Of a stretch of 28,760 bases of DNA, positions 1-28,760 are shown piece by piece; the first letter of the stretch is position 1; each line of letters starts with the position of its first letter. A program made the translations under genes and the position numbers. Under the pieces are notes generated by a model that searched no databases, had not been told where the DNA came from, and worked only from the letters and a program-made list of their open reading frames with translations. Origin of the DNA: a virus; IMG/VR virus record IMGVR_UViG_3300020171_000103, positions 1 through 28,760 of that record, one strand, 5' to 3'.

Positions 1-124
1 CTGCCTGATACTTTCCAGAAGGATCCGTCCACTCGCGTAAGTTTATATACACGAACGACCTGTTGAACTTAGCCTTTTCCGAGTTTTGAATCACCGGATA
101 GTATTGATAACGTCCTTTCGCCAT
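1..124 (-). CDS. Hypothetical protein downstream of capsid gene (N-terminal part, runs off left edge)
   Basis: An open frame starts at an ATG at 124 and stays open to the window edge (41 codons). It begins MAKGRYQYYPVIQNSEKAKF. A strong ribosome binding site, AAGGAGA, sits 8 nt before the ATG, which supports the start. It is the next gene after the major capsid gene in the same direction, where head-completion or decoration genes often lie, but the sequence seen is too short to recognise a family. An inverted repeat lies between it and the capsid stop. Confidence 0.65.
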   Translation of the reverse strand, partial: MAKGRYQYYPVIQNSEKAKFNRSFVYINLREWTDPSGKYQA

Positions 125-152
125 ACCCTGTTTCTCCTTGTTTTTGTTCCAT

Positions 153-177
153 CTGGACGAGGGATTGCCTCGTCCAG
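153..177 (-). other. Perfect 10-bp stem-loop between capsid gene and next gene
   Basis: CTGGACGAGG (153-162) and CCTCGTCCAG (168-177) are exact reverse complements around a 5-nt loop. The element lies 13 nt after the capsid stop. No T-run follows on the minus strand, so it does not look like a classic intrinsic terminator; an mRNA 3'-end stabiliser or partial attenuator after the highly expressed capsid gene is more likely. Confidence 0.6.
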
Positions 178-190
178 TGAAACATTGTTA

Positions 191-1366
191 TTAGCTGATG
201 TTCTCAGCCTGCGCGTGCAGTTCTTCCAGACCCAACCGGATACCATCCGTGCCGGTAATGACGTCAACCTGGTTGTGAATATCATCAGAATTCTGGATAT
301 TCAGTAGCAGGTGGGTCTCAAGACCGGTCATTTGCAACCGTTCAACGTAACTCGGATCGAGCACGAAGAACTTGTCGGACATACCATTTTCCGCACTCAA
401 CATCGAGTCATACCCGATCGACAGCGTGCCGAAGGGAGTAATCAGCGTATTGAGTTTCTTGCCCCACGCGGTCTCAGTAACCGTTGTCCTGATAGCCGCG
501 GCCGGCATCGCAGAGATACCAGACCATGCGTTCTGGCCACAGACACCGACCTTTGTGGTCGAACTGGCGGAATGATTCATCGTCAGACGAAGCATTTCAC
601 CAACTGACGCCAGGGTCATAGCCCCGGGAACGCCATCAAAGTCAACCACGTTGGACGTGATCTGTTCCATGATACCGCTCATCGCATGACGACGAGGACC
701 ACCCGTGCTTGTTACTTCACGGCTTTGTTTGCCCGTGTAGAGCAACATAGCCAGCGCACGCATCTCATCCACCCAGAACTGTTTCCGATCAAGGATCAAC
801 TGCTTTGTGCCGTATTCCTTGGTCCTGGCCTGAATGTCCGTATTCGCCCGGCGTTTGTCGTGCTGGAACAGATACGTGAACCGTTCCGTGGGCGTATTGC
901 TATACGCGGCAGGAACATCTTCACCTTCCGCATGGGCCTCGGGCCCGATTTGCAGAATGTCACCAACTGCCGTCGCGGTCGTGATACCACTGGAACCGTT
1001 CAGATTAAGAACAGTAATTCCCGCCGCATTACCAGTTCCACCAGTGACTTCATTCATCAGGTAGTGTTCCTGGGTTCGGGTATTATAGATCAACTGATCG
1101 GTATGCGCGTAAGTCGGATTATCGACAAGTACGACGGTAGCAGCGGCGGCGCTGATAGCGTTGCACGTCATAAAACGCGGATACGAACGCATTTCCAAGA
1201 AGTTATACTTCATGGATTCAATACCCTTCATTCCTCTGAATTGACGGGTAAGGTACTCAAAAAAGGCGCGTTCAGAATCAAGCATGTCAATCTGTTCCCG
1301 CATATAGACGGGAACCTTGGCGGCAAGAACCTGATCGGTCCTTACATTTCCTGTTAATACACTCAT
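191..1366 (-). CDS. Major capsid protein (SU10/DUF5309-like)
   Basis: 391 residues, the usual size of an HK97-fold major capsid protein. The texture fits the SU10/DUF5309 group: an N-terminal helical segment (residues 10-55), an EVTG-type strand region around 105, charged helical segments around 165-205 (PTERFTYLFQHDKRRANTD, then KQLILDRKQFWVDEMRALAM), the RRHAMSGIMEQI segment near 225, and a C-terminal beta-rich region. Position supports it: it lies just after a scaffold-like gene in a terminase, portal, scaffold, capsid order. A GGAG ribosome binding site precedes ATG 1366. The family name is from recalled pattern, not a search; the role rests on length plus gene order. Confidence 0.75.
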   Translation of the reverse strand: MSVLTGNVRTDQVLAAKVPVYMREQIDMLDSERAFFEYLTRQFRGMKGIESMKYNFLEMRSYPRFMTCNAISAAAATVVLVDNPTYAHTDQLIYNTRTQEHYLMNEVTGGTGNAAGITVLNLNGSSGITTATAVGDILQIGPEAHAEGEDVPAAYSNTPTERFTYLFQHDKRRANTDIQARTKEYGTKQLILDRKQFWVDEMRALAMLLYTGKQSREVTSTGGPRRHAMSGIMEQITSNVVDFDGVPGAMTLASVGEMLRLTMNHSASSTTKVGVCGQNAWSGISAMPAAAIRTTVTETAWGKKLNTLITPFGTLSIGYDSMLSAENGMSDKFFVLDPSYVERLQMTGLETHLLLNIQNSDDIHNQVDVITGTDGIRLGLEELHAQAENIS

Positions 1367-1394
1367 GTTTTTTCTCCAAATTATTCGTTATCGG

Positions 1395-2372
1395 TTAATA
1401 CCCCAGTTTGGCATGGGCCACCTGCGAGGCAAGATCACCTTCCGATTCTCCGCCTATGCTCGGTACGCCACCGCCAGCCGGCAGGGGTTGTGGGTTCAAT
1501 TCAGCGGACTTCCGCTTGGCTTCAATGGTTTCCGCGGCCTTTTTCCCTTGCTCGATAATATGAGCGCGGGCATGATCGAGTTGCAGATTCAGCAACGCAA
1601 GTGCCGTCTCAGGGTCCTGATTGTAGAATTCTTTCAGGGCTTTTGAGCCGGACGGTGCGTTAATCATCTGTTCGATCAGTTTCCGATTGGCGGCCAACCC
1701 CGGAAACTTCGCATCACCTGTCTCCCACTTCATGTCGGCCAGATAATTCACAGCCGTTTCATGTCGTTCAGGAGACAATGGCGTTATGATCTTGTCGAGT
1801 GTTGGAACAACTTTGGTCAGTGATTTTTTCGCCTTATCGACGATGAAATCAACGGCCTTCTGTGGCTCCGTCTCAAACAATGCCTGAATTTCGTCAGGCA
1901 GGTCTTTTACCTTGATATCAAGGGCGGCGGCATCCTTCGAGTATTTCTTACCTGCAACCAACCCGACAGGTTTGCCTTGTTCGTCCTTGGCAATATCGAC
2001 ACCCTGTTCTTTCAGGACATCTTCGAGACCCTTAGAAAACTCCAGTAGTCTACGGGCTTCCTTGCTGGAAGCCGAATGGTCGCGTTCCAAGCGACTGAGT
2101 TTTTTGTCCGGGCTTTCCGTTAATCCGGCGGCATTCAGCAATTGTTCGTCGCTGATTGCAGGACTCGCTTGCCCTGGTACGGGGGCGGGAACTGCCGGTG
2201 TTGCGGTCGGTGCGGGTTGCGCTTCCGCTTGCACGGGTGCTGGGGCCGGTGGGTTGCCAGCATCCGGGGCGGGAGTTATGGAAATGGGTGTTGCCGGCGC
2301 TGGTGTAGCGACGGGTGCGGCAACGATGGAAGCAGGTTGTCCGCTAAGAATAGCTTCGGTGTTGGCATCCAT
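1395..2372 (-). CDS. Scaffold-like protein
   Basis: 325 residues lying between portal and major capsid genes, the normal place for a head scaffolding protein. Residues 12-75 are a low-complexity Ala/Pro-rich stretch, followed by a charged, mostly helical body (95-300) rich in Lys, Glu and Asp, as expected of an extended coiled-coil scaffold that is removed during maturation. The C-terminus (DLASQVAHAKLGY) is a plausible capsid-binding tail. A GGAG ribosome binding site lies 8 nt before ATG 2372, inside the end of the upstream gene, so the two are probably co-translated. No protease motif was seen. The call is from position and composition. Confidence 0.6.
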   Translation of the reverse strand: MDANTEAILSGQPASIVAAPVATPAPATPISITPAPDAGNPPAPAPVQAEAQPAPTATPAVPAPVPGQASPAISDEQLLNAAGLTESPDKKLSRLERDHSASSKEARRLLEFSKGLEDVLKEQGVDIAKDEQGKPVGLVAGKKYSKDAAALDIKVKDLPDEIQALFETEPQKAVDFIVDKAKKSLTKVVPTLDKIITPLSPERHETAVNYLADMKWETGDAKFPGLAANRKLIEQMINAPSGSKALKEFYNQDPETALALLNLQLDHARAHIIEQGKKAAETIEAKRKSAELNPQPLPAGGGVPSIGGESEGDLASQVAHAKLGY

Positions 2373-2374
2373 GG

Positions 2375-2755
2375 TTATTTCTCCGTTTGTTTGTGAAACT
2401 TCTTCTTCAACTGCTCTATCTTCTCGTTAGACTCTGAAATTTTGCGACTGATAACGGATATGTCGCGTTCGATATTTTCCTTGTTCCGCATCAGCATTTC
2501 GGCTTCGAGGAACTGGCCTTTAAGTTGGTCGTGTTGCCCAACCTGTCCGGCATCCACCCCCATCCGCAACATGGCAACCCTGACAAGTTCCTTCGGAAGC
2601 ACTCGCGTCTTGAAAAATTCATACCCTTCGGTCTCATACCCTTTTAAGTCCTCGACTAAAACCTCCTTGTCGGCCACCAGCCTCTGCAAATACTTCTGCA
2701 ACCCATCAATCTCCCGATGGATTACCGTCGTGTCCTTCTGGTGAAAGATTTCCAT
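2375..2755 (-). CDS. Small coiled-coil protein of the head module
   Basis: 126 residues from the ATG at 2755. An in-frame TTG at 2764 directly after the upstream stop would add MII; neither start has a strong ribosome binding site. The protein is strongly charged: residues 10-45 and 80-126 look like long amphipathic helices (heptad-like runs such as RNKENIERDISVISRKISES), with a more compact middle (KELVRVAMLRMGVDAGQVGQ). The stop TAA is directly before the scaffold start. A head-assembly accessory or a second scaffold component is possible, but no family is recognised. Confidence 0.6.
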   Translation of the reverse strand: MEIFHQKDTTVIHREIDGLQKYLQRLVADKEVLVEDLKGYETEGYEFFKTRVLPKELVRVAMLRMGVDAGQVGQHDQLKGQFLEAEMLMRNKENIERDISVISRKISESNEKIEQLKKKFHKQTEK

Positions 2756-2764
2756 GATTATCAA

Positions 2765-3307
2765 TTACTCTGTTACGACATTATTCGTCATTACACCAGC
2801 GGGTGAGTAGTAAGAAATGTTCGTCATTAAAGTTGACCTATTCGTCACTATGAACACCAACGGAATACCAAGCGCATTGGTTATGGCCGCTATCGGAATG
2901 TCTCCTCCAATTGCAGAACCAGCACTCGCCAAAGCGTTCGTTATACCCACTTTGGGAATTACTGTGGTAGCAATGGCGTTTGTGATTGCCGCTTTGGGAA
3001 TGTTTCCACCTATTGTCGACCCAGCGGTTGCCATGGCGTTTGTGACACGAGCAAGGGCAAGATTTCCGCTTGCGATATTAGCCGCATTTCCATTTGTAGC
3101 CGCACTATAATCAACTGCCTCCAGAACCGTGCCGGCAGGCAACGCAATGGATGATGGCGACCACTTATTCCACCTACCATCTGTGGTTAAAAAATATCCA
3201 TTCACCGGTTGATCGGTAGACATATTGCGGCTTCTGGTTACATCCTGTGAAAATCCAGGCACACAAATCGCCGCCAACGCCAATGCTAAAAAATATTTGG
3301 ATTTCAT
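2765..3307 (-). CDS. Secreted protein with internal VTNA-type repeats
   Basis: 180 residues from ATG 3307, chosen because AAGGAG lies 7 nt upstream; a TTG further up is in the leader. Residues 1-20 form a textbook Sec signal peptide: MKSK, a hydrophobic core FLALALAAICVPG, then FSQD as likely cleavage area. It is not a lipobox. A GYFLTTDGRWNKW segment follows at about 38-50. The second half has imperfect repeats, each beginning [VI]TNA and containing AG-S-[TA]-IGG-[ND]-IP, about 34 residues per full unit and two copies, ending in Asn/Thr-rich sequence. A signal peptide inside the head module is odd: it could be a surface-exposed or host-modifying protein. It has its own promoter and a palindrome in its leader. 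Confidence 0.6.
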   Translation of the reverse strand: MKSKYFLALALAAICVPGFSQDVTRSRNMSTDQPVNGYFLTTDGRWNKWSPSSIALPAGTVLEAVDYSAATNGNAANIASGNLALARVTNAMATAGSTIGGNIPKAAITNAIATTVIPKVGITNALASAGSAIGGDIPIAAITNALGIPLVFIVTNRSTLMTNISYYSPAGVMTNNVVTE

Positions 3308-3321
3308 TCTGTTTCTCCTTG

Positions 3322-3342
3322 ATAGGGTCAAATTGACCCTAT
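3322..3342. promoter_or_regulatory. Perfect 10-bp palindrome in the leader of the secreted-protein gene
   Basis: ATAGGGTCAA (3322-3331), one base, then TTGACCCTAT (3333-3342). It sits between the predicted transcription start (about 3354) and the ribosome binding site of the gene starting at 3307. As DNA it could be a repressor operator; as RNA the 1-nt centre forces a smaller stem, so a DNA-binding dimer site is the simpler reading. Confidence 0.5.
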
Positions 3343-3360
3343 TATTCCTTTGATTGTGTC

Positions 3361-3389
3361 ACTATGGCACAGTTTGGTTAAAATGTCAA
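3361..3389 (-). promoter_or_regulatory. Sigma70-type promoter before secreted-protein gene
   Basis: On the minus strand: TTGACA (3389-3384), 17 nt, CATAGT (3366-3361), with TG one base upstream of the -10 (extended -10). Predicted start near 3354. It matches the promoters at 5229-5257 and 8540-8568 closely. Confidence 0.7.
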
Positions 3390-3396
3390 GACAAAT

Positions 3397-5190
3397 CTAC
3401 ATTGCCGCGTTTGCAGGTACCGGACGTGGAGCCGTTGTTTCCCGCGCCGTTCTCGCCCGACCACTAAATGACTGAGGGCTGGCCAGGCCCCCTTGCGCCG
3501 CCGCCGAATCTTGGGGCGGGCCCCCGAGAGGAGTATTCTCGGGTTGCGGGGGCATGACTACTTTGGTTAAATTAGGCACTCCCGAGGCGTCGGCCACGGC
3601 TCTCTTGAACTCATACGGGTCAATCTGCGGGTCTTGGTTCCACATGGGATACAAGGCCATCATCCGCTGGAACGCCTGTTCCTGGTCGGCTGTATTCTTC
3701 GTGCCATGGGTCTTGACGATATATCCGTCAGTCAGGTAATCGGGGTCAATTACCATCCAACCTGTGCCATTCTGACTCTTTGGAGTCCGGATGAACTCCT
3801 CGTCGTTGATGTATTTATCGGCCAGCATCAACAGCAACCGCGCGCCCTGCGCCAGTCCACCGTACTCCAGCAGCAGGCTTTCGGCCTCAACCCTGCCGGC
3901 GACCTGGTTGATGAAACTGACGGCGCCGGTGGCCGACGCACCGATTCCATGGCTCTTTCCCATGGCCTCGGAGTAATTAGGAGCACCATTTACCGCCTCA
4001 ATCATGGCTTTGAGTCTATCTTCCTCGATGAAGGTCTGATCGCTGATCTCCGGGGCCCGGTCATAATTAACGGCATCGGTAATCCGCTGGACACTCATCG
4101 GGAATTCATGGATGGCATACGGGCGATCGTAGAAATCAGACTCAGGACGACCGCCCATGACATCCGATCGAATCCACTTGGTCGGGAACATGACACGGCC
4201 CAAGTGGTCAAGTCGGTAATTAAAGTTCAGCAATACGGCAATAATCAGATCCTCGACCATCTCCAAGGACCCGATACCGAACCAGTTGGAGAAGTCATTT
4301 GTCAGGCGCCACTGGGTAAGTCCAAGTGTTCCTTTGCCCATTGGCGGGTCGCCTTCGTAAATCCTATAGGTATCCTGTGCAATGATAATCCATTTATCGC
4401 GTCGCATCCAATGGACTACCCTGCGCCGACCATTCTTCTTGCCGCGTTCGGTATCGTTCATCTGGGTGCGCCAACTGTTCTTGCCAACCCCGTAATCCAC
4501 TCCGCCAATGACTTGAAATAGTTCCTGATACTGGTTATCAATTGACCCGATATTATTAACTGCGGACGCCATGCACTTTTCTGCCTGATCCTTCACGTAC
4601 CCGGGATACTTACTCAACGCCTTGATCTGGTCATCGGTCATCCAATCAACATAGAAGAAGTACGGCAGGCAATCGTCGCTGTTGGTGTCCTGCGGGTTGA
4701 TGCGGCCACCCACGGGTGCCGGAAGGATCTGGAAGAAGTCGATATCGCGTTCGCTTATCTGCCAACGACCATCCTTGGTCTTACGGGCAAACGGCATCCG
4801 GTATCCGGTTCCTGTGATCGTGGCGGATTGCAGGGTAGGTTCGATCTCGGCAAGGATATTTAACTGGCTTTCGTCGCGGTAGAGGTTACGAATCCAAGCC
4901 TCGGCCTGTTCCCTGCCGGAATCGTAGCGGGGATGGATGGACTCAAGTGAAAGAAAATCCTCACCCCCAAAAATATTCTTCTTGAGGCGCGGGGATCGAT
5001 CCTGACAAATCCCGAACGCCATATTGAGCATGGCCTGGGTCGAGGTGCCGTCTAGTTGCCAGGGCTTCTTGCCACGCCAAAGGGCAATATGACGGGCGGC
5101 AAGTTCAAAGTGAGACTGGCAATACGTAAAGGAGATCTGGAACTCGTCTCGAAATGCCGCCACAGTCGCGTCTGTGTTTGATGGTGCCAT
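3397..5190 (-). CDS. Portal protein
   Basis: 597 residues from ATG 5190, typical size of a large portal protein. It follows the large terminase gene, as portals do. The N-terminal part (20-110) is helical and includes a mixed DGTSTQAMLNMAFG segment; the centre has long helices and strands (around ITDAVNYDRAPEISDQTF) and a helix pair before KSHGIGASATGAVSFINQVA; the C-terminal 45 residues are Pro/Ala/Gly-rich and disordered. An upstream in-frame GTG at 5238 is rejected because it overlaps the -10 element of the promoter at 5229-5257 and would lie before the transcription start. The ATG has no clear ribosome binding site; a TTG at 5199 with AGG 6 nt upstream is an alternative. The role is from size, composition and gene order. 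Confidence 0.75.
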   Translation of the reverse strand: MAPSNTDATVAAFRDEFQISFTYCQSHFELAARHIALWRGKKPWQLDGTSTQAMLNMAFGICQDRSPRLKKNIFGGEDFLSLESIHPRYDSGREQAEAWIRNLYRDESQLNILAEIEPTLQSATITGTGYRMPFARKTKDGRWQISERDIDFFQILPAPVGGRINPQDTNSDDCLPYFFYVDWMTDDQIKALSKYPGYVKDQAEKCMASAVNNIGSIDNQYQELFQVIGGVDYGVGKNSWRTQMNDTERGKKNGRRRVVHWMRRDKWIIIAQDTYRIYEGDPPMGKGTLGLTQWRLTNDFSNWFGIGSLEMVEDLIIAVLLNFNYRLDHLGRVMFPTKWIRSDVMGGRPESDFYDRPYAIHEFPMSVQRITDAVNYDRAPEISDQTFIEEDRLKAMIEAVNGAPNYSEAMGKSHGIGASATGAVSFINQVAGRVEAESLLLEYGGLAQGARLLLMLADKYINDEEFIRTPKSQNGTGWMVIDPDYLTDGYIVKTHGTKNTADQEQAFQRMMALYPMWNQDPQIDPYEFKRAVADASGVPNLTKVVMPPQPENTPLGGPPQDSAAAQGGLASPQSFSGRARTARETTAPRPVPANAAM

Positions 5191-5228
5191 GTGTGCCAAA
5201 AAGTACCTATTTTTTCTTAGATAGGGAC

Positions 5229-5257
5229 AGAATGGCACAAATCGGAGAGAATGTCAA
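5229..5257 (-). promoter_or_regulatory. Sigma70-type promoter before portal gene
   Basis: On the minus strand: TTGACA (5257-5252), 17 nt, CATTCT (5234-5229), with extended -10 TG. Predicted start near 5222, giving a leader of about 30 nt to the portal ATG. It lies in the short gap after the terminase stop. Confidence 0.65.
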
Positions 5258-5260
5258 GAC

Positions 5261-6814
5261 TTATTTTTTATTTACCAAATGTTTCCTCATCATCTGACCC
5301 ATGGACTCCTGCGGTTTAATCCAGCCAAACGACATACCACCATGCTTTTTACGCGCCTCCTCCTCCAGTACGGAATGATATCCTTCCTGTTTCTTGATTG
5401 GTACGGGTGGGCGCCACCGGCTGAACAGCATTATCAGGGCATCCAACCTATCCGGACTCTCACCAGTCCGTTTCCGATGATCCTTTTTCGGTTGTAACTT
5501 CACCCGGTTATGGTCGTCAATATGGAACCTGCGTTGCCGTAGTTGTTTCAGCAGCACGGGATCGTCCGGCAACTGGATCTCCGGATGGAGTCTCAGCATT
5601 TCCTTGAATCGGTAGTGATCCTCGGTCATGCGGTCGGCGTACTCATGCCTGCTCACGGACTCCTGCTGGTTCATGTACCGCTCTATGCCGCGGTAACCCT
5701 TGGCCTCCATGTTGTCAATGATGGCCTGACCTATGCCACCATTATCCGCAACACAGTTACGGGCATCAACCTCAAACCGTTTCAAGTCAACCAGGAAACC
5801 CTGTGCCAGCTTATCCGTGTCCTCCTCGCGCCATACCTTCTCATACACCACCTTATTGCCATCGAGAATCATTATCGGTTGCTCATCGCCGCCGCCGGAA
5901 AACTCCAACCCGGCGAATTTCTTGCCAGGACTGTAATCCGGTCTGGGTTTCATTGCCGCCTTCACCCGCTCAATATCGGTGTCGGTAAAGACGTTATTCT
6001 CATCCGTCTGCCTTTGGAATTCGCCTTCAAGGAAGCTCTTAATGAAGCTCGATCGGGGCCCGAACTTCTCGATCAACTTCTCGCGCCGGCCGATCTTGTC
6101 CGGAGTAAGCAGGTGCGGGCATTCGCGCCAACTTATCTTCCGCCGGTAATGCCACAAGCCGGTGGGATCCTTCTTTACGCCACCATCCAGGGTATCGGGG
6201 TCCACGGCATCGAAAAACGGGCCGGAATCCTCGCCGGGCGTTGAAATCACGAACAGGAAGTCGGGGTCAATCCGCCATGCGGCCTCGAATACTTCCTGGC
6301 TGACGCTCTTGGCCTCGTCAATTATCACACATACGGGACACCAGCGCCATACATTCCGGTCGTCCTTCTCCCACCCGCCGTGATATCCCTCGATCGTCAG
6401 AGCATCTCGCGGCACCCTCGAAATCCAGCGGCTTTTGAGGCCTTTAACCTTGGGTGCCGTTACCGTAAGATCACTTGCAGATAGACTCCATCCGGCCTTA
6501 TCGTATGGCCGGATTATTCCCGCCAGATACTTGAATAACTGGCCTCTGACCTGCTCCTCGGCGCCGGCGGTGCTGAATACGGTCGCCCCGGGGAACGCCG
6601 CCATGACACTCAGACCCACTAACGGCACCAATATCCGCGTCTTGCCACTCTCATTGTTCGTGCTCACCACCACCCGAGACCCGGGCTTTGACACGTTCTC
6701 AATGATCTCCTCTTGCCAGTCATACAGTTCCGGCATGGACCAGTTCTGCACCTGCATCAGTGGACAGTTGTCCACCGTGAACCTTGCAGTTCCTTTGGTC
6801 AGGTCTTGGGTCAA
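5261..6814 (-). CDS. terL: Terminase large subunit
   Basis: 517 residues, normal for a phage packaging motor. The N-terminal ATPase shows a Walker A-like STNNESGKT (51-59), Walker B VCVIIDE (161-167) and coupling motif ISTPG (190-194). The C-terminal RNase H-like nuclease shows GLEFSGGGDE (302-311), VADNGG (355-360) and SPDRLDAL (453-460), which supply the metal-binding acidic residues. The first nuclease acid is Glu304 where Asp is more usual. It cuts the concatemer and pumps DNA through the portal. Its ATG overlaps the upstream stop (ATGA), so it is translationally coupled to the small subunit gene, and the portal follows. Confidence 0.93.
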   Translation of the reverse strand: MTQDLTKGTARFTVDNCPLMQVQNWSMPELYDWQEEIIENVSKPGSRVVVSTNNESGKTRILVPLVGLSVMAAFPGATVFSTAGAEEQVRGQLFKYLAGIIRPYDKAGWSLSASDLTVTAPKVKGLKSRWISRVPRDALTIEGYHGGWEKDDRNVWRWCPVCVIIDEAKSVSQEVFEAAWRIDPDFLFVISTPGEDSGPFFDAVDPDTLDGGVKKDPTGLWHYRRKISWRECPHLLTPDKIGRREKLIEKFGPRSSFIKSFLEGEFQRQTDENNVFTDTDIERVKAAMKPRPDYSPGKKFAGLEFSGGGDEQPIMILDGNKVVYEKVWREEDTDKLAQGFLVDLKRFEVDARNCVADNGGIGQAIIDNMEAKGYRGIERYMNQQESVSRHEYADRMTEDHYRFKEMLRLHPEIQLPDDPVLLKQLRQRRFHIDDHNRVKLQPKKDHRKRTGESPDRLDALIMLFSRWRPPVPIKKQEGYHSVLEEEARKKHGGMSFGWIKPQESMGQMMRKHLVNKK

Positions 6815-7611
6815 AACTCCACCTTCCCGGCCCCCGCATACTCCAATGCCGGGGCCAACCGCTCCCGCATCTCGGGACTCATCTCTTCCGGTTCAGTCGG
6901 CGAAGCCTTGATAGTCTCAACAAGCGTTTCATCATCTTCCACCGCATTCCGGTCTTCTTCATCTTCATCGGGTTCCTCCTCAAAGTCGAGTGGTTTGGAT
7001 TCTGAAGGCTTTGAATCTTCTGGTTTCGGGGCACATAGTGCGGGTATTTGTGCCTCCAAAGGTTCGTGAACATCCTCGCCCAGTACCGCTATCAACTGCA
7101 ATGCACTCGCCCCCGTCAACTCCATCAACCTCACCATCAGCCCCTTCAGTCCCCCGGGTATCCTGCTCAACTCCTTCGCCGGTGCTCCCCTGAAACTCGC
7201 CAGATACTCGCACAGTGCACTTGGATCCATCCGCTTCCCGTCGTCCTTGGTCTCGTTGTCGAATACGCCGAGCTTGTTTAATGTGTTTATTGCGGATAGT
7301 TTGTCCGGTGTCTTGTAATCTCCGTCAATGATCGCCCTGCACGTCTTTATCACTGACTTCAAATTGATTTCTTCGCTGCCTGTGCTCTCAACTGTTTCCT
7401 CAAACATCGGATTGCGATTGTCCTTCGTCAGATACCGCACCCGCTCAATCATTCTTGGATGGTGGATCAACCTGTTCCACCCGGCCCATAGCTTTTTGCG
7501 CTCCACCTTGCCGTAGACTTCCTCATACGCTACCGACGGCTTTGTGTTCTTGGCAATCAGTTGTGCAAACTTTTCCCAGGGTGTACTGTTCAGTGGTTCG
7601 GATGGGGTCAT
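6811..7611 (-). CDS. terS: Probable terminase small subunit
   Basis: 266 residues, directly upstream of and overlapping the large terminase by 4 nt. The N-terminal half (10-125) is helical and begins with a segment like a DNA-binding helix-turn-helix (WEKFAQLIAKNTKPSVAYEE, then YGK), as expected for DNA recognition. Residues 215-245 are a very acidic run (EEEPDEDEEDRNAVEDDE). The C-terminus (ALEYAGAGKVEF) may contact the large subunit. A near-perfect ribosome binding site AAAGGAGGT lies 3 nt before the ATG. It is longer than most small subunits (often 140-200). Assignment is mainly by position. Confidence 0.65.
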   Translation of the reverse strand: MTPSEPLNSTPWEKFAQLIAKNTKPSVAYEEVYGKVERKKLWAGWNRLIHHPRMIERVRYLTKDNRNPMFEETVESTGSEEINLKSVIKTCRAIIDGDYKTPDKLSAINTLNKLGVFDNETKDDGKRMDPSALCEYLASFRGAPAKELSRIPGGLKGLMVRLMELTGASALQLIAVLGEDVHEPLEAQIPALCAPKPEDSKPSESKPLDFEEEPDEDEEDRNAVEDDETLVETIKASPTEPEEMSPEMRERLAPALEYAGAGKVEF

Positions 7612-7626
7612 GATACCTCCTTTGGG

Positions 7627-8520
7627 TTATGCTACCGAATCGGCCTTTTGGATGTTGTCATCACTCCATAGCGGTTGCAAATTGTCGAGACTCCAGCAAA
7701 ATCTGAACGTCGGATCGTCGGGGCCGTCGATAACAAGCCTCGATTCCGGAAAAACATGGTCAATATGCCACCCATTTATCCCGCGATTTTTCCAGTTCAT
7801 CCCGGGCGCCCAAAGGGATTCTAGGTGCTTTTTTAAGTCATTAAGGGTATATCCAACAAGTGTTTCCCAGTGGCGGCCGGCCTTCGTGCCGCAAAGAGAC
7901 CTACTTATCGCGCCGGACATGCGCCTTGAAAGCCTTTTGGAGTCGTTTGCATTCTCGCGGTATTTGGATTTCCGCTTATTGCGTTTTGCTCTATCCCTTT
8001 CTCGGTTTGCCAAGGAATATGCTTTCTGCTTCACTGGGTCGTAAACAGGAGTCTTTTTCTGCTTCTGAAGTCTGAAAGATTGCGCCCAGACTAACTGCGT
8101 TTTGATGTTACCCTTGCGTTGTTTATCAGAAGGTCCACCACAATAAATATTAGCATACGGGCGTCCATAATCACCAGAAAGAAACGCCGATCTGAGTTTT
8201 ATGAGTCGCATCATCTCTTGTTTTTCGCAAGCCTTTTTTACCCAACATTTAACTTTTTGATGGTTTTTTCTTCTGTACTCTTTGGCAATCTTCCTTTTTA
8301 ACTCGGGGCTTTGCTTATATCGCTCAACACGGAGTGCTTGGCGCTTAATATCCCTATTCTTCCTATATTCTAAAATCTTTTTTGGATTATTTTTTTTCCA
8401 TTTTTCGTTGCTGGCCTTACAGCACTCACAGCATATACTGCTCAATCCAGAAAGTGATCGCGGATTTGAATAGAACTCGTAGGAGTGTTTTGATGTGTTG
8501 CATTTTTTACACAGCTTCAT
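7627..8520 (-). CDS. HNH endonuclease with N-terminal zinc finger
   Basis: 297 residues, very basic. The N-terminus has a CxxC pair (C4, C7) and a second Cys cluster (C30-C34) that can form a zinc finger of the type common in phage HNH proteins. Residues 40-230 are Lys/Arg-rich. The C-terminus carries an HNH nuclease variant: GWHIDHVFP (250-258) and FCWSLDNLQPLWSDDN (274-289), with His255 and Asn280 as likely catalytic residues. AGGA precedes ATG 8520. It sits upstream of the small terminase; HNH proteins in this place can assist packaging in cos phages (known for HK97-like phages), or it may be a free-standing homing nuclease. It has its own promoter. Confidence 0.85.
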   Translation of the reverse strand: MKLCKKCNTSKHSYEFYSNPRSLSGLSSICCECCKASNEKWKKNNPKKILEYRKNRDIKRQALRVERYKQSPELKRKIAKEYRRKNHQKVKCWVKKACEKQEMMRLIKLRSAFLSGDYGRPYANIYCGGPSDKQRKGNIKTQLVWAQSFRLQKQKKTPVYDPVKQKAYSLANRERDRAKRNKRKSKYRENANDSKRLSRRMSGAISRSLCGTKAGRHWETLVGYTLNDLKKHLESLWAPGMNWKNRGINGWHIDHVFPESRLVIDGPDDPTFRFCWSLDNLQPLWSDDNIQKADSVA

Positions 8521-8539
8521 AATAATTCCTGATTTGAGC

Positions 8540-8568
8540 AGTATGACACAATGCTACCAGTATGTCAA
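8540..8568 (-). promoter_or_regulatory. Sigma70-type promoter for the HNH-terminase unit
   Basis: On the minus strand: TTGACA (8568-8563), 17 nt, CATACT (8545-8540), extended -10 TG present. Predicted start near 8533, only about 13 nt before the HNH ATG. It belongs to the same set as 3361-3389 and 5229-5257 and is the likely start of the head-module transcript. Confidence 0.7.
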
Positions 8569-8804
8569 GCCTGTTTTTTCTAAAAAAAATCCCAGTGGAC
8601 AAAACCGATTTTGATTGAGGTACTCGTTGGGATGATATATAGTGGATGGGACCCAAACGAAAGGGGTCTCCCCCCACCCTTTGGCACGTCGCATAAGATC
8701 ACTTATGTCTACCAATCCTGTTAATAACTATGTTTAATCAGTATTTTGGCCGAGCGTGCGAATGCTGGAGTTGTTGAATACGCGTAACCATACCTGACCA
8801 GACA

Positions 8805-8841
8805 GCAAGATCGTTATACTTTTTGGCAAGATCGTTATACT
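8805..8841. repeat. Two 16-bp direct repeats with 21-bp period
   Basis: GCAAGATCGTTATACT occurs at 8805-8820 and again at 8826-8841, identical. The 21-bp period equals two helical turns, so a protein bound to each copy would sit on the same face of DNA. GACGAT and CTGAC words recur just around them. Confidence 0.65.
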
Positions 8842-9066
8842 CCCTGACGATGCCCGACGATCGATTGCAAATACGGCGCCCTTGTCTGGGTATGGGTTAC
8901 GGGTTTGCGTTGCGCCTTGTTGATCCTGACTATGGTCTACCCGGTCGGCAATGGGATTACTGACACGGATGGGCGATTTTGACTTTTTTCCGGACTCGGA
9001 GGCTTTGATTGATTTCCGGAAGTGGTGCCCGGTAAAGCCTCAAACATTACCGAACGTAAGTACACT

Positions 9067-9108
9067 TAAGGTATTATATATATATAGATATATATATATA
9101 ATACCTTA
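9067..9108. repeat. Perfect 42-nt AT-rich palindrome
   Basis: Two 20-nt arms, TAAGGTATTATATATATATA (9067-9086) and its exact reverse complement (9089-9108), flank the 2-nt centre GA. The core is alternating TA, which extrudes easily as a cruciform. No gene overlaps it. Confidence 0.85.
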
Positions 9109-9511
9109 TACGTGTCCTTACTACTACGTTTGGCAACCCATTAATTACGCCTTGTATGAGTGGGTTTGAATGGCCGTGAGGGTCTTGGAAGTGATTAATA
9201 ATTAACAAGTTATATAATAATCAAGATAAGTAAGACAAACAGCCCGTGCAAACCCCTATTAGATAGTTAATAGTCAATGAGTTATGTAAAAAGAGGCAGG
9301 AAAAACAGGTACTATTAAGAAAAAAGAGAGTAAAAGAGGTTTGAATAGACTATTTGAATAGGCAAAAAGCGACCCGGGAATAGTAGCAAGTGTGCTGATT
9401 ATTAAGGAGTTAAGGACAACCTATACTTATCTCAAGCATTTTGAAAAGGCGTTATATAAAACCCCGAATTACATAGCGGCGAAACAGCATGAAAATAATC
9501 GAAAATAAAGC

Positions 9512-9540
9512 TTGACAGATTACTGAAATTATGATTTACT
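9512..9540 (+). promoter_or_regulatory. Rightward sigma70-type promoter before the plus-strand block
   Basis: TTGACA (9512-9517), 17 nt, TTTACT (9535-9540). Predicted start near 9547, about 125 nt before the first plus-strand gene. The leader between has a GC-rich stretch with short inverted repeats (ACGGT/ACCGT) but no clear terminator. Confidence 0.55.
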
Positions 9541-9674
9541 CTTAACCATGGAAGTAAGAAGCCATAAACCCCATGATTAAACACAGCTCCGCCGCGTGGA
9601 CGGTCTGCCGGCGCCTACCGTCTGGCACTTCTTACCCGGACGCGCGCGCGGGGCAATCTGTAGGAGATTAGATT

Positions 9675-10271
9675 ATGAATGAAGCAACCAGTCCGCAAAA
9701 CGACATCAACCAAAACCTCTATACCGTCGGTAAAGATAAACCATGTACCCGGTGCGGCGGAACTTATCCTTATTACATAATGGAATACCATCACATCAAA
9801 AACAGGATCAGCGTCCAAAAACCATTGCGTTACCTCACTCAATACTGTCGAGGAACGACGATTGAAGAGATACCGGGCTGTATAGCAGTGTGTGCTCATT
9901 GTCATCGGACCATCCATTGGGAAGCGCGTCAAGAGACCGGCAAAGAAGCGCGCGAGGATACGCAGGCGGCACAATGGTACGCCGAGGCGCGGAAACGTAA
10001 AGAAGTAAAAAAGCAACACTGGATTGCAGTCCGGGCACAAATCAAAAAACGAGGAATGGAGGCGGTATTTGCTCTGGTGCCGGCAGATCGGGCAATCCCT
10101 AAAAACGAACTTATCGTGCTTACTCGTGCGGCTGGTGTAGGATTAATTAAGACGGGAAAAATGATCAAGGCGTTAATCATCAGTAAAAATTTGTGTGTTA
10201 TCCGTGTCCGGCGCCCAGGCACACGATCCCGCGTGGATCTATCCCGGAGCCCGGCGCCAATAGCGTTCTGA
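9675..10271 (+). CDS. HNH nuclease fused to a winged-helix-like domain
   Basis: 198 residues. Residues 20-85 are an HNH fold with two zinc pairs (C24/C27 and C73/C76) and the nuclease residues in MEYHHI (36-41) and CHRTIH (76-81). Residues 86-130 are a charged linker. Residues 135-191 form a second domain that aligns with the C-terminus of the helicase encoded at 13482-15083: 24 of 58 positions identical by my hand alignment, including IPK-x-ELI, AG-x-G and RPG...RVDL. The pattern of helices then a two-strand wing suggests winged helix. GGAG lies 8 nt before the ATG. The domain probably gives DNA or partner targeting. Expressed from the promoter at 9512. Confidence 0.8.
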   Translation: MNEATSPQNDINQNLYTVGKDKPCTRCGGTYPYYIMEYHHIKNRISVQKPLRYLTQYCRGTTIEEIPGCIAVCAHCHRTIHWEARQETGKEAREDTQAAQWYAEARKRKEVKKQHWIAVRAQIKKRGMEAVFALVPADRAIPKNELIVLTRAAGVGLIKTGKMIKALIISKNLCVIRVRRPGTRSRVDLSRSPAPIAF

Positions 10272-10279
10272 GCCATCAT

Positions 10280-10336
10280 GTCCCACGCTCAGGCACTTGC
10301 GCCCGCGTGGACTTGAGTCGGACTTCTCAATCCTGA
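10280..10336 (+). pseudogene. Relic of a helicase-type C-terminal domain
   Basis: In a frame different from the preceding gene, these 18 codons plus stop read VPRSGTCARVDLSRTSQS. This matches the C-terminus of the minus-strand helicase (VPRPGMAARVDLARVAQP, residues 510-527) at 11 of 18 positions and the last part of the HNH gene just upstream. No start or upstream open frame of matching sequence remains, so it looks like a left-over tail from recombination or duplication. It is short, so chance cannot be fully excluded. Confidence 0.5.
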
Positions 10337-10440
10337 TTCTCAATTCTGATATATAACAAGGTTTTCACGTCTCAATAATCCAATAACTTGTCTACTATAA
10401 TAAACATAATCAATCCGGCATTGACAATATCGGGTTTGCT

Positions 10441-10469
10441 TTGTAACTTGGCACGGTTTAAGCTATACT
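10441..10469 (+). promoter_or_regulatory. Rightward promoter directly before a start codon
   Basis: TTGTAA (10441-10446), 17 nt, TATACT (10464-10469). Predicted transcription start 10476-10477 coincides with the ATG at 10477. A TTGACA at 10421-10426 with TAACTT at 10444-10449 is a weaker alternative that would give a short leader. Confidence 0.45.
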
Positions 10470-10476
10470 CTATGTC

Positions 10477-10683
10477 ATGAAAACAGAAGACTATATCAAA
10501 TTTGGCCAAATAGATAAACAGTGCGGCCTAACACCAGTGAGGGATTTTGCGGCATATACTTCGGAGCAAAAAAAGGCGTATTTGTCGGGTTACGGACTGG
10601 TCCGAAAAATGCGCAAACAATCCTTAAGAAATTGTATCAATAGATACAGGCGCGCGGGTGGCACGCAAAGTTTTGGCAATTAA
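10477..10683 (+). CDS. Small hypothetical protein, possibly leaderless
   Basis: 68 residues, basic at the C-terminus (KMRKQSLRNCINRYRRAGG). A YLSGYGLVRKMRK helix is the main visible feature. No ribosome binding site precedes ATG 10477, unlike nearly all neighbours; instead a promoter -10 lies 7 nt upstream, which suggests a leaderless mRNA. No family recognised. It heads the run of tiny genes to the right. Confidence 0.45.
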   Translation: MKTEDYIKFGQIDKQCGLTPVRDFAAYTSEQKKAYLSGYGLVRKMRKQSLRNCINRYRRAGGTQSFGN

Positions 10684-10714
10684 CGCAACCGCAACCCAAA
10701 CAGGAGGGACGGAC

Positions 10715-10867
10715 ATGAGTATCATCAAGAGACAGACGGCGACCAAGGCGATTAAGAGCGGATCAGCCCGTAAGATCGGCACATGTGTATCTGACGGCTG
10801 GCGCTGGCAGATCGTAGAGCGCACGGATATGCAACGGACGGATCATTACAGGATTGAGAGAGTATAA
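10715..10867 (+). CDS. Small hypothetical protein
   Basis: 50 residues from ATG 10715, chosen because AGGAGG lies 7 nt upstream. Strongly basic first half (IIKRQTATKAIKSGSARKIG), then a SDGWRWQIVERTD segment with a beta-strand look. The spacer before it carries the motif GCAACCGCAAC, which recurs before the next gene. No function can be named. Confidence 0.55.
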   Translation: MSIIKRQTATKAIKSGSARKIGTCVSDGWRWQIVERTDMQRTDHYRIERV

Positions 10868-10898
10868 CGCTACGAAACCGCAACCGCAACGGGGAGTT

Positions 10899-11096
10899 GT
10901 GAATATCACAGAAGCGCGGAGGGTAAGCAAACGATTACGCAAAGCCGGTATATTAACACAATGGGACAATGGAGCAGCAGCAAGGGCGGCTTGCGAATTG
11001 CATACGCCGGGACTGCACGCTATGGCCGGCCGGTATGCAGTATATGAGATCAGTCCGGCAATCGGGCAAACAGCTTGTAGATATTTTTGGGCATAA
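10899..11096 (+). CDS. Small hypothetical protein
   Basis: 65 residues from GTG 10899. GGGGAG lies only 2 nt before this GTG, which is short; an in-frame TTG at 10854 would overlap the previous gene. The N-terminal segment (ITEARRVSKRLRKAGI) is a basic helix, followed by an Ala-rich region. The spacer upstream repeats the GCAACCGCAAC motif. No family recognised; start uncertain. Confidence 0.45.
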   Translation: MNITEARRVSKRLRKAGILTQWDNGAAARAACELHTPGLHAMAGRYAVYEISPAIGQTACRYFWA

Positions 11097-11106
11097 CATA
11101 ACAACC

Positions 11107-11118
11107 GGCCAACAGGCC
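11107..11118 (+). repeat. Short hairpin GGCC-AACA-GGCC before a tiny gene
   Basis: GGCC (11107-11110), loop AACA, GGCC (11115-11118), ending 3 nt before an AGGGGG ribosome binding site. It is one of several GC-rich stem-loops in the spacers of this block. Confidence 0.4.
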
Positions 11119-11131
11119 AAAGGGGGACACA

Positions 11132-11365
11132 ATGAGTTACAGAATCAAACCAGTTGGAAGATATGTCCATAAATGCCGCGCTGGATGCGGCGTGCATATC
11201 AAGGCCGCAAAATCAAAATGCTGGGGTTGTCTTTGCGACATCTTGAGCAATCGGGAGCCGGGCACATGGCGCAAAGATCTGAAAACGGAGCGAGCACGCG
11301 CCAGACAAGAGCAAGGATTTATCGTTTCCGAAACACGGGCAATCTATGCCGGGGCAGGGATATAA
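11132..11365 (+). CDS. Small zinc-ribbon protein
   Basis: 77 residues. C-x3-C (CRAGC, 15-19) and C-x2-C (CWGC, 30-33) pairs about a dozen residues apart can bind one zinc ion, followed by a charged helical tail (WRKDLKTERARARQEQG). AGGGGG lies 5 nt before the ATG. Probably a small nucleic-acid- or protein-binding accessory; no family named. Confidence 0.6.
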   Translation: MSYRIKPVGRYVHKCRAGCGVHIKAAKSKCWGCLCDILSNREPGTWRKDLKTERARARQEQGFIVSETRAIYAGAGI

Positions 11366-11407
11366 CCAATAACGCAACCCCGGCCCGCGGCGGATGGAGG
11401 AGGAAAA

Positions 11408-11587
11408 ATGTATAAATATCGTTTGACTTATAATGGAAAGCCATTGCCACGCACAACAAAAAACATTGATGCGGCTTTATGCCGATTGCGCGAAAGACGA
11501 CAAGCCAGCAATGATGTTTGCGCCTTTAGAATAGAATACAAAAACACGGAATTTAATACGCCTTGGATGGTGTTGGGAGCACGATAA
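11408..11587 (+). CDS. Small hypothetical protein
   Basis: 59 residues, starting MYKYRLTYNGKPLPRTTKNI and ending TPWMVLGAR. GGAGGAGG lies about 5 nt before ATG 11408, one of the best ribosome binding sites in the window. The layout (strand YKYRLTYNGK, helix with LCRLRERRQ, then strand FRIEYKN) suggests a compact alpha/beta fold. No family recognised. Confidence 0.65.
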   Translation: MYKYRLTYNGKPLPRTTKNIDAALCRLRERRQASNDVCAFRIEYKNTEFNTPWMVLGAR

Positions 11588-11590
11588 AAC

Positions 11591-11782
11591 ATGAAAAGCA
11601 AAATAGAATCTCACGAATATTTCAGGGAAAACATATTGCCGCGTTTAATAAAAACCCCTACTGGTGCACAATTGAACTGGTGCCCTGAAAGAAATGAGTT
11701 TTGGGATGATAACACTCAAAATCTTTTTGCTTTATGGTTGATAATGATAGATTTAATAGACTTAAAAATAAAGGATAAATAA
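11591..11782 (+). CDS. Small hypothetical acidic-aromatic protein
   Basis: 63 residues, begins 3 nt after the previous stop; a GGGAG lies 11 nt upstream inside the previous gene. Contains PTGAQLNWCPERNEFWDDN followed by a hydrophobic segment (FALWLIMIDLIDLKI) that could be a buried helix. No family recognised. Confidence 0.5.
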   Translation: MKSKIESHEYFRENILPRLIKTPTGAQLNWCPERNEFWDDNTQNLFALWLIMIDLIDLKIKDK

Positions 11783-11786
11783 ACTG

Positions 11787-12023
11787 ATGAATATGAGAGA
11801 CTACGAAAAACAGAAACATTGTTGCGGATGCCATGATGATTTTTATAACCAGCAAGGCCATTCAGCCGAGGGAAAATGCTGGATGTTTAAGAGCGCAAAA
11901 CTGATATGGCGCAAATCCGTTGACATAAATCAGCGTCCACCGTGGAATCAGAAGGCAGAGAGGTTTTTATCATGCTATCACAGACAGGGAGCTATTTTTG
12001 TCAAACCGGATCAGACGAATTAA
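11787..12023 (+). CDS. Small Cys-rich zinc protein
   Basis: 78 residues (or 76 from the second ATG at 11793). The pattern CCGCHDDFYN (12-21), CW (31-32) and a late Cys-His (SCYHRQG) resembles a small phage family with C-x2-C-x2-DFYN and a later Cys. Zinc binding is likely; function unknown. No strong ribosome binding site, so translation may be coupled to the gene 4 nt upstream. Confidence 0.55.
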   Translation: MNMRDYEKQKHCCGCHDDFYNQQGHSAEGKCWMFKSAKLIWRKSVDINQRPPWNQKAERFLSCYHRQGAIFVKPDQTN

Positions 12024-12031
12024 CCCGGCCC

Positions 12032-12050
12032 GCCGTCAGCCAATGGCGGC
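12032..12050 (+). repeat. GC-rich stem-loop before a tiny gene
   Basis: GCCGTCA (12032-12038) and TGGCGGC (12044-12050) pair over 7 positions (one G-T) with a 5-nt loop. The ribosome binding site AAGGAG follows 2 nt later. Confidence 0.45.
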
Positions 12051-12066
12051 AGAAGGAGAAAGAAAC

Positions 12067-12228
12067 ATGACAGCATATATGATTAGGACAGCCAAGAAAG
12101 CCGACGGAAGCGAAAATGATGATCGCAAAACCAATAAACGCGTCGAGTCGGTATCGCCTCGCGCCGCCCGTCGTCAGTTCCGCAAAAGTTACGCTTTGCA
12201 CCCGACGACTGAATTGATTTGCGAATAA
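12067..12228 (+). CDS. Small basic hypothetical protein
   Basis: 53 residues from ATG 12067, chosen because AAGGAG lies 8 nt upstream; an upstream in-frame start at 11998 has none and overlaps the previous gene. Rich in Lys/Arg (DDRKTNKRVESVSPRAARRQ), C-terminus SYALHPTTELICE. Possibly nucleic-acid binding; no family. Confidence 0.5.
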   Translation: MTAYMIRTAKKADGSENDDRKTNKRVESVSPRAARRQFRKSYALHPTTELICE

Positions 12229-12237
12229 CAACGTCCA

Positions 12238-12258
12238 GGCGCTCGCCGGATCAGCGCC
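12238..12258 (+). repeat. Stem-loop in spacer
   Basis: GGCGCT (12238-12243) and AGCGCC (12253-12258) are exact complements with a 9-nt loop, in the 85-nt spacer before the 27-residue membrane peptide gene. Confidence 0.4.
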
Positions 12259-12313
12259 CGAAACACCGGCACGATTTACAGGCCGAAACACGCGACGCAA
12301 CAAGGGGAAAAAC

Positions 12314-12397
12314 ATGCTCGCAACCCTATACAACGCTCTTGTCTGCTGGCTGGCAGTCATTGGACTGGCCTGTCTGCTGTGGCTGGCCTTGACTTAA
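12314..12397 (+). CDS. 27-residue single-span membrane peptide
   Basis: Encodes 27 residues; residues 8-26 are a continuous hydrophobic helix (Leu, Val, Trp, Cys, Ala) with no charge, so it should insert in the inner membrane. AAGGGG lies 6 nt before the ATG, supporting real translation. A tiny holin-like, superinfection-exclusion or toxin-like role is conceivable but unproven. The spacer downstream is strongly structured. Confidence 0.5.
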   Translation: MLATLYNALVCWLAVIGLACLLWLALT

Positions 12398-12404
12398 TTT
12401 GCGT

Positions 12405-12470
12405 GCCGGTGTGCCGCGTCTTGGACCTGGTCTGGGGAGGCTGGACCAGAGCCCAACCCGACACACCGGC
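12405..12470 (+). other. Nested inverted repeats, possible structured RNA
   Basis: Outer arms GCCGGTGTG (12405-12413) and CACACCGGC (12462-12470) are exact complements. Inside them CTGGTC (12427-12432) and GACCAG (12444-12449) form a second stem with an 11-nt loop. No open frame with a ribosome binding site runs through it. It may be a processing site, terminator-like element or small RNA. Confidence 0.45.
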
Positions 12471-12531
12471 CTCAATTTGGTGTAAAAAGTGAGTGAAACC
12501 ATGGGATTTAACGGCAAAAATGGAGGAAACC

Positions 12532-12627
12532 ATGCAAAAAGACGATGAAGACGCCCAGGATGCCCAAGGATCGGAGTTGTCTTTCCGGCACAAAGCGGAT
12601 ATTGGCCCGGGACGAACGCATCCTTGA
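12532..12627 (+). CDS. Short acidic ORF with strong ribosome binding site (overlaps next ORF)
   Basis: 31 residues starting MQKDDEDAQDAQGSELSF. GGAGG lies 5 nt before the ATG, which is the best start signal in this stretch. It overlaps most of the frame at 12545-12703. Either both are translated, or a single-base frameshift near the CCCGGG at 12606-12611 separates what was one gene. Confidence is low because only one of the two frames may be used. Confidence 0.35.
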   Translation: MQKDDEDAQDAQGSELSFRHKADIGPGRTHP

Positions 12628-12703
12628 GGCCCATCAGGGCGTCAGGGATGAGGTAAAAACCGACCTATTCAGAGAGTACCAACAGGAGATAATGACAATA
12701 TGA
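12545..12703 (+). CDS. Small helical protein coupled to next gene
   Basis: 52 residues. The second half (TKRILARDERILEAHQGVRD, then EVKTDLFREYQQE) reads as an amphipathic helix, and the stop overlaps the next start as ATGA, the coupling signature used throughout this phage. The ATG at 12545 has no ribosome binding site of its own; an ATG at 12560 is an alternative. See the competing frame at 12532-12627. Confidence 0.4.
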   Translation: MKTPRMPKDRSCLSGTKRILARDERILEAHQGVRDEVKTDLFREYQQEIMTI

Positions 12704-13002
12704 AGTCAAAACACACACCAGGTCCATGGAAAGTTGAAATAGCGACAGATTTGCCGTTGGCTGTAACCCAGGTTAATCCACTCCCGCGAGACGCACATAA
12801 AGGGTGTTGTGTTTGTGAAATTGACGACTGGCGTCCCAGCGGAGAGTCTGCGGCAAACGCCTTGCTTATTTCTATTGCTCCTAATTTATTGGCAGTATGT
12901 CAATCCATTCGGGATGCAATCGTATCCAATACTCAAGAAGAAAGAGAATGGAAAGCCATAGCAGATCAACTTAAAGCAACTCTTGCCGAGATAGAGGGGT
13001 AA
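12700..13002 (+). CDS. Conserved phage protein of the HTPGPWKV type
   Basis: 100 residues. It opens MKSKHTPGPWKVEI and later has ANALLISIAPNLLAVCQSI, the layout of a widespread small phage family in which HTPGPW is followed by an (A/N)A-x-LI-x-x-APdLL helix. Function of the family is unknown. A CCVCEI segment adds three cysteines. AGGAG lies 11 nt upstream; start is coupled to the previous gene by ATGA. Confidence 0.65.
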   Translation: MKSKHTPGPWKVEIATDLPLAVTQVNPLPRDAHKGCCVCEIDDWRPSGESAANALLISIAPNLLAVCQSIRDAIVSNTQEEREWKAIADQLKATLAEIEG

Positions 13003-13211
13003 TGAATTTTACATTCCAAAATAACATCCACCAGACCACCGCCCGGGCCAGTAGCAAGGACTACCGATTGACCCGCCGGCAGGTCCAGCGCCTATGGCTG
13101 GCCCTGTGCGGTGATCTGGATTGTGCGTGCGGATTTGGTGGGGTGCAGGGTGAAAACAAGTGCCGATTAAAAAAGCTATCAGAAGGAGCGGAAATCTTAT
13201 GGAACCAGTGA
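13002..13211 (+). CDS. Small Cys-containing hypothetical protein
   Basis: 69 residues. Start overlaps the previous stop (TAATG) and GAGGGG is just upstream. An N-terminal polar segment is followed by a helix (RRQVQRLWLALCG) and CACGFGG...NKC, which may bind a metal. The last 13 nt overlap the next gene. No family recognised. Confidence 0.5.
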   Translation: MNFTFQNNIHQTTARASSKDYRLTRRQVQRLWLALCGDLDCACGFGGVQGENKCRLKKLSEGAEILWNQ

Positions 13212-13444
13212 TTTGCGACAAGTGCGGCCAGGACCACCACAAGGTCATGCTCTGCCGGTCGGCTAAGGGCGGCCGGCACAGTAAGGACCCCGAGGTGTGC
13301 CGTGCCGCGGCTTTGAAACGGTGGAAGGACTGGCGCCATGCCCGGGGTATGGCGTACCGTGAACGGCAGACCCGGGAGCAGTTTCCCTCGGCGGCGCCAG
13401 AGCCAACACCAGAACCAGAGGCCAAAAAGACCTGGCGCTGGTGA
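13199..13444 (+). CDS. Small zinc-finger protein
   Basis: 81 residues from ATG 13199 (AAGGAG 10 nt upstream; an in-frame upstream start overlaps too far). Starts MEPVICDKCGQDHHKVMLC with C6, C9 and later Cys able to bind zinc, followed by a basic helical stretch (AAALKRWKDWRHARGMAYRE) and a Pro/Glu tail. Likely nucleic-acid binding. Last gene of the plus block; it meets the helicase gene tail to tail with a 37-nt gap lacking a clear terminator. Confidence 0.55.
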   Translation: MEPVICDKCGQDHHKVMLCRSAKGGRHSKDPEVCRAAALKRWKDWRHARGMAYRERQTREQFPSAAPEPTPEPEAKKTWRW

Positions 13445-13481
13445 TTTTTCTATGTCGTTTCGTGGGATGTAACGGCGGGAA

Positions 13482-15083
13482 TCAGACTTCCAGTTTCAAT
13501 TCAGGCTGCGCCACCCTCGCCAAGTCCACCCGTGCCGCCATGCCCGGCCGCGGCACTTTCCAGATGTAAAGATCCTTGTCAGCGCAAAGCATATTCACAA
13601 ACTGCCACGCCTTATTTCTTCCGATCCCGGCAATCTTGGCCTTGGCAATCAACTCCTCTTTCGGTATCGGGTCCTTCTCGGGCACCAGTTCTAATAGGTC
13701 AAATTTCGTAACTGGTGCACTCGCGCTCAATGTTACTTCATCCGGACTGGCATCCGCCCAGAATATCACGCCATATTCCCGTGCGTGCTTGAAATACTGG
13801 AACATGGTTCCTTGCTCATTCTGGTCTTTCCATCCAATTCGGTATGCACGTTTGGCGGCTATGAACCGGAACAGGCTGATATTGTCCTTGCATGGGTCTA
13901 CGATGATTACCGCCCGGGCCCAGTTCGTCAGAACAGCGGACCCGGCGCCGGCATATTGCCAGTCGGACGACTTATACTTTGATGTGTCCCGGTTATTGGT
14001 CTTTGGTGTATGATGGTTGACAATCACAGCGCATTGGTATTCTTGTAATAGCGGGTTCAATCCGGTATGAACAAACAGGGACATAACTTCCGGGTCGCTG
14101 GTATCGCCACCGACGTATGATTGTAACGGGTCCAGGCGGAGGATATCGGGTTTGGTACGGCGCAACACCGATTCCACCAATCTCATAAATGCCGGGCCAG
14201 TCTTGGACTTCTCAAGGATGTAGAATGTATTTTTCCGCACCTGTTCTCGATCTTCCGCGCTCAAATCCAGTCCACCCATAATGCCCTGTGTCATTTCAGT
14301 CAGATCCCCGTCGTCGTTTTCGGCTTGGATGGTAACAATGCGTAGCGGCTTGGCTGGCGATATTCCGAACGCTGGTTGTCCCAAAGACCAGAGAATATCC
14401 TGTTGAACGCTGGCGCTGGACTTACCCACTCCGGATGGCCCTACAAATAACATACCCCCCTCACGGCATAGAAAGCGATTTCCCAGAAGCGTCTTGGCAG
14501 GATCAATGTCGAGGTCGGCAAAGTCAGTCAGGGATCGGATAATTAGCTGGGTATTAACCGGCTTGATTTTATCAAGCCGCTTTTGGATATTGGAGAGTGA
14601 ATCAAACACGTCCTTGCCGTTCTTGGATTCATCCTGTATGGTAATCGCAAGTTCTCCGAGTTTCCGCTTAGTGTATTGGTTATGGACAATATCGGCATAA
14701 TGAATGCCATGGGTAGGTTCGGACTCAATGGATAACAATTCGTTGAAAACAGATAGTGGTATTCCTGATATTTCTGACACCAAAAGAGGATCGACGTGCT
14801 TATTGAAAACAAATTGATTTAATGTGGCTTTGTAAATCTTGCGGTGCATTAAATCTTGAAATGCTCCACCACGCAAACCGATAGATTGGCAATACGGAAT
14901 AGTGATATCCGGCTGGCATAACATAGCCGCCAGTAACGCCTTCTCCATGTCATCATGGTTTGGGTTATATGGACAGATCGGTCCAGTATCCGGAAGAATC
15001 GGCAGCATTTCCTTTGGCATAGGTATTGCCGGCTTAGCGTGTGGGCCGACTGGTGAGTTCCAGTCTAATGATTTTTCAGACAT
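13482..15083 (-). CDS. Replicative helicase, DnaB/RepA-type
   Basis: 533 residues. Residues 40-175 resemble the DnaB N-terminal helical domain (DDMEKALLAAMLCQPD; HYADIVHNQYTKRKL). Residues 205-440 are a RecA-like ATPase: Walker A GPSGVGKS (215-222), Walker B DILRLDP (313-319), and VNHH (355-358) as a sensor motif. Residues 466-522 form a winged-helix-like tail shared with the HNH protein at 9675. It should unwind the phage replication fork as a ring. The start overlaps the upstream gene by 8 nt. It is the last gene of the replication block. A RepA/AAA_25-type ring ATPase is the close alternative to true DnaB. Confidence 0.85.
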   Translation of the reverse strand: MSEKSLDWNSPVGPHAKPAIPMPKEMLPILPDTGPICPYNPNHDDMEKALLAAMLCQPDITIPYCQSIGLRGGAFQDLMHRKIYKATLNQFVFNKHVDPLLVSEISGIPLSVFNELLSIESEPTHGIHYADIVHNQYTKRKLGELAITIQDESKNGKDVFDSLSNIQKRLDKIKPVNTQLIIRSLTDFADLDIDPAKTLLGNRFLCREGGMLFVGPSGVGKSSASVQQDILWSLGQPAFGISPAKPLRIVTIQAENDDGDLTEMTQGIMGGLDLSAEDREQVRKNTFYILEKSKTGPAFMRLVESVLRRTKPDILRLDPLQSYVGGDTSDPEVMSLFVHTGLNPLLQEYQCAVIVNHHTPKTNNRDTSKYKSSDWQYAGAGSAVLTNWARAVIIVDPCKDNISLFRFIAAKRAYRIGWKDQNEQGTMFQYFKHAREYGVIFWADASPDEVTLSASAPVTKFDLLELVPEKDPIPKEELIAKAKIAGIGRNKAWQFVNMLCADKDLYIWKVPRPGMAARVDLARVAQPELKLEV

Positions 15084-15603
15084 GCTTAATCCTCTCCTTC
15101 ACGGCGGCGCGGTATGCTCTAATACGCCCCTGCCATTCGTAGTTCATTCCAATAACACTCATTGCATATTTGTCCGCCAACCCCTCATCCTCCAGCACCG
15201 CCATGATGTCCGGTGCCGTGGTAGTCGCCCTGCGGTTCCACGCCTCAATCGCTTCGGCATCTGACTTATGTTCTATCGTGCATGGTTCAACCCCACACCT
15301 GCTATCGCCGTTGTAACACGCGACAAAATGTTCTGGATGCAACTTTGCAACGCCACTACAAAACGGGCAACGTAATAATTCATTCTCCCCCTGCCCCCCG
15401 CCGACGGGCGCGTGTTCGTGTCCACAAGAATCCTTTAGCCTGCACTCGCCACACAAACACACACCGACGGGCGCGGGGATGGGTGTCCAGTTAAGTCTAT
15501 CTGGATAATCGCAAGAACAACACCATCCGGATTCGATGTTTGTCCATTTGCAACTATCGCACGGACTCCCGCCCTTATCCCTGTTGCCTGTTCCTGCGGT
15601 CAT
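15076..15603 (-). CDS. Zinc protein with Lar-like restriction-alleviation domain
   Basis: 175 residues from ATG 15603, chosen because GAGGAGG lies 4 nt upstream and the start overlaps the previous stop as ATGA. The first 65 residues have several Cys pairs (CDSC, CCSC, CLCGEC). Residues 78-125 match the Lar pattern: LLRCPFC, a mid Cys pair, then EAIEAWNRRA. Lar-type proteins of phages and prophages modulate host type I restriction, though many members are untested. C-terminal 50 residues are helical. It precedes the helicase gene. Confidence 0.65.
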   Translation of the reverse strand: MTAGTGNRDKGGSPCDSCKWTNIESGWCCSCDYPDRLNWTPIPAPVGVCLCGECRLKDSCGHEHAPVGGGQGENELLRCPFCSGVAKLHPEHFVACYNGDSRCGVEPCTIEHKSDAEAIEAWNRRATTTAPDIMAVLEDEGLADKYAMSVIGMNYEWQGRIRAYRAAVKERIKHV

Positions 15604-15773
15604 TTGGCCTCCTCGGATTGTTGTTGTCTTTGATGTTCTTGAGCTTCGTACTCCCGTCGAGCATATCCATCCCGTCCATAATCCATATCGCCGTAACACA
15701 TGGAACAGGAACGGCCTTGTCCATCAGGGATGGGTCTGCCGCAACTGGTGCAATACTTTTGCGTGTCTCTCAT
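15600..15773 (-). CDS. 57-residue zinc-ribbon protein
   Basis: Starts MRDTQKYCTSCGRPIPDGQG at ATG 15773 and ends in a Gln/Glu-rich helix. C8/C11 and C23/C26 form a clear zinc ribbon. GAGGGGG lies 4 nt before the ATG, the upstream stop is directly adjacent (TAAATG), and its own stop overlaps the next start as ATGA. Probably an accessory binding protein; no partner can be named. Confidence 0.7.
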   Translation of the reverse strand: MRDTQKYCTSCGRPIPDGQGRSCSMCYGDMDYGRDGYARREYEAQEHQRQQQSEEAK

Positions 15774-16019
15774 TTATCCCCCTCTCCCCGGCCAGGCCGC
15801 GTGTCGGCGCGGGTGGTGACCGCTATTTGTCCTATTTTTCTTTTTACACAGGTTGATAATGTCGTCTAAAGTTTTCATAACTTCGTGCCAAGACATAAGT
15901 CCCTTTTTATCAAAAGCCTGTTGGAAAATAAAATAAACATGACTTGATCCAATTTCCTTCATGGTTTTAGCGATTTTATCTGCAAAATCGTAAACAGCGT
16001 TTACGGTTGGTTTTTTCAT
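15774..16019 (-). CDS. Small hypothetical protein
   Basis: 81 residues from ATG 16019 (GGAGG 5 nt upstream; longer upstream starts overlap the previous gene). Starts MKKPTVNAVYDFADKIAKTM, mostly helical, with FIFQQAFDKKGLMSWHEVMK. The C-terminal 20 residues (HHPRRHAAWPGRGG) are basic and disordered. No family recognised. Confidence 0.6.
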   Translation of the reverse strand: MKKPTVNAVYDFADKIAKTMKEIGSSHVYFIFQQAFDKKGLMSWHEVMKTLDDIINLCKKKNRTNSGHHPRRHAAWPGRGG

Positions 16020-16020
16020 C

Positions 16021-17571
16021 TCACCCTCCCTTTCTTTCCGTAACCGCCTTGATGCCTGATTGCGGATCAAACACTTCGTCGGCTATTCCATTGACAATAC
16101 TGTTAAATCTTCCAACTTCTTCGTCATGGCAAGAGAGGGTGACTATCAACTTTCCCCCTATCCATTGTCGCACTTGTTCGGCGCTGTACCTCTCCTCCCC
16201 TGCCCGTTGCGCGAGGGAGCGGATGAAGTCTTTAACAAGTGCTGGGCCGATAGAGCTTGAAAGCACACTCATGCCCATGTATTTACATAGGTTATATGTG
16301 TCTCTCCATGCTTTTGATTGCGCTTTTAGTCCTTCGATAGAATTATCCCATCCATCATCCGTCACCTTGGGCGCGGGTTGCTTTGCCACAAATCCAGTAG
16401 AGCAATCCTTGGAACAACAATCCGTGCATACTTTATTATAGCAAAGCGAATTGCTCGCAACTGGATTAGCGGAACTGTAAGTCGGTACATACGGCGCGGG
16501 TTGCGGGGCGGGCGTGTAATTCTTGCGCCCTTCTAAATCGGGCTGGCTTGGAGAATAACAATGGGTGCATTTACTGTCAGCCTTCGACCAATTTGCAAGC
16601 AACCATGTTTCCATGTTGTCATGTATCGCGCGGGAACAACCGTAACAGGTGACATGCGGTGCGGGTTGCGGGGCGGTGTAGTTCTTGCGCTCACCATCAT
16701 CGGCACAACAAGAATTACACGGATTTAGGTGTTGTCCTTTTTCGTAGTCGCAACCTTTACAAGAACGATGCACCACGCCCGTGTCCTGCGGGGCGGGGGG
16801 CTTCTTGGTTTCAATATGCCAATGTGCTGTTCCTTGACCTTCGCAACCGCAATCGTCATTTTTGTCACAGTCCACCAGATAACCGGGGCGACAGTCCATC
16901 ATGTCTCCATCACAGGGACAAAGGTCATTCGTTTTACAACCACAGGGATTATCGGTATTAAATAATCCATCAAACCCGTTGGCTCTTAGATAACTCTTGA
17001 TTATCTTCCGTATGTCTAAACAGGGTTGCAGTTCCACCTGCGGGGCGGGGGTGTAGTTCATTCGTCTGGCAACAACGTAATCGAAGTCGTGGCAGGTTCT
17101 GCAATTTACTGCATAGTCAGTATCGTATTCGTCCTTGCACCCCACACACGACGTATGTGCAGGAGGCGGGACAGGGGCGTCACTTACAGCCCTTTCGCAG
17201 GCTCCACAAGGTTCACAATCTCCATCGCAAGTTTCTCCGTCCTGATTTTTGAGGACGTAGGTGTAGTTCTTATGTTCGCCATTTGGCATAATACAATTTC
17301 CACAAGTCAACGAACCGTTATCCTTTAAGCACCCCTCGCATGTCGTATGCGCGGGTTCCTTCGCCACCTTTGGTTTGAGTAGTTCTTCGGGGTGCATTGC
17401 TTTAATCGAGAGCATGGTTTTGTTTAACGATTCAATGCAGTCAAAACATATTCCTGATAGACGATCCTTTTTTACCCAGCCTAATTCTGTTGGAGCTGGT
17501 TTAAGTTTGCTCTCACAATAAATGCACGTCGGTTCCACGTCCACACCGTTGAGTTGTCCGCTGATTTTCAT
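16021..17571 (-). CDS. Large multi-zinc-module Cys-rich protein
   Basis: 516 residues from ATG 17571 (AAGGAG 4 nt upstream). After an N-terminal CIYC...CFDC ribbon (16-45) come four copies of one module: H-[TRSV]-x-C-x-G-C, a variable loop, C-x2-C, then [RK]-[KM]-NYT (about 75-103, 139-173, 268-298, 306-352), linked by TPAPQPAP-type spacers. A Cys/Asp-rich insert (209-243) separates modules 2 and 3. Residues 405-516 are a Cys-poor helical domain. Each module should hold zinc. Single modules of this kind occur in small phage proteins of unknown role; four in one chain suggests a multivalent binder. Co-directional with the neighbouring small genes. Confidence 0.7.
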   Translation of the reverse strand: MKISGQLNGVDVEPTCIYCESKLKPAPTELGWVKKDRLSGICFDCIESLNKTMLSIKAMHPEELLKPKVAKEPAHTTCEGCLKDNGSLTCGNCIMPNGEHKNYTYVLKNQDGETCDGDCEPCGACERAVSDAPVPPPAHTSCVGCKDEYDTDYAVNCRTCHDFDYVVARRMNYTPAPQVELQPCLDIRKIIKSYLRANGFDGLFNTDNPCGCKTNDLCPCDGDMMDCRPGYLVDCDKNDDCGCEGQGTAHWHIETKKPPAPQDTGVVHRSCKGCDYEKGQHLNPCNSCCADDGERKNYTAPQPAPHVTCYGCSRAIHDNMETWLLANWSKADSKCTHCYSPSQPDLEGRKNYTPAPQPAPYVPTYSSANPVASNSLCYNKVCTDCCSKDCSTGFVAKQPAPKVTDDGWDNSIEGLKAQSKAWRDTYNLCKYMGMSVLSSSIGPALVKDFIRSLAQRAGEERYSAEQVRQWIGGKLIVTLSCHDEEVGRFNSIVNGIADEVFDPQSGIKAVTERKGG

Positions 17572-17579
17572 GTGTCTCC

Positions 17580-17843
17580 TTATTGACTCCACTCAGGCAG
17601 TTCTTTTATCTTGCGTTTATTCTCCACGATAGCAGCGGTGCGTTGATACAATTTATGGAATTCCTGCAAGGTCACGCCCTTTTCTTGAACTCGTATGCTC
17701 ATTAACTTGGAAAGACACGTTCGCAACTCCGCGTTCTCACGCTCCAGTTCGCACACCTCACACTTGCGTTTCAGGTTTCCATGGACACACTGGTTCTTGC
17801 CGATGGTCGGTTTGTAGTCTGGATTGAATTTCATGGCGGTCAT
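17580..17843 (-). CDS. Small zinc and coiled-coil protein
   Basis: 87 residues from ATG 17843, which overlaps the upstream stop as ATGA. CVHGNLKRKCEVCELEREN (20-38) gives C-x-H...C-x2-C zinc ligands followed directly by a coiled coil (ENAELRTCLSKLMS) and a second helix. This CxHG...CxxCE-coil layout recurs in small phage proteins of unknown function. Confidence 0.6.
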   Translation of the reverse strand: MTAMKFNPDYKPTIGKNQCVHGNLKRKCEVCELERENAELRTCLSKLMSIRVQEKGVTLQEFHKLYQRTAAIVENKRKIKELPEWSQ

Positions 17844-18565
17844 TTCTTTGCCCTTCCCGCAATATGTTTCTGGTGCAGTTCTTTGCATTTCTTGAGTGTC
17901 CAGCCGGGAAACGTTTTGAATTTGCCGTAATCAAATGCGTCGTCTTGCGCCAATAACTCCAAAAGTTGATTATATTCGGGATATTTGTCAAAATACTCTT
18001 TTCGTGTGTATTTTGTTTGCTTGTCGAACGATACAACAAGCGGCTCTTTCTGGCAGAAAAACCCACCGCTATAATCCGTTGCATTCCCGTCGCCGGTGTT
18101 CATGTCGCCGGTGTTCCTGTTGCCGGTGTTCCTGTTGCCGGTGTTCCTGTAGCCGGTGTTACTGTAGCCGGTGTTCCTGTCGCCGGTGTTCATGTCGCCG
18201 GTGTTCCTGTTGCCGGTGTTCCTGTTGCCGGTGTTCCTGTAGCCGGTGTTACTGTAGCCGGTGTTCATGTCGCCGGTCGGCTTTAATTCTTCGGTCAGCC
18301 TTATTTCCCGGCAAACAATTTTTAAGTCCGCGCCGGGAGTATATTCCTCGTATGCGTCTTTCGCCTCCGCCTTGAATATGCGCGTACCTGTATCGTTGTA
18401 ATACGCCCAAGGGCCACTGGGATGAAGGCAGAAGTGGAACCCCTTTTTACATAATTCTATTTCACCTTTTTGCTTGTACCATTTGCCAAGCTCGTATTGA
18501 AAACCTTGGCACTTCATGTCCGCGTCAGTCGCTTTGTAGCCAGTCAGGTAATCGTGGTGTTTCAT
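17840..18565 (-). CDS. Pentapeptide-repeat protein with DUF7666-like N-terminus
   Basis: 241 residues. The N-terminal part (MKCQGFQYELGKWY, then LCKKGFHFC) matches a domain often found with phage pentapeptide repeats (DUF7666-like, from memory). Residues about 97-166 are some 14 NTGxx pentapeptides (NTGYS, NTGYR, NTGNR, NTGDM, NTGDR), which should coil into a right-handed quadrilateral beta-helix. The C-terminal 70 residues are charged and helical. AGGAGG lies 5 nt before the ATG, which overlaps the upstream stop as ATGA. Some pentapeptide proteins mimic DNA, but this composition is not notably acidic. Confidence 0.75.
   Translation of the reverse strand: MKHHDYLTGYKATDADMKCQGFQYELGKWYKQKGEIELCKKGFHFCLHPSGPWAYYNDTGTRIFKAEAKDAYEEYTPGADLKIVCREIRLTEELKPTGDMNTGYSNTGYRNTGNRNTGNRNTGDMNTGDRNTGYSNTGYRNTGNRNTGNRNTGDMNTGDGNATDYSGGFFCQKEPLVVSFDKQTKYTRKEYFDKYPEYNQLLELLAQDDAFDYGKFKTFPGWTLKKCKELHQKHIAGRAKK
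18099..18278. repeat. 90-bp tandem duplication made of 15-bp units
   Basis: Each block holds six 15-bp units of the form TTCCTGTTGCCGGTG. Blocks 18099-18188 and 18189-18278 are identical except in the last unit. They encode the order YS, YR, NR, NR, DM with a sixth DR or DG unit. This is coding repeat DNA, not a CRISPR. Confidence 0.85.
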
Positions 18566-18780
18566 GTTGCCCTCCTGAATTTTCGTTCTTTGCTATCCCA
18601 TTCCAGTTCGACGCCTTCCTGCTCTGCCGCTGTCGTAATGAATCGCGCCACGGTCTCGACAGCCTCACCTACCAGAAAGATGTTATCAACAATCCGGTTG
18701 GCGACACGGATCAGGTCGTCGGGTTCTGGCGACGTATTTAACAGGCCGATTGTGATTTTACTGCCGCTTTCGATGGTCAT
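18562..18780 (-). CDS. Small hypothetical protein
   Basis: 72 residues, GGAGG 6 nt before ATG 18780, stop overlapping the next start as ATGA. A central helix (DLIRVANRIVDNIFLVGEAV) is followed by FITTAAEQEGVELEWDSKER. No family recognised. Confidence 0.6.
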   Translation of the reverse strand: MTIESGSKITIGLLNTSPEPDDLIRVANRIVDNIFLVGEAVETVARFITTAAEQEGVELEWDSKERKFRRAT

Positions 18781-18781
18781 G

Positions 18782-18937
18782 TCATCCCTCCCCTTTCCCG
18801 GCCTTCACCAGCTTGCGGTAGTCGGATTCGTATAAAACAATCATGCGACGAGTACATAACTTATTCTTTTCAAAATTCAAATCTATGGCTTTATTATGTT
18901 CGTATCCCCAGCACTTGCCGATTTTTATATGTTTCAT
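18782..18937 (-). CDS. Small basic hypothetical protein
   Basis: 51 residues from ATG 18937 (AGGA 5 nt upstream; longer starts overlap the previous gene). Begins MKHIKIGKCWGYEHNKAIDL and continues with a basic segment (KNKLCTRRMIVLYESDYRKL). No family recognised. Confidence 0.5.
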   Translation of the reverse strand: MKHIKIGKCWGYEHNKAIDLNFEKNKLCTRRMIVLYESDYRKLVKAGKGEG

Positions 18938-18944
18938 AATATTC

Positions 18945-19400
18945 CTACTCTTTGGCGCACGGGCGCGACAGGTGTTTGTCCTTCTCCGGTTCTTCCAGAG
19001 CCATGTTATTGTCACCAATTATAGCTACTTTTGGTGACATAAACTGCTGTTTCATAAACTGCATGACATAATCTACAACTGATTGGCAGTTCGGTATGTC
19101 CTTGTTTTCCGTAAACCCACTTGGCTCAAACGACTGGTGCGACAGCTTTTCATATAGTTTTTCGAGTGGCACTCCGCTTTGGAGGCAGAGGCTTATGAGG
19201 ATTCCGAATACCTTGCAGAATCCGCTGATGGTATCGTTGCCTTTGTTCACCGTGATAAAAAGTTCTGCTGGGCGGCCATCGCTATACATTCCAATCACTA
19301 GATAAAAGTGCAAGCGTTCGATCTTGCCGGATGGCTTCGGATGGCAAAGAACCAGCTTGTGATTCAATGACTCGCGCACGTCTGGAAGTCGCTCTCTCAT
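18945..19400 (-). CDS. Stand-alone TSCPD domain (NrdJ C-terminal-like)
   Basis: 151 residues. It opens MRERLPDVRESLNHKLVL and shows the conserved path of the C-terminal domain of B12-dependent ribonucleotide reductase: GMYSDGRPAELFITVNKG (37-54), a GF-x-K-V-F-x-ILISLCLQSGVPLEKL helix pair (60-82), FEPSGFT (90-96) and SVVDYVMQFM. The catalytic subunit is absent from the window, so this is the NrdJb-like part alone, perhaps assisting a host or phage reductase or acting as a separate regulator. Start overlaps the upstream stop as ATGA. Confidence 0.75.
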   Translation of the reverse strand: MRERLPDVRESLNHKLVLCHPKPSGKIERLHFYLVIGMYSDGRPAELFITVNKGNDTISGFCKVFGILISLCLQSGVPLEKLYEKLSHQSFEPSGFTENKDIPNCQSVVDYVMQFMKQQFMSPKVAIIGDNNMALEEPEKDKHLSRPCAKE

Positions 19401-19612
19401 GGTTTCATCCCAAATTGGTTCATAAGGTTGTTGACAATCGAATCGCCTTGCATCTCTTTCGTAATCCTCTGTGCTGTTTTATAGGATGCCTGTAACTTCG
19501 TCCAGCACTCGCGACACACCTTGACTGTTCCCCGGCGCGGGAAGTGCCTACCTTGTATTAAATCCACGAGTTGACCGCATTGGCAATACTGCTTGATGCT
19601 GGGTGGTTTCAT
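19397..19612 (-). CDS. Small zinc-ribbon protein
   Basis: 71 residues. YCQCGQ (9-14) and CRECW (33-37) supply four cysteines for one zinc site, followed by a helical tail (LQASYKTAQRITKEMQGDSI). Both ends overlap neighbours as ATGA, so it is tightly coupled to the methyltransferase upstream and the TSCPD gene downstream. No specific family named. Confidence 0.65.
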   Translation of the reverse strand: MKPPSIKQYCQCGQLVDLIQGRHFPRRGTVKVCRECWTKLQASYKTAQRITKEMQGDSIVNNLMNQFGMKP

Positions 19613-20265
19613 AGTGCTAACAGTTGTTGTTGCAACTCGATCTTGATTCTGTTCTTGGCAATCTCAAAGTATTCTGGTGAGATTTCAATGCCGATAAACT
19701 TGCGGCCAGTGCGGATGCAGGCGATTCCGGTCGTGCCGGAACCCATAAAGGGGTCGAGGACGATTTCCGATGTTGGGGAATATTCAACCAAAAGACGTTC
19801 GATTAATTCAACGGGTTTTTGAGTGGGGTGATAACGTATTTCCGGTTTTTGTTTTAACATTCCGCTCCATGTGTATCTAAAAATCTGAAGCGCAACATCC
19901 TTGTTTGTCCAAATCAATTCTCCGTCCGCATATCTTCCATTCGCCCTTTTATCCCAAACTACCCACCCGCGAGACAGAGGCAAAACATCGGCGTAATAAT
20001 TTCCGCCAAAAATTACAGAGTCCTTAAAAAGGGCACACGATTTAATCACGTCTGGATTTTTTATATCCCAATTCACAGTCTTATATTGAGTTAACTTAGC
20101 TAAATGAAACTTGCTCGGACCGCCGGGAACGATATTGTTGTGTCCTATCCCATACGGCGGATCAGTAATCACCGCATCTACCTTGCCAATCTCCGGCAGG
20201 ATCGTCAGGCAATCGCCGCAATAAAGCTGGATGCGCCCGTCGTCAGTTTGCCATGTTGGTGTCAT
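19609..20265 (-). CDS. DNA methyltransferase, N6-adenine or N4-cytosine type
   Basis: 218 residues. DPPY (35-38, catalytic motif IV) precedes DPFMGSGTTG (171-180, SAM-binding motif I), the beta-class order, with HPTQKPVELIERLL (146-159) before motif I. It transfers a methyl group from SAM to adenine or cytosine in a short site; the missing large target-recognition domain suggests a short target. No restriction enzyme is nearby, so it is an orphan enzyme, most likely for protection from host restriction or for regulation. AAGGA lies 4 nt before ATG 20265. The leader upstream is structured. Confidence 0.9.
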   Translation of the reverse strand: MTPTWQTDDGRIQLYCGDCLTILPEIGKVDAVITDPPYGIGHNNIVPGGPSKFHLAKLTQYKTVNWDIKNPDVIKSCALFKDSVIFGGNYYADVLPLSRGWVVWDKRANGRYADGELIWTNKDVALQIFRYTWSGMLKQKPEIRYHPTQKPVELIERLLVEYSPTSEIVLDPFMGSGTTGIACIRTGRKFIGIEISPEYFEIAKNRIKIELQQQLLAL

Positions 20266-20279
20266 ATCATCCTTAAATT

Positions 20280-20421
20280 AAGACGGGAACGGGTATGCAT
20301 CCCCTATTCAGAATCCGGGTTTCCAAGGTTACGCTGGGCTTTATTCAGCCCAACTCCCGACCTCGATGTGGCGTATTCAGGTTAACCTGACGCTCATCCG
20401 TGAATCTATCCTGCCCGTCTT
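20280..20421 (-). promoter_or_regulatory. Structured leader before the methyltransferase
   Basis: In the minus-strand transcript AAGACGGG (20421-20414) pairs with CCCGTCTT (20287-20280), a perfect 8-bp long-range stem. Inside are TCAGGTTAACCTGA (20377-20390, perfect 14-bp palindrome with GCG/CGC flanks) and TGGGCT/AGCCCA with a 6-nt loop (20335-20352). The 3' arm ends just before the AAGGA of the methyltransferase. A short ORF covers the 5' half, so an attenuation-type control is possible. No named riboswitch was recognised. Confidence 0.45.
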
Positions 20422-20425
20422 TCAT
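20345..20425 (-). CDS. 26-residue leader-like ORF
   Basis: Starts MKDGQDRFTDERQVNLNTPH at 20425; AGGA lies 4 nt upstream. Its stop codon falls in the loop of the TGGGCT/AGCCCA hairpin. Translation would melt the 5' arm of the long-range stem. Very short and very polar; could be a leader peptide or chance. Confidence 0.3.
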   Translation of the reverse strand: MKDGQDRFTDERQVNLNTPHRGRELG

Positions 20426-20442
20426 AATGTCCTATAAATGTC

Positions 20443-20577
20443 CTATAAGTTACCAACACCCTTGGTTATATCCTTGCGTTTCTTGGTACTTGCCCGCGCC
20501 TCGTCCTTAATCCACCATATCCACTGGCGAATCCAAGAGTCAGTTTGCTTTGGCTTTTTTGCTTTTCTTGATTTCAT
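20443..20577 (-). CDS. Small basic Trp-rich protein
   Basis: 44 residues. Starts MKSRKAKKPKQTDSWIRQWI, then WWIKDEARASTKKRKDIT. It overlaps the end of the upstream gene by 38 nt in another frame; GAGGG lies close (2-3 nt) before ATG 20577. The amphipathic Trp helix between basic ends suggests a membrane-surface or nucleic-acid peptide. The overlap and weak spacing keep confidence moderate. Confidence 0.45.
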   Translation of the reverse strand: MKSRKAKKPKQTDSWIRQWIWWIKDEARASTKKRKDITKGVGNL

Positions 20578-20791
20578 ATCCCTCGCGTCGTAGCCAATAC
20601 ATGAAATGGTTTGCCCCGGTTAATATCTCGTCGAGAAACTTGCTATCCTCATGCTTGAACCACGCATGACCATCCTTCGGCTCAAACCGTGTGGAGTATT
20701 CGCTTACGGTCACTTGAATGTGGCCGCCTTTGGCGACTGAGCTATCATTGGCAAAGTCCTCAAGCATCTGGAATTGTTGTTTGTCGGTCAT
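20540..20791 (-). CDS. Small hypothetical protein
   Basis: 83 residues. AAGGAG lies 6 nt before ATG 20791, which overlaps the upstream stop as ATGA. A mixed N-terminal region (HIQVTVSEYSTRFEP) is followed by an aromatic helix (FMYWLRREGYEI) and a Lys-rich tail. No family recognised. Confidence 0.6.
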   Translation of the reverse strand: MTDKQQFQMLEDFANDSSVAKGGHIQVTVSEYSTRFEPKDGHAWFKHEDSKFLDEILTGANHFMYWLRREGYEIKKSKKAKAN

Positions 20792-21102
20792 CGTTTCTCC
20801 TTCTTATTCGGTTTAACCGCCCGTTTGTTCGGTTTAGCCTTACGCATCTCGCTCCAGTGTTTCGGCAGTTTAATTTGCGTAGAAGGACACAATGTGTCTC
20901 TTTCTGCAATCTTCCGCACAGCGGTTTTTACTGCACTTGCAGTAGTTTTTACCGCATCGGGCGTGGCTAAGCAGGTGTGTATGCCGGGTGGAGGAATCCA
21001 TTGCTGACATCGTTTGCACCACCGCAGATGGTCGGCGTTCACAGCGCCATCTTCGATAAAGTCGTGGTAGACTTTGTTGCCTTGTTTATATTTTCGTTTC
21101 AC
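20788..21102 (-). CDS. Small zinc-containing basic protein
   Basis: 104 residues from GTG 21102, supported by AAGGAG 6 nt upstream. CKRCQQWIPPPGIHTC (29-44) gives C-x2-C...H-x-C zinc ligands; the rest is very basic, with a Lys-rich tail (KPNKRAVKPNKKEKR). Likely binds nucleic acid. First gene after the 243-nt control region, so probably read from its own promoter. Confidence 0.6.
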   Translation of the reverse strand: MKRKYKQGNKVYHDFIEDGAVNADHLRWCKRCQQWIPPPGIHTCLATPDAVKTTASAVKTAVRKIAERDTLCPSTQIKLPKHWSEMRKAKPNKRAVKPNKKEKR

Positions 21103-21345
21103 CTGTTGCTCCTTCTATTGTGTAAATCTATATAAAATAGTCATCATTTGTGTATACTTATGGCAATAACACCGTTCGGTAAACTTCTCCGTTTTATTGT
21201 GCAATTCATGTTTATTGTTACCGAGCGGTAATTCTGACAGTTTTTTACTAATTTGGCACTATTTAGTATTCAGTATAATGCTGTTTTGGTCATTGATGCA
21301 CCATAAGTCCACGAAAAATGGACATAGTGAGCATTATATTGCCGA
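21103..21345. promoter_or_regulatory. Intergenic control region with paired ACCGNNCGGT sites
   Basis: ACCGTTCGGT (21171-21180) and ACCGAGCGGT (21220-21229) are each dyads and lie 49 bp apart. A nested inverted repeat TATAATGCT/AGCATTATA (21274-21282, 21330-21338) encloses GTCCA/TGGAC (21307-21311, 21319-21323). TATAAT on the minus strand at 21339-21334 with TTCACG 18 nt upstream is a possible promoter for the genes starting at 21102. No open frame with a ribosome binding site is present. Confidence 0.45.
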
Positions 21346-22197
21346 TTACACATGAGCGTGAATGTCCGCCATTGTAGAGTCCGCATCGTTTTTTCGCGTC
21401 CGTTTAATCTTCACTTCAAGTTTGATTGTGCCAAGCTCGGTGGGGCGTAGGTATCTATTGGACACATAACTGTCTTGGCCGTCAACGTATCCGCGTAGGA
21501 ATGATCCTGTCCGGCATAGAAGTTGGCGTTTCTGCTTGACTGCCATTTCGCCTGTCTGGTTATTTATCTGCACCACCAGCGTAGATTCAGGCCATACACC
21601 GCGCTTGTGGTCGTGTCCGCAAAAGTACAGGTCGGCAACAGGGAAGATACGGCGCAGGTCGTCCACTTGGTTTATCGTAGTCCCGGCGCATTTCCCACCA
21701 GCCTTGCCGTGTGCGGCGACAATATCAACAACTACATGGCGTCCGTTTTGTTCCAAAGCTAACCGGGTATAAGATATTTCGCCAAGGTACTTCGAGCCTA
21801 ACTGCTCGGCAATATGCTGGTCGGAATTGAAGCCGTCTTGGAAGTGCCATTGATGGTTTCCGGCCACCACGCCAATCATCTTGCCCTTCATAAACTTTAC
21901 TTCGGATAAAAACCGCTCGGTATCTGCGTCGGCAATGCGGTCGAGTTTTTTAACCGTGGAATCGTGTAGCTTCGGGTCGAGTAAAATCTTGCGCTCGCTT
22001 GTCGAGGCGAAGTCGTTAGGATCGCCCATGAGCATGTAGTAGGTAAAGGCATCGTCCTCATGGCGGCAACGGCGTAGAAAATTGTGCCAGCGTTCGGTAT
22101 CGCAAAGCTCCACGTCACGGTGGATGTCGCCAAACGGGATTATCTTCAGGGATTGGCGCGGCGGAAGTTTGATGTTGAGTAGGTGGAGATTAAACAT
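21346..22197 (-). CDS. Calcineurin-like metallophosphoesterase
   Basis: 283 residues with all metal motifs in order: GDIH (23-26), GDPND (58-62), GNHQ (113-116), AHGK (162-165) and GHDH (194-197). These bind two metals and hydrolyse phosphoesters; the target could be DNA, as in SbcD/Mre11, or a nucleotide. It has no capping domain and follows a helicase gene, so a role in DNA processing is reasonable but inferred. AAGGAAG lies upstream of ATG 22197. Confidence 0.88.
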   Translation of the reverse strand: MFNLHLLNIKLPPRQSLKIIPFGDIHRDVELCDTERWHNFLRRCRHEDDAFTYYMLMGDPNDFASTSERKILLDPKLHDSTVKKLDRIADADTERFLSEVKFMKGKMIGVVAGNHQWHFQDGFNSDQHIAEQLGSKYLGEISYTRLALEQNGRHVVVDIVAAHGKAGGKCAGTTINQVDDLRRIFPVADLYFCGHDHKRGVWPESTLVVQINNQTGEMAVKQKRQLLCRTGSFLRGYVDGQDSYVSNRYLRPTELGTIKLEVKIKRTRKNDADSTMADIHAHV

Positions 22198-22214
22198 TAG
22201 ACACTTCCTTTTTG

Positions 22215-23729
22215 TTAGAACTTAACTCTCCAGTAATTACTCGACAGTTCCGCAAGTAACTCGCTTGCCCTTGATTTTGACAGATCAGAATAATAACCGG
22301 CATCGTTCAGCGTTCTGACTTGTCCTGGTGTCGCCATCTTCTTCTTGCTCCGGCCAAGAACACAGTTCAACAGGCGATTGGCGTGCCCCTTAGTCTTGAC
22401 CTTTGCCGAGTTGATTCCAAATCGCTTCAATAAGTGAAGTTGATTCTCCGTGGGTGCCTGTTCTTCCCATGCAAATACCGGTTCGTACTCGGCCAATCCC
22501 TCGTCTTTAATCATAACAGCGTAGGCCAGCGGGTCAATTAGACGAGATTCCTTGTGCCGTTGACTCCTTAGTTCCCGGGCCAAAGCCTCCTCGCGTTCCT
22601 TGATTACATCCCGTTTCGCCATATCCTCCATGAACTCCAAGTCCATCGGACCGGTGGCTTCCTCTTGTCGTTTCTGCATCTTATCAGCCACTTCCGGGGA
22701 CTCGGCAATCAGGTTGCACGGATGGCATAGATCGTGTTTGGCCGTCTGCCAGAGGAAGTCAAGGATCAATAGATTATCCTTGCCCGGACGGGTCCCGCGC
22801 CCGATCATCTGGGCGTAGTATGGCCGGCTCTTGGTTGCTCGAAGTACGATTACGCAATCAATCGGTGAGTGGTCATATCCCTCGTTCAAGAGTTGGCTAT
22901 TGAGCATGACCGACCCGAGCCCATCAGCCTCCCATTCCGACATCTGGCTCCTATCCTCGCCGCTGGCATAGTACGCTCGGCGCCCTGAATCATGTAGGAT
23001 GCCCTGTAGCTTGCGAGCGGTAACACAAAGCGGGGTAAAGATGAGAGTCTTGCGGTCAGTTGGGATCGCCTCGGCTATGCGGGGCAGGTAGGGGTCAAGG
23101 GCGTTGCTAAGGTCGCCCTCGTTGTAGTCGCCGGCCGTAATCCTGACGCTGGACAGGTCGATCTTTAGCGGATGGGTTTTGGCAACAATCCGGCACAGCC
23201 ATCCATCAGTTATGGCTTGACGCAGACTGTACTCGTAGGCCAAGGCGTCGAAGTATTGGCCCAGGTTCTTCTTGTCGCCCCTATCCGGGGTCGCTGATAC
23301 CCCGCATACATAAGCATCCGGGAAGTGATTAAGGATGCGCTGATAGGAGTCGGCAAGGCAATGGTGGGCCTCGTCGATAATTATTTTACCGAAGTAGTTG
23401 CGGTCAAATCGTTCCAACCTGCTCGGACGCATAAGGGTCTGAACAGAACCAACAACGATTCTATGTCCGTTGGCGTTTTCTTCGGCCTTCTCGATGCCAC
23501 AGTCCAAACCCGTAGCAACCTTGAGTTTATCTTGAGCTTGACGGATCAACTCATCTCTGTGTGCAAGGATTAAAATTCTGTTTCCGGCGGAGTGTTCCCT
23601 TGCCGCAATATGCGAAAACACATGGGTCTTGCCGGATCCGGTTGGCATCGACACCAACACCTTGCGGTGCTCCTTCCACTTGGCATAGACCGCGTTCAGG
23701 GCGTCGGATTGGTAGTTTCTTAAAACCAT
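22215..23729 (-). CDS. SF2 DEAH-box helicase
   Basis: 504 residues. Walker A MPTGSGKT (28-35), DEAHH (119-123), SATP (145-148) and a QMIGRGTRPG motif VI mark a superfamily 2 helicase of the RecG/UvsW-RAD25-like phage group. The C-terminal region carries two similar small helical repeats, PTENQLHLLKRFGI...LLN and ATPGQVRTLNDAGY...LL, probably DNA-binding. It should remodel branched DNA during replication and recombination. The weak ribosome binding site (GAG) lies in the stop of the previous gene, suggesting coupling. Confidence 0.9.
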   Translation of the reverse strand: MVLRNYQSDALNAVYAKWKEHRKVLVSMPTGSGKTHVFSHIAAREHSAGNRILILAHRDELIRQAQDKLKVATGLDCGIEKAEENANGHRIVVGSVQTLMRPSRLERFDRNYFGKIIIDEAHHCLADSYQRILNHFPDAYVCGVSATPDRGDKKNLGQYFDALAYEYSLRQAITDGWLCRIVAKTHPLKIDLSSVRITAGDYNEGDLSNALDPYLPRIAEAIPTDRKTLIFTPLCVTARKLQGILHDSGRRAYYASGEDRSQMSEWEADGLGSVMLNSQLLNEGYDHSPIDCVIVLRATKSRPYYAQMIGRGTRPGKDNLLILDFLWQTAKHDLCHPCNLIAESPEVADKMQKRQEEATGPMDLEFMEDMAKRDVIKEREEALARELRSQRHKESRLIDPLAYAVMIKDEGLAEYEPVFAWEEQAPTENQLHLLKRFGINSAKVKTKGHANRLLNCVLGRSKKKMATPGQVRTLNDAGYYSDLSKSRASELLAELSSNYWRVKF

Positions 23730-23733
23730 GATG

Positions 23734-24057
23734 TTACTCAGGTGCTATCGGTCCCTCGATTATCTGTTTCCTGGCGCGCTCGCAATCGGCATCAAAGTCG
23801 CCAATTTCCCATGCACGCTTGAAACTATCGCCATGAATGAAGACATAAGTATCCCGTATATCCTTCACACCCATTCCGCCAATATGCCTTTTTTTATACT
23901 TTGCGAGTAACTTCAAATTTAGTTTGCCATCCTTGATGATTTTGCGTTTCCGCAATAACCTATAATCGGAAACAGCTTGTTCGAGCGTCCCGCTCATTAT
24001 CTCTTGGCTCATCCCTTTGTTTATTTCGGCACTCATATCAATTTCAGTTGTTGGCAT
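23734..24057 (-). CDS. Small hypothetical protein
   Basis: 107 residues from ATG 24057 (GAGGG 7 nt upstream; longer starts overlap the previous gene). Contains EQAVSDYRLLRKRKIIKDGK, LAKYKKRHIGGMGVKDIRDT, and a FDADCERARKQIIEGP tail. Helical and charged. No family recognised. Confidence 0.55.
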   Translation of the reverse strand: MPTTEIDMSAEINKGMSQEIMSGTLEQAVSDYRLLRKRKIIKDGKLNLKLLAKYKKRHIGGMGVKDIRDTYVFIHGDSFKRAWEIGDFDADCERARKQIIEGPIAPE

Positions 24058-24241
24058 AATCGTTCCCTCTTTCTTTTTTTGTGGTTGCGAATTCGTGCTG
24101 AGATTTCTGCCAATCGTGTTCGCATTGGCAATCAAAACAAATCGCCTCATCCCCTGTTATCGGCGTGAAGAACGCTCCGCATTTACACTTACGACGTTTC
24201 ACCGTGATGAATTCCAGGCTGTTGTAGTATTGACGGTTCAT
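24044..24241 (-). CDS. 65-residue zinc-ribbon protein
   Basis: Starts at ATG 24241 with GAGGGGG 4 nt upstream. KCKCGAFF (18-25) and CFDCQC (35-40) give a zinc ribbon, followed by a charged tail. It overlaps the next gene by 14 nt. A strong hairpin lies just upstream of its ribosome binding site. Confidence 0.6.
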   Translation of the reverse strand: MNRQYYNSLEFITVKRRKCKCGAFFTPITGDEAICFDCQCEHDWQKSQHEFATTKKERGNDYANN

Positions 24242-24250
24242 ATTCCCCCT

Positions 24251-24317
24251 CGGGTGGACTACCGGCACGGGAACGTGGAGGGAACACACGCCGGAGGCCC
24301 GCACGCCGGTAGCCACC
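24251..24317 (-). promoter_or_regulatory. Strong GC-rich hairpin upstream of zinc-ribbon gene
   Basis: GGGTGG-A-CTACCGGC (24251-24265) pairs with GCCGGTAG-CCACCC (24304-24317): 14 bp with a 1-nt bulge. The 38-nt loop contains a further CGGG/CCCG stem. In the transcript it ends directly before the GAGGGGG site of the gene starting at 24241 and follows the SSB-like gene stop. Translation control or mRNA processing is plausible. Confidence 0.6.
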
Positions 24318-24324
24318 CTTGATA

Positions 24325-24768
24325 TTACGCGAAGTTTGCCGGAGCCGGTTCCTCGGGTCCCTCGGCCGGGAACAGGTAGTTCTTGACCTGCATGGTCGTC
24401 TTTCCGTTATAGGTGTGCTGTTCCAACACCGCCTTGCAGGTGGCACCAGGAACTTCGTCCCATTTGGGAGTAATGGTCTCGCCGTGTTTGCGCTCTCCGA
24501 TGGCACGGAAAAACGCACACACCATGCCCCACGTGCTGTCATGCAGGGTCAGGGTATCGAATGCCGTGCCGATCCTGTTGGCATAGGTGTCATCGTTGAT
24601 GTTGTACACCATAAACACCAACTTGGCTTGAGGCGCTCCATCCGTCTTGGCGCCTTTTGATATGGCCTTGGTCAGCGACTTAGTAGCAAGTCGATATTCC
24701 CCTTCGGGAAGTAACGGACTTCCGCCGCTACCATCTTCATCAATCGGACTGTCCCAGTCTTTACTCAT
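24325..24768 (-). CDS. Probable single-stranded DNA-binding protein (DUF669-like)
   Basis: 147 residues. LLPEGEYRLATKSLTKAISK (19-38) followed by AKLVFMVYNI and a beta-rich body resembles the OB-type DUF669/SSB-like proteins next to phage recombination ATPases. The C-terminus FPAEGPEEPAPANFA is acidic and Pro-rich with an aromatic residue near the end, like an SSB tail. It lies directly after the Sak4-like gene. AAGGAG lies 9 nt before the ATG. Assignment is by fold pattern and context. Confidence 0.6.
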   Translation of the reverse strand: MSKDWDSPIDEDGSGGSPLLPEGEYRLATKSLTKAISKGAKTDGAPQAKLVFMVYNINDDTYANRIGTAFDTLTLHDSTWGMVCAFFRAIGERKHGETITPKWDEVPGATCKAVLEQHTYNGKTTMQVKNYLFPAEGPEEPAPANFA

Positions 24769-24770
24769 GA

Positions 24771-25808
24771 CTATTTACTCCTTGTTGATTTGATCTTCTC
24801 TACCACCACGTTCCAGTTGGCATCTTGAATCATCTGGTTCAATACCACCAATTTGATCTCCGTCAGTTTCCCTCCTTTTGGTATGAATGACTTTCCTTCG
24901 CAGTAATCCTTCAATTCCGACACCAGCACCCCGGACAGTTCCATGAGTGTTGCCAGCCGCGGGGGGATATCCTCGGTTTCGGGCTTGACGGGTCCCACCT
25001 TCGTTGCCTGTCCGGTCTTGAGCATTTCCTCTACTCCCTTGGGGACCGGCGCGGGTTCCACCTTCTCAACCACCGGCTTGCTGACGTTCTCACCGAGCAC
25101 CTTGGCAAACACCCCGAAGTCAAACGGCAACTCAAACGGTATCTGGTCGGGCAGCCCCCAGCGGTTCTTGGCATCGTAGGCCGCGGTGTGCTGGGTGTGG
25201 ATGATGCGCTTGCGGCCGCCGACGGCTTTCATCTTCCCTGTTTCGCTTTCCGTGACTTGGACTTTATAGTTAATAAAAAGCACGGCTGCCGCCCACTCTT
25301 TAAGAAGTGGAGCCACCCGACCACTACAGGAAATCTCGTAATGGTCGAACGATCCGCCCTCATCCGGAAGGTCGAGGTTTTTAATTGAGGAATGAGCAAT
25401 AAAGACTACGTGCATCCCAGAATCAATTAAGGCATTCAGGGAATTAAGAAACTTTTCTATCTCATCCGAAAGTTTCACATATCCTTTGCCATGATCGAAT
25501 TCGCTGAGACTGGATTTGCCAGCTTGTGAGCAAACGTGCTGAACGCAATCGCGCTCGGCCCAGTCAGCACTATCAATTACAACCGTTTTGTAATCGTGCT
25601 TCTGGGTCTTGACGTACTTCACGGCGTCCATAATATCTTGCCACGACTTGCACGGCATACGGTCGATATTCATCCACCCTGTTCCGCGCTCGCAATCGAT
25701 GAATACGGGTTTAGGAAACTGAGCGGCGAGCGTTGATTTTCCTATACCTTCAGGACCATATATCAGGATGCTTTGAGCCTGTTGAATTTTTCCGCTGATA
25801 ACTTGCAT
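24771..25808 (-). CDS. RecA-like AAA ATPase, Sak4-type recombinase
   Basis: 345 residues from ATG 25808, chosen because AAGGAGGG lies 6 nt upstream. Walker A GPEGIGKST (18-26), Walker B TVVIDS (75-80) with ADWAER after it, and VVFIAH later are the core of the phage AAA_24/Sak4 family, which anneals or exchanges DNA strands together with an SSB-like partner (encoded next). The C-terminal third is a charged linker plus a small helical domain. The 5' end overlaps the HNH gene tail by 46 nt. Confidence 0.85.
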   Translation of the reverse strand: MQVISGKIQQAQSILIYGPEGIGKSTLAAQFPKPVFIDCERGTGWMNIDRMPCKSWQDIMDAVKYVKTQKHDYKTVVIDSADWAERDCVQHVCSQAGKSSLSEFDHGKGYVKLSDEIEKFLNSLNALIDSGMHVVFIAHSSIKNLDLPDEGGSFDHYEISCSGRVAPLLKEWAAAVLFINYKVQVTESETGKMKAVGGRKRIIHTQHTAAYDAKNRWGLPDQIPFELPFDFGVFAKVLGENVSKPVVEKVEPAPVPKGVEEMLKTGQATKVGPVKPETEDIPPRLATLMELSGVLVSELKDYCEGKSFIPKGGKLTEIKLVVLNQMIQDANWNVVVEKIKSTRSK

Positions 25809-26419
25809 TTTAACCCTCCTTGTTTTTGTAGTTCCGTAACTGTTTTTACTCCTTCCCACTTCGCGCTTTTAGACGCGTTGCACTTGGCGCAAGCAGGTCT
25901 CAAATTTGCCGGCCAATGCGAGCCTCCTTTTTTTATCGGTTTAACATGATCTGTTGTTGTTGCATCTTTGCCACAAATCCAGCATTTATTTCCCCACATC
26001 TCCCATCGAGAGTTTATGTGTTTTTTGCTGGTATGCCCATAACCAGGAGCATGAGTTCTACTCGCCCTTTTTCTTTTTGCCATTTCAGGATGTCTTTTGG
26101 CATATTCTTGAGCATCTGCGATGCGTTTAGATTTATGGTCGGAATAGTAAGCCCTGTAACCCTCTCTGATTTTTTCGAGATTTTTAGCACGATAGGCGAT
26201 GCCGTATAATCTTCGCTTTTCTCGGTTGTTTGCGTTATATTTATCGCAATGAATCTTATCGTATCCGGGATGATTCCTGCGCCACGCCCGGTCTTTTATT
26301 CTCGCCGCCATCTTGTCTCTTGGATGCAGTCGGTGCCACACCTTGCTACGATCAAGAACTTCTTGACGATGCAGTAGGTAATACTTCCTGTTGGCTCTCT
26401 TTGCTGATTCGCTTGGCAT
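25763..26419 (-). CDS. HNH homing-type endonuclease
   Basis: 218 residues from ATG 26419, which starts one base after the upstream stop. The N-terminal 140 residues are basic and repetitive (RRLYGIAYRAKNLEKIREGY type helices), probably DNA-binding. The nuclease core is CWICGK...TDHVKPIKKGG...NLRPACAKCNASKS, with CxxC pairs and the catalytic DH and N. Its tail overlaps the start of the Sak4-like gene, as if the gene inserted between the two and captured the boundary. It is likely a mobile gene. Confidence 0.87.
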   Translation of the reverse strand: MPSESAKRANRKYYLLHRQEVLDRSKVWHRLHPRDKMAARIKDRAWRRNHPGYDKIHCDKYNANNREKRRLYGIAYRAKNLEKIREGYRAYYSDHKSKRIADAQEYAKRHPEMAKRKRASRTHAPGYGHTSKKHINSRWEMWGNKCWICGKDATTTDHVKPIKKGGSHWPANLRPACAKCNASKSAKWEGVKTVTELQKQGGLKCKLSAEKFNRLKAS

Positions 26420-26420
26420 A

Positions 26421-26918
26421 TTAAAACTCGATCCGTTTCTGACCTTCGACCCTGACCCCACCACGTTCACAATACACTTCAATACCTCCTATTTTGGTTG
26501 ACTCCCGCATGGTTCGGACGTATTCGCCCAACTTGACCATATCCAGCATCCAAAACTCATCAGGAATCAATGCCGGATCCCTGACCATAAACTTCCACAC
26601 TTCCTGCACCTTGCGTAACCCTTCGACCTTGGGAGCGCCGTACTTCTCGTCGTACATGGTCATGGCCGGGAGCAGTATGGCCTCGGTCTCGGCGGCCTCT
26701 GCGTCTGCCTTCTTCTCCTGTGCCACGATCTCCTTGTGGGCGGCTGATGCCTTGTCCTTCATAGGGGCAAACACCGCCTTGATCTGCTTGCGTAGCTTCT
26801 TGACGGCTACAAGCATAGTGCCAGCACGTTCATAGGATTCCTTATCCACAATGATGATTGCCTTGGCCTGGTCACGGATGGTTAGAGCTTCGGTCTGGAC
26901 TTGTTCGAGTTCGTTCAT
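26421..26918 (-). CDS. Coiled-coil phage protein of the recombination cluster
   Basis: 165 residues. MNELEQVQTEALTIRDQAKA followed by a long helix (KKLRKQIKAVFAPMKDKASA, then AHKEIVAQEKKADAEAAETE) is typical of a phage family found next to Sak4-like recombination genes. The C-terminal part (IPDEFWMLDMVKLGEYVRTM, then IGGIEVYCE) is a small globular domain. It may help load or regulate the recombinase. Function unproven. Coupled to the upstream gene by ATGA. Confidence 0.6.
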   Translation of the reverse strand: MNELEQVQTEALTIRDQAKAIIIVDKESYERAGTMLVAVKKLRKQIKAVFAPMKDKASAAHKEIVAQEKKADAEAAETEAILLPAMTMYDEKYGAPKVEGLRKVQEVWKFMVRDPALIPDEFWMLDMVKLGEYVRTMRESTKIGGIEVYCERGGVRVEGQKRIEF

Positions 26919-27112
26919 TTGATCCTATCTTTCATAAACTCAATTAGAAATAATCTAAGTTCTTTGCTTGGACTCTCACCATCAATATCCAAGTCTTCAA
27001 CAATTACTCTTGTCTCCCATTCCGGCGGGTGCATGGAGTCGCCCTTGTCGGTCTGAACGGATTGCACCGCATAGTTCATAGTGATTGTTGCCGTTATGGT
27101 TTCTGTTGCCAT
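26915..27112 (-). CDS. Small hypothetical protein
   Basis: 65 residues: a beta-like N-terminus (TETITATITMNYAVQSVQ) and a helical end (KELRLFLIEFMKDRIK). It overlaps the RusA-like gene by 19 nt and the next start as ATGA. No strong ribosome binding site, so coupling is likely. No family recognised. Confidence 0.5.
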   Translation of the reverse strand: MATETITATITMNYAVQSVQTDKGDSMHPPEWETRVIVEDLDIDGESPSKELRLFLIEFMKDRIK

Positions 27113-27462
27113 ATCTCAATTACCGTTTCTTCCCGTTCGTCTTTTGTAACTTGCACCTGCTCTTTATTGACTTTGCCGATTTCCTTGGCACTATCATCTT
27201 GTAATACTCCCGCACTAACGAGCCCATCAAGGACGTATTTAACACAAGCTCCGTCGGGGTCGGCGAGCCGGTGACGCTTCTCAAGGAAAGTGACACTAAC
27301 TTGTCCGTCAGGTCGCGTAGTTTCTTGCGTTGCCAGAAGTGCATTGCCAGTATCCGGTTCCAAGTGGGGAGCCGGGCGGGAAAAACTAATCTTACCAACA
27401 ACGAGTTGTTGCTGGACTTGGCGTTGATATCGCTCGGGGAGGTCATCTATTTTTACACCCAC
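27094..27462 (-). CDS. rusA: RusA-like Holliday junction resolvase
   Basis: 122 residues from GTG 27462 (AAGGAG with 5-6 nt spacing). The core DPDGACVKYVLDGLVSAGVL (68-87) then DDSAKE fits the RusA pattern DxDN-x-x-K-x-x-LD-x-L...GV-x-x-DD, whose aspartates bind magnesium. RusA cuts four-way junctions made in recombination and replication. The family usually has Asn at the DxDN position; here it is DPDG. It overlaps the GIY-YIG gene by 10 nt and sits with other recombination genes. Confidence 0.75.
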   Translation of the reverse strand: MGVKIDDLPERYQRQVQQQLVVGKISFSRPAPHLEPDTGNALLATQETTRPDGQVSVTFLEKRHRLADPDGACVKYVLDGLVSAGVLQDDSAKEIGKVNKEQVQVTKDEREETVIEIWQQKP

Positions 27463-28085
27463 TTTCTCTCCTTGGAAAGACGTTTGCCTTTATGAGCATT
27501 GCTCATTCTGATTCTGGCTTCTTCGGACGGAATTCTTCCTTTAAGTGACTTCCTAATTTTATTTCTTACTTCTTCTGTCACAATTTTTCCCTTATGTTTG
27601 GCTCCAATTTTACGGCGGGTTTCTTCGGAGCAAATTCTTCCTTTTTGAGCTATCCCCATTTTTATGCGTGTTTCTTTTGAAGGATATATTCCCTTGTGGG
27701 CGTCGCTCATTTTTTTGCGGACTTCCGTTGTTATGACCGTACCTTTTTTAATTTCGCTTATTTTTCTTCGCGTTTCATCGGAATGCACAACTATGGATGC
27801 GTCTTGGAGGTTGAACCCGCAATCCCTGTTTTTGCTGTTATGAAAAGTTATCCAATAATCTTCGCGTGGTAAAAGATATGACACGGAACAATCTTCAAGA
27901 ATCCTGAACTCAAAAGATTCTTCTCCATATTTCGTCCATGATTTTTGAAAATAATCATTTGGATGGATTCCTTTGCGGGCGTCCCATCTGTGTTGGTGCC
28001 AACGACGCAGAATATTCGTGCTACTACCAATAAGAATCTTCCTATTAATTAGATTGACTATTCCGTATATACCGCTAAGTTTCAT
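27453..28085 (-). CDS. GIY-YIG homing endonuclease with NUMOD3 repeats
   Basis: 210 residues. GIYGIVN (5-11) and ILIGSS (17-22) stand for the GIY and YIG parts, with Arg27-Arg28 and a later Glu (FRILEDC) as catalytic candidates. Residues 105-208 hold about six NUMOD3 repeats, each like S-x-ETR-x-KI...HKG, which bind DNA along the groove. It is a free-standing mobile nuclease lodged between the RlpA-like and RusA-like genes. Its start overlaps the upstream stop as ATGA. Confidence 0.88.
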   Translation of the reverse strand: MKLSGIYGIVNLINRKILIGSSTNILRRWHQHRWDARKGIHPNDYFQKSWTKYGEESFEFRILEDCSVSYLLPREDYWITFHNSKNRDCGFNLQDASIVVHSDETRRKISEIKKGTVITTEVRKKMSDAHKGIYPSKETRIKMGIAQKGRICSEETRRKIGAKHKGKIVTEEVRNKIRKSLKGRIPSEEARIRMSNAHKGKRLSKERKWV

Positions 28086-28573
28086 TTCACCCTCTCCACC
28101 ACTACTCTAATCCTACCTCTTTCGAGGCTTGCGAGTTTTTTGAACGCCGCCGGGGTCAGGTCGATCATATTTTTTGTCCACTTCGCCGGACCCCGGTCCG
28201 TGCAAGATACAATGATCGTATGACCGTTGCATAAGTTCGTTACACGCATCCGTTGCCCGAACTTTATGTTCCACATGGCGCACGTCATCGCCTTCGGGTT
28301 GTACACTTTCCCCGATGCCGTCAGGTTGCCCGTCGGGGGATACCATGTTGCCCATCCCTCTCTGGCGGTTGAGGTCTTTGATATAAGACAGGACGTTTCC
28401 TTGCCCGTCATGCGTAACGAGTTCTCCAGTCCGGGGGCAATATCCTGTTTGTGCGAGTTCGTCGAACCTTTCATTGATTTTGTCGTTTCGTCGGCAGGCC
28501 ACCCGCAAGAGTCGGCTTTCACGATCAGCGCGACGATGAAGGGCGCCAAGCAAATCCATATTGGTAATCTCAT
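28082..28573 (-). CDS. Secreted RlpA-like double-psi beta-barrel protein
   Basis: 163 residues. An N-terminal signal peptide (MRLPIWICLAPFIVALIVKA, cut near DSCG) is followed by a linker and, at 73-160, a DPBB domain: GWATWYPPTGNLTASGKVYN, FGQRMRVTNLCNGHTIIVSC, TDRGP with the conserved Asp, and MIDLTPAAFKKLA. RlpA-like domains act on or bind peptidoglycan, so a lysis or cell-wall role is likely. The region is also open in a second frame (28113-28580), whose start has the better-spaced ribosome binding site. Confidence 0.75.
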   Translation of the reverse strand: MRLPIWICLAPFIVALIVKADSCGWPADETTKSMKGSTNSHKQDIAPGLENSLRMTGKETSCLISKTSTAREGWATWYPPTGNLTASGKVYNPKAMTCAMWNIKFGQRMRVTNLCNGHTIIVSCTDRGPAKWTKNMIDLTPAAFKKLASLERGRIRVVVERVK

Positions 28574-28580
28574 GGCTCAC
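28113..28580 (-). CDS. Overlapping alternative ORF with ribosome binding site
   Basis: 155 residues from GTG 28580 in the +1 frame of the RlpA-like gene. GGAGG lies 5 nt before the GTG, ideal, whereas it is 12 nt from the RlpA ATG. The first 70 residues (NMDLLGALHRRADRESRLLR, then NDKINERFDELAQTGYC) look like a real charged helix, but the second half is the out-of-frame image of the conserved DPBB coding and is less protein-like. Could be a real overlapping gene or a feeder ORF for coupled translation. Confidence 0.3.
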   Translation of the reverse strand: MSHEITNMDLLGALHRRADRESRLLRVACRRNDKINERFDELAQTGYCPRTGELVTHDGQGNVLSYIKDLNRQRGMGNMVSPDGQPDGIGESVQPEGDDVRHVEHKVRATDACNELMQRSYDHCILHGPGSGEVDKKYDRPDPGGVQKTRKPRKR

Positions 28581-28619
28581 GTTTCCCTCCGTGTGGTTAG
28601 ACTTTACTGGTGTGGCCGA

Positions 28620-28760
28620 TCATTTAGTTTTTCTTGCTTTTTGCAATGTCGAAACAGCCCACTCGTGCATCGGATCGTTCTCGCCCCATCTTTCCGAAGT
28701 AAGAATTGATTCTGCCATTTTTAGATAGTCGCCCTGAGTTGTTTTTTTCCATTTTTTAGG
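28620..28760 (-). CDS. Hypothetical protein (C-terminal part, runs off right edge)
   Basis: The last 46 codons of a gene: PKKWKKTTQGDYLKMAESIL, then ERWGENDPMHEWAVSTLQKA, ending KARKTK and stop. Reads as a helical, basic tail. No family recognised from this part. It precedes the RlpA-like gene in the same direction with a 39-nt gap. Confidence 0.6.
   Translation of the reverse strand, partial: PKKWKKTTQGDYLKMAESILTSERWGENDPMHEWAVSTLQKARKTK

Follow-up and report, generated by a model that had tools for sequence, protein, structure and literature searches.

A minus-strand gene of a virus record (positions 16021–17571, ATG at 17571) was found to encode a 516-residue protein strung together from small Cys-rich units: an N-terminal ribbon, four H-x2-C-x-G-C...C-x2-C...NYT modules, an internal domain termed GFDGL here, and a C-terminus predicted to be helical. 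Its modular build is well supported. The NYT modules and the GFDGL domain have solo or single-copy counterparts elsewhere among phages; the counterpart of the ribbon is only a lead. As a tentative reading, the protein may be an acidic cytosolic adaptor that binds several zinc ions, was put together from exchangeable small phage domains and probably serves in host takeover or counter-defence.

The window, i.e. the whole stretch of DNA that was analysed, is a virus record of 28,760 bases with tailed-phage genes (portal, Sak4-like annealing protein, helicase, exonuclease, DNA methyltransferase, HNH nuclease, AAA/DnaB-like helicase); the phage DNA methyltransferase gene (19609–20265) lies in the same region as the 516-residue frame. 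This frame comprises 516 codons plus stop and is open throughout, and at the stop frequency of the window a 523-codon open frame has a chance probability of about 8e-9. ATG 17571 was taken as the likely start because an AGGAG ribosome-binding site (17576–17580, minus strand) was seen just upstream, in overlap with the preceding gene's stop codon; a longer alternative from GTG 17592 is less likely. The ATG of the next gene stands directly at the stop of the frame, and the gene is placed in a tightly packed early-region operon. Codon-position GC was 0.52/0.46/0.48, without the high third-position GC that most replication and structural genes in this record show, which was counted against the adaptor reading.

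Cysteine accounts for 41 of the 516 residues (7.9%), and C-x2-C was counted 13 times with overlaps (12 without) vs. 3.2 expected. H-x2-C-x-G-C starts at residues 75, 139, 268 and 306, and NYT follows at residues 102, 172, 297 and 351. The four complete modules named in a preliminary description of this DNA are present, and four or more were reached in 0 of 20,000 residue shuffles. All lie on the minus strand: module 1 at 17254–17349 (residues 75–106), module 2 at 17044–17157 (residues 139–176), module 3 at 16657–16770 (residues 268–305) and module 4 at 16492–16656 (residues 306–360). Each contains two C-x2-C knuckles, as in a zinc ribbon, and the Cys ligands are retained in 4/4. Using a module profile, modules 1, 2 and 3, which are themselves its seed rows, were matched strongly (E 1.1e-13 to 1.4e-18). 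Module 4, which was not a seed row, was matched only weakly and with a truncated hit (E 0.87), so that it is regarded as the most divergent; its inner loop measures 22 residues.

The linker NYTPAPQPAP, given in the earlier description, was found exactly in module 4 only; module 3 carries NYTAPQPAP, module 2 the shorter NYTPAPQ, and module 1 none. Modules start with His soon after a Pro/Ala stretch, and the repeated linker DNA of the frame falls into five families (up to 39 nt at 79%). The fourth linker is followed by DNA that looks like a module start stripped of its ligands (11/18 nt); 3 of 500 in-frame positions, true module 3 among them, score as high. A decayed fifth module is weakly suggested by this; the region concerned, residues 361–400 (16372–16491, minus strand), also holds a Cys cluster and ends in a QPAP linker.

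The earlier notion of zinc modules on flexible linkers was partly sustained. It agrees with the Cys pattern and with the occurrence of similar units as separate small proteins, and in a single-sequence, metal-free model module 1 was predicted as a three-stranded sheet (residues 77–108, pLDDT approximately 53–71). In the same model (mean pLDDT 38) the other three modules were not folded.

Single modules were recovered elsewhere. A module DNA pattern applied to viral contigs returned 29 stretches, of which one was judged a real small module protein (L027) and one doubtful (L029), the others being chance hits or different proteins; a further scan returned 17 stretches with three module proteins (L027, L102, L105). 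The 57-residue frame of L027 (55-aa ORF) is a single module, H-x2-C-x-G-C...P-C-x2-C...NWAP, and small proteins of L102 and L105 each end with one module. Among 117 loci (0.94 Mb), no relative was seen to have two or more NYT modules. The only module-profile match in 296 Spirochaetota genomes was judged chance, matches to PDB sequences were weak and composition-like, and two stretches matching the linker pattern were both unrelated proteins.

The N-terminal ribbon and the Cys-rich insert (residues 184–257), both claimed beforehand, are likewise present. The ribbon (residues 14–47; 17431–17532, minus strand) has the spacing C-x2-C-x22-C-x2-C, its Cys pairs spanning residues 16–45. It resembles a stand-alone 91-residue protein of Flyfo podovirus Tbat2_2, with 19/38 identical positions, the same Cys pairs and a pairwise E of 2e-7; because the database-search E was 6, this possible homologue is a lead and not proven. 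An extra cluster of four Cys follows module 1 (residues 115–125; 17197–17229, minus strand), and a further one was seen at residues 377–390. The C-terminal region (residues 401–516; 16024–16371, minus strand) was predicted as helices in the structure model and had no relative in the phage collection.

Judged from sequence, the Cys-rich insert is a separate domain (16801–17022, minus strand), a fused copy related to a small stand-alone phage protein family that is apparently unnamed. The family was defined here by G-[FY]-D-G-L and four conserved Cys. When the 516-residue protein was subjected to tblastn against 50,697 phage records, only residues 185–254 were matched, in two records, both times in short ORFs (74 and 67 aa), one of them unannotated as a gene in its record and the other in an annotation-free record. 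The domain matched MW202801 with E 3e-13. In a 37-row alignment, residues 184–257 show I..L..NG[FY]DGL, CxC, two further Cys and a similar length, and they align over the full length with the relatives, keeping all four invariant Cys. Invariant positions were Ile7, Leu12, Gly16, Asp18-Gly19-Leu20 and Cys27, 29, 37 and 44; GxDGL and CxC were search conditions for the rows, whereas constancy of Ile7, Leu12, Cys37 and Cys44 was not demanded by the search.

Members occur in dozens of virus contigs, in three annotated virus records and in 4 of 296 Spirochaetota genomes; the stand-alone relatives mostly measure 53–86 aa. The viral-contig scan confirmed 18 loci out of 89 candidate stretches, a scan with the GYDGL pattern accepted 22 of 24, and one of 88 candidate stretches held the domain in a bacterial and archaeal genome collection. 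Besides the domain in the window, the family was recorded at loci L002–L022 and L075–L098; L088 (a chance match) and L090 (a 31-aa fragment) were excluded from it, L085, L092 and L095 repeat other rows, and L005–L007 and L017 were omitted from alignments as duplicates. A consensus sequence used as query also matched a record whose assigned host belongs to the Methanosarcinales (E 5e-3). The small acidic four-Cys GFDGL/GYDGL proteins form a phage-wide family that extends to this archaeal-host-assigned record. One Spirochaetota match (G148 contig 2, 433344–433559; L072) contains an in-frame TAG and may be either a decayed copy or a case of stop read-through.

No credible match to the family was obtained in Pfam (18 members), PHROGs (nine plus four members and the consensus) or NCBIfam (five members). 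AlphaFold2 modelling with 35 rows predicted a helix and four short strands (pLDDT 81.7, pTM 0.68). Foldseek gave no PDB match for this model (best E 8.4) and a single similar viral model, that of an uncharacterised Caudovirales protein of 77 aa (TM 0.74, E 3.4e-4). The best match of the family profile to PDB sequences (E 0.12) was not credible. As the predicted fold is confident and has neither a PDB match nor a family name in the scanned libraries, one solved member would annotate many phage genes. Neighbouring genes were tabulated for 36 loci, L118 being left out for want of a motif match; 106 of the 129 neighbours share the strand of the GFDGL gene. Among the 25 of 57 Pfam families listed for these 129 neighbours, ordinary replication, recombination and structural families prevailed (SSB, YqaJ, SNF2, VRR-NUC), which was counted against a counter-defence adaptor.

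Some links were seen with the Lar/Ral proteins (PF14354, PHROG_599), likewise small phage ribbon proteins with Cys pairs. The second gene downstream (15076–15699, minus strand) combines a PF14354 domain (31.0 bits, cut-off 28.6) with an NYT-type module at 15475–15576 (CDSC..CCSC..LNWTPIPAP; E 1.0e-14, using a profile of which that module is itself a part); against NCBIfam TIGR03655 the gene scored 19.4, below the cut-off of 39.6. Locus L098 (11281–11958) encodes a 226-aa protein in which an N-terminal Lar-like ribbon (PHROG_599 E 1.4e-7; Pfam E 2.9e-4, below cut-off) is fused to a GYDGL domain and a C-terminal tail. The 516-residue protein differs in that it gave no Lar_restr_allev match in profile scans. 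In a Spirochaetia assembly (L022, 4246–4611; also G001 contig 138, 779–931) a Lar-like match follows approximately 26 nt downstream of the GFDGL frame. Across records, Lar was not clearly enriched: at E ≤ 0.01 the Lar profile matched 8/36 GFDGL records vs. 3/36 controls, most of these being partial ribbon matches inside long frames, and above cut-off 0/36 vs. 1/36. A CPFC-type motif count (1/41 loci vs. 0/29 controls) was superseded by this profile test.

The whole protein and eight pieces of it gave no credible match in Pfam, PHROG or NCBIfam, and the protein gave none in PDB sequences; the family scans returned no enzymatic family. A fold search with the poor whole-protein model was set aside (best E 9.5e-4, TM-scores below 0.1). 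Selection on the whole protein was not measurable, as the collections searched yielded no close relative. Within the 117 loci (0.94 Mb), no other ORF had at least three C-x2-C double pairs or GFDGL together with a double C-x2-C; the Lar expression used in this architecture scan missed the L098 fusion. GFDGL relatives are stand-alone, apart from that Lar fusion, whereas in the 516-residue protein it sits internally, flanked by NYT modules. Among the papers listed by searches of the open-licence PMC literature, none was seen to describe this architecture or the GFDGL family.

Of known systems, the polyvalent proteins come close: Iyer et al. 2017 (PMC5512222) describe disparate domains, a large fraction of them enzymatic, with predicted entry along with the DNA. 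The 516-residue polypeptide likewise holds two or more distinct domains that also occur solo, but they are not of the disparate, largely enzymatic kind, no enzyme domain having been found. Domain shuffling in phage proteins is already known (PMC10684548), and for Bacillus phage G a zinc-ribbon expansion of about 35 copies is reported (PMC7824862). There too a phage multiplies a zinc-ribbon unit, but the copies are counted across the genome and not within one protein. The module profile found nothing in phage G at E ≤ 1, and the Cys pattern of gp32, an example protein, is unlike the NYT module. Multi-domain phage conflict proteins are already known. The modular protein is real and well formed; of greater use, as a by-product, is the undescribed GFDGL domain.

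For the adaptor, we propose that each module would fold as a small zinc ribbon. Metal is likelier than disulphides, because no export signal was noticed by eye at the N-terminus and the protein is hence expected in the cytosol. The Pro/Ala linkers would keep the beads independent, and different beads could grip different host (or phage) proteins, a single polypeptide doing the work that several small takeover or counter-defence proteins may do elsewhere. The preliminary description had suggested that several copies of one target are bound. This is not supported, as the string contains at least three domain types and a helical C-terminus; N-terminal ribbon, NYT modules, GFDGL domain and C-terminus together point to several different contacts. 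Work as an adaptor or inhibitor, in host takeover or in counter-defence, is the likeliest role. A direction towards counter-restriction is suggested only by the Lar-gene module, the Lar-GFDGL fusion and the nearby DNA methyltransferase.

Many zinc ribbons bind nucleic acid, and the ribbons might instead bind ssDNA or RNA and aid replication or recombination. The surroundings would suit this, as the genes around it include those for replication and recombination (Sak4-like, helicase, exonuclease, AAA/DnaB-like) and GFDGL genes elsewhere adjoin SSB and YqaJ genes. The charge speaks against it: the protein carries −13 net, none of nine parts measured was more basic than +1, and the GFDGL domains were net negative in 37/37 rows. 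Protein rather than DNA partners are favoured by this acidity of protein and domain, and nucleic-acid binding is considered unlikely. Doubtful, too, is accretion without joint function, whereby small ORFs were fused by recombination at similar GC-rich linker DNA and some modules are decaying. The repeated linker DNA, the possible decayed fifth module, the divergence of module 4 and an architecture seen in no other of the 117 fetched loci are what such a history might leave, but the long open frame is improbable by chance, the ribosome-binding site and operon packing are intact, and no module has lost its Cys ligands.

If the Cys content were itself the function, the protein could be a metallothionein-like metal store or buffer, with its 41 Cys and the extra clusters outside the modules. 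This is quite improbable, since the Cys form ordered C-x2-C pairs next to recurring other residues (H, G, NYT), a core of residues other than Cys is conserved in the GFDGL domain, and 7.9% Cys is lower than in metallothioneins. Hardly credible is a multihaem or redox protein with C-x2-C-H haem sites: weak profile matches to multihaem cytochromes c7 were obtained (best E 0.022) and one C-R-T-C-H occurs at residues 157–161, but by eye His follows just one C-x2-C, so that the haem motif is not repeated, and no sign of export was noticed.

Should the adaptor reading be true, phages build takeover proteins by stringing small metal-binding units, which would give role guesses for many unannotated small Cys-rich phage proteins, with fusions of the Lar-GFDGL type as testable links. 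A bolder and rather improbable extension is that phages share a pool of tiny four-Cys domains (Lar ribbons, NYT modules, GFDGL domains, short ribbons) swapped between proteins via similar Pro/Ala-coding linkers; the protein would then be a multi-headed counter-defence factor, each head neutralising a different host protein, and GFDGL an undescribed counter-defence fold.

Elsewhere in the window, a DUF7666 gene was observed at 17840–18565, in which NTGxRNTG repeats of pentapeptide type follow one another, and a TSCPD-domain gene at 18945–19400, no ribonucleotide reductase gene being noticed within the window. The record is mostly minus-strand apart from a plus-strand block of small ORFs including the HNH nuclease (approximately 9675–13444), which is adjoined by an ORF-poor stretch at approximately 8.5–9.6 kb.
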